Source of the DNA: Acidobacteriota bacterium
GTDB taxonomy: Bacteria; Acidobacteriota; Vicinamibacteria; Vicinamibacterales; SCN-69-37
Direction of reading: 5' to 3'
Length of the DNA: 43,312 bases
Assembly: GCA_024640135.1 (NCBI GenBank)
Contig: JAHEFO010000007.1
Location: 736 to 44,047 of the forward strand
The notes under the pieces are model-generated. The model was not told where the DNA came from and made no database searches. It saw only the letters and a program-made list of their open reading frames with translations. Below, piece by piece: positions 1-43,312 of this stretch. Both the position numbers and the translations under genes were made by a program. Position 1 is the first letter of the stretch; each line of letters starts with the position of its first letter.

Positions 1-860
1 ACGCTCACATCCACGGTGGTGGTGCCGGCGCGAGCGATCGATCCTGTGATGATGCCTGTCTGTGCATTCAGGGTGAGCCCTGCGGGCAGGTTGCGTGCGG
101 AGTAGGTAAGAGGCGCTTCGCCGGTGGCGGGAATCTTGAACATGAACCATCGGCCCGGCGTGCCGCCGGTGATGCGGGGCGCATTGATCCGGGGCGTCGC
201 CGGGTCGCCCGAGGCGATCGCCACCGCGCTTTCAGTGGGGAAGGTCCAGGATTCCGGTCGAGCGGTGGCGTCGGGCTTGAGGTAGATCAGGCCGCCGCCC
301 CAGTCGGCGTTGTCGCCCGTGCTGACGTCGCCGCCGTCATCGATGAACAGTTCCATGAACCTTGCACCGGTCAGGTCGATGTCCACCAACGCTGGCGCAT
401 CTCCGGTCTTGAGCAACGCGCTTCGGAACTTGTTCGTGTTGTCGACCCAGACCTCCACCGTCACGCTCCCCTGCGCGGAGGCTGCGTCGTCGAGCCCCAC
501 CATGGCGACAAACCGGGTGGCCTGACCCTTGAGGTCGACGATGAGTTCGTTGATGGAGAGGGTGCCGATCCCGTGGGGGTATGTGACGCCGCCGAGTGTA
601 ATCGGCGCGCCCTCGGGGTTGGCGGCGCCACCGCGACGACCGCCCCGGCGGGCCAGCGTCTGGCGCGCCAGAGGTGTCTGCCGGCGCTGCACCATCTTCG
701 TGAGGTCCAGGCTGTCGAGCCACATCGCGTTTGCCGGCGCCTCTTCGGCGCGGATCGCTTCCACCTGTTGGGCGATTCGGGCCGCGGAGATCGTCGTCGC
801 GGCGGCAAGGCAGGCGCCAGTCGCGACACAGAACACCAGGAGGAGCCTTCGAGTTCGCAT
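1..860 (-). CDS. NPCBM/Ig-like exported protein, probably GH27 alpha-galactosidase (3' end outside window)
   Basis: The first 286 codons are inside the window; the gene runs off the left edge. It starts at ATG 860-858 with a signal peptide (MRTRRLLLVFCVATGACLAA). An NPCBM/NEW2 carbohydrate-binding domain follows at about residues 45-180 (GVTYPHGIGTLS, then VGLDD, VEVWVDN). A putative Ig segment sits at about 215-286 (LPAGLTLNAQTGIITGS). NPCBM followed by this Ig segment, with the PRINAPRITGGTPGRWF-type linker, is the usual N-terminal layout of family GH27 alpha-galactosidases, whose catalytic domain would lie beyond the edge. The catalytic domain is not seen, so the enzyme call is inference. 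A short Gly/Arg-rich stretch (ARRGGRGGAA) precedes the NPCBM domain. It is divergent from the DUF885 gene, with 73 bases between the starts. Confidence 0.75.
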   Translation of the reverse strand, partial: MRTRRLLLVFCVATGACLAAATTISAARIAQQVEAIRAEEAPANAMWLDSLDLTKMVQRRQTPLARQTLARRGGRRGGAANPEGAPITLGGVTYPHGIGTLSINELIVDLKGQATRFVAMVGLDDAASAQGSVTVEVWVDNTNKFRSALLKTGDAPALVDIDLTGARFMELFIDDGGDVSTGDNADWGGGLIYLKPDATARPESWTFPTESAVAIASGDPATPRINAPRITGGTPGRWFMFKIPATGEAPLTYSARNLPAGLTLNAQTGIITGSIARAGTTTVDVS

Positions 861-933
861 GCGCGGATCTTATTACCATTCCCGTCGAACGACGCGACCG
901 AGGTGCCCTCCCTCGCGTGCGATAATCGTGCCT

Positions 934-3171
934 ATGGCAAAACCACGGTTCTCGACAGTCGGCGGGAGATGGATGGCTGCAGTCGCTGCGGCCGCGGCCC
1001 TGATGTTCATACCGGTGTGGGCGGTGCAATCCGTTCCAGCCGACCTCAGGCCGATGCTGGCGAAGCCGGACAGCGAGATGCGCCTTGTTGTGACCCGCTA
1101 CGCGCTGGATCGCGAGACAATCAGCGGCAACTATGCGATCGGTGGCCGCGGCGGTCGTGGCGGCGGACGTGGCGCGGGGCGCGGCGGCGGTGCGGTCGCG
1201 ACCGCGGGACCGGTGCCGATTTCCCCGGCGAGGCTCGCGCGGCTGAAACGGTTCGACCTCGATTGGCAGGCTGCGATCGGCCGCCTGGACAGAGCGGCGC
1301 TCACACCGGCTGCGGCGGCGCAACTCGACGAGCTCAACACGTCGATCGCCGCCAATCTGACACAACTTGAAGCCGACGCCTTGACGCTGGCGCAGCTGGC
1401 TCCGGCACTGCCGTTCGCACAGAAGATCGTTGACTTGATCGAGGCCCGCATCCGGGTCGAGGACGTTGACGCCGAGAAGGCCGCCCGGACGATCACGGCC
1501 GTAGTGGAAGAGATCACGGCGCTGCAGGCCAGCCTGCCGCCGCTCAACAACGAGGTCGCGGCTCGTGCGGCAGATGCCACGGATCAACTGCGGACGATCA
1601 TCACAGAGTGGTTCGGCTTCTATAACGGCTACGATCCGCTGTTCACGTGGTGGATGGGCATGCCGTACGCGGACGTCGACAAGGCTCTGGAGGATTACGC
1701 CGCGTTCCTGCGCACGACGGCGGCTGCCGCCGGACCCACGGTCGCGGCCATGCCGTCGCGTGTGGCCCCACTGGTGCCCGCCCCGGCGCCGGAGTTCGCG
1801 TCCGTGCCTGATCTGGCTGAGATCATTGCTCTGCCGCAGGACGAAATGCGCGACATTGTCGATCGTTTCAATGCTGAGGGGAGAGCGGCATCCGGGCGGG
1901 GAGGGCGCGGCGGTCGCGGCGGCGCCCAACCGGGGGCTGCGGCTCCGGCGGTCCCCGTCACAGCCCGCGATAACAGCGCGTGGCTGACGGCGCTGACGTC
2001 GCTCGATTTCGATGCGCTCTCACGGAACGCGCAGGTCGACTACCTCTACATCAAACGCACCGCCGAGAGGGCACTTGCGCAGGCTGGCACGACGATTCCT
2101 CCCGGACCGCCGCGCAAGGCGGACACGTCGGATATCGAAGGCCGGCCTCGGGGGCGCGTGGGCCTGATCCAGGACCTCGGCGACAACATGATCCCCTACA
2201 CACCAGAGCAGCTGATTGCGCTGGCCAATCGCGAGTTCGCGTGGTGTGAGGATGAGATGAAGAAGGCTGCGCGCGAGTTGGGCTTCGGCGACGACTGGAA
2301 GAAGGCGATCGAGCACACCAAGAACACTTATGTGCCGCCGGGTGATCAGCCGCGCATGATTATGGACCTGCTCGATGAGGCGGTGGACTATCTGCGCGCG
2401 AATGACTTGCTCTCCGTTCCCTCGGTGGCCGCCGAATCACTGCACATGACGATGCTGTCGCCGCAGGCACAGTTGACTTCACCGTTCTTCCTCGGGGGCG
2501 ATCGCATCCTGGTGTCGTATCCCACCGACACGATGAGCTTCGATGCGAGGATGCAGAGCATGCGCGGCAACAACCCCGGGTTCTCGCACGCAACGGCCTT
2601 CCACGAGATGATCCCGGGGCACAATCTCGTCGGCTTCCTCAACCAGCGCTACCGCGACTATCGCCCGTCCCTCACAAGCGGGGGGCCGTTTTACGGCGAA
2701 GGCTGGCCGCTCTACTGGGAGCTGACCATGTACGAGCTGGGATTCCACGGGACGCCGGAGCAGCGGGTGGGTGCGCTGTTCTGGCGCATGCATCGCTGTG
2801 CACGGATCATGTTCTCGCTCAACTTCCACATGGGCCTGTGGTCACCGCAGGAATCCGTGGACTTCCTGGTGGACAAAGTCGGGCACGAGCGGGACAACGC
2901 AACGGCTGAGGTGCGGCGGTCGTTCGAGTCGGCCCAGTACGCGAACCAGCCGCTCTATCAGGCGGCGTATCTGCTGGGCGGGCTGCAACTGCGCGGCCTG
3001 CGCAAGCAGTTGGTCGATTCGAACATCATGACCAACAAGCAGTTCCACGACGAGATCATGCGGCAGGGCAACATGCCGATGGCGCTGATTCGGCTGGCGG
3101 TCACGCCGGAGAAACTGACACGCGACATGGACATCAGCTGGAAGTTCTACGGGGAGCTTCCGGAGCGGTAG
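934..3171 (+). CDS. DUF885 family exported metallopeptidase-like protein
   Basis: 745 residues from the ATG at 934. The frame is open further upstream, but that part overlaps the divergent gene, and the 934 start gives an N-terminal membrane/signal segment (about residues 12-30). The diagnostic DUF885 motif HEMIPGH is at residues 557-563, followed by a GEGWPLYWE segment about 30 residues on. This is the zinc-binding layout of this family, which is thought to act as exported carboxypeptidase-like enzymes. Two Gly/Arg-rich low-complexity inserts (about residues 69-90 and 317-330) separate otherwise normal helical regions. The esterase starts 14 bases downstream, so the two are probably cotranscribed. 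The substrate is unknown. Confidence 0.85.
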   Translation: MAKPRFSTVGGRWMAAVAAAAALMFIPVWAVQSVPADLRPMLAKPDSEMRLVVTRYALDRETISGNYAIGGRGGRGGGRGAGRGGGAVATAGPVPISPARLARLKRFDLDWQAAIGRLDRAALTPAAAAQLDELNTSIAANLTQLEADALTLAQLAPALPFAQKIVDLIEARIRVEDVDAEKAARTITAVVEEITALQASLPPLNNEVAARAADATDQLRTIITEWFGFYNGYDPLFTWWMGMPYADVDKALEDYAAFLRTTAAAAGPTVAAMPSRVAPLVPAPAPEFASVPDLAEIIALPQDEMRDIVDRFNAEGRAASGRGGRGGRGGAQPGAAAPAVPVTARDNSAWLTALTSLDFDALSRNAQVDYLYIKRTAERALAQAGTTIPPGPPRKADTSDIEGRPRGRVGLIQDLGDNMIPYTPEQLIALANREFAWCEDEMKKAARELGFGDDWKKAIEHTKNTYVPPGDQPRMIMDLLDEAVDYLRANDLLSVPSVAAESLHMTMLSPQAQLTSPFFLGGDRILVSYPTDTMSFDARMQSMRGNNPGFSHATAFHEMIPGHNLVGFLNQRYRDYRPSLTSGGPFYGEGWPLYWELTMYELGFHGTPEQRVGALFWRMHRCARIMFSLNFHMGLWSPQESVDFLVDKVGHERDNATAEVRRSFESAQYANQPLYQAAYLLGGLQLRGLRKQLVDSNIMTNKQFHDEIMRQGNMPMALIRLAVTPEKLTRDMDISWKFYGELPER

Positions 3172-3185
3172 TCGGGTTCGCAGTC

Positions 3186-4310
3186 ATGAAGCTGATGCGC
3201 CTTGCGGTCGTGGTTCTCGGTCTGTTCGTGGCCGCGGAGACGACGGCCTGGATGGCCGACGTCCAGTCCCAGACCGGTGCTCGTATCGTCGAGATTGACG
3301 GCGACCACAAGAATGGAACGGCCACGTTCCGCATTGACGTGCCGCAGGCCCGGGATGTGCGAGTCATGCTGAACACGATGGCGCAGGCCGACGCCAAGCC
3401 GATGTGGAAGGACGCCAATGGCATCTGGACCGGATCGCTCGGGCCGCTTGCGCCAGACTATTACCCGGTGGCGTTCATTACGGATGGTGTGATCCGGACC
3501 GCGGGCTACGTTCACGTCACTGGACCGCAGCCGGAGGCGTGGGATCCGCGGGAGGTGAAACACGGAACGGTTCATCAACACTGGTACGACTCGAAGACGC
3601 TGGGCTCGCTCCGCAGCGTGTGGGTCTATACGCCACCAGGCTATGAGGAAGGCTCGGCGTCGTACCCCGTGTTGTACCTGCTGCACGGCAGCGGCGGCGA
3701 CGAAAGTTCGTGGGTCAAAGACGGCTTGACGAACGTGATCCTCGACAACCTGATTGCTGATGGTGCCGCCAGGCCCATGATTGTCGTCATGCCGTTTGGT
3801 CACACCGAGCCGAGCCCCCGCGCGGGCGTCGTGCCGTCATATGCGGGCCGGGACACCACGGCGTTCGTGCAGGAGTTGACCAGCGAGATCATGCCGGCCG
3901 TCGAGCGCACGTATCGGATCACGCAGAAGGCCGACGCGCGCGCCATCGCGGGGTTCTCCATGGGCGGCAACCATGCGCGCCTCATCGGCCTCGGACGGCT
4001 GGATCTGTTTCACTCGATCGCCACGTTCAGCGGCACGATCAGCGTGGGGCGGCGACAGGTCACCGCCGAGGCCATTCAGGAGGCGTACAGCCCCCTGTTC
4101 GAAGATCCGGACGCCACCAACGCGACGATCCGGCTTCTGTGGCTGGCGGTCGGTTCAGAGGAGACACGGATGCTCAGCCAGCACAAGCTGTTCACGGATG
4201 TGTTGAACGAGCACCGAATCAAGCACACCTTCGTCGTCGAGCCTGGCGGGCATACGTGGTACGTCTGGCGCCGTAATCTGCGCGACCTGACGAAGCTCCT
4301 GTTCCGGTAA
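3186..4310 (+). CDS. Exported esterase of the enterochelin-esterase-like (Fes/esterase D) family
   Basis: 374 residues with an N-terminal signal peptide (MKLMRLAVVVLGLFVAAETT). About residues 30-115 form an immunoglobulin-like (CBM48/E-set) domain, and the rest is an alpha/beta hydrolase. The nucleophile motif GFSMGG places the catalytic serine at residue 258; VLYLLHGSGGDESSW supplies the oxyanion region, and GGHTW near the C-terminus supplies the likely catalytic histidine (about 356). Members of this family hydrolyse esters of sugars, siderophores or feruloyl groups; nothing here picks one. It lies 14 bases after the DUF885 peptidase on the same strand and converges on the next gene. Confidence 0.83.
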   Translation: MKLMRLAVVVLGLFVAAETTAWMADVQSQTGARIVEIDGDHKNGTATFRIDVPQARDVRVMLNTMAQADAKPMWKDANGIWTGSLGPLAPDYYPVAFITDGVIRTAGYVHVTGPQPEAWDPREVKHGTVHQHWYDSKTLGSLRSVWVYTPPGYEEGSASYPVLYLLHGSGGDESSWVKDGLTNVILDNLIADGAARPMIVVMPFGHTEPSPRAGVVPSYAGRDTTAFVQELTSEIMPAVERTYRITQKADARAIAGFSMGGNHARLIGLGRLDLFHSIATFSGTISVGRRQVTAEAIQEAYSPLFEDPDATNATIRLLWLAVGSEETRMLSQHKLFTDVLNEHRIKHTFVVEPGGHTWYVWRRNLRDLTKLLFR

Positions 4311-4326
4311 CGGGAGGCGGGGTTCC

Positions 4327-5028
4327 TCAGATCCCTGAATCCCGGTAGGGAAACTTCTTGGCCAGCTTGCCGGCGATGCCCACGACCACGTCGTTGGCCG
4401 GACGACGCCAGTCCGTGTCGCGGTGGATGCCAACCTTCCACAGGAGCAAGCCGTCTTCGCCGTTCAGGAGCTGGCTGTCGGCGTAGACGTCAGCGGTCTT
4501 GGTGAGACCGAAGGGCACCACTGGGCCGGGGTGATCGAGGAGCTCCGACAAAACGTGGGTGCCGACCTCGATGCCGAACGACGCCGCGTCTGACAGGAGG
4601 TGCGACTTCCACACGGTCGTCCGCACAACCGCATCCACGCCCAACATCCCGGCGAGAGTCTGGGCGGGCAGGGCCCACGACTCACGGATGCCGATGCCGT
4701 GTTCGAGGAGGAGACGATTCGTGACTTCCGGTTGCTGAAGGGTGACGCGAATTCGCTTCTTCTTGTTGGCGCTGGCTTCGTTGAGCAGCCGGTCGAAGTA
4801 CGCGGCCTGAAACGCCAGGCTCTCACCCTCTTCGATGGCCGCAATCCGATCGAGCGAAATCTCGTCAGGATTCTTCACGGTCAGCACCATTTCGAACGGC
4901 AGCACGGCGATCGTCTGGTGCGCCGCACTGGTCTCGATAAAGCGGGGCGACATGTAGTGGACCGTCGTGCAGGAACTGAGGCCGACCAGGACCAGGGTTG
5001 CGGTCGCGGCCATACGTGGCGCGTTCAT
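4327..5028 (-). CDS. Putative lipoprotein resembling the GNA1162/CsgG-like group
   Basis: 233 residues from ATG 5028, chosen because GGAGA lies a few bases upstream and the start gives a clean lipoprotein signal ending in GLSSC. The frame continues upstream to 5142 without a convincing site. After the lipidation cysteine comes a segment typical of outer-membrane-associated lipoproteins (TIAVLPFEMV) and then LAGMLGVDAVVRTTVWK, a pattern like GNA1162 and CsgG-type proteins, where it marks an alpha/beta anticodon-binding-like fold. That similarity is from memory of the motif and is moderate. A WKVGIHRDTDWRRP segment precedes a C-terminal FPYRDSGI. The 215 bases between this start and the sulfatase stop show no other gene. 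Confidence 0.6.
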   Translation of the reverse strand: MNAPRMAATATLVLVGLSSCTTVHYMSPRFIETSAAHQTIAVLPFEMVLTVKNPDEISLDRIAAIEEGESLAFQAAYFDRLLNEASANKKKRIRVTLQQPEVTNRLLLEHGIGIRESWALPAQTLAGMLGVDAVVRTTVWKSHLLSDAASFGIEVGTHVLSELLDHPGPVVPFGLTKTADVYADSQLLNGEDGLLLWKVGIHRDTDWRRPANDVVVGIAGKLAKKFPYRDSGI

Positions 5029-5243
5029 GACAGTTCTCCAATCCAGCGGTCGCCCTCCCTGCGGCCACCTGCCTGGATCCTGAGCAACAACGGTGCCATC
5101 AGAGAGCCGCCATTTTGCTCCTGGGGACGGAACGAGTCCCACGATTGGGTCCTGCCGCAGTCCCGCAACCGACTCGCGCGGGTGTCCCCCGGGCGACCGT
5201 AATTGAGGACAGTCAGCAGCGGGCGGCGCCAGGACGGCCGACT

Positions 5244-6806
5244 TCAGCGCCGCTGTGAGTCGTCGGGTACGGCGTACTGGGTTCTGAGGTCAGTCAGCCG
5301 CACCTCCAGCGTGCGACGGATGTCGGCGTAGTCGGGGTTGTCGTAGACGCTCTTCATCTCGTGCGGATCGGCCTGGAGGTCGAAGAGTTCCCACTCGTTG
5401 ATCAGGTAGTAGTGAATCAGCTTGTAGCGATCCGTACGCACACCGTAGTGACGTTGGACGGCATGGGTTCCGGGGAATTCGTAGTACTGGTAGTAGACCG
5501 CGTCACGCCAGTTCGCTGGCCGCTGACCGCGAAGCAACGGCACCAGACTCAGGCCCTGCATGTGCGCGGGGACATCGACACCTGCGATGTCGAGGAATGT
5601 CTCGGCGAAGTCCAGATTCTGCACCAGGTCGGTGTTGACGCTGCCGGGTGTGACCACATTCGGCCACCGCACCAGCAACGGAGTCCGGAAAGACTCCTCG
5701 TACATCCAGCGCTTGTCGAACCACCCGTGTTCGCCGAGGTAGAACCCCTGGTCGGACGAGTAGATCACCACGGTGTTGTCAGCGAGGCCGTTCGCTTCGA
5801 GGTACTCGAGCAGCCGGCCCATGTTGTCGTCGACCGACTTGATGCTGGCGAGGTAGTCCTGCATGTACCGCTGATATTTCCAGCGCACGAGGTCCTCGCC
5901 GGACAGGTTCGCCGCGTTGAAATCCACTGCGATGGGGCCGTACACCGCGTCCCAGGCCGACCGCTGCTCGTCCGTCATGCGCGTCCGGAAGTTCTCGACC
6001 GATCTGTTGAGGCCCTCATCGGGCCTGAAGGTGTTGGGCCAGAGCTTCAGGTCGTACCCGAATGTCATGTGGCGGTCGATTTCCATCTCCTGAGCCGCGG
6101 CGGCCGACGTCCGGCCGACGTAGTCATCAAACAGCGACTCAGGTTCAGGGATACTGACGCCGGCGTAGGTCGTGAGGTGATCCGGCCCGGGCTGCCATTC
6201 GCGGTGGGGCGCCTTGTGCTGGTACATCAGCATGAACGGCTTCTCAGGATCGCGGCGGTCCAGCCAGCCGAGCGCCTTGTCCGTAATCAGGTCGGTGACA
6301 TATCCCTCGTTCCTGACGTTGCCGTCAACCGTCCGGAAGTTCGGGTTGTAGTAGACGCCCTGCCCCGGCAGGACCTCCCAGTAGTCGAATCCTGTGGGGT
6401 CAGACTTGAGGTGCCACTTGCCAACCATTGCCGTCTGGTAGCCAGCGCCCTGCAGCAGTTTGGGGAAGGTGACCTGCGACCCGTCGAACTGTTCGACATT
6501 GGTCATGACCCCGTTCTGGTGGCTGTGGAGTCCCGTCAGGATCACGGCCCGGCTCGGCGCGCAAATCGAGTTCGTGACGAAGGACTTGTCGAAGCGCATG
6601 CCCTCTCGAGCCAGCCGGTCGATGTTCGGGGTGGGGTTGAGGCTCGCCAGTCGGCCCCCGTACGCCCCGATGGCCTGGAATGCGTGGTCGTCAGAAAACA
6701 CCAGGATGATGTTGGGTGGCTGTTGGGGCGTAGTGCCGCAGGCGCCGCTTCCAGCGGCGGCGGCCAGCCCAATCAGTAGAATCCAGAAACCACGGGTTCG
6801 CCCCAC
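5244..6806 (-). CDS. Formylglycine-dependent type I sulfatase, lipoprotein
   Basis: 520 residues from a GTG start at 6806, chosen because AGGAGG stands six bases upstream; the frame is open further to 6923 without such a site. The signal ends in a lipobox-like SGAC (C23). [12 protein letters not shown] supplies metal-binding Asp residues 39-40. The sulfatase signature CAPSR at residues 82-86 carries the cysteine that is matured to formylglycine, so an FGE-type enzyme must be encoded elsewhere. [18 protein letters not shown] further on completes the metal site. It hydrolyses sulfate esters, probably of polysaccharides, at the cell surface; the substrate cannot be told. It is divergent from the cupin gene. 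Confidence 0.9.
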
Positions 6807-6812
6807 AAGTTG

Positions 6813-6818
6813 CCTCCT
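6813..6818 (-). promoter_or_regulatory. Ribosome-binding site of the sulfatase gene
   Basis: Perfect AGGAGG on the minus strand, six bases before GTG 6806. It decides the start of the sulfatase against the longer upstream reading, which would overlap the start region of the divergent cupin gene. Confidence 0.8.
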
Positions 6819-6883
6819 AGTTTGTCCGAGGGTGTGATTAGAACCGCCCACGGCGCCATTTCTCAAGAAGAAAAAGATCGGAG

Positions 6884-7228
6884 ATGAGATTGTTCTATGC
6901 TCTTGGCATGATTCCAGCCGCACAGGTCCTGCCGCTTCACACCCTCGTCACGCCCACCCCCGATGGAATCGCTTCTCGCATCCTGGCCAAGACATCCGGC
7001 GGCAACATCACGCTCTTTGCGTTCGACGCCGGTCAGGGCCTGACCGAGCACACGTCGCCATTTGACGCCATGGTGATGGTGCTCGAGGGAGCTTTGTCGC
7101 TGACGATCGGCGGCGTTGTGATGCGGGCCGAGCCCGGCTCCATCGTCCGGATGCCCGCCGACGTGCCGCACGCCGTGGAGGCGACGGAGTCCGCCCGGAT
7201 GCTCCTGCTGATGCTCCGGGAAAAATGA
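6884..7228 (+). CDS. Small single-domain cupin protein
   Basis: 114 residues. The cupin beta-barrel is seen as [22 protein letters not shown] (motif 1 region) and [16 protein letters not shown] (motif 2), with one metal-ligand-like His in each. Small cytoplasmic cupins of this kind often bind a metal or small molecule, but no substrate can be inferred. ATG 6884 follows GGAG directly; ATG 6908 is an alternative start giving MIPAAQV, which is closer to where many small cupins begin. It is divergent from the sulfatase with about 77 bases between starts. Confidence 0.7.
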
Positions 7229-7293
7229 CGGTCTGGGCGATCCGGCAAGCGCTTTTTGCGCGGCGCTCAGATCGAAATAATCGCGGTGAGGGG

Positions 7294-7719
7294 TTACCCG
7301 CCGCCGGAGGCTGAGCGACGTTCCATGTACGCGCGAAGCCCTTTGACGTTGACTGAGATCACGACCAGGCCCCGTGACGTCACCATGATGTCGACATCAA
7401 AACTGTGGCTGCGTTCGGTGAGCCGCTCCACGACGTAGGCCAGCGTCTCCATCGCCAACGGGCTCACGTCTTCCTTCGTGCTCCCGCGTTCGGCGGCCAC
7501 GGTCACCCACGTGTTGTCCGTGCGTCGTGAGTCGCGGCCTGGCTGATTGGATCGTTTGATTCGCTGGATGGTGACGCTGATGGCGTTGACCACCTTGTTC
7601 TGCCACACCCACTCGCGGACATCGTCCACTCGCATCGCGCCCGTGGCAACTTGCTGCCGCTTGTCGTCCCACACAGCCAGCCATCGCCGCTCTTCAGCCG
7701 TAAACGCTTCGTCAGTCAC
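7294..7719 (-). CDS. Hypothetical protein, 141 residues
   Basis: Not recognised. It is soluble and charged, with no signal peptide or membrane segment. The N-terminal half is rich in Trp and Arg (RRWLAVWDDKRQQ, VREWVWQNK); the second half looks like alternating strands and a helix (NTWVTVAAERGSTKEDVS, SFDVDIMVTSRGLVVISVNVKGLRAYMERR). It lies 75 bases beyond the stop side of the nitronate monooxygenase-like gene on the same strand and may be the last gene of that group. Coding is supported by an uninterrupted frame with plausible composition and no competing gene. Confidence 0.55.
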   Translation of the reverse strand: MTDEAFTAEERRWLAVWDDKRQQVATGAMRVDDVREWVWQNKVVNAISVTIQRIKRSNQPGRDSRRTDNTWVTVAAERGSTKEDVSPLAMETLAYVVERLTERSHSFDVDIMVTSRGLVVISVNVKGLRAYMERRSASGGG

Positions 7720-7794
7720 CCGCCGATCGTATACGAAAATTTCGCCAGACTCGTCGCGCTGGGTCCGGTGCCGGCCGGCGGCCTGGCGTTGACG

Positions 7795-9267
7795 TCAGGC
7801 CGTGCCCCGCGCGGCCAGCAAGTCGGCCGTGCTCCTGGTATCGGCGGCTTCGAGCGTCAGCGTGGCCACCACGTCCGCGGCCGTGTAGGCCGTCGCGCCA
7901 GGCGCAAGGAATCGCGCCACACCAGGCAAATCGTCGCCCATGGTGACGATCCCCGGTTCGACATATCTGCCTGCGCGCACCTGCGGCATGTCAGCCGTCG
8001 CGATGAGTGCGTTGCAGATGCAGGCGCGGCCCTCGGTGTCCCCCGGTTGACCGCCCTTGGATTCAAAGACGTTGACGGGCTCGGACGGACATCGAAAGGC
8101 CACAGTGCCGTCGGCCGCGCGGTAGGCTTCGCGCAGATAGCCGAGGTCGCAGATGCGTGGACGAGCGCCCAACACGTTGTCGGCGGACAGGGTTTCAGGC
8201 AGGCGGGCCACCTTGAAGGGGAATCCCGTGGGAGAGGCGGTGGGACTCGTAAAGATCTCCGTTGTCTGGGTTCGCACCTGATCCAGCAACGCCTGTTTGT
8301 AGTCCGCGCGGAGTCCGGATTCGGCGCACATCGCGAACGCCGTGCCCACCTGGATGCCAACCGCGCCCAATTCCAGGGCCTCCTTGAGCCGGCCCGGGGC
8401 CCCCGAACCGCCCGCCAGCCAGAACGGAAGGCCCAAAGCCTTCAGCTTGTCGAGGTTGACGGCGTCGCGCGCACCGTACACCGGCTCACCGTTATCGTTG
8501 AGCTGGAAGGTGCCTCTCGGCGGCGCGTTGTGTCCGCCAGCGGTGGGTCCCTCGACGATGAAGCCATTGACGCGTCCGCTGGCGCGCCGCTTCAGGGTCA
8601 GGGCGAGCACGTCCGACGCAATGATGGCCAGGAACTGCGGCCGCGCCAGTGCCGGCCCTGCCGGACCCACGACGGCCCCTGGATCAAATGACAGCAGTGT
8701 GGCGTCGTCTGTTCCGGCGCCGGTGACGCTGAGTGGGTAACTTGCCGGCTGGTGATCGACAAAGAGATCCAGGACACCAGGGATCTTGAGTGGGATGCCG
8801 GCGCCCATCAGCACGTAATGCACGCCGGCCAGCATCGCTCCGTAAATCGATGGCAGGTGGGGCGTTTGGATCTTCTCCAGATAGTTGATCCCGACGGGAT
8901 TGCTGTGGCCTTCCCGTGCGAGAAAGACTTCCACAAAATTCGCCACGACGCAGAGGGCCTGCCATTCGGAGGACGGCTCCGGTGAGGGCATGGGAAGCGA
9001 GCGAAAAGCGGCGCGCGGGCCCTTGCCGCCGGCAATGTAGAACGTGTCCCAAATGCGTTCGGCCAGCTGTGGAACGGGAAAGTGGTCCAGGGCACGGCGC
9101 ACGTGGCCCTCCGGGTCGCCCAATTGCAGCCGACGCGCGAGAATCTGATCGAGGGCGGTGCCGCTGACCACCCCCAGTGCACCGAGTTCCGACACGGTCC
9201 GCGCCAGGCGCCAGTCAGAAATCCCGACGCCCATGCCACCTTGAATGATCCTCGGATGTTCGCTCAT
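7795..9267 (-). CDS. Nitronate monooxygenase-like FMN flavoprotein (NPD/PfaD-like)
   Basis: 490 residues from ATG 9267. The protein opens with the first strand of an FMN-binding TIM barrel, PRIIQGGMGVGISDW, and continues with LGALGVVSGTALD, VEGPTAGGHNAPPRG and the phosphate-binding GGSGAPGRLKEALELGAVGIQVGTAF. This is the nitronate monooxygenase/2-nitropropane dioxygenase fold, also used by the PfaD-type enoyl reductases; the length is greater than simple nitronate monooxygenases (about 320-370) and closer to the long subgroup. ATG 9336, overlapping the stop of the upstream methyltransferase as TAATG, is an alternative coupled start, but it adds 23 residues with no conserved look. GAGGT precedes 9267. 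The reaction is uncertain. Confidence 0.82.
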   Translation of the reverse strand: MSEHPRIIQGGMGVGISDWRLARTVSELGALGVVSGTALDQILARRLQLGDPEGHVRRALDHFPVPQLAERIWDTFYIAGGKGPRAAFRSLPMPSPEPSSEWQALCVVANFVEVFLAREGHSNPVGINYLEKIQTPHLPSIYGAMLAGVHYVLMGAGIPLKIPGVLDLFVDHQPASYPLSVTGAGTDDATLLSFDPGAVVGPAGPALARPQFLAIIASDVLALTLKRRASGRVNGFIVEGPTAGGHNAPPRGTFQLNDNGEPVYGARDAVNLDKLKALGLPFWLAGGSGAPGRLKEALELGAVGIQVGTAFAMCAESGLRADYKQALLDQVRTQTTEIFTSPTASPTGFPFKVARLPETLSADNVLGARPRICDLGYLREAYRAADGTVAFRCPSEPVNVFESKGGQPGDTEGRACICNALIATADMPQVRAGRYVEPGIVTMGDDLPGVARFLAPGATAYTAADVVATLTLEAADTRSTADLLAARGTA

Positions 9268-9335
9268 TACTGCCCGTACCTCAGGTTCATCGTAGACCTG
9301 CGCCCCGTGTCTCGCGCGTAAGCGTTGTGTAAGCA

Positions 9336-10028
9336 TTACTGCCGCCGGAACGCCGCCTCATAGATGACTGGCCCTCCCTGCTGGATCGTTGCGGCCGTGG
9401 GCCTGTTGTATTCGGTGAGTGGCACGGCTGAATCGGGGAGAAATCCCGCCCTCTGCAACTCGCCGAACAGTTGCGCGTCCGTCAGGAAACACTGCGGCTG
9501 ACCCGAGAATTGCGTGAAGACGAATGGCTCGCCCGGGACCGGTTGCGCATCGTCGGGCAGCGTGTGCCGTGAGAACGTGAAAACGAACAGGCCCGCCCCG
9601 GATTTGGCGATCCGTCCCGCTTCAAGGACTGCTGCCCGGAACTGCGCCGCGGACCGCGCAAGGTTCCAGATCCCGTGCGCGATCACGAGATCGGCGCATC
9701 GATCCGCCAACGGGAGGTGCTCCATCGGTGCCAGGGACAGGGTGAGCCTGCCCGAGGACGATTCCGGCGCCTGACGGCCACGGGCGGCCTGCAACATTGG
9801 CCACGACAGATCGGTGCCGATGACGTCCCAGCCTGTGGCTGCCAGCGGAACCGAATTGCGCCCGGCGCCGCAGCCGATGTCGACGGCCACCATCCCGTGG
9901 CGGCCATTCCGCTCTCGTGCGGCGAAGTCCAGGAGGACCTGATTCGGTGCCGAACCAAGGAACCCCTCGACGGTGCCGGGGGCACTCCAGGGGCTCCCAG
10001 CGAGTGGGTCAATCTGGTGAGATGTCAT
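9336..10028 (-). CDS. Class I SAM-dependent methyltransferase
   Basis: 230 residues. The SAM-binding motif I is VDIGCGAGRNSVPLA (about residues 47-61), followed by an acidic strand end (VIGTDLS) and motif-IV-like DLVIAHGIWNLA. This is a standard small Rossmann methyltransferase; the substrate is not predictable. It overlaps the flavoprotein gene at a TAATG junction if the longer start of that gene is used, suggesting cotranscription. The start at 10028 is 113 bases from the palindrome that precedes the divergent nos operon. Confidence 0.8.
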   Translation of the reverse strand: MTSHQIDPLAGSPWSAPGTVEGFLGSAPNQVLLDFAARERNGRHGMVAVDIGCGAGRNSVPLAATGWDVIGTDLSWPMLQAARGRQAPESSSGRLTLSLAPMEHLPLADRCADLVIAHGIWNLARSAAQFRAAVLEAGRIAKSGAGLFVFTFSRHTLPDDAQPVPGEPFVFTQFSGQPQCFLTDAQLFGELQRAGFLPDSAVPLTEYNRPTAATIQQGGPVIYEAAFRRQ

Positions 10029-10141
10029 TTCTGCAGTGCTGGTCGTTCAGCCATTCTTCCAGATCCGCCATTCCCGCTACTTCCCGCACTTCCGCCATTT
10101 TCGACACCTCCGACAGTGACGCACTGCAGGTCATGCTCAAT

Positions 10142-10155
10142 ATGACCCCTGTCAT
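10142..10155. promoter_or_regulatory. Candidate Crp/Fnr-family operator before the nos operon
   Basis: Perfect palindrome ATGAC-CCCT-GTCAT (extended by one more matched pair, T/A, on each side). Its centre is 46 bases before ATG 10195. A weak -10-like GATACC at 10177-10182 would put the transcription start near 10189, so the palindrome centre would sit near -41, the class II activator position used by FNR-type proteins. An identical palindrome with the same four-base spacing lies at 24115-24128. Confidence 0.6.
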
Positions 10156-10194
10156 AACCGCCCATTCCGCCAGCCGGATACCGTTCCAGACGTC

Positions 10195-12120
10195 ATGGGG
10201 ATTCACGCGCGACTGCCGGACCTGGCGCACTGGAAAGCTCAGGTCAAGTGCCAGACCGGCTGCCCTGTGCAGACCGATGCCGGCCGGTACGTTCAGCTGA
10301 TCGCCGAGGGACGAGACAAGGAAGCCTACCTCGTTGCGCGGGCCCCCAATCCGTTTGCTTCGGTCTGTGGCAGGGTCTGCGCCGCGCCCTGCGAGGATGC
10401 TTGTCGTCGAGGGGCGATTGACGCTCCGGTGTCCATTCGTGCCTTGAAGCGGTATGTGACTGAACAGTACGGCGCCGAGTCCGTGCGGCCAGCAACCCAG
10501 GACGAGCTGCGACCGGACGGCGTGCATGATGGCAATCGCTATATCGACCAACTGCCCCTTGGATCCCAGATTTCTGCGGCGGGGCCAGCTCCGCGGCGCA
10601 AAGTGGCCGTCATTGGTGCCGGTCCTGCCGGCCTCGCGGCGGCGCATGACCTGGCGCTCCTCGGTCACGAGGTCACGATCTTCGAATCCGGTGCCCAGCC
10701 CGGCGGCATGATGCGGTACGGCATCCCGGAATACCGTCTGTCCCGCAGCCTGCTTCAGGCCGAGATCGACAAGATTCTGGCTTTGGGGGTCACGCTGAAG
10801 CTGGAGACGCCGCTGACGCCAGCCTTCGGCCTGGCGCACCTGCGGACCGCGGGTTTCGAATCCGTCTTTCTCTCTGTGGGGGTTTCTCGCGGTCGTGACC
10901 TGCAGATCCCAGGCGTGGAACTCGACGGCGTGGTCAAGGCCGTGGACTACCTGCTGAATGTGAACCGCGGCTTTCGCATGGATCTGGGCCGGCGGGTGGC
11001 AGTGATTGGCGGCGGGTTTGTCGCGTTCGACGCGGCTCGCACCGCGTTGCGCGTGGGCAACGAAGACGAGCTCGATGCCCTTGAAGGGGCGGCCGACGCC
11101 AGAGCGAAGGAAGCCTTTGACTCGGCCCGTGCCGCCCTGCGCGGAGGCGCCGCCGAAGTCACGATGGTGTCACTCGAGCATTTCGACGAGATGCCCGTCC
11201 TGCGCACGATGCAGGGCCACGATGAATACGAAGAGGCGCAGAAGGAAGGCGTCAGGTTCCTGACGCGCCGCGGTCCGCGCGCGTTTCTTGGCGCCAACGG
11301 ACGGCTCACCGCGATCGAGCTTCGCGCCGTCACGTCCGTCTTCGACGACGGCGGGCGTTTCGCCCCGGTCTACAACGACGACGACATCGCGATGCTGGAG
11401 GCTGACGCCTGCATCCTCGCCATCGGGCAGCAGCCGGATCTGGACTTTCTCACGCCGGCCGATGGCATCGAACTCAACCCTTCGGGGACCATCCGCGTCG
11501 ACCCGGCAACGCTCGCGACGAGCGCGCCGGGCATGTTTTCGGGAGGAGACGTCGCGTTTGGTCCCCGAAACCTCATTCAGGCGGTTGCCAACGGCAAACT
11601 CGCTGCGCGGTCGATTCATCAGTTCCTGACCGATCACCGCGCGCGCATCGAGAGCCACCTGGAGGTGGAGGCGATGCCGACCGCCACGTATCAGATGGCC
11701 ACCGGATTCGAAACCTTCGACCGCGTGGCGGCGCCCACACTCGATATCGGCCGCCGCACCGGAATCGCCGAGGTGGAAACCGGCTATGGGCGCGAGGCCG
11801 CCGTGGAGCAGGCCGCCCGGTGTCTCGTCTGCCACATCCAGACCATCTACGACCCGGAGCTCTGCGTCCTCTGTAATCGCTGCGTCGACATCTGCCCCGA
11901 GTTCTGCCTGGCGTTCGTCCCCCTCGAAGGCGTGTCGATGCCTGAAGGCGAGCGTGAGGCGGCCGCCGCGCGCGCGGGCGAAACGACGATGCCATTGACC
12001 GCTCTGGTGAAGGACGACGAGCGTTGCATCCGGTGCGGGCTCTGCGCCATTCGTTGTCCAACCGGTGCGATGACGATGGAGCGGTTTTCAATTACGGAAA
12101 GGTGGGCGGAGGAGTCATGA
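10195..12120 (+). CDS. GltD-like FAD/NAD(P)H oxidoreductase with C-terminal 2[4Fe-4S] ferredoxin domain
   Basis: 641 residues. The N-terminal part holds the cysteine pattern of the glutamate-synthase small-subunit family (CQTGCPV, then CGRVCAAPCEDAC) that binds [4Fe-4S] clusters. An FAD Rossmann motif (VIGAGPAGLAAAHDL, about 138-152) and a second nucleotide-binding motif (VIGGGFVAFDAA, about 268-279) follow. The C-terminus is a two-cluster ferredoxin: CVLCNRCVDIC from residue 557 and CIRCGLCAIRC from 611. It has no signal peptide, so it is cytoplasmic. Its stop overlaps the Rieske start (ATGA). Glutamate synthase is absent, so it probably shuttles electrons between NAD(P)H and a membrane or ferredoxin partner for nitrous oxide reduction (inference). 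No Shine-Dalgarno is visible before ATG 10195. Confidence 0.82.
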   Translation: MGIHARLPDLAHWKAQVKCQTGCPVQTDAGRYVQLIAEGRDKEAYLVARAPNPFASVCGRVCAAPCEDACRRGAIDAPVSIRALKRYVTEQYGAESVRPATQDELRPDGVHDGNRYIDQLPLGSQISAAGPAPRRKVAVIGAGPAGLAAAHDLALLGHEVTIFESGAQPGGMMRYGIPEYRLSRSLLQAEIDKILALGVTLKLETPLTPAFGLAHLRTAGFESVFLSVGVSRGRDLQIPGVELDGVVKAVDYLLNVNRGFRMDLGRRVAVIGGGFVAFDAARTALRVGNEDELDALEGAADARAKEAFDSARAALRGGAAEVTMVSLEHFDEMPVLRTMQGHDEYEEAQKEGVRFLTRRGPRAFLGANGRLTAIELRAVTSVFDDGGRFAPVYNDDDIAMLEADACILAIGQQPDLDFLTPADGIELNPSGTIRVDPATLATSAPGMFSGGDVAFGPRNLIQAVANGKLAARSIHQFLTDHRARIESHLEVEAMPTATYQMATGFETFDRVAAPTLDIGRRTGIAEVETGYGREAAVEQAARCLVCHIQTIYDPELCVLCNRCVDICPEFCLAFVPLEGVSMPEGEREAAAARAGETTMPLTALVKDDERCIRCGLCAIRCPTGAMTMERFSITERWAEES

Positions 12121-12617
12121 CAGAGAAGAACCGCCGGGATTTTCTCATCACTCTGGGAACCGGTGCGGGTGTTTGTGCCTTGGGCGCGCAGGGCGTGGCC
12201 TCGTTGCGCTCACTCGTGCCCAACGTGTCGTACGACGCGCCGACGACCGTCAAGCTCGGCCCGCCGGCCGAATTCCCGGACGGCCTGAAGTTCCTGGCCG
12301 ACGAACGGCTGTTCATCTTTCGCGATGGCAACACGTTTCATGCGGTGTCCGCCGTCTGTACGCACCTGGGTTGCACGGTCCGCGCCGAAGCCCTGCCGCG
12401 GCCGGAGACGGCCACCGTGGGTGGGTCGCCGATGCGGCTCACGCATCAGTTCAGCTGTCCGTGTCACGGATCGCACTACACCGGCGACGGCACCAACGTG
12501 TCTGGTCCCGCGCCCAAACCCCTGGCCTGGTTCCGCCTGTCGGTCGCGACCGACGACGGGCAATTGGTGGTCGATCTGGCCGATGAAGTTGACCGCGACT
12601 TCCGACTCACGGTGTGA
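12117..12617 (+). CDS. Rieske [2Fe-2S] protein with Tat signal
   Basis: 166 residues from ATG 12117 (ATGA overlap with the previous gene, GGAGGAG upstream). The N-terminus NRRDFLITLGTGAG is a twin-arginine signal/anchor, as in Rieske proteins of bc complexes. The cluster motifs are CTHLGC and CPCHGS, supplying the two Cys and two His ligands and the disulfide pair. The segment between them is longer than in minimal Rieske domains. With the next two genes it forms a quinol:cytochrome c oxidoreductase-like unit inside the nos operon, expected to feed NosZ. Confidence 0.92.
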   Translation: MTEKNRRDFLITLGTGAGVCALGAQGVASLRSLVPNVSYDAPTTVKLGPPAEFPDGLKFLADERLFIFRDGNTFHAVSAVCTHLGCTVRAEALPRPETATVGGSPMRLTHQFSCPCHGSHYTGDGTNVSGPAPKPLAWFRLSVATDDGQLVVDLADEVDRDFRLTV

Positions 12618-12625
12618 GGACTGAC

Positions 12626-14008
12626 ATGTCACTGCTGACCCGAGTGTTGAAGTTTCGATCCGCCGGCAAGGCCGGGCCTGCAGGGGTGGAGCCAGAAGAG
12701 GCGCCAGGCGTCCGGCCGCGCCTGTTCTGGAGTCTCTGGCCGCGGTCCGACCGGGACGCCGGAGATGCCGTCACGTCCAATTTCCTGCTGCACTGGTTTC
12801 CCGCCAAGGTCTCGAAGTCTTCGATGGCCTGGTCGTACTCGTTCTGGCTGGGGACAATCACCGCGGCGTTGTTTCTGTTGCTGACCCTGTCGGGACTGCC
12901 GTTGTTGTTTCTGTACGTGCCGTCGGTGGAGCGTGCCTACCAGTCGGTGAAGGACATCGAGTACGTCATCACGTTCGGCCGATGGCTTCGCGCGGTGCAC
13001 CGCGTGGCGGCCCATGCGATGGTCATCACCGTCGTCCTGCACCTGGCCAGAGTGTTTTTCACGGGCGCCTACAAGAACGGCATCGCGCGCAACCAGCAGC
13101 GGCAGTGGAACTGGGTGATTGGCGTCGTGATGCTGCTCCTGACGCTGTTCCTCTCGTTCACCGGTTACCTGCTGCCGTGGGATCAGTTGGCGTTCTGGGC
13201 CGTGACGGTCGGCACGAACATCGCGTCCGCCATTCCGGGGATCGGGCCCACGGTGCGTGAATTGCTGATTGGCGGTCGTGCGATTGAACAAGCCACGCTC
13301 ATCCGCTTCTATGTGCTGCACATCTTCTTCCTGCCTGCCGGAGTTGGCGTGCTGTTCGCGTACCACATGTGGCGCGTGCGCAAGGACGGCGGCCTGGCGC
13401 GGGCGGACCGCGAGGAGATTGCCGAAACCCCGCGTGACGTGGCCGCTTCGCCTACCAAGACCTACACGCTGCTCGGCGTGGCGCGAGGCACGTCGCCGAC
13501 CGTGACCGCGCGCTCGCTTGAGGCCCCCGGGACCAGCGTGAACGCCGTGCCGGATTTGATGCGCCGGGCGATGATCGCCACGCTCGGGACGATCGCGGTA
13601 ATCAGCATTCTCTCGGTGTTCATTGCCTCGCCGCTGGAAGAACCGGCCAATGCGCTCATTACGCCGAATCCGGCAAAGGCGCCGTGGTACTTCCTCTGGC
13701 TGCAGGAAATCGTGACGGACACGACCATTCACCTTGGCAGCTTCACCATTAATGGCGCGTTCATCGGCGGTGTGGTGCTGCCGGGGCTGTTGATTGGCCT
13801 GCTGACCGTCTGGCCGTGGATCGACAAGAGTCCGCGGCAGGTCACGGGCGACTGGTTTCCGCGTGAGCGCCGGACGCAAAACCTGGTGTTCATCGCGGTT
13901 TTGGTGGGCATCCTCCTGCTCACGTACATCGGGATGGAGCTCCGAGGCCCGTACTGGGAGTGGTTCTGGCCGTGGGAAGCGTGGCCCACTGTTCCGGGGA
14001 GGATTTGA
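12626..14008 (+). CDS. Cytochrome b/b6-type subunit, full-length fusion
   Basis: 460 residues from ATG 12626 with GAGGA five bases upstream; GTG 12614 is a less likely start. About 65 N-terminal residues are cytosolic and unusual. Helix B carries H125 and H139 (14 apart); helix D carries two His 15 apart (HIFFLPAGVGVLFAYH), the b6-type spacing. The C-terminal half is the subunit-IV-like part with ITPNPAKAPWYFLWLQE, where the Qo-site PEWY motif reads APWY. Charged loops separate the halves. It is an integral membrane protein oxidising quinol together with the upstream Rieske and downstream cytochrome c. Confidence 0.9.
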   Translation: MSLLTRVLKFRSAGKAGPAGVEPEEAPGVRPRLFWSLWPRSDRDAGDAVTSNFLLHWFPAKVSKSSMAWSYSFWLGTITAALFLLLTLSGLPLLFLYVPSVERAYQSVKDIEYVITFGRWLRAVHRVAAHAMVITVVLHLARVFFTGAYKNGIARNQQRQWNWVIGVVMLLLTLFLSFTGYLLPWDQLAFWAVTVGTNIASAIPGIGPTVRELLIGGRAIEQATLIRFYVLHIFFLPAGVGVLFAYHMWRVRKDGGLARADREEIAETPRDVAASPTKTYTLLGVARGTSPTVTARSLEAPGTSVNAVPDLMRRAMIATLGTIAVISILSVFIASPLEEPANALITPNPAKAPWYFLWLQEIVTDTTIHLGSFTINGAFIGGVVLPGLLIGLLTVWPWIDKSPRQVTGDWFPRERRTQNLVFIAVLVGILLLTYIGMELRGPYWEWFWPWEAWPTVPGRI

Positions 14009-14010
14009 TC

Positions 14011-15222
14011 ATGGAGCAGCGCACAAACTCCCCGTATCCACGCGTCGACCGACCGATGCTCGCCGTCATCGGTGTGCTCCTGGTGCTGTCGTGCGTCCTG
14101 TTTTTCGCCAGCGATCGCGCGCACGACTGGCGGTACTACCAGATGGTGTTCCAGGGCGAGGTGGCGCAGAAGTTTGGTGCCGAGCGGGCCGACGCGGTGA
14201 CTACCGGCATTCAGCAGATCTGGGTGGCGGACCTCGGACGCGCCGACCGCTGCATCACGTGCCACCAGGCCACGTCGTGGAAGGGGTTCGAGCAGGCCGA
14301 CGAGCCGTTCCGCACGCACCCGGTGGAGCCATTGCAGGCGCACCCGGTCGAGAAATTCGGGTGCACAGCCTGCCACGGCGGGCAGGGATGGGCGGTCGAT
14401 GTGCTGGAGGCCCACGGTGAGGTGGCGCACTGGGAAGAGCCGCTGCTGAGCGAGACCCTCGGACAGGCCTACTCGCTCACAGGCAACAAGGGCGCGCTGA
14501 TTCAGATGAACTGCAACATCTGCCATCGCTACGACCGTGAGACCAGGGGCGCCGACGCGATCAACCTCGCCAAGCGCCTGGTGGACGAAAAGGGTTGCCG
14601 CGCCTGCCATACGATCAACAACCGCGGGGGCCGGATCGGTCCCGATCTCACTCGCGTTGGCGAGAAGGCGCCAGAACAGTACGACTATTCGCGGCTGTCC
14701 GGGCAGCAGACGGCATTCGCCTGGCACGTGGCGCACCTGAAGAACCCGAAGGCCCTGACCACGGACTCGACCATGCCCAACTTCGGGTTCAACAGCGAAC
14801 AGGCGCAGGCGCTGGCGATGCTGGTGCTGTCATGGCGTCCGGCTGACGTGCCGGCCGCGTACCTCGCCGGCGCGCCGCGGACCGACACGCCCACCGCGGA
14901 GCAGATCGCCGAAGAAGAGCGGATGCGCACCGGGCCAGGCGCGTGGTTTGTGGAGACCGGGTGCGTGACCTGTCATTCGATCCAGGTCTACGGGGTGAGG
15001 TCGCCGGCACAGATTGGTCCCGATCTGTCGAATGCGGTGGAGGACGTGCAGTCCCGCTTCGGCCGGACGATCGACGACTTCCTGGCCGAGCCGAGCGGCA
15101 CGATGGCGGTGGTGTTGTCGCGGCAAATCATCCTCACGCCGGAACAGAAGGCGGTCGCAATCCAGAAGTTGCGTGAAGCCTTTGCCATTTACCAGAAACA
15201 ACAAGCGGAGAAGGAGCGATAG
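14011..15222 (+). CDS. Membrane-anchored pentaheme cytochrome c
   Basis: 403 residues from ATG 14011, preceded by GGGGAGGA. One membrane anchor lies at about residues 21-40 (LAVIGVLLVLSCVLFFAS). Five CxxCH haem c sites are seen: CITCH at 81, CTACH at 118, CNICH at 168, CRACH at 196 and CVTCH at 318. The region after CRACH (RIGPDLTRVGEK, then STMPNFGF) is a class I cytochrome c domain with a distal Met; the last haem domain has the IGPDLSN pattern. The protein therefore joins a multihaem N-terminal part with two monohaem-like domains. It is the likely electron exit of the Rieske/cytochrome b unit towards NosZ, which starts two bases after its stop codon. Confidence 0.9.
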   Translation: MEQRTNSPYPRVDRPMLAVIGVLLVLSCVLFFASDRAHDWRYYQMVFQGEVAQKFGAERADAVTTGIQQIWVADLGRADRCITCHQATSWKGFEQADEPFRTHPVEPLQAHPVEKFGCTACHGGQGWAVDVLEAHGEVAHWEEPLLSETLGQAYSLTGNKGALIQMNCNICHRYDRETRGADAINLAKRLVDEKGCRACHTINNRGGRIGPDLTRVGEKAPEQYDYSRLSGQQTAFAWHVAHLKNPKALTTDSTMPNFGFNSEQAQALAMLVLSWRPADVPAAYLAGAPRTDTPTAEQIAEEERMRTGPGAWFVETGCVTCHSIQVYGVRSPAQIGPDLSNAVEDVQSRFGRTIDDFLAEPSGTMAVVLSRQIILTPEQKAVAIQKLREAFAIYQKQQAEKER

Positions 15223-15224
15223 GT

Positions 15225-17093
15225 ATGAAGAGACAATGGAACGCACGCCTGAGAATGTGGCTGGCGCTGGGGGCCGGAGTGCTCCTCGTCATCGGCTACA
15301 GCGCCTGTTCACCCAGCGCACCGCCGTCGAGCCGCGGTGGTGGTGGAGCGACCTCCGACGTCGCGGTCGCCGCGATGAGGACCTACGTCGCCCCCGGCGA
15401 CCTGGATGAGTACTACTTCTTCCTGTCCGGGGGGCATTCGGGGAACGTCTACGTTTACGGCATTCCGTCGATGCGCCATATTTCGACAATTCCCGTGTTC
15501 ACGCCGTACCCGGCCACGGGGTATGGCTTTGACGACGACTCGAAGGCGATGCTCGGCAATCTGACGTGGGGCGACGCCCACCACCCGGCGTTGTCTGAGA
15601 CGGGCGGGGACTACGACGGGCGCTGGCTGTTCATCAACGAGATGAACGGGCGGGTGGCGCGCATCGACCTGCGCGACTTCAAGACCAAGCAGATCTACGG
15701 TCCGGTGCCGAACATCTCCGGCAATCACGGCTCGTCGTTCATCACGCCGAACAGTGAATACGTGATGGTGGCCAGCCGTTTCTCGATTCCGATTCCGAAG
15801 GGCACCTACCAGCCCATTGACAAGTACGCCACAGACTACAAGGGCGTCATCGCCGCGCTGTCGGTTGACCCCAACAGCGGGGAACTGGATCTGGGGTTTG
15901 AGATCCTGATGCCGCCGTTCGACTACGACATCGGCGATGCCGGCAAGGTGGCGTCTGACGGCTGGATGTTCTTCACGTCCTACAACACCGAGCGCGCGAC
16001 GGGCAAGCTCGAGGTGACCGCCAGTCAGCGTGATCGTGACTACATCGTCGCGGTGGACTGGAAAGCCGCGGCCGCCGCGGCGGCCCAGGGCCAGGGCGAC
16101 ACGATCGGCGGTGTCAAGGTTCTTGATCCCGCGAAGATTCCCGGCCTGGTCTATCTGATGCCCTGCGGCAAGTCGCCGCACGGCGTCGACGTGTCGCCCG
16201 ATGGAAAGTACATCATCGGGTCCGGCAAGCTCCAGGGTGTCACGACCGCGTTCAATTTCGAGAAGGTCCAGACCGCCATCCGGAACAAGGACTTCGAGGG
16301 CGAGGAAGACGGCATCCCGGTGCTGACGTACGAGTCCATCAAGGACGCGGAAGTCGAAGTGGGTCTGGGGCCCCTGCACACGCAGTTTGGTCCGGACGGC
16401 ATGGCGTACACGTCGCTCTTTATCGACAGTGCCATCGCGTCCTGGCGCATCGGCGAGTGGAAGGTGATCGACAAGGTGCCCGTCTCGTACGCGGTCGGCC
16501 ACCTCGCGGCGGCCGAGGGTGACACGGTTGATCCCGACGGCAACTATCTGGTTTCGCTCAACAAGCTGTCGCATGGCCGGCACCTGAATGTGGGTCCCTC
16601 TCAACCGGAGTCGTCCCAGCTGATCGATATCGGCGAGGAGAAGATGAAGTTGCTCTACGACGCATTCACCGAACCAGAGCCGCACTATGCCCAGATCATC
16701 AAGGCGGACAAGATCAACCCGATCGAGGTGTACCCGAAGGAAGAGAACAAGCACCCGCTGGCTGTGTGGGATGTCAAGGACACCGGTGTCACGCGGAACG
16801 GCAATCGGGTGACCGTCAAGATGGTGGCCGTGCGGTCCACGCTGACGCCCACGTCGTTCGAAGTGCAGGAAGGCGACATCGTGACCATCGCGGTCACGAA
16901 CATCGAACAGACCACGGACGAACTGCATGGGTTAGGCCTTCTCGACTACAACATCAACCTCGTGTTGGATCCAGGTGAGACTAAGACCGCGACGTTCACC
17001 GCCAAGAAGGGGGTTTTCCCGTATTACTGCACGAACTTCTGCTCGGCGTTACATCAGGAAATGCAGGGATACCTGATCGTCAAGCCGAGGTAG
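15225..17093 (+). CDS. nosZ: Nitrous-oxide reductase, clade II (Sec-exported)
   Basis: 622 residues. It reduces N2O to N2 in the periplasm. The N-terminus lacks a twin-arginine motif and instead has a hydrophobic segment ending in GYSAC (C28), so it is Sec-exported and perhaps lipid-anchored, the mark of clade II NosZ. The beta-propeller supplies CuZ histidines in DAHHPA (119-120), GNHGSS, KSPHGVD, GPLHTQF, VGHLAA, SHGRH and EPHYAQ. The C-terminal cupredoxin domain binds CuA through H568, C602, C606, H610 and M613 (DELHGL; CTNFCSALHQEM). The start is ATG 15225 with GGAG upstream. All ligands I can check are present, so the enzyme should be functional. Confidence 0.97.
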   Translation: MKRQWNARLRMWLALGAGVLLVIGYSACSPSAPPSSRGGGGATSDVAVAAMRTYVAPGDLDEYYFFLSGGHSGNVYVYGIPSMRHISTIPVFTPYPATGYGFDDDSKAMLGNLTWGDAHHPALSETGGDYDGRWLFINEMNGRVARIDLRDFKTKQIYGPVPNISGNHGSSFITPNSEYVMVASRFSIPIPKGTYQPIDKYATDYKGVIAALSVDPNSGELDLGFEILMPPFDYDIGDAGKVASDGWMFFTSYNTERATGKLEVTASQRDRDYIVAVDWKAAAAAAAQGQGDTIGGVKVLDPAKIPGLVYLMPCGKSPHGVDVSPDGKYIIGSGKLQGVTTAFNFEKVQTAIRNKDFEGEEDGIPVLTYESIKDAEVEVGLGPLHTQFGPDGMAYTSLFIDSAIASWRIGEWKVIDKVPVSYAVGHLAAAEGDTVDPDGNYLVSLNKLSHGRHLNVGPSQPESSQLIDIGEEKMKLLYDAFTEPEPHYAQIIKADKINPIEVYPKEENKHPLAVWDVKDTGVTRNGNRVTVKMVAVRSTLTPTSFEVQEGDIVTIAVTNIEQTTDELHGLGLLDYNINLVLDPGETKTATFTAKKGVFPYYCTNFCSALHQEMQGYLIVKPR

Positions 17094-17102
17094 CCTGTCC
17101 TT

Positions 17103-17158
17103 GTCCGGGAGTCCGGGAGTCCCCGAACGTCCGCCGCGCTGGACGTCGGGACTCCCGG
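17103..17158. other. Strong intercistronic hairpin after nosZ
   Basis: A perfect 10-bp inverted repeat CCGGGAGTCC (17113-17122) / GGACTCCCGG (17149-17158) encloses a second pair ACGTCC (17127-17132) / GGACGT (17141-17146), giving a long GC-rich stem with small bulges. An 8-base direct repeat (GTCCGGGA twice from 17103) precedes it. There is no U-run, so it looks more like a processing or mRNA-stabilising element than an intrinsic terminator. The following bases to 17220 contain further GGGTCC/CCCTGAAC-type short repeats and no gene. Confidence 0.6.
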
Positions 17159-17220
17159 AGCTTCTGGGCTCCTGGAACTCTCGGGTCCTCGGGCCCTGAA
17201 CCCTGAACTGGATTCCACTT

Positions 17221-17873
17221 ATGAGCGCTCTCTTTGAACGAACGACGAGACGGCTGCACCAGCCGGTGGGCACCAAGCCACGCCTCTGTCTGCTGTTGGC
17301 GGCGGCGTTGATCGTCACCGCGCATTTTCTTCCTTGTGGAATCTCACCATGTTCGCGCCGCAGTACCCCGAGGCGTTGCGGCTCGATATCTACGACCACG
17401 CGTTGGTTGGCGGCAACGGCGGTCAGGATTTGACGGAAATCAATATCCTCAACCATTACATCGGCATGCGGGATCTTGCCGTCGAGGACTTTACCGAGTT
17501 CAAGTGGATTCCGTTCGCGCTTGGCGCACTGGCGCTTCTCTTCGTGCGCGCGGTTGTTTTCGGAACCCTGAAGGAGTTTGTCGACGCCGCGGTGGTGTTC
17601 TTCTATTTCGGCGCATTCGCCCTCTGGTCATTTGGCTACAAGCTGTATCGGTACGGCCACGATTTGGCGCCCAATGCCGCGGTCAAAGTCGAGGGTTTCA
17701 CGCCGCCGATGTTTGGGCACAAGGCGATTGCGAATTTTGATGTGTACTCCTATCCCAGGGCCGGGACCTACTTGATGCTGGCCGTGGCCGGCCTGATCGT
17801 GATGGCTCTGGTGCTGGCGTGGCGCGGTCACCCAGACCGCAGTGATCCATTGGTGGAGGTCAGCGCCGCGTGA
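17221..17873 (+). CDS. NosB-like membrane protein of clade II nos clusters, apparent one-base frameshift
   Basis: Two overlapping frames together read like one protein. Frame one starts at ATG 17221 and ends its meaningful part with LLLAAALIVTAHFLP; frame two continues with LWNLTMFAPQYPEALRLDIY from 17334 to the stop at 17873. The join is at 17332-17336, where CCT and TTG share one base, so one nucleotide is missing. Homologous proteins beside nosZ have a helix, then FPLWxxT and APQYPEGL, in one frame. The second frame alone gives 179 residues with about three membrane helices, HYIGMR and a conserved-looking acidic patch. It lies between nosZ and nosD, the place of NosB. Either a sequencing error, a real mutation, or recoding explains it. 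Confidence 0.7.
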
Positions 17874-19240
17874 CCACTGCCTTCCTGCTGGTCGCCCTGC
17901 TGGCGCAGACCCCTCAATCGCGTCCCGCAGACGGACCCGCGCCCTACGGGCCCCTGGAAGGGCGGCCGTCGGTCGCTGACGCGTCGCCGCTGCAGCAGCG
18001 CGTTGACGCAGCGCAACCCGGCGACCGCATCGAGGTGCCGGCCGGATCGTATGTGGGCGATCTGTATGTGGACAAGCCCCTGCATCTGGTGGGCGTCGGG
18101 CGACCGCAGTTGGTGGGGTCGGGCTCGGGTAGCGTCGTGCGCATTCGGGCGGACCGCGTCACCATCGAGGGGTTTGACATCGACGGCCGGCTGGGCGGGA
18201 ATCTGGCGCGCGACTCGTCAGGCATCCACATCGCCGGCCGGTTGGCCCTCGTGCGCGACTGCCGGATCGTCCGCTCGCTGTTCGGTGTCTACCTGCGCGA
18301 GGCCGACGACTCGGTGGTCGAGGGCGTGACGATCACGGGGATCGAAGGCAAGGCGCCCGGTGAGCAGGGGTCGGGCATCCACGTGTGGAACACCCTGCGG
18401 TTCACGCTGCGCGGAAATACCATTCGGTTTACGCGCGACGGGTTCTACATTCAGTCATCCCACTATGGATTGGTGACGGGCAACCGGGTGAGCCAGATTC
18501 GGTACGGCCTGCACTACATGTACTCGGATGACAACCGCTTCGAAGACAACGTGTTCGAACAGGGCGCGGCAGGCGCAGCGCTGATGTTTTCGCGCCGCCT
18601 GGTCTTTGCGCGCAACCAGTTCATCCATAACCGCGGGTTCGCCTCGGTGGGCCTGCTGCTGAAAGATTGCGAGGACGTGACGGCGGTCGACAATCTCGTC
18701 GCCGACAACCAGCGCGGGTTTCTGATCGATGGCGCCATTCGCCATGTGTTCCGCCATAACGTCGTAGCGACCTCCGACGTGGCGATCGTGATCTACGACT
18801 CCTCCAGTGAAAACCGTTTCGAAGAGAACACATTCGTCGGGAACCTCGCGCCCCTGCTTCTGGTGGGACGCCGCACCGATACAGTGTTCGAACGAAACTA
18901 CTGGGAGAACTTCCACGAGCCGGACCTTGACGGCGATGGCGTCCGGGACCAGCCCTACCGGCTCTCGAATGTGTTCGATCATCTTCGGGGCAATCTGGTG
19001 GCGGCGGACCTGTTGGCACAGGGGATCGGTGCCGCCGTGCTCGCCCGTGCCGAGCAGGCGTTTCCCGTGCTTCGCCCCATCTCGGTGGTCGACGAGCATC
19101 CGCTGGTTCGGGCACCGGAACGGGGCGACATCCCCCGGATGCCCCAGGAGAATCCGCGCGGCGCCCGCGCCGGGCTCCTGGTTTCCGCGCTGGGGCTGTG
19201 CCTTGGAGTGATCGGGCTGAGGGCCGGGAGGCGGCGATGA
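17870..19240 (+). CDS. nosD: Periplasmic copper-chaperone-like protein NosD
   Basis: 456 residues from GTG 17870, overlapping the previous stop (GTGA). A short signal peptide leads into a right-handed parallel beta-helix (repeats such as GSGIHVWNTLRFTLRGNTI, NRFEDNVFEQG, NRFEENTFVGN), the pectate-lyase-like CASH fold typical of NosD. Near the C-terminus is a hydrophobic segment (LLVSALGLCLGVIGL) followed by RAGRRR, which would keep it at the membrane. NosD works with NosF and NosY to deliver sulfide or copper for CuZ assembly. The order D-F-L-Y is typical of nos clusters. Confidence 0.93.
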   Translation: MTTAFLLVALLAQTPQSRPADGPAPYGPLEGRPSVADASPLQQRVDAAQPGDRIEVPAGSYVGDLYVDKPLHLVGVGRPQLVGSGSGSVVRIRADRVTIEGFDIDGRLGGNLARDSSGIHIAGRLALVRDCRIVRSLFGVYLREADDSVVEGVTITGIEGKAPGEQGSGIHVWNTLRFTLRGNTIRFTRDGFYIQSSHYGLVTGNRVSQIRYGLHYMYSDDNRFEDNVFEQGAAGAALMFSRRLVFARNQFIHNRGFASVGLLLKDCEDVTAVDNLVADNQRGFLIDGAIRHVFRHNVVATSDVAIVIYDSSSENRFEENTFVGNLAPLLLVGRRTDTVFERNYWENFHEPDLDGDGVRDQPYRLSNVFDHLRGNLVAADLLAQGIGAAVLARAEQAFPVLRPISVVDEHPLVRAPERGDIPRMPQENPRGARAGLLVSALGLCLGVIGLRAGRRR

Positions 19241-20136
19241 TTACGTTCCGCGAGTTCGCGAAAACGTTCGCCGGTGTGCACGCCGTCCATGACCTGTCGT
19301 TCGTCGTCGAGCCCGGCGAGGTGGTCGCGCTCCTGGGGCCGAACGGATCGGGAAAGACCACGTCCATCAAGGCGGCGGCGGGCCTCATTCGCCCGTCGCG
19401 CGGCACGGTGCTCATTGGCGAGCCAGGCAGGCCGTCGACTGAGGCCGCGGCGCGGCAGGCCTGTTCGTTCCTGCCCCAGCGGGTGACGTTCCCGGAGTCG
19501 CTTACGGGCCGTGAAGTTGCCGAGTTCTACTGCCGGCTTCGGGGCCGGGGTGCGGATCGCATCCAGGAAGTGATGGCGTTGACCGGCCTGAATGGTTCGA
19601 GCGCACGGGCGGTCGGGACGTACTCAGGAGGGATGACCCAACGGCTCGGGCTGGCCGTCGCCATGGCGGCGCAGGCGCCGATTCTGCTGCTGGACGAACC
19701 CACCGCCGCGCTCGATCCGGACGGCACATGCGCGTTCTATGCGCTGGTGGAGTCGCGCCGGGCTCACCAGCAGACCGTGCTCTTCAGCTCTCACCAGATG
19801 GGCGACGTCGAGCGGCTGGCGGATCGATTTGCCGTGTTGGTGGAAGGCCGCCTGGTGGCGTCTTTCACGGCGCGCGAACTGACCACGCACCTGGCCGACC
19901 GTGGCGTGATGAAGGTGACCGTGGAAGAGCTGCCTCACGACGCTCTCACGAGCGTTCGGAGCCTGGCTCCAAAGGCCGTGGTTGCCGCGGATCAAATCAT
20001 CGTGCCTGGTGCCGCGTCGGTACGGCTGGCGGTGCTTGACGTGCTGCGCGAACACGGCGTTGGTATTCGCGGCTGGTCGGCCGAAGAAGGCCGACTCGAC
20101 GCGTTCTACCGGGAGTTGGTGGGGGAGGCGCGATGA
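19237..20136 (+). CDS. nosF: ABC transporter ATP-binding protein NosF
   Basis: 299 residues from ATG 19237 (ATGA overlap with nosD). Walker A GPNGSGKTT (about residues 36-44), signature YSGGMTQRLGLA, Walker B ILLLDEPTAALDPDG and the switch His in LFSSHQMGDVE are all intact. It powers the NosY permease for maturation of the NosZ copper centres together with NosD. The 80-residue C-terminal tail after the ATPase core (KVTVEELPHDAL onward) is common in NosF-type subunits. Confidence 0.93.
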   Translation: MITFREFAKTFAGVHAVHDLSFVVEPGEVVALLGPNGSGKTTSIKAAAGLIRPSRGTVLIGEPGRPSTEAAARQACSFLPQRVTFPESLTGREVAEFYCRLRGRGADRIQEVMALTGLNGSSARAVGTYSGGMTQRLGLAVAMAAQAPILLLDEPTAALDPDGTCAFYALVESRRAHQQTVLFSSHQMGDVERLADRFAVLVEGRLVASFTARELTTHLADRGVMKVTVEELPHDALTSVRSLAPKAVVAADQIIVPGAASVRLAVLDVLREHGVGIRGWSAEEGRLDAFYRELVGEAR

Positions 20137-20597
20137 GACGCCTGCTCGGTGCGTGGTGCGCCGTGTGGCTCACGCTTGCCGCCGGATGTGGCGGCGGCGA
20201 ACTGGAACCGGCGCCGCTGGCGGTGGGAAGCGAAACGTGCGCCTTCTGCCGGATGACCGTCTCGCAGCCGGACTTCGCCTCACAGATCATCGCTGCCGGA
20301 GAGCTGCCGAAGTTCTTTGACGATCTGGGATGTCTGAATGGATATTTGACTGCCACGTCTCCAGGGTCGGCCGCAGCCGTGATCTACGTGACCGATCGCC
20401 GCACGAAGGCATGGGTGCGAGCTGAACGGGCCGTGTTCTCGAGGGTGGAGGCACTCTCGACGCCCATGGGGTCACACCTGGTAGCCCATGCCTCGCGCGA
20501 GTCGCGCGACGCGGACGCCGATGTGGCGGGTGGCGTCGCGGCGACGTTGGACGATGTCGTGCCCGTGGTCTGGCGGGCGCCTGAAGGAGGGCACTGA
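20133..20597 (+). CDS. nosL: Copper-binding lipoprotein NosL
   Basis: 154 residues with a lipoprotein signal (LTLAAGC, C19). The Cu(I)-binding motif CAFCRM is at residues 36-41, followed by FFDDLGCLNGYL and YVTDRRTKAWVRAERAVF, the conserved core of the NosL family. NosL delivers Cu(I) to apo-NosZ at the outer face of the membrane. ATG overlaps the nosF stop (ATGA), and its own stop overlaps the start of nosY (TGATG). Confidence 0.93.
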   Translation: MRRLLGAWCAVWLTLAAGCGGGELEPAPLAVGSETCAFCRMTVSQPDFASQIIAAGELPKFFDDLGCLNGYLTATSPGSAAAVIYVTDRRTKAWVRAERAVFSRVEALSTPMGSHLVAHASRESRDADADVAGGVAATLDDVVPVVWRAPEGGH

Positions 20598-21451
20598 TGG
20601 CATCTGCGACGGTTCCCACGCTGACACTCGTGCGGCTCTGTGCGATGCAGGAACTTCGGCTTTCTGTGCGGTCGCGGTGGACGCAGATCTTCGCCGTCGT
20701 TTTCGCGGGCCTTGCTTTGGCCGTGGCAGCCTCCGGTTACGTCCTCAGCGGCGGCAGTGGCCTGCAGGACTTCTCCCGGACGGCTGCCTCATTGGTGGAA
20801 CTCGTCCTGATCCTGGTGCCGCTGACCGCGCTGGTATTCGGTGTCATGGCGCTGACGCCTGACGCTGGCGCCGCGGAGTTGCTGTACTCGCAGCCCGTGC
20901 CGCGTCCGACGATCCTGCTCGGCAAGCTGGCGGGCCTGTGTCTGGCGCTGGTCGCCTCGCAGGCCGTCGGGTTCGGCGCCGCGGGTCTGCTGCTGTTCTG
21001 GCGATCGGGTGCGGACGGCGTGATGGGATTCATCGGTGTCGTGGCCGGGTCGTTCGTGCTGACCGCGGTGTTCCTCGCTCTCGCGGCGGCGCTGACGGCC
21101 GGTGCGACGAGCACGCGCCGCGCGCATCATCTGGCCGTGGCGCTCGTCCTCTGGTTCCTGGCGATCGTGCTGTTCGACGTGGTGGCGCTCGGCGTGGCGT
21201 CACTGCTGCGCTCCGGGACGGCCTCGCGGCTCTTGATGGTGGCGGTCATCGTGAATCCTGTGGACGCGGTGAGGACGGCCACACTCCTGGCGGTGGAAGG
21301 CACCACGGCGTTTGGCGCCGCGTCGCTGGCGTTTCTTCGCATGACCGGAGGTGCGCTCGGCGCGGGGTTGTATCTGGCGGCGTCGGTGATCGCGTGGGTG
21401 CTGTTGCCGCTGATCGTTGCCGTGGTCCGCGTCCGCCGCGCGGACATCTGA
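20597..21451 (+). CDS. nosY: ABC permease NosY
   Basis: 284 residues with about six membrane helices and a short cytosolic N-terminus. TPDAGAAELLYSQPVPRPTILLGKLAG is the ABC2-type permease segment that contacts the ATPase, and LLMVAVIVNPVDAVRTATLL is characteristic of NosY. With NosD and NosF it forms the NosDFY complex. It is the last gene of the nos operon and converges on the EamA gene with only 11 bases between stops, so there is no room for a separate strong terminator. Confidence 0.92.
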   Translation: MASATVPTLTLVRLCAMQELRLSVRSRWTQIFAVVFAGLALAVAASGYVLSGGSGLQDFSRTAASLVELVLILVPLTALVFGVMALTPDAGAAELLYSQPVPRPTILLGKLAGLCLALVASQAVGFGAAGLLLFWRSGADGVMGFIGVVAGSFVLTAVFLALAAALTAGATSTRRAHHLAVALVLWFLAIVLFDVVALGVASLLRSGTASRLLMVAVIVNPVDAVRTATLLAVEGTTAFGAASLAFLRMTGGALGAGLYLAASVIAWVLLPLIVAVVRVRRADI

Positions 21452-21462
21452 GGGCCGGCAGC

Positions 21463-22416
21463 CTACTCAAAGTCCAGCGGCTCGATCGCCTTCGGCTCGC
21501 GCCACAGCGCCGTCATCATCGAGCCCCCGACAATCAGGGCGGCTCCGGCCAGTCCCAGGGCATCGAGACGGCCGCCGACTTCGGCTGACGGCCACACCGC
21601 GAGGATCACGTAGACCGCCAGAATCGTCACCAGGGGCGTCAGAGAAATGACCGCGCTGACTCGCGAGGCCTCCCAGTGCTCCAGCGCCTCGGCGAAGCAC
21701 CCGTACGCAGCGAGTGTGTTGAAGATGCCAAAGGCCAGGAGGCCGAGCTCGAACCTTCCAAGGGTCGTGACCTGGCTCGGCGTCGCCAGCGGTAAGAGCA
21801 GCACGGCGGCGCCAACGTAGATCAAGAACAGGATGTTCACCGAGGACAGCGTGACCAGGAGCTGTTTCTGCGCCAGGGCGTAGGCCGCCCAGATGACGGC
21901 CGAGACGAACACCAGCCCAACGCCGATGGCTTCGGTTCCGGACAGGCGCACAAGGTCACCCAGTCGGTCATTGAAGAACAGCAGCAGGCCGGCAAGCAGT
22001 CCGAGCACTCCGAGCGCCTGCGGCCAACTGAACGCTTCCCGGAAGATCGCCAGGGAACCGGCGAGCAACAGGATGGGTGCCAGCTGAATGACGAGCTGCG
22101 CCGTCGTTGGCGGAACGTAGCTGAGGGCGATCGCGAACAAGACGTAGTTGCCCAGCAGCCCAAGCAAGGCCAGGGCGAGCAATCCCCAACCCGATGGACC
22201 GAGGGCCCTCAGTGATGGAAGCTGACCCCGGCGGGCCTGATAGGCGCCAAGGACAAGCGCCGACGTGGCCAGCCGGTACCACGTGATGGTGTAGGCGTCC
22301 ATCCCGCCCACCAGAAGCAGTTTGATCGCAATGGCGAGCAGGCCCCAGAGCAGCACCGTGGCCAACGCCAGAAGGAAACCGAGCCGTTGGTTACCGCTGG
22401 TGCGATGAAGAATCAC
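21463..22416 (-). CDS. EamA-type (DMT superfamily) transporter
   Basis: 317 residues from GTG 22416. Ten membrane helices arranged as two EamA repeats are visible; the first begins LGFLLALATVLLWGLLAIAIKL and includes YRLATSALVL, the second has GLVFVSAVIWAAYALAQKQLL and EALEHWEASRVSAVISLTPLVTIL. These proteins export or import small metabolites; the substrate is unknown. It starts two bases after the yccF stop on the same strand and so is probably in that operon. Confidence 0.85.
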   Translation of the reverse strand: MILHRTSGNQRLGFLLALATVLLWGLLAIAIKLLLVGGMDAYTITWYRLATSALVLGAYQARRGQLPSLRALGPSGWGLLALALLGLLGNYVLFAIALSYVPPTTAQLVIQLAPILLLAGSLAIFREAFSWPQALGVLGLLAGLLLFFNDRLGDLVRLSGTEAIGVGLVFVSAVIWAAYALAQKQLLVTLSSVNILFLIYVGAAVLLLPLATPSQVTTLGRFELGLLAFGIFNTLAAYGCFAEALEHWEASRVSAVISLTPLVTILAVYVILAVWPSAEVGGRLDALGLAGAALIVGGSMMTALWREPKAIEPLDFE

Positions 22417-22417
22417 A

Positions 22418-22792
22418 CTAGATGTTCCGGAGTTCGTGGCCGAAGGGCAGGAGTGACACTGGAACCAGCTTGACGTGCTGCCAGGCGAACGGGATGCCGA
22501 TGATGGTGATGGCCAGGATCGCGGCGTGGATCAGGTGGGCGATGGCGATCGCCCAGCCGAAGAACAGAATCCACAGAATGTCGAACACGATTTTGATCGC
22601 GCCATAGCTGCGGTCCGTCGTGGTGACTTGCTTGCCGAAAGGCGCGAAGGTGGCCACGCCGAGGCGGATCGACTGCAGGCCGAACGGAATACCGATGATG
22701 GTCACGCACAGGAACAGGCCGCCCAGGATGTATCCCAGGCCGGAGATGAAACCTCCAAAAATCAGCCAGATGATGTTGCCGAGCAGGGACAC
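22418..22792 (-). CDS. yccF: YccF family inner membrane protein (DUF307)
   Basis: 124 residues. Two copies of the family repeat are plain: TIIGIPFGLQSIRLGVATFAPFG and TIIGIPFAWQHVKLVPVSLLPFG, each after hydrophobic helices; FNILW-like IVFDILWILFFGWAIAIAHL lies between. It is an integral membrane protein of unknown function. It stands 10 bases after the Crp/Fnr stop and directly before the EamA gene on the minus strand. Confidence 0.9.
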   Translation of the reverse strand: MSLLGNIIWLIFGGFISGLGYILGGLFLCVTIIGIPFGLQSIRLGVATFAPFGKQVTTTDRSYGAIKIVFDILWILFFGWAIAIAHLIHAAILAITIIGIPFAWQHVKLVPVSLLPFGHELRNI

Positions 22793-22802
22793 GATTAGGC
22801 CA

Positions 22803-23498
22803 CTAGTGACTCTGACCCGCCAGCGTTTCCAGGGTCGCCCGGTCGAGAATCACGAAGCCATCTTTCTCAGTGAGCAGAATGTTGTCCTTGCTCCATCGGC
22901 TCATGATGCGAATGCACGTTTCGATGGTGGTTCCAGTCAGGTCCGCCAACTCCTGGCGGGACAACACCATCGGCAGGAAGAGGCCGCCTCGATCGGGTTC
23001 TCCCATCTGGTCGCCCAGCTTCAGGAACAACCGGGCGAACCGTGACTCGACCCGCCCTCCGGTCAGTTCGGCCAGGCGCGCCGTCAGTTCCATCAGGCGG
23101 ATCGACAGGCTGCCGAGCAGACCGCGGACGAGGGACGGGCGTTCCTCGAGCAACGCGAAGAACGCCGGCCTGGGGGTCAGGAGGCAGACCGTGGGCTCGA
23201 GTGCCGCGGCGCACGCCGGAAACGGTCTGGTTTCATAGGCCGCGATTGCGCCCAGCAATCCACCCGGACCAAAGATTTCAAGAATGCGATCGTGTCCGTT
23301 GGGTCCGCGTTTGAACACCTTGACGCGCCCACTGACGACAACGAAGAAGGAGTCTGAGGGGTCGCCTTCTTCGAAGACCGCGTCGCCCCGCTCGTAGTGG
23401 CGCAGGTGCGACACTGTGGCCAATCGCTCGCGATCTTCCGGAAGGACGCGACGGAACAGGGGAATCTGCGACAGCACCTCGGTGGGCGGATGTTCCAT
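22803..23498 (-). CDS. Crp/Fnr-family transcription regulator
   Basis: 231 residues from ATG 23498; the frame continues upstream through the end of the hemerythrin gene, which is not needed for the fold. Residues about 12-120 are the cyclic-nucleotide-binding-like sensor barrel (GDAVFEEGDPSDSFFVVVSGRVKVFK). The C-terminal winged helix has LSRQELADLTGTTIETCIRIM, with E193 and R197 at the positions that read the TGA core of FNR/CRP sites. Only three cysteines (96, 105, 195) are present and no N-terminal cluster, so it is not an iron-sulfur FNR; it is more like DNR/NnrR-type nitric oxide sensors or other effector-binding members. It is 11 bases after the hemerythrin gene. Proposed regulator of the ATGAC-N4-GTCAT sites. 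Confidence 0.88.
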   Translation of the reverse strand: MEHPPTEVLSQIPLFRRVLPEDRERLATVSHLRHYERGDAVFEEGDPSDSFFVVVSGRVKVFKRGPNGHDRILEIFGPGGLLGAIAAYETRPFPACAAALEPTVCLLTPRPAFFALLEERPSLVRGLLGSLSIRLMELTARLAELTGGRVESRFARLFLKLGDQMGEPDRGGLFLPMVLSRQELADLTGTTIETCIRIMSRWSKDNILLTEKDGFVILDRATLETLAGQSH

Positions 23499-23509
23499 CC
23501 CGAGTGACT

Positions 23510-24070
23510 CTACGTCAATCTCTCCTCCAGATCGAGGGCTCCGGGAAAAAGAACAGTGTCCTCCAGCTGGATATGCCGGCGCAGGTCCGCCTCGAAGCGA
23601 GCCAGCGCCGCATAACACGCCGCGTCGTCTGACGACCACTCCAGCGGCGGCGTGTAGCCCTCCGTGAGTTCTCGCAGGTCAGCGATGAGTCCCAGGGCGT
23701 CCTGATGGTCGTCCTCCATCATCCGCACGGGATTTGCGACCGTGCCGAAGGGACTTGGCGGAAAGGGTCCGGTCCGGGCGCTGGCTCCGGCCAATTCCGT
23801 GATGTAGGGGAAAAGGATGTGTTCTTCCTTTTCCATGTGCGTCCGGAGTTCTTCGCCAAGTCGCGCGAACATCTGCCGCACCCGGTGCAGGCTTGGGTGT
23901 GTCGGGCCGTGCACGTTGACCAGGTGATGCAGGCCGACGGTGATTTCCGGCACGGCCTGTCGAACATAGCGGTGGTGCGTCTCGACGATGTGGCGGACCA
24001 GGAGCCCGAGGTCGGGCCAGTGATCGGGTTCTGGGGGGGCGGCAGGGTCGCGGGAGGCTGATTCGGTCAT
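23510..24070 (-). CDS. Hemerythrin-like (HHE) di-iron protein, RIC/YtfE-like
   Basis: 186 residues. The HHE four-helix bundle is seen through HIVETHHRYVRQ, LHHLVNVHG, LRTHMEKEEHILFPYI, MEDDHQDALGLI and LRRHIQLEDTVLFPGAL, which supply the His and Glu ligands of a di-iron site. The order and spacing resemble the C-terminal domain of the repair-of-iron-centre proteins YtfE/ScdA; the N-terminal DUF542 domain with its Cys pair is missing. RIC proteins protect or repair iron-sulfur clusters after nitric oxide damage, which fits the nearby nos operon and the shared operator. Start ATG 24070 has GAGG seven bases upstream. Confidence 0.85.
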   Translation of the reverse strand: MTESASRDPAAPPEPDHWPDLGLLVRHIVETHHRYVRQAVPEITVGLHHLVNVHGPTHPSLHRVRQMFARLGEELRTHMEKEEHILFPYITELAGASARTGPFPPSPFGTVANPVRMMEDDHQDALGLIADLRELTEGYTPPLEWSSDDAACYAALARFEADLRRHIQLEDTVLFPGALDLEERLT

Positions 24071-24114
24071 GGAATACCTCAGCGCCAGCGTACGCCCGGC
24101 CAGGCGACGGGCCT

Positions 24115-24128
24115 ATGACGGAAGTCAT
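24115..24128. promoter_or_regulatory. Candidate Crp/Fnr-family operator before the hemerythrin and regulator genes
   Basis: Perfect palindrome ATGAC-GGAA-GTCAT. On the minus strand a -10-like TACGCT (24092-24087) follows at the distance that puts the palindrome centre at about -41 from a start near 24080. This is the same class II geometry and the same sequence as the site at 10142-10155, so the hemerythrin/Crp operon is probably autoregulated. Confidence 0.62.
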
Positions 24129-24151
24129 GGGCCGCCCGGACACTTGGGCGG

Positions 24152-24916
24152 TCAGCCCGGGTCGTTCTCCCGTGGCGGCGTGAGCGCATCCTGTAGAGGC
24201 CGCCGGGCGGCTCGTGTGATCAGAAGGGTGGCCACCAGGGTGGCGACCAGGCCGCCCCAGTAGATGATGTGACTCGCCATCCCGGCCGCTTCGGCGTTCT
24301 GGACTGCGCCGATATCCGTGGCCGCGGAACCGATGTACACGTACAGGATCGTGCTTGGCAGCAGGCCGAGAAACGACGCCACGACGTAGTCGCGCATGCG
24401 AACCTGGGTCAGTCCCAGCACATAGCTGAGCACATTGAATGGAAAGAACGGTGACAGTCTGAGGAGGGCCACAATGCGGAAGCCCTCGTCTGCGATGGCC
24501 GCGTCGATCGCCGCGAATCTCGGGCTTTCCGCCACGCGGGCGGTCACCCGGTTGCGCGCCACCGTGCGACTGATCCGGAACGTAACCGAGGCGGCCATGA
24601 CGCTCACAGGCACCACCAGCACCGTGCCCCACATCAGCCCGTACGCAAATCCCGCCCCGACCGTGAGGACCGACGCCGGCAGCATGAAGAGCGCGAATAC
24701 CACGTACGCGAGGACGAAGGCCGCCACACCGGCGGCGCCGGCGTCCCGAATCCAGACCGCCAGGTCCTGCGACCACTGCCCGACCGGGAGGCTCACCGAG
24801 AGCAGGATCACCAGCGCCAGGACAACCGCCGGCCCCGCGTACGATTGCCAGCGGAAACTGGTCTCCGGTGTCTTTCTTGGCGCACGATTCCAGCCGGCCA
24901 TCGTGGATAATTGCAT
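24152..24916 (-). CDS. TVP38/TMEM64 (VTT/DedA-like) membrane protein
   Basis: 254 residues from ATG 24916; ATG 24901 is five codons further in, and the frame also runs upstream to 25201 but that would overlap the TatT gene. Several membrane helices are present, and the VTT core is clear: FVLAYVVFALFMLPASVLTVGAGFAYG, then RLSPFFPFNVLSYVLGLTQVRMRDYVVASFLGLLPST. Bacterial members are proposed lipid scramblases or cation-linked transporters. The Crp/Fnr-type palindrome lies just after its stop. It is divergent from the TRAP operon. Confidence 0.85.
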   Translation of the reverse strand: MQLSTMAGWNRAPRKTPETSFRWQSYAGPAVVLALVILLSVSLPVGQWSQDLAVWIRDAGAAGVAAFVLAYVVFALFMLPASVLTVGAGFAYGLMWGTVLVVPVSVMAASVTFRISRTVARNRVTARVAESPRFAAIDAAIADEGFRIVALLRLSPFFPFNVLSYVLGLTQVRMRDYVVASFLGLLPSTILYVYIGSAATDIGAVQNAEAAGMASHIIYWGGLVATLVATLLITRAARRPLQDALTPPRENDPG

Positions 24917-24983
24917 ACATAAGAGAATGCTGCGCAATTGCCGGCCCGTTCCAAGCAGATCGCCCGAAGGCAGACACCTTTGG

Positions 24984-25023
24984 TTGACCTGTTGGCCCGC
25001 AGCTGTGTAAAACTTAAAAGTTT
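24984..25023 (+). promoter_or_regulatory. Candidate sigma70-type promoter and palindrome before the TRAP operon
   Basis: TTGACC (24984-24989), an 18-base spacer and TAAAAC (25008-25013). A perfect palindrome AAACTT-AA-AAGTTT at 25010-25023 overlaps the -10 end and the expected transcription start, which is a common place for a repressor site. No candidate regulator for it is visible in the window. Confidence 0.4.
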
Positions 25024-25070
25024 GCTTGGCCGGGCGCACGGCCCCCGGGGAAATTGGAGGACGACGGAAG

Positions 25071-25985
25071 GTGCCAATCATCGCGAAGCCATTGTGGCGC
25101 GCGGCCGCGTGTGCGGTCGCCCTGGCCTGCCTCACGGGGTGTTCGCTCATTTCCAAGCGAGCCACCCGAATGGTGGCCGACGGCCTGACCGCGGGCGGCA
25201 CGACCTTTACGGGCGACGACGACCCGGAACTGGTTCGAGGGGCGGTGCCTTTCGCTCTGAAGACCTACGAGTCCCTGCTCGAGACGCTTCCCGACTACGT
25301 GCCGCTCCTGACGGCGACCTGCAGCGGCTTCACGTCGTACGCCTATGGGTTTCTGGCGACAGACGCCGAATTGATTCGCTCGACCGACCGTGCCAGGGCC
25401 AAGGTCCTGGACCAGCGCACGCTTCGCATGTATCTGCGGGCGCACGGGTATTGCCAGCGGGCGTTGGAGGAGCGTTTCAAGGGCGTGACACAGCGGCTGC
25501 TGCGAAACCCCGAAGGGGCCGTCGCCAAGGCCGAAGAGAAGGATGTCGAGTTGTTGTACTGGTCGGCGTCCTCGTGGGGCCTGGCGATGGCACTCGAGCC
25601 GGACACGCTGGCCATCGATTTTCCTGCCGTTCGAGCCCTGGTCGAGCGCGGCCTGGAACTCGACCCGACGTGGGAGCAAGGTGCGCTCCACGAATTGATG
25701 ATTACCCTGGACAGTCAGGAACTGCTGGGCGGTTCCGCGGACGAGGCACGACGGCATTTCAATCGGGCGATCGAATTGCAGCACGCTCAGAAGCCTGGGC
25801 CCTATCTCGCGCTCGCCATGGGGGTGTCGGTCGCCAATCAGGATCGCCCGGAGTTCGAACGGCTCTTGACGACCGCCCTGACCATCGACCCGGATGCCGT
25901 TCCGGAGGAACGGCTCGTGACAATCTTGTTGCAGCGCCGCATCGATGCGTTGCTCAAACAGGCAGACTTGCTGTTTCTCAAGTAA
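25071..25985 (+). CDS. TRAP transporter-associated lipoprotein TatT
   Basis: 304 residues from GTG 25071, chosen because GGAGG lies upstream and the start gives the lipoprotein signal ACAVALACLTGC. The mature part is helical (TPR-like): SFALKTYESLLETLP-type segments, LRMYLRAHGYCQRALEERF, ARRHFNRAIELQHAQKPGPYLALA. This matches the TatT component family first described in Treponema pallidum (Tp0956), which partners a DctP-type binding protein. The next two genes are exactly DctP and DctQM, supporting the call. Confidence 0.85.
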   Translation: MPIIAKPLWRAAACAVALACLTGCSLISKRATRMVADGLTAGGTTFTGDDDPELVRGAVPFALKTYESLLETLPDYVPLLTATCSGFTSYAYGFLATDAELIRSTDRARAKVLDQRTLRMYLRAHGYCQRALEERFKGVTQRLLRNPEGAVAKAEEKDVELLYWSASSWGLAMALEPDTLAIDFPAVRALVERGLELDPTWEQGALHELMITLDSQELLGGSADEARRHFNRAIELQHAQKPGPYLALAMGVSVANQDRPEFERLLTTALTIDPDAVPEERLVTILLQRRIDALLKQADLLFLK

Positions 25986-26013
25986 TCCCTATCGAGCTTT
26001 GGAGAGAAGACCC

Positions 26014-27045
26014 ATGTTGTTCCGTGTTTCCCGTTTCGTTGGTGTTGCCGCCCTGGCCATCACCGCGCTCATCATGTCCGTTCCCGTGTCGGCCAGAACG
26101 GCCGTGACGATCAAGCTCGCGACCTTTGCGCCCGCCAACTCCGCGTGGCACAAGGCCCTGCTTGATATGGGTGACGCCTGGACCCGTGCCACGGCTGGAC
26201 GCGTCGCACTGCGCGTGTATCCCGGCGGCACCCTGGGCACGGAGGCGTCGACGGTCAAGATGATGAGCCCGGCGGTCGGCGAGTTGCAGGCGGCCTTGCT
26301 GCTCCCCCCTGGCCTTGGTCGGATCGATAGCGGGATCGACGTGTTTGGAATGCCGTTCTTTCTGGAGTCCGACGCGGAGATGCTCGCGGTATTTGCCGCG
26401 GTGCGCCCGATGCTGACGCAGCGAATCGAGGCGCAGGGATACAAAGTGCTGCATTGGGGCAACGCCGGATGGGTCCAGCTGTTTTCGAAGCGCGAGATCC
26501 GGACGCTGGCCGACCTGAAGGCGGCGAAGCTCTACACCACCGAAGGTGACGACAAGACGGTGCAGTGGTACAAGGACAATGGGTTTCAGCCGGTGCCCCT
26601 CTCGTTCAACGACATGGTCGGCGGGCTCAAGCGCGGCATGATCGACGCGGCGCCGAGCCCGGCGTACGGCGCGTCGATGCTGCAGATCTTCCGTGATGCT
26701 CCATTCCTGCTCGACGTCAAAGTGGCGCCCCTGTTCGGCGCGACCGTCCTGACCAACGACGCCTGGGGACGAATCGACGCCGCAGACCAGCCCAAGGTGC
26801 TGGCCGCCGCGCAGGCCCTCGAGACGCGGTTTCTGAGCGAAGCCCCGAAGCTCGATGCGGATGCTGTGCGCACCATGAGTGTCCGCGGCCTGAAAGTCAC
26901 CAGACTGACTCCGGACGCGTCAGCCGAATTCCGCAAGACGGCTGAGGCGCTGGTGGCGTCCATGCGCGGCACGGTGGTGCCGCCGGATGTCTATGATGCG
27001 GCCCTGAAGGCGCGTGACGCCTTCCGCAACTCGAAGGACCACTAA
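26014..27045 (+). CDS. dctP: TRAP transporter solute-binding protein DctP (TatP-like)
   Basis: 343 residues from ATG 26014 with GGAGAG upstream; an upstream extension overlaps the TatT gene. A Sec signal peptide ends near VSARTAV. DctP hallmarks: IKLATFAPANSAWHKAL at the N-terminus of the mature protein, and LADLKAAKLYTTEGDDKTVQWYKDNGFQPVPLSFNDMVGGLKRGMIDAAPSP, where carboxylate-binding DctP proteins have their substrate Arg; here no Arg is seen at the usual LRVP-like position, so the ligand may not be a simple carboxylate. It lies between TatT and the fused permease. Confidence 0.9.
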   Translation: MLFRVSRFVGVAALAITALIMSVPVSARTAVTIKLATFAPANSAWHKALLDMGDAWTRATAGRVALRVYPGGTLGTEASTVKMMSPAVGELQAALLLPPGLGRIDSGIDVFGMPFFLESDAEMLAVFAAVRPMLTQRIEAQGYKVLHWGNAGWVQLFSKREIRTLADLKAAKLYTTEGDDKTVQWYKDNGFQPVPLSFNDMVGGLKRGMIDAAPSPAYGASMLQIFRDAPFLLDVKVAPLFGATVLTNDAWGRIDAADQPKVLAAAQALETRFLSEAPKLDADAVRTMSVRGLKVTRLTPDASAEFRKTAEALVASMRGTVVPPDVYDAALKARDAFRNSKDH

Positions 27046-28854
27046 GTGCGCCAACGCATCGTCAGGTTCGAGAACGCCGTCGCCACGCTCGCGATGATCG
27101 GCATCATCGTGCTGCCACTGGCGGAGATCGTGCTGCGCAAGTGGTTCTCGACGGGGATTCCTGGTGCGGCTCCTTTTGCGCAGCACCTGACGATGTGGGT
27201 GGGGATGCTGGGCGCGGCGATCGCCGCGCGTGACGGGAAGCTTCTGTCCCTGGCCACCGGCGAGTTCCTGCCCAAGGGCCGGCTGACGGACGGCGCCAGA
27301 CTCTTCGCCGCATTCGTCGGGTCGGCCGTCGCCACGGTGTTTGCGATGGGCGGCCTGACCCTGGTCACCATCGATCGCCTGGACGGAGCCGAAATCGCGG
27401 CCGGAGTGCCCGTCTGGGTGGCCGACCTGGTGTTGCCGATGGCGTTCGGCCTCATCGCCGGCCGGTTGGTGCTGCGCGCGTCCCGATACCGGTTTGGCCA
27501 GGCGGTCGCGGCCCTTGGTCCGGTGGCAGGCTACTGGCTGGCCACGCATCCGGAAGTGCTGGACGGTCAGGCCGCCTGGCCGTGGCTGGCGGTCGTCCTC
27601 GGCGCGTCGATCCTGGGCGCGCCGATCTTTGTGCTTCTGGGTGGTTCAGCGGTGGTGCTGTTTCTGGCGCAGGGGAGCAAGCCGACGGTCCTGCTGATCA
27701 CCGCCTATCAGGAACTCACCGGTTCCGCCGGACTGGCGACGATTCCGCTGTTCACCCTTGCCGGGTATCTGTTGGCCGAGGGCAAATCTTCTGAACGGCT
27801 GCTCCGGGTGTTTCGCGCGGTGCTGGGTTGGCTTCCTGGGGGGACGGCGGTGGCGTCCGCCTCGTTGTGCGCGTTCTTCACCCTGCTGACCGGCGGTTCA
27901 GGCGTGACCATCCTGGCGGTTGGCGGATTGCTTCTGCCGGCGTTGATCAAGGACGGATACCGGGAGCGATTCTCTGTGGGCCTGCTGACGTCGGCAGGAT
28001 CGCTGGGGTTGCTGTTCCCCATGTCCCTGCCCCTGATTCTGTACGCGATCATCGCGAACATCGCGATGGAAGATTTGTTCATCGGCGGCTTGCTGCCGGG
28101 CACGCTCATGCTGGTCTTGCTGGCCGGCTACGGCATGCGCGAGTCCCTGAAGTCCAAGGCGCCTCGACCCGCGTTTGCGGGCGGTGAGGCGATCGCGTCT
28201 CTGTGGAACGCGAAGTGGGAACTGGGACTGCCCGTGGTCGTCATGACGGCGTTGCTCGGCGGCTACGCCACTCCGGTGGAAGCCGCTGCCGTGGCCGCGT
28301 TGTACGCGTTGATCATGCAGCGAGTCGTGCATCGGGATATTCCCACGACCCGCGACATTCTTCGCGTGACCGCGGATTCGGTGGGGCTCGTGGGGGGCGT
28401 GCTGGTCATTCTGGCGGTTGCGGTCGGGCTGACGAACTACATGGTCAACGCGCAGGTTCCTGACGCCTTGATCGACTGGACGACGACGCATGTCGAGTCG
28501 CCCCTGATGTTCCTGCTGGCGCTGAATATTTTCCTCCTGTTGGTCGGGTCGGTGATGGATATCTTCTCGGCCATCGTCATCGTGGTGCCGCTGATCTCCG
28601 GCGTGGCGGCGGTCTACCAAATCGATCCCGTTCATCTGGGGATTATCTTCGTGGCGAACCTCGAGTTGGGCTATCTGACACCCCCATTGGGATTGAATCT
28701 GCTGCTGTCATCGGTGCGATTCCAGAAACCGGTGCTGGAGGTCACTCGCGCGGCGTTTCCGATGCTGGTAATCCTTAGCGTGGGTGTCCTGCTGATCACG
28801 TATTTCCCCTCACTGACCCTCGGGCTGCTCCAGCTTCTCGGCCGTATCCAATAG
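27046..28854 (+). CDS. Fused TRAP transporter permease DctQM
   Basis: 602 residues from GTG 27046, immediately after the dctP stop. Residues about 1-165 are the small DctQ part (four helices, AEIVLRKWFSTGIPGAAPFAQHLTMWVGMLGAA). Residues about 180-600 are the large DctM part with many helices (ATIPLFTLAGYLLAEGKSSERLLRV, SLGLLFPMSLPLILYAI, LELGYLTPPLGLNLLLSSVRF). It is the sodium- or proton-driven permease taking solute from the DctP protein. QM fusions are common. Confidence 0.92.
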   Translation: MRQRIVRFENAVATLAMIGIIVLPLAEIVLRKWFSTGIPGAAPFAQHLTMWVGMLGAAIAARDGKLLSLATGEFLPKGRLTDGARLFAAFVGSAVATVFAMGGLTLVTIDRLDGAEIAAGVPVWVADLVLPMAFGLIAGRLVLRASRYRFGQAVAALGPVAGYWLATHPEVLDGQAAWPWLAVVLGASILGAPIFVLLGGSAVVLFLAQGSKPTVLLITAYQELTGSAGLATIPLFTLAGYLLAEGKSSERLLRVFRAVLGWLPGGTAVASASLCAFFTLLTGGSGVTILAVGGLLLPALIKDGYRERFSVGLLTSAGSLGLLFPMSLPLILYAIIANIAMEDLFIGGLLPGTLMLVLLAGYGMRESLKSKAPRPAFAGGEAIASLWNAKWELGLPVVVMTALLGGYATPVEAAAVAALYALIMQRVVHRDIPTTRDILRVTADSVGLVGGVLVILAVAVGLTNYMVNAQVPDALIDWTTTHVESPLMFLLALNIFLLLVGSVMDIFSAIVIVVPLISGVAAVYQIDPVHLGIIFVANLELGYLTPPLGLNLLLSSVRFQKPVLEVTRAAFPMLVILSVGVLLITYFPSLTLGLLQLLGRIQ

Positions 28855-28858
28855 CGCA

Positions 28859-31705
28859 ATGGAGCAACCGACCCCACATCCCGTGCGTGCGGTCCGGCAA
28901 CTCGGACAAAGTCTCTGGTTCGACAATATTCACCGCGCCCTGCTCGAGTCAGGTGAACTGGCCAATCTGATCACGCGCGACGGCATCGCCGGGGTGACGT
29001 CAAACCCATCGATTTTTGAGAAAGCCATCGCGGGCAGCCCCCTCTATGACGAGGCCATTCGGACGCTCCTCACGCGGTCACAGGCGGACGCCCAGGCGAT
29101 TTACGAACATCTGGCGATTGAGGACATTCGCGCGGCGGCCGATGTGCTGCAGCCGGTCCACGCGAAGACGGGGGGGCGCGACGGGTACGTCAGCCTCGAG
29201 GTGTCGCCCTATCTGGCGCACTCCACCGAAGACACGGTGGCCGAGGCCCGCCGGTTGCATGCGGCGGTGGATCGCAGCAACGTCCTGATCAAGGTGCCCG
29301 CGACGGGCGAAGGGGTCGCGGCCGTCGAACAGCTCATCGCGCTGGGCATTTCGGTGAATGTGACGCTGATTTTCGCCGTGGAGACGTATGCGGCAGTTGC
29401 TGACGCGTACCTCTCCGGCCTTGAACAGTGGATTCAATCTGGAGGGGACCCGCGGCAGGTCTCCAGTGTCGCCAGTTTCTTCGTCAGCCGAATTGATTCG
29501 GCCGTCGATGCCAGGATCGCCGCGGTGCTCGAGACATCCGTCATTCCGGCGCGGCGAGCGCAGTTGCAGCGCCTCGTCGGGCAGACGGCCATCGCCAACG
29601 CCAAAATGGCGTACGCGCACTATCAGGCGATCGTCGGTTCGGATGTGTGGCAGAGACTGTCGGCACAGGGAGCGCGGCCACAGCGCCTGCTGTGGGCGTC
29701 GACCGGCACCAAAGACGCCCGGCTCTCGCGGACCTACTACGTCGATGAGCTGATCGGACCTGACACGGTGAACACCGTTCCGGCTGAGACCCTCCAGGCG
29801 TTCATCGCTGAAGGGCGCCCGCGCCCCAGCCTGCTGGAGCAGCCTGAGGTGGCACGGACCAACCTGGATGCGCTCGAAGGTGCGGGCATTTCGCTTCGGG
29901 CCGTGACCGACCAACTGCTGGTGCAGGGATTGTCGGCGTTCTCCGCCTCGTTTGATCGGCTGCTCGGAGCCATCGAACGGAAGCGGCTGGCAGTGCTCGA
30001 GCCGGCGATTGGCACGCAGCACATTGCTCCGGGAAGTTTGGCAGGCAAGTTCGAACGCGCGCTGAATGACTGGCGTGAAGACGGCAAGGTTCGCCAACTG
30101 TGGCGCCGGGATGCCGCCCTGTGGACCGGGACGGATGAGGCGCAGTGGCTCGGCTGGCTCGATGCCGTGCAACTTGGCCAGGAAGGTCTGACGACGGTCA
30201 CCGACATTTCCCGCGACAGCGCCGAGTTTTCTCACGTCGTCGTGCTCGGCATGGGTGGTTCGAGCCTGGCTCCGTGGGTGCTCCGTCAAACCTTCGGGTG
30301 TGTGGCTGAGCACCCCGAGTTGTGTGTGATTGACTCGGTCGATCCAGGCCAAATCCGGGCTGTGGAAGACGCTCTTGACGTGTCTCGCACGCTGTTCATC
30401 GTCGCCTCGAAGTCCGGCGGCACGGCCGAGCCACTTGCCCTGTATGCGTACTTCGCCGAGCGGTTGCGCGCGGCTGGTATCAAGGCGCCGGGGCGGCATT
30501 TCCTGGCCATTACCGATCCGGGAACGTCCCTGGAGACACTGGCGGATGCGGAGCGATTCCGGCATGTGGCTGTGGGCCAGCCAGATGTGGGCGGGCGGTT
30601 TTCCGCCTTGACGAACTTCGGTCTCGTGCCAGCCGCGTTGATGGGCATCGATGTCGAGGCTGTCCTCGATCGGGCCGGCGGCATGGTGCGCGCGTGCGCG
30701 GCCGTGGTCCCGCCAGAGGTGAATCCAGGCGTGGCGCTGGGGATCCTTCTCGGCACGGCAGCCGCTGAAGGACGAGACAAACTCACACTGGTGATCTCGC
30801 CTTCGATGCAGGCAATCGGCAGCTGGCTCGAGCAACTGGTTGCCGAATCGACCGGCAAGGATGGCCGGGGCATTGTGCCGGTCGACGGCGAAGCAGTGGG
30901 GTCGCCCGAGACCTATGGAACTGACCGCGTCTTCGTCCACATCAGGACCGCGGACAGACCAGACTTGCAGGACAGCGAAGCGCTTTCCCGTCTGGAGCGT
31001 GCCGGACATCCGGTCGTGCGAATCGTGGTGAACGACACGATGGACATCGGGCAGGAGTTCTTTCGGTGGGAAGTTGCCACGGCCGTCGCCAGCGCGGTGC
31101 TCGGACTGAACGCCTTCAACCAGCCCGATGTCGAAGCCGCCAAGATCGCCACCAGGGGCTTCATGCGTGCCTATGAGCAGGGAGAGCCACCTGCGGCAGT
31201 GATCCCGAAGGTCGAGCACGAGGGGCTGCGATTCTACGTGGACGGAGTCAATGCCGATGCGCTCGCGCCAGCGACGACCCCGGAGGCGTTGATCGCCGCG
31301 CACGTGGCGCGACTCCGAACGGGCGACTACTTTGCGCTCAACGCGTTCCTGTCGATGTCTGCCGACCATGACCGGGAGCTGCAGGCGCTGCGGCGACTCA
31401 TCCACGATCGCGCGGGTGTCGCCACGACTCTGGGATACGGCCCGCGGTTCCTCCACTCGACCGGACAGCTGCACAAGGGCGGGCCGGACACCGGAGTGTT
31501 TCTCGTGCTGGTTTCCGACGATGCGGCGGATATCGCCGTGCCCGGGACACAATACACGTTCGGTGCAATGAAGCGGGCGCAGGCCCATGGCGATTGCCAG
31601 GTGTTGGCCGAACGCGGGAGACGCCTCCTGCGCGTCGAAATCGGAGGAGACACCGCCGAGGGCCTGCGCCGGCTGCAGACGCTGTTTGAGGTGGCGCTTC
31701 CGTGA
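28859..31705 (+). CDS. Bifunctional transaldolase / glucose-6-phosphate isomerase
   Basis: 948 residues. The N-terminal 370 or so are transaldolase: TSNPSIFEKAI, then NVLIKVPATGEGVAAVEQL with the Schiff-base lysine, and ISVNVTLIF. From about residue 380 the protein is phosphoglucose isomerase: VVLGMGGSSLAPWVLRQTFG and SKSGGTAEPLALYAYF, the sugar-phosphate-binding sites. It links the pentose phosphate pathway and glycolysis in the cytoplasm. Such Tal-Pgi fusions are known in several phyla, including Acidobacteriota. The start is four bases after the TRAP permease, and the stop overlaps the next GTG. Confidence 0.93.
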   Translation: MEQPTPHPVRAVRQLGQSLWFDNIHRALLESGELANLITRDGIAGVTSNPSIFEKAIAGSPLYDEAIRTLLTRSQADAQAIYEHLAIEDIRAAADVLQPVHAKTGGRDGYVSLEVSPYLAHSTEDTVAEARRLHAAVDRSNVLIKVPATGEGVAAVEQLIALGISVNVTLIFAVETYAAVADAYLSGLEQWIQSGGDPRQVSSVASFFVSRIDSAVDARIAAVLETSVIPARRAQLQRLVGQTAIANAKMAYAHYQAIVGSDVWQRLSAQGARPQRLLWASTGTKDARLSRTYYVDELIGPDTVNTVPAETLQAFIAEGRPRPSLLEQPEVARTNLDALEGAGISLRAVTDQLLVQGLSAFSASFDRLLGAIERKRLAVLEPAIGTQHIAPGSLAGKFERALNDWREDGKVRQLWRRDAALWTGTDEAQWLGWLDAVQLGQEGLTTVTDISRDSAEFSHVVVLGMGGSSLAPWVLRQTFGCVAEHPELCVIDSVDPGQIRAVEDALDVSRTLFIVASKSGGTAEPLALYAYFAERLRAAGIKAPGRHFLAITDPGTSLETLADAERFRHVAVGQPDVGGRFSALTNFGLVPAALMGIDVEAVLDRAGGMVRACAAVVPPEVNPGVALGILLGTAAAEGRDKLTLVISPSMQAIGSWLEQLVAESTGKDGRGIVPVDGEAVGSPETYGTDRVFVHIRTADRPDLQDSEALSRLERAGHPVVRIVVNDTMDIGQEFFRWEVATAVASAVLGLNAFNQPDVEAAKIATRGFMRAYEQGEPPAAVIPKVEHEGLRFYVDGVNADALAPATTPEALIAAHVARLRTGDYFALNAFLSMSADHDRELQALRRLIHDRAGVATTLGYGPRFLHSTGQLHKGGPDTGVFLVLVSDDAADIAVPGTQYTFGAMKRAQAHGDCQVLAERGRRLLRVEIGGDTAEGLRRLQTLFEVALP

Positions 31706-32700
31706 ACCTGGCACTCAGACGAGGGCCGACCATTTGTGTCGTCCTGGGATTGTCGGCGGCTGCGTGCGCAGGCAGCGCACCCGCCTCGGCGCCTCTCGTG
31801 GACGCGTCGATGATCGTGAGCGCTGTCAGAGCGACCATCGCCGGCGGCGACATCGCCGCCGGGGAGCGGTTGCTGGCGGCTCACGAGGCCGAATACGGTG
31901 TCTCGCCCCAGATGTTGCTGGCGCTGTCATGGATCGGCCGGGGAGCCCTGGCCAGCGTTCGACTGACCGACGCGGAGCGGCTTGCCAGGCGGACGTATGC
32001 GCAAGGCACCGAACTGCTGCGTTCCAGGGGGATGGACGATGAGGCGGACCTGCCGATCGCGATGGGTGCCGCCATCGAGGTGCTGGCCCAGGTCGGCGTC
32101 CGGCGCGGCAGACGCAGTGAGGCGGTCCTCTACCTCGAAGGAGAACTGCGCAAGTTCACCGGCACCTCCATCCCCAAGCGGATTCAGAAGAACATTCACC
32201 TCATCAATCTCGAGGGCCAGCCGGTCCTTGAGGTGACATCCGCAGAGTGGATCGGCGACCAGCGGCTGGACGCCGAGGCCCTGAGGGGAAATGTGCAGGT
32301 ACTCTTCTTCTGGGCCCACTGGTGTTCCGACTGCAAGGCGCAGGGACCGGTTCTGGCACAACTCCTGGAGCGGTATCGAAAGGACGGGCTCAGGATCGTC
32401 GCGCCGACACAACGGTTCGGCTACGTGGCCGGAGGTGAACCGGCACCACCGGACGTCGAGCGCGCCTACATTGAGATGGTCAGGGACGCGTGGTATCCGT
32501 GGCTGTCCGACGTGCCGGTGCCCCTCGATGAGGCCAATCACCTGTCGTTTGGCGTCAGCACCACGCCGACGCTCGTCGTGGTCGACCGCCAGGGCCTGAT
32601 CCGCGCCTATCATCCTGGACAAATGACGGAGGGCGACCTTGACGCGCTGCTACGTCCGCTGCTTCTTGATGTGGCGGACGAGACGGGGGAAGGATCTTAG
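31702..32700 (+). CDS. TlpA-like thioredoxin-fold lipoprotein
   Basis: 332 residues from GTG 31702 (GTGA overlap). A lipoprotein-like signal (LGLSAAAC) is followed by a helical N-terminal domain of about 170 residues and a thioredoxin/TlpA domain. The active site is FFWAHWCSDCKAQGP (C208 and C211), and TTPTLVVVDRQGLIRAYHPG gives the cis-Pro strand. It probably acts as an exported thiol-disulfide reductase. The link to the sugar-phosphate enzyme is only operon-based. A candidate minus-strand gene overlaps its last 51 bases. Confidence 0.82.
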   Translation: MNLALRRGPTICVVLGLSAAACAGSAPASAPLVDASMIVSAVRATIAGGDIAAGERLLAAHEAEYGVSPQMLLALSWIGRGALASVRLTDAERLARRTYAQGTELLRSRGMDDEADLPIAMGAAIEVLAQVGVRRGRRSEAVLYLEGELRKFTGTSIPKRIQKNIHLINLEGQPVLEVTSAEWIGDQRLDAEALRGNVQVLFFWAHWCSDCKAQGPVLAQLLERYRKDGLRIVAPTQRFGYVAGGEPAPPDVERAYIEMVRDAWYPWLSDVPVPLDEANHLSFGVSTTPTLVVVDRQGLIRAYHPGQMTEGDLDALLRPLLLDVADETGEGS

Positions 32701-32979
32701 CGCTGGAACGCGCCCCCACCGGTCAGTGGAGGTGGCACTCCGGTCCAGTCCGCGACGTCGATCCTCCGGTCCTCGCCGCCGGTCCTTTGGTCCTTGCCGC
32801 CGGTCCTCCTCTGGTTCGCGCCGCCGGTCCTCTGGCTCGCGCCGCCGGTCCGGTCTACGGCGCCGGTCCTTTGGTCCGCGACGCCGACCCTCGGGTCCGT
32901 CACGCCCGTCTGGACCCGTCGCGTCGATTGTCACCGCGTCACTGCGCTGGCCGGGTTCGGCGATTCTGAGTTTGGACAC
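32650..32979 (-). CDS. Candidate Arg-rich heptad-repeat protein (109 residues), uncertain
   Basis: Read from GTG 32979, which has AGAGGT seven bases upstream, the product begins VSKLRIAEPGQRSDAV and then repeats a heptad of the type GPKDRRR/EPEDRRR about six times before a basic tail ending HIKKQRT. All repeat units and their insertions or deletions are multiples of three bases, which favours coding. Against it: other frames are also open, and the end overlaps the convergent thioredoxin gene by 51 bases. It would follow the TonB-dependent receptor gene by about 110 bases on the same strand. I do not recognise a family. Confidence 0.3.
   Translation of the reverse strand: MSKLRIAEPGQRSDAVTIDATGPDGRDGPEGRRRGPKDRRRRPDRRREPEDRRREPEEDRRQGPKDRRRGPEDRRRGLDRSATSTDRWGRVPALRSFPRLVRHIKKQRT
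32775..32900. repeat. Tandem repeat of a 21-base unit, six imperfect copies
   Basis: Units begin GCCGCCGGTCC or a close variant, with starts at 32775, 32796, 32820, 32841, 32859 and 32880, and lengths 21, 24, 21, 18, 21 and 21. Partial copies flank both ends. The 388-base stretch between the stop of the thioredoxin gene and the stop of the receptor gene holds this repeat, the uncertain Arg-rich frame and no other feature I can support; no clear terminator is visible. Confidence 0.8.
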
Positions 32980-33088
32980 GGGCCCACCTCTTCTGTACAG
33001 GCGATGACCATAGCAAAGTCGGGGCGATCGTGTCATCAGCCCGTGACCCCGCTGCCAGGCGGGCCTGTGAATCAGTGCGGACGGGGTC

Positions 33089-35464
33089 CTAGAACTTCCA
33101 GTCGAGCCCGAGAATGGGGAACAGGCCCTGCTGTTCCTGGAAGCGGACGCTGTTCGAACGGCGGTTCCAGGTGTAGGCCGAGAAATTCAGGCGGTTGGTG
33201 ACATTCTGCACACCGAAGAACACCACCAGGGGGCGGGTGAAGTCGAACGTGCGTTGCGCGCGCAGGTCGAGGCGGAAATAGGCCGGTGCGCGTGCGTCGT
33301 TGACGCGGCTCAGGTCAAAGATGCCGCGGCCGACGCTCTCGGAGAGCGCCACGTCAAACGGCGTGTAGGGACGCCCGCCGAGCCACGCCATGCGCGCCGA
33401 TACCAGCCAGTTGGGTGTCACGTTGATGCCGCCGGTGATATTGGCCACAAACGGGTAGTCGAACGCCCCCGGTCGAAGGACGCCATCCAGGCCGGCCTGC
33501 TCGGACTTGGCCAGCGAGAGATTTGCCTGACCGTACCAGCGTCCTCCGGGCGCTTTCTCCACCATGGCTTCAATACCCAGGGCACGGCCCCGGCCCTGGC
33601 TGGTCATGGGAAACAGCACTTCGCGCACGTTGAAGGTGTCTCCCACGTTGGCGAGTGACAACGTCGGAAACTGGGTCGAGACGGGGTAGTCCCGATACCG
33701 CTTGTAGTACGCCTCCAGCGTCATGCGAACGGAGTCCGAGGGCAGATACGTGAGACCGGACACGAGGTGATCAGCGACGAACGGCTTCAGGCGGGAGTTC
33801 TCGGGAAACGAGGTCAGAAACAGGAAATTGGGATGTTGCGCGTAACGGCCCGCGCTGGAATTCCAGGTCAGGTGTTCGCTGACCCGGAACCCGATGCCGG
33901 CCCGCGGGCTCACACGCGTGTCCGAAGTGAACTGATAGTGATCGAGCCTGGCTCCCAGGGTCAGATTCAGGCGCTTCGTGACATCCTGCGTGGCCTGGAC
34001 GTAGGCCCCGCTCTGGTAGGCGGTGAACGAGCGGTCGAGTGCAAACGCGTTGACGCCGGGCGTGGTTGAATACGGGCTGTCGTCACCCAGCGGTGATCCG
34101 GTGTCGTAGCGGAGTCGGAAGACCTTGAGGCTGCCTCCCACCTGCACCTTGTTCATCTTCCCCATCATCGTGCGGTACGTCGTCAGGTCGTACTTCACCG
34201 TCGTTTCACCCTCACGGGATCCTTCACGAAAGACCAGTGGTCCCTGCTCGATGATGTCGTCCACCGGGATATCGTCTGGGGGCACGCCATTGCGAACCAG
34301 GTCTTTCACGGTGGATGTGACGGCGGCTTCCGAATGGGTCACGCCGAGCAGGCCCACGCCTCGGGAACCGAAGATATGCTGCCAGTTCAAGCCGGTGGCG
34401 CTTCGCCAACCCTGATAGCGGATATCGAAGTCGGCGAGCCCTTCGTTCAGGTCGGTCTTCTCAGTCAGGCCCAGGCGAATACGGTCCACGCCGGTGATGT
34501 TCACGAGCCACAGGCGGTCTACCGGCGTGATGTCGTACACGACTTTGGCATTCAGCGCGGACAAGACAGGGACACCGCCGAACCCGATGTCGTTGGAGAA
34601 GATGTCGAGGAAACTCCGGCGCGCCGACACGATCCACGAGCCCTTGCCGTTGTCGATTCCCCCCTCGAAGATTGCGCCGGCCCCGGCAAACCCCACTGTG
34701 GCCTGTCCACGAAAGCGTTCGCGAGAGCCTTCGCGCTGGGCGATCTGCAGGACGCTGGAGACACGATTGACGTACGGCGCCGGATATCCACCGGTCAGAA
34801 ACGTGACGTCCTCAATCAATTCGGTATCGAGAATACTGACCGTTCCGCCCGCCGATGCAAAATTGGCGAACGCATTGATGTTCGGAATCTCGACGTTGTC
34901 CACGATGAAGAGATTCTCGAGGGGGCTGCCGCCACGGACAATGATGTCGTTGCGGAAGTCGTTGGTGCCGATTGCCACGCCGGGCAACGTCTGCAGATAG
35001 CGGGAGACGTCCTGCAGCGCGCCGGCGCTTTCCCGAATCTGCACCGGGCGCACGAGGTAGTTCGACGTCTTGACTTCCTCGGCCACCACGAACGCCGGGG
35101 CCGTGACCGTGACCGTTTCCTGCAGGTTCGACGGCGGCGGCAGCGTGACTGACACCACTGAGTCCAGCCCCGCGCGCACTTCAATGGGGTCGCTGACCAG
35201 CGAGGGCTCACCGGGGGGCGTGATCTCCAGGCGATACATCCCTGACCGGAGTTCGGTGATTCGGAACGTGCCTGCATCGTCAGACACCACGCAGCGAATG
35301 GTGTCGACCACGCACACCGTGACCGCCAGGCCCGGCAGGTTGGTGTGGGTGGCGACCGTGCCGGTGATGGCGCCCACAGCAGTCGTGTCCTGAGCCCAGG
35401 CAGATGACGGACCCGGCCAGGCGACCAGCAGGAACGCGCCGATGAGGCAGGAGGCTGCGCGCAT
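33089..35464 (-). CDS. TonB-dependent outer-membrane receptor with carboxypeptidase-regulatory-like N-terminal domain
   Basis: 791 residues from ATG 35464, which lies four bases after the stop of the upstream gene and gives the signal peptide RAASCLIGAFLLVAWPGPSSAWAQ; ATG 35482 is an alternative. After the signal comes a CarboxypepD_reg-like beta-sandwich (about 35-115), then the plug (SAGALQDVSRYLQTLPGVAIGTNDF, IIVRGGSPLENLFIVDNVEIPNINAF) and a 22-strand barrel ending LFPILGLDWKF, a typical aromatic C-terminus. These receptors import siderophores, cobalamin or glycans; the type with an N-terminal beta-sandwich is abundant in Acidobacteriota. Location downstream of the lipid/CarH genes is probably read-through only. 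Confidence 0.9.
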   Translation of the reverse strand: MRAASCLIGAFLLVAWPGPSSAWAQDTTAVGAITGTVATHTNLPGLAVTVCVVDTIRCVVSDDAGTFRITELRSGMYRLEITPPGEPSLVSDPIEVRAGLDSVVSVTLPPPSNLQETVTVTAPAFVVAEEVKTSNYLVRPVQIRESAGALQDVSRYLQTLPGVAIGTNDFRNDIIVRGGSPLENLFIVDNVEIPNINAFANFASAGGTVSILDTELIEDVTFLTGGYPAPYVNRVSSVLQIAQREGSRERFRGQATVGFAGAGAIFEGGIDNGKGSWIVSARRSFLDIFSNDIGFGGVPVLSALNAKVVYDITPVDRLWLVNITGVDRIRLGLTEKTDLNEGLADFDIRYQGWRSATGLNWQHIFGSRGVGLLGVTHSEAAVTSTVKDLVRNGVPPDDIPVDDIIEQGPLVFREGSREGETTVKYDLTTYRTMMGKMNKVQVGGSLKVFRLRYDTGSPLGDDSPYSTTPGVNAFALDRSFTAYQSGAYVQATQDVTKRLNLTLGARLDHYQFTSDTRVSPRAGIGFRVSEHLTWNSSAGRYAQHPNFLFLTSFPENSRLKPFVADHLVSGLTYLPSDSVRMTLEAYYKRYRDYPVSTQFPTLSLANVGDTFNVREVLFPMTSQGRGRALGIEAMVEKAPGGRWYGQANLSLAKSEQAGLDGVLRPGAFDYPFVANITGGINVTPNWLVSARMAWLGGRPYTPFDVALSESVGRGIFDLSRVNDARAPAYFRLDLRAQRTFDFTRPLVVFFGVQNVTNRLNFSAYTWNRRSNSVRFQEQQGLFPILGLDWKF

Positions 35465-35468
35465 GTGG

Positions 35469-36566
35469 TCAGGCCGGGCCATGGGAAGTCGGGCCGCCGG
35501 CGCGGCCAAAGAGGTAGTGCGACACGATCCATTCGTCGCCGCCGCGGTAGCCCCAGGATTCAGCGCAGGCCATGAAGAACAGCCGCCAGCGCACGAACCA
35601 GCGAAGCGCCTCGCCGGCGCCGTACACCTGCGCGAACAGCTTGAGAAGTTCGCTGCGGTGCTGGTCCATGTTGGCCAGCCACGCTTCAGCCGTCTGCTGG
35701 TAGTGCCGGCCGCTCACCACCCAATGGTCGCGCACGGACAAGTCATCCTGAAAGTAGAGCAACAGATCATCGCTGGGCATCTGGCCCCCGGTGAAGAAGT
35801 GTTCCGCCATCCAGTCACCAGCGTCACGGACTTCAAAGGGATAGGCAAAACGGCGATGCGTGAAGATGTGCGTGAACAGCAGGCTGTCCGAGTGCATCCA
35901 CGACGCCACTTTGCGGAACAGTTGCTGGTAGTTGCGGACGTGTTCCATCATCTCCACCGACACGATCCGGTCGAAGACCTGGCCGGCCTCGAACGTGTTG
36001 ATGTCCGCAGTGAGGATGTCGATGTTGCCGAGGCCGCGTTGCCGCGCCTGCGCCTCGATGAACTGACGCTGCGACTGAGAGTTCGACACGCCGGTGACGC
36101 GGCTGTTGGGAAAACGCGCGGCGGCATAGAGCGCGAAGGCGCCCCAGCCGCAGCCCAGGTCCAAGATCCGTTGGCCGTCAGAAAGTTGCGCCCGTTCTGC
36201 CGTCAGGTCGAGCATGCGCTGTTCGGCCATGTCCAGGGTGTCGCCGCTCTGCCAGAGTCCGCAGCTGTACTTGCGATGACGACCCAGCACCTGTCCGAAG
36301 AAGTCGGCCGGTACCTCGTAGTGCTGCTCGTTCGCCGCCGGCGTGTGGACCGCGATGGGACTGGCCTTCAGCCGCGCGACATACCGCAGCAGGTGGGCCC
36401 GCTGACGCTCGGTGGTCCCTTTGTCTTCCTCGCGCAACCGGCCTGTCAGCAGACGGCGGATGCCGGATCTGAGAATCCAGTCGGGGACCAGGTCGCGTTC
36501 GACCAACGCCTCGTACCATGGCGCCTCCCGGTGACGGATTTCCTGTTCGATGGTTGTTGTTGCCAT
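35469..36566 (-). CDS. Cyclopropane-fatty-acid-synthase-like SAM methyltransferase (UfaM/CNMT-like)
   Basis: 365 residues from ATG 36566 (GGAG upstream; start one base after the stop of the CarH-like gene). The core is [17 protein letters not shown], then [16 protein letters not shown] (SAM motif I), [12 protein letters not shown] and [17 protein letters not shown], the CFA-synthase family catalytic layout. It lacks the N-terminal domain of true CfaA. This shorter form resembles bacterial UfaM and plant coclaurine N-methyltransferase-like proteins. UfaM-type enzymes methylate unsaturated acyl chains in membrane phospholipids, which fits the desaturase and flavoprotein opposite. The name is by resemblance only. 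Confidence 0.85.
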
Positions 36567-36567
36567 G

Positions 36568-37473
36568 TCATGGTCTCCAGTCCCGGCACGCCTCGTCGAA
36601 TGCCGGCAGGTCAGCGAACGCGACCACAGGGCGGTCCACTTGTGAAAGGTCGAGTTGTGCCAGGCCGGCGCCGCCAAGCCACAAGCGGGTTGACAACGGC
36701 AGGGCGCCGGCCACGGTTTGCACCTCAGCCATCGTCTCGTCCGTGATGACGGTGATGCCGAGCAGGACCGCCTGCGCGTGCACGAGGCGGGCAGCGCGTG
36801 CCGTCTGGTCACCCGGGAGGTTGGCGCCAAGGTAGACCGGCTCGATGCCCGAGAGCGACGCAAGCATGGCGGCGGCCAGAATGCCGAACTCGTGCGACTC
36901 ATGCGCCGGCGTCGTCACCACGACCCTCCGCACCGGGGTGGTCGGCCGGAACAGGCGGGTCATGCTGCCGAGCAGATTGCGCAGCGCCTGAGAGACAAGA
37001 TGCTCCTGCGCAATGGCAAACTGGCCCTCGTGCCAGCGAGTGCCCACCTCCTGCATGAGCGGGACGACGGCCTGATAGATGAAGTCGCGGGGCGCGAGAA
37101 CAGCCGCCAGGCGCCCAAGTTCATCGCTGACGCGCGCCGCATCGAAGTTCTCGATCGCCAGGAGCACTGGCGTCAGACCGTCGGCTGGGGAAGTTGCTTG
37201 CGGCGCGACGGGCCGGTCTGACGGCCGCACGGCAAGAGCGTTCAGCGCGTCGAGATCTGCGTCCGACAGAGACGCGATGCTGCCAATGGCATGCCCGTTC
37301 TGAACCAGCGTGTTCAGCCGCTCGAGCCTGGCAATCTGCGCTGGACCGTATTGCCGCCCCCGACCCGAGCGTTCAGGCACGACGGCCTGATATCGTCGCT
37401 CCCAGGCACGCAGGGTGTCGGGACTGATGCCAGTGAGTTTCGCGACAGCGCGAATGGGGTAGCGGGTGTCCAT
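36568..37473 (-). CDS. MerR-family B12-dependent photoreceptor repressor (CarH/LitR-like)
   Basis: 301 residues. Residues 1-70 are a MerR DNA-binding domain ([24 protein letters not shown]). A four-helix cobalamin-capping domain has the CarH signature W-x9-EH: W147 and E157-H158, with H148 next to the Trp. The Rossmann cobalamin-binding domain has E192-x-H194-xx-G197. These match Thermus CarH W131, H132, E141, H142 and H177, that is the lower ligand and the residue that ligates cobalt after light. So it should bind adenosylcobalamin, tetramerise in the dark, repress and release DNA in light. Adjacent operator repeats and TTGACA-17-TATCTT promoter support autoregulation. Confidence 0.9.
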
Positions 37474-37501
37474 GTCCTCACGAAGATACGTTCTAGAGGA
37501 T

Positions 37502-37553
37502 CTCTTGTCAAGCGTTTGTCATGGACAAAGGCTTGACAAAGATAAGACAAATG
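37502..37553. promoter_or_regulatory. CarH-type operator with five 11-bp-spaced half-sites and divergent promoters
   Basis: GACAAA cores start at 37524, 37535 and 37546 on the plus strand, exactly 11 apart. Two more in the opposite direction (TTTGTC 37515-37520, CTTGTC 37504-37509) are also 11 apart, so the centre (37505-37539) is a near-perfect 35-base palindrome. Minus-strand promoter of the CarH gene: TTGACA 37511-37506, 17 bases, TATCTT 37488-37483, with the start only a few bases before ATG 37473. Plus-strand promoter options: TTGTCA 37516-37521 with GATAAG 37541-37546, or TTGACA 37533-37538 with a weak CAGGAT. Thermus CarH binds 11-bp direct repeats over a -35 box. Confidence 0.75.
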
Positions 37554-37568
37554 GTCAGGATACGTGCT

Positions 37569-38411
37569 ATGGAAGCTGACGTGAACGCTGCTTCGGGCTC
37601 TTCCGCGGGCAAAGACCGTTACCAGTTCGGGGCGGTCGTGTTCTTCGCCCTCCTGCATCTGGGTGTGGTGGCCATCTGGTGGACGCCGCCGACGGCGTCG
37701 CTCCTGGTGTGGTTAGTGGCGACGTACGCGGTGCGGATGTTCGGGGTGACCGCCGGCTATCACCGTTATTTCGGGCACCGGAGCTACCGGCTCGGCCGCG
37801 TTTCGCAGTTTGCGATGGCATTTCTGGCACAGACCTCGGCTCAGAAGGGGGTGCTGTGGTGGGCTGCGCATCACCGCCATCATCATCGCGAGTCGGACCA
37901 GGACGACGATGTGCACTCGCCTCACCGGCGCGGTTTCTGGTGGGCGCATGTGGGCTGGGTGCTGTCCAACGATTTCGACGACTACGATCCGTCCGCGGTC
38001 AGGGACTTTCAGCATTATCCGGAACTGGTGTGGCTCAATCGCAATCACTGGGTGCCGACGGTGGTGTTTGGCGCTGCGGTGGCGCTCGTCGGCGGCTGGC
38101 CGGCCTTTGTCTGGGGTTACATCGTTTCGACGGTGGTCCTCTATCACTGTACGTTCGCGATCAACTCACTCGCGCATCTGTGGGGCACACGCCGGTTCGA
38201 CACGGCGGATGAAAGCCGGAACAACTGGTGGCTGGCGGTGATCACGCTGGGCGAGGGGTGGCACAACAATCATCACTACTCGCCGGGCAGCTGCCGCCAG
38301 GGCCAGCGCTGGTGGGAGCTGGACATTACGTATCTCGCACTCCGGGTTTTGAGCTGGGTTGGCATCGCGCGTGACCTTCGTCCGTTCCGAAAGGCGCGGA
38401 CGACCCAATGA
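37569..38411 (+). CDS. Membrane acyl-lipid/acyl-CoA desaturase (fatty acid desaturase)
   Basis: 280 residues from ATG 37569 with AGGA upstream; an earlier ATG at 37521 lies inside the operator. The three histidine boxes of the stearoyl-CoA-type desaturases are present: HRYFGH, HHRHH and HNNHH, with membrane helices between and the usual LGEGWHNNHHYSPGSCRQG. It inserts a cis double bond (typically delta-9) into membrane acyl chains using a di-iron centre. It heads an operon with the flavoprotein, DUF1365 and CFA synthase genes, each overlapping the previous one. Confidence 0.93.
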   Translation: MEADVNAASGSSAGKDRYQFGAVVFFALLHLGVVAIWWTPPTASLLVWLVATYAVRMFGVTAGYHRYFGHRSYRLGRVSQFAMAFLAQTSAQKGVLWWAAHHRHHHRESDQDDDVHSPHRRGFWWAHVGWVLSNDFDDYDPSAVRDFQHYPELVWLNRNHWVPTVVFGAAVALVGGWPAFVWGYIVSTVVLYHCTFAINSLAHLWGTRRFDTADESRNNWWLAVITLGEGWHNNHHYSPGSCRQGQRWWELDITYLALRVLSWVGIARDLRPFRKARTTQ

Positions 38412-39673
38412 CGTCCGTGGTGCCGGCCAGACGGATCGCCGTGATTGGCTCGGGTATCGCCGGACTGTCGACGGCCTATTACCTCAGTCGCGCGCATGAG
38501 GTGCATGTGTTCGAGCGCGACTCGCGCGTGGGCGGCCACACGAACACCGTGATGGTGGACTCGCCCTCCGGTCCGGTGCCGATCGATACCGGGTTCATCG
38601 TCCACAACGAACGCACGTATCCCCGATTCTGCCGTCTCATGGCGGCACTTGGAGTGGAAACCCAGCCGAGCGACATGTCATTTGCCGTCACGACGCCTGG
38701 CGCCGCCTTCGAGTACTCGAGTCGTGGACTCCGGGGCTTTTTCGCGCAGCGGCGAAACCTGTTCTCGCCGCGCCACTACCATCTCCTCCGCGAAATCGTG
38801 CGTTTCAACCGCGAGGCGCCGGATGTCCTGAGCGACCCGGCGGGGGATGCCATGACGCTCGGTGAGTTTCTCGACAGGGGCCGCTACGCCCGGGTGTTTG
38901 TGGATCGGTACCTGGTGCCGATGGCCGGCGCCATCTGGTCCATGGCTCCAGACGTCATGCGGGAGTTTCCCGTGCTGACGCTCGTGCGGTTCATGCATCA
39001 TCACGGCATGCTGGGCCTCACCACTCATCCCGCCTGGAAGGTCATTCGGGGCGGCAGTCAGGCTTATCTCGCACCGCTGACCGCGCCGTTCCGCGACCGC
39101 ATCAGGACCGGCGTCACCATCACATCCGTGGATCGCGCGGACGATGGGGTGACGGTGCGGTTTTCCGATCGTCCGGAGGAACAGTTCGACGAGGTGGTGT
39201 TCGGGTGCCACGGAGATCAGATCCTGCCGCTGCTCGCGCATCCGACGGCCGCTGAACGCGACATCCTGGGGCACTTTCGCACCAGCCGTAATGAGACGTG
39301 CCTGCATACCGACGCATCACTGCTGCCCGGTCGTCCGGCGGCCCGGGCCTCGTGGAACTACCGGCTCGGAGACGCGGGACGGGTGACGGTGACCTACCAC
39401 ATGAACCGCCTGCAGTCGCTCACGACACGCGAGGACTATTGCGTGACGTTGAATGCCGACGACACCATTGATCCCGGCAGGGTCCTGCGCCGGATGGTGT
39501 ACGAGCATCCGCTTTACACCCGCGATGCCATCCGGGCCCAGGAGCGGTGGTCGGAAATCAGCGGGAAACACCGGACGCACTTCTGCGGCGCGTACTGGTT
39601 CTACGGGTTTCACGAAGATGGTGTCAGAAGCGGCATGCGCGTCGCCGAGGCGCTTGGAGTGGCCTGCACATGA
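38408..39673 (+). CDS. FAD-dependent oxidoreductase of the COG2907 flavin amine oxidase-like group
   Basis: 421 residues (ATGA overlap with the desaturase). The FAD motif IAVIGSGIAGLSTAYYL is at residues 10-26, followed by VFERDSRVGGHTNTV and the substrate-side DTGFIVHNERTYP. Proteins of this group sit beside CFA synthases and DUF1365 proteins in light- and oxidative-stress-induced lipid operons of many bacteria, and in alphaproteobacteria a member takes part in furan fatty acid synthesis (as I recall). Its likely role is acyl-chain desaturation or oxidation. The exact reaction here is not shown. Confidence 0.85.
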   Translation: MTSVVPARRIAVIGSGIAGLSTAYYLSRAHEVHVFERDSRVGGHTNTVMVDSPSGPVPIDTGFIVHNERTYPRFCRLMAALGVETQPSDMSFAVTTPGAAFEYSSRGLRGFFAQRRNLFSPRHYHLLREIVRFNREAPDVLSDPAGDAMTLGEFLDRGRYARVFVDRYLVPMAGAIWSMAPDVMREFPVLTLVRFMHHHGMLGLTTHPAWKVIRGGSQAYLAPLTAPFRDRIRTGVTITSVDRADDGVTVRFSDRPEEQFDEVVFGCHGDQILPLLAHPTAAERDILGHFRTSRNETCLHTDASLLPGRPAARASWNYRLGDAGRVTVTYHMNRLQSLTTREDYCVTLNADDTIDPGRVLRRMVYEHPLYTRDAIRAQERWSEISGKHRTHFCGAYWFYGFHEDGVRSGMRVAEALGVACT

Positions 39674-40470
39674 TTCCTGAACCGGGCCTGTACACGGGCA
39701 CGCTGCGGCATCGCCGATTCAGTCCGAGCGCCCATGGGTTCACCTATGGCCTCTTCATGGCGTGGCTCGACATTGACCGGATTCCAGAGATCATGGGTCG
39801 ATCGAGACTCACCAGTTACAACCGGTTCAACTGGGCGAGTTTTGACGAACGCGACCACCTCGGCGACCCGCAGCTGCCCCTGCGCGAACGGGTGACGCGC
39901 GACGCCCGCGCGAATGGGGTCGAACTGCCGGACGGCCCGATCTACCTGCTGACGCACCTGCGCTACCTGGGGTACTGCTTCAATCCCATCTCGTTCTACT
40001 TCTGCTACGACCGGCACGGCGCGCTTGCCATCGTGCTGGCTGAGGTGAACAGCACGTTCGGAGAACAGCGCAACTACTGGCTGACGTCCAAGAACCGGCT
40101 GCCTTCGCCCGGCACGTTCCGCTACCGGTGCGCCAAGACCATGCACGTCTCGCCCTTCATGGACATGGATCTCGACTACGAATTCGCCCTGTCCGAGCCG
40201 GGAGCCACGCTGGTGGCCCACATGGCCACACACGAGCGGGCCGCGTCACCCTCGGCTCCGTCACGCTTCGACGCCACGCTGACGCTGGCGCATCAGGCCT
40301 GGACGTCTCGAGGAATTCGCGCGGCGCTCCTGCGCCATCCCTGGATGACCGCCAGAGTGATCGTCGCCATTCACTGGCAGGCCCTGCGGCTGTACCTCAA
40401 GCGTGTCCCTGTCTTCACCCACCCGGCCCGCGTGCGGCCGCCGGATCCCGAGGCCACGAAACCATCATGA
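39670..40470 (+). CDS. DUF1365 family protein
   Basis: 266 residues from ATG 39670 (ATGA overlap). Family hallmarks: GTLRHRRFSPSAHGFTYGLFMAWLDIDR at the N-terminus, LLTHLRYLGYCFNPISFYFCYD, EVNSTFGEQRNYWL and the conserved KTMHVSPFMDMDLDYEF. Its biochemical role is unknown; it is nearly always found between the COG2907 flavoprotein and a CFA synthase, as here. An upstream extension of the frame overlaps the flavoprotein and is not used. Confidence 0.92.
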   Translation: MIPEPGLYTGTLRHRRFSPSAHGFTYGLFMAWLDIDRIPEIMGRSRLTSYNRFNWASFDERDHLGDPQLPLRERVTRDARANGVELPDGPIYLLTHLRYLGYCFNPISFYFCYDRHGALAIVLAEVNSTFGEQRNYWLTSKNRLPSPGTFRYRCAKTMHVSPFMDMDLDYEFALSEPGATLVAHMATHERAASPSAPSRFDATLTLAHQAWTSRGIRAALLRHPWMTARVIVAIHWQALRLYLKRVPVFTHPARVRPPDPEATKPS

Positions 40471-41720
40471 TCACATCCTACGCACAAACCACAGTCCTCC
40501 GGATGTTCGAACATCTGCGCCACGGCGCGCTGGAGGTGGTCTGCCCTGACCGCTCCTATGTCTTCGGCGACCCGGCGGCGGACCTGCAGGCCTGCATCGC
40601 CGTGCACGATCCACGCTTCTTCACGCGGCTCGTCTTCGGCGGAGACGATGCGGTTGGGGATGCGTACGTGGACGGCGACTGGTCGTCTCCGGACCTCGTG
40701 GCGGTCGTGCGACTGGCGGCGCGGAACCTGGCCACCCTCGAGGGGGGACACCCGTTCCTGTCGTTCGGCAGCCGCCTGTACCATCGCGCGCGCCACTGGA
40801 TGAACCGCAACACGGTGGCGGGCAGCCGGCGCAACATCGAGGCGCACTACGATCTCAGCAACGACTTCTTCCGGCTCTTCCTCGACCAGCGCATGGTGTA
40901 CTCGAGTGCGATCTACCGCAAGCCAGACGACTCGCTCGAACAGGCGCAGGTGGAGAAACTCGACCGCATCTGCCGCAAATTGCGTCTGGGTCCCAATGAC
41001 CACGTTCTGGAAATCGGCACCGGCTGGGGCGCGTTCGCGCTGCACGCGTCACGTCACTTCGGCTGCAGGGTCACCACCACCACGATCAGCCAGGAGCAGC
41101 ACGACGAGGCCCAGCGCCTGTTTGCCGGCGCCGGCGACGCGGGCGCGCGTATCACCTTGCTCCTCGAAGACTACCGGCAACTGCGCGGCACGTACTCCAG
41201 GATTGTCAGTATCGAGATGTTCGAGGCGGTCGGGCTCGAGTACTACGACACCTTCTTCGCCGCCTGCGACCGGCTTCTTGAGCCGGACGGATCGATGCTG
41301 ATGCAGGCGATCACGATGAACGAACACCGGTTCGACGCGTACCGGAAGCAGAGTGACTGGATCCAGCGCCGGATCTTCCCGGGGTCGCAGCTGGCATCCG
41401 TACGCGAGGTGCTCAACTCCCTCGTGCGCGCCACGCGGCTGTCAGCCTTTCACATGGAGGATATCGGGCTGCACTATGCGTTCACGCTGGCCGAGTGGCG
41501 GCGACGGTTCCACGCGTCGAATGACCAGGTGCGCGCGCTGGGGTTTGATGAGGCATTCTGCCGGATGTGGGACTACTATCTCGCGTACTGCGAGGGGGCC
41601 TTTCGCGAACGGCACATCGGCAACGTCCAGCTGCTGCTGACGAAGAACGCGAACCCGGCTGCTCTCCACGGCGAGCCCTGGGGGATCGCCGCGACGCCCG
41701 TGACCACGCCCACGGTCTGA
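40467..41720 (+). CDS. cfa: Cyclopropane-fatty-acyl-phospholipid synthase
   Basis: 417 residues from ATG 40467 (ATGA overlap). It has the N-terminal substrate domain missing in the other CFA-like protein (residues 1-125), then IEAHYDLSNDFFRLFLDQRMVYSSAIY, SAM motif LEIGTGWGAFALHASRHFG, TTTISQEQHDEA and IVSIEMFEAVGLEYY. It transfers a methylene group from SAM to cis-unsaturated phospholipid acyl chains. As the last gene of the desaturase operon it acts on the desaturase product. The gene is convergent with the DUF1295 gene, six bases between stops. Confidence 0.93.
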   Translation: MITSYAQTTVLRMFEHLRHGALEVVCPDRSYVFGDPAADLQACIAVHDPRFFTRLVFGGDDAVGDAYVDGDWSSPDLVAVVRLAARNLATLEGGHPFLSFGSRLYHRARHWMNRNTVAGSRRNIEAHYDLSNDFFRLFLDQRMVYSSAIYRKPDDSLEQAQVEKLDRICRKLRLGPNDHVLEIGTGWGAFALHASRHFGCRVTTTTISQEQHDEAQRLFAGAGDAGARITLLLEDYRQLRGTYSRIVSIEMFEAVGLEYYDTFFAACDRLLEPDGSMLMQAITMNEHRFDAYRKQSDWIQRRIFPGSQLASVREVLNSLVRATRLSAFHMEDIGLHYAFTLAEWRRRFHASNDQVRALGFDEAFCRMWDYYLAYCEGAFRERHIGNVQLLLTKNANPAALHGEPWGIAATPVTTPTV

Positions 41721-41726
41721 GGGGCG

Positions 41727-42497
41727 CTAGACGGACCTGGGCGGCCAGAGCACCAGGCGGCTCGTGCGCCGCACGTGTGCCTGGTAGTCCGGGTTGTCGC
41801 CCCACTTCTTGCGGGCGCTGGCCTCCAGCGTCGGGATGCCGGTGACCTTGAGTAGAATCCAGGTGATGGCCACCGGGCCCACGAGTCCGATCCAGGACCA
41901 GCCCGTGTAGTTGCCCGCCACGTAGACAAAGACGCCCCACCAGCACAACAGTTCCCCGAAGTAGTTGGGATGCCGGCTGTACTTCCACAGGCCGGTGGTC
42001 ATCCACCGGGCACCGCCAGCGGGCCGCCGCTTCGCGGCAAACTTCTGCGCATCGGCGACGGTCTCGATCAGGAGTCCCAATGCCCAGACGGTGCCGCCGA
42101 TGGACATCCACGGCGTCCAGTCGCCGGGAGCGGCGAACCAGATCGTGACGGGCAGCATGATCACCCAGACGGCGACGCCCTGACCGAGCCAGAACTGGAA
42201 GAACGCCCAGAACCGTTCCCGAATGCCGTCGAACCTGACGTCACGGCCCATGTGGATGATGCGATACAGGAGGTAGAGGGCCAGGCGCACGCCCCAGAGC
42301 ATCACCATCGCGGCCAGGACCAGTTGCGGCGGGTCGGCTGGAGTGCCGCCAGCCAGCAGGATGGCCGCGATCAGCACGAACGTGAGTCCATACGACAGGT
42401 CGGTGACCTTGTCGGTCCGGAAAGTGGCGGCGAACGCAAAGAACGCCGCCTGAATCAGAAGGCTGACGCCCAGCGTCATGAAGATGAGGTACAGCAT
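41727..42497 (-). CDS. DUF1295 integral membrane protein (steroid 5-alpha-reductase-like)
   Basis: 256 residues, about seven helices. The C-terminal family motif is clear: GARWMTTGLWKYSRHPNYFGELLCWWGVFVYV, followed by GIPTLEASARKKWGDNPDYQAHVRRTSRL, the isoprenylcysteine methyltransferase/5-alpha-reductase-like NAD(P)H-binding region. DUF1295 genes often accompany CFA synthase and DUF1365 genes, so a role in lipid reduction or methylation is likely, though not shown. It starts 18 bases after the stop of the small membrane protein gene on the same strand. Confidence 0.9.
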   Translation of the reverse strand: MLYLIFMTLGVSLLIQAAFFAFAATFRTDKVTDLSYGLTFVLIAAILLAGGTPADPPQLVLAAMVMLWGVRLALYLLYRIIHMGRDVRFDGIRERFWAFFQFWLGQGVAVWVIMLPVTIWFAAPGDWTPWMSIGGTVWALGLLIETVADAQKFAAKRRPAGGARWMTTGLWKYSRHPNYFGELLCWWGVFVYVAGNYTGWSWIGLVGPVAITWILLKVTGIPTLEASARKKWGDNPDYQAHVRRTSRLVLWPPRSV

Positions 42498-42515
42498 GTC
42501 TTTCTCAATGGAAGC

Positions 42516-42794
42516 CTACGGTAACCAGAGGATCCACGCGAACAACGCCAGGTAGCCCGCCAGGTACGTGCGGAAGCGGCGGGCCATCTCGCGTTCATCA
42601 GGTGTGTGAAAGTACCGATCAGTGAACAGGGCTGCGATGTCGTGTCCAAACCACGGCAGCACGTTGATCTTCCAGTCATCTCGCCGGTACACGGTGGACC
42701 GCCATTGATATCGCAGTTTCCACAGCGGGATTCCATAGAGCAGGAAGACAACGATGAGACCGTTCTTGAGCATGGGCCGAACCCATGATCGCAT
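42516..42794 (-). CDS. Small hypothetical membrane protein, 92 residues
   Basis: Start at ATG 42794 with GGAAG four bases upstream; ATG 42773 is an alternative, and the frame is open further upstream without support. The N-terminal helix is NGLIVVFLLYGIPLWKL and the C-terminal helix YLAGYLALFAWILWLP, with a charged loop between (DDWKINVLPWFGHDIAALFTDRYFHTP). No family recognised. It is the first gene of a two-gene unit with the DUF1295 protein and is probably part of the lipid-modification island. Confidence 0.6.
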   Translation of the reverse strand: MRSWVRPMLKNGLIVVFLLYGIPLWKLRYQWRSTVYRRDDWKINVLPWFGHDIAALFTDRYFHTPDEREMARRFRTYLAGYLALFAWILWLP

Positions 42795-42977
42795 GACTTC
42801 CGGTCTTGCGCCGGCGTTGCCGCCATGAGAAGCGATGCGGGAAACTTCACGGTCCCGCGCAATTGTCCGCAATCCTGACTGCGTGCATCTCGACATCGGC
42901 CCACAAGGCCCGGGCAGCCCCGGCTGGCGTCGGCATGTGAGTTGCACATTGGAACTCCTTCCAGAGGAGACCTGCAC

Positions 42978-43312
42978 ATGCGTAAGTTGCTGTTCGTCAC
43001 TGTAAGTCTCGTGTTCGTATCGGCCATCGTGGCAGCGCAGCACCTGAACACCGCCGAGCCTATCGTCAAGGGCAATCTGACCCTGCTCTCCGACGTGGTC
43101 GTGGGTACGACCGTGCTGAAGACCGGGGCGTACCGGTTCGTGTGCGATCGCGAAACCATTACGTTCTCGGACCGGGATAATGGCAAGACCGTGCTCAAAG
43201 TTCCATGCAAAGGCCGCCAGTTGCCCCTCCCGAGCGCGGAGACCCAGATGCATGTCAAGACCGACGCGTCGGGGAACAGGGTTGCCAGCGTGCTGCTGCT
43301 CAAGGGCAGCAA
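42978..43312 (+). CDS. Hypothetical exported protein (3' end outside window)
   Basis: The first 111 codons are present. AGAGGAG precedes ATG 42978. A Sec signal peptide (MRKLLFVTVSLVFVSAIVAA) is followed by a beta-strand-rich domain: NLTLLSDVVVGTTVLKTGAYRFVCDRETITFSD, which resembles the small exported beta proteins that are frequent in Acidobacteriota and unassigned. It is divergent from the small membrane protein, 183 bases away; that gap shows no other feature I can support. Confidence 0.7.
   Translation, partial: MRKLLFVTVSLVFVSAIVAAQHLNTAEPIVKGNLTLLSDVVVGTTVLKTGAYRFVCDRETITFSDRDNGKTVLKVPCKGRQLPLPSAETQMHVKTDASGNRVASVLLLKGS

Follow-up and report, generated by a model that had tools for sequence, protein, structure and literature searches.

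A conserved mirrored arrangement of CarH-type half-sites between a CarH/LitR regulator gene and a putative furan-lipid operon in an Acidobacteriota genome

Introduction

Published CarH operators consist of tandem 11-bp TnnACA repeats that point in one direction, three in Thermus and four in Bacillus megaterium (PMC9304148, PMC8156234). Can such repeats also be mirrored, so that one site serves two divergent promoters? The question is raised by a 43,312-nucleotide stretch of contig JAHEFO010000007.1 from an Acidobacteriota bacterium (the window), in which an initial annotation had pointed out five GACAA copies between a CarH-like repressor gene and a lipid operon. We consider it likely that a 35-bp dyad in this region is the operator of the adjacent CarH/LitR protein, which would repress both divergent promoters in the dark and release them in the light, controlling furan (or related) lipids. 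What we show by computation is the site with its conservation and LitR dependence, together with both promoters and the photoreceptor motifs. The features of the locus are as follows.

35469–36566, minus strand: cyclopropane-synthase-like (CMAS-like) methyltransferase, directly behind litR
36568–37473, minus strand: CarH/LitR regulator (MerR HTH, B12-binding_2, B12-binding), with Wx9EH and ExHxxG (ESHEFG) motifs
37483–37488, minus strand: -10 box TATCTT of the litR promoter, spacer 17
37505–37539, no strand assigned: candidate dyad operator, 35 bp; 11-bp-spaced half-sites, two in each arm, the arms mirroring each other across a 3-bp centre
37506–37511, minus strand: outer left half-site TTGACA, predicted -35 box of the litR promoter (from the sequence and the -10 boxes in related sites)
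37517–37522, minus strand: inner left half-site ATGACA, degenerate for TnnACA
37522–37527, plus strand: inner right half-site TGGACA, full TnnACA, sharing the central base pair
37533–37538, plus strand: outer right half-site TTGACA, predicted -35 box of the lipid-operon promoter
37544–37550, plus strand: fifth copy AAGACAA, 11-bp-phased, non-conserved (absent in the relatives L003 and L004)
37556–37561, plus strand: proposed -10 box CAGGAT of the lipid-operon promoter, spacer 17, weak match
37569–38411, plus strand: fatty acid desaturase, gene 1 of the lipid operon
38408–39673, plus strand: FAD-dependent oxidoreductase, UfaD-like
39670–40470, plus strand: DUF1365 protein, UfaO-like
40461–41720, plus strand: CMAS-family methyltransferase, UfaM-like or cyclopropane synthase

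Results

The regulator and the genes on both sides

The regulator was described initially as CarH-like, and its domains and motifs bear this out. It matches MerR_1 (6e-16) and both B12 domains, B12-binding_2 (3e-11) and B12-binding (8e-5, below the gathering score), and its best relatives in the PDB are the Thermus CarH/LitR structures (E-values of 6e-21 to 8e-21). Wx9EH and ExHxxG, the signature motifs of class I CarH/LitR photoreceptor-repressors, are both present. The NCBIfam CarH equivalog model gives 92.9 bits against a cut-off of 400, so the protein is a relative rather than an NCBI-defined CarH equivalog; that cut-off is a naming rule and describes no mechanistic feature. A second B12-binding regulator-like protein of the same genome (L002, G000:C247:7815-8228) is ∼31% identical to LitR and carries the motifs WASGQLTIAEEH and DDHTLG.

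In Rhodobacter, three proteins are enough for furan fatty acid formation, namely the fatty-acyl methylase UfaM, the phytoene-desaturase-related FAD desaturase UfaD and the DUF1365 protein UfaO (PMC7380195). The plus-strand operon of the window brings CMAS, FAD oxidoreductase and DUF1365 genes together, with matches to the Ufa proteins at the family level. Judged by families and gene order, it probably makes furan fatty acids. The enzyme types correspond to those of the Rhodobacter sphaeroides pathway (ufaM, ufaD, ufaO; PMC7380195), in which, however, furan products rise on loss of ChrR and no CarH operator is involved.

Layout of the dyad

All five GACAA copies are present as the initial annotation had listed them, two inverted (TTGTC, at 37505 and 37516) and three direct (37524, 37535 and 37546). 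They were thought to share a single 11-bp register. Neighbouring copies of one arm are indeed 11 bp apart, but only 8 bp separate the starts of the two inner copies (37516 and 37524), and the inverted pair therefore lies outside the register of the direct copies. Nor do the five copies appear to form one functional set, since the conserved unit comprises four, TTGTC-N6-TTGTC-N3-GACAA-N6-GACAA, with the half-sites of both arms pointing outward. The fifth copy extends the right arm by a further 11 bp, so that the operon strand reads full-full-degenerate tandem repeats, while most relatives keep just two per arm. The nearest relatives (L003 and L004) lack a copy at the position of 37546, and on this comparison the fifth copy is additional and lineage-specific.

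The dyad reads TTGTCAAGCGTTTGTC ATG GACAAAGGCTTGACAA, and its 16-bp arms differ by one mismatch. With up to three mismatches allowed, the 35-bp four-copy pattern matches the window once and none of 100 shuffles; at the same tolerance this is also the sole match in the 4.3-Mb genome, where no further dyads that would indicate a wider regulon were found. The operator contains three full TnnACA half-sites and one degenerate half-site, and the outer two double as predicted -35 boxes. Elsewhere in the window, two GACAA pairs with 15-bp spacing (18530–18549 and 18689–18708) lie outside the CarH register.

Conservation and dependence on LitR

Relatives of the locus were found by a search with the LitR protein alone, and those with 40% identity or more were taken as well matched. 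When enough flanking sequence is included, 21 of the 23 well-matched LitR loci have the four-copy dyad with identical spacing; the fourth copy is degenerate in one of these (G116). The two remaining loci, one ending near a contig edge (L018) and one whose LitR gene does not adjoin the operon (L121), contain no respaced arms. In the comparison suggested by the initial annotation, the same intergenic region retains the dyad layout in relatives that keep the gene order, and the loss of spacing that would have spoken against its reading was not seen. An independent search with an exact 20-base pattern across 84,980 genomes yielded 35 dyads, all beside a LitR gene, a furan-lipid operon or both, and a reversed control pattern had no match in 396 genomes of the phylum. 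The dyad recurs in dozens of bacteria from soil and lakes, labelled among others as Acidobacteriota, Gemmatimonadota, Opitutaceae and Betaproteobacteria, although most are metagenome bins whose labels may be wrong.

The dependence on LitR was assessed in relatives with a UfaO/UfaD operon and readable upstream DNA. A dyad precedes the operon in 16 of 16 cases with a linked LitR gene and in none of 24 without one; two further dyad-bearing operons, in G063 and G103, have LitR on another contig (Fisher p 9e-10, a value that ignores kinship among statistically non-independent relatives). The dyad therefore tracks the regulator, not the operon, and the count with LitR in the genome is 18 of 18. Among the controls lacking LitR, three genomes of the same genus (G001, G003 and G005) keep the operon and have neither a full LitR nor a dyad. 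In one of them (G001, locus L128, 8375–8683) a short MerR-like gene lies beside the furan-lipid operon and is possibly a replacement regulator.

The photoreceptor signature is less constant than the operator. Wx9EH and the cobalamin motif are kept in most linked LitRs of relatives; in the dyad-bearing Gemmatimonadaceae (Roseisolibacter and Gemmatirosa), LitR lacks the B12/light motifs, and a dyad therefore points to a LitR site but is no proof by itself that light is sensed. Plasmid 2 of Gemmatirosa kalamazoonensis (L087) has three dyads (at 789, 2901 and 3947) in 3.2 kb around a LitR gene without Wx9EH and the cobalamin motif, possibly a B12-independent offshoot that uses the same operator.

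Gene content next to the dyad also varies. Many relatives (L007, L012, L020, L053 and others) have a membrane protein gene between dyad and litR, sometimes accompanied by the methyltransferase gene and a DUF1295 gene. We take this membrane protein to be DUF2177-like.

Half-sites and divergent promoters

Half-sites and promoter elements were counted in 50 non-redundant dyad sites, and the -10 positions had not been used in finding these sites. With litR oriented on the right, a full TnnACA is found 48 times at the outer left, 39 at the inner left, 9 at the inner right and 45 at the outer right position. By this measure, the half-sites match the 11-bp TnnACA grammar of CarH repeats. All 50 dyads have A or T as their central base, though the flanks are 60% GC. 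It can be the T of just one inner half-site, usually the operon-side one, and for this reason most dyads consist of three full repeats and one degenerate repeat. A third repeat at +11 bp occurs on either side in ∼7 of 100 arms, compared to ∼1 expected from other offsets.

The window promoters read TTGACA-N17-TATCTT towards litR and TTGACA-N17-CAGGAT towards the operon. On the litR side, TAnnnT follows the outer TTGACA in 41 of the 50 sites (34 with a 17-bp and 7 with an 18-bp spacer), and on the operon side TAnnnn does so in 34 (26 and 8, respectively). Each of the other spacers from 10 to 25 bp gives only 0 to 7 matches to a -10 box. The two divergent promoters thus have their -35 boxes in the outer copies, consistent with the earlier proposal that the repeats cover both -35 boxes. 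The distance from the -10 box to the start codon is 9 bases for litR (37473–37488) and 7 for the desaturase (37556–37571), and in many relatives start codons cluster 6–9 bases past the box. With such distances, both mRNAs may be leaderless or nearly so.

The host

The host had been described as a likely non-phototroph, in agreement with our finding that no photosynthetic reaction-centre protein was detected in the 98%-complete draft genome. It has only two SQS_PSY genes, located beside HpnE; one is HpnC (above the cut-off), and the other matches HpnD best (257 bits, cut-off 279). Both belong to a squalene HpnCDE cluster, and carotenoids were rejected as the light target on these grounds. Given the lack of a detected reaction centre and the assignment of the SQS_PSY genes, the host is likely, within the limits of such a draft, neither phototrophic nor able to make carotenoids. 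Its genome encodes a PduO-type adenosyltransferase, and no BtuR-type enzyme was found there.

Discussion

Comparison with known CarH/LitR operators

The closest parallel is the Thermus thermophilus carH-crtB operator, where 11-bp TnnACA repeats lie between a divergent gene pair that includes a homologous regulator, and a TTGACA repeat forms a -35 box (PMC9304148). Our scan recovered the three known repeats in strain HB27, as expected from the initial description of direct repeats on one side, and found no dyad there. Each arm of the window site resembles the first two Thermus repeats, the second of which is the -35 box. However, Thermus has three one-way repeats, compared to two per mirrored arm here, and its targets are carotenoid and photolyase genes rather than lipid genes.

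Other operators share individual aspects. In Sorangium and Haliangium (Sorangiineae and Nannocystineae), one CarH operator with mixed full and degenerate repeats has been proposed for divergent promoters (PMC9304148), but these repeats are tandem and point in one direction. Some Bacillus operators are reported to have three full repeats and one degenerate repeat, as here, although in our case they are mirrored. In the CarA/CarH operator of Myxococcus xanthus, inverted repeats precede and overlap a -35 box; the authors of that work conclude a direct-repeat reading, and the palindromes are degenerate in relatives, unlike the dyad. The class II LitR proteins of Pseudomonas (PplR/PmlR) are also LitR-family repressors, with light-inducible genes that include ufaM (PMC9758184), but they use a LOV partner in place of B12 and the consensus TGTACA-N12-TGTACA. 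We rejected the dyad as an instance of this consensus, which separates TGT and ACA by N18 rather than the N16 seen here.

A two-way operator had been considered distinctive. Divergent control as such is not, having been proposed for Sorangium (PMC9304148), whereas the 2+2 mirrored layout and the target genes look new; in the open-licence papers searched, we came across no account of a mirrored CarH operator. Among these papers, the locus looks like a reuse of the known 11-bp TnnACA grammar in mirrored orientation.

Alternative explanations

The dyad might instead be read by ordinary antiparallel MerR-type dimers, which would recognize TTGTC-N14-GACAA (two overlapping sites) or the inner TTGTC-N3-GACAA rather than tandem 11-bp repeats. 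The near-perfect palindrome, the inter-arm gap that is the same in all canonical sites and the exact spacing at 21 of 23 loci, with no respaced arms at the other two, would all fit such dimers, as would the usual preference of MerR proteins for palindromes (PMC8156234). Nevertheless, myxobacterial CarH and even CarA bind direct repeats despite palindromes (PMC9304148), and the excess of third repeats 11 bp further out is at the offset of the tandem reading. We regard this alternative as unlikely, though it is the most serious of those considered. An operator of LitR that responds to a signal other than light, either B12-independent or through another ligand or an anti-repressor, seems less probable still: CarA and class II LitR are known B12-independent forms, and the LitR that accompanies the dyad in Gemmatirosa and Roseisolibacter has neither motif, but the window LitR and nearly all linked LitRs retain both.

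It is highly improbable that the dyad simply reflects two back-to-back sigma-70 promoters or that it is bound by another factor instead. Both outer half-sites are consensus -35 boxes, yet the inner half-sites are equally conserved and are no promoter elements, and none of the 24 comparable operons without linked LitR has a dyad.

Proposed mechanism and significance

We thus favor the view that the neighbouring CarH/LitR protein uses the dyad as its operator. Carrying adenosylcobalamin in the dark, LitR would sit on the four outward half-sites, either as a pair of head-to-tail dimers or as a single tetramer. Both -35 boxes would then be masked, and neither litR with its methyltransferase gene, to one side, nor the desaturase-UfaD-UfaO-UfaM operon, to the other, would be expressed. 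On illumination, adenosylcobalamin would be cleaved, LitR would leave and both sides would be transcribed. The resulting products would be furan fatty acids or related methyl-branched ones, which presumably protect the membrane from singlet oxygen. LitR binding, repression, the light response and the lipid product are steps that we infer. Published CarH repeats point one way, and their mirrored use in the dyad is our proposal; the rigid 3-bp centre, with its constant inter-arm gap, suggests a contact across it. A bolder extension, offered tentatively, is that the dyad represents a second, mirror-symmetric mode of CarH recognition, in which one assembly across the rigid 3-bp centre locks both promoters and switches on a furan fatty acid light shield in non-carotenoid non-phototrophs.

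Such an operator would add a conserved mirrored form to a CarH operator code made up so far of one-directional tandem repeats, and would provide a well-defined 35-bp DNA for asking how a head-to-tail tetramer reads a palindrome. As a compact two-way light switch, it may also be of interest to builders of light-controlled genes. For the Acidobacteriota, it would tie a B12 light sensor to furan-fatty-acid genes.
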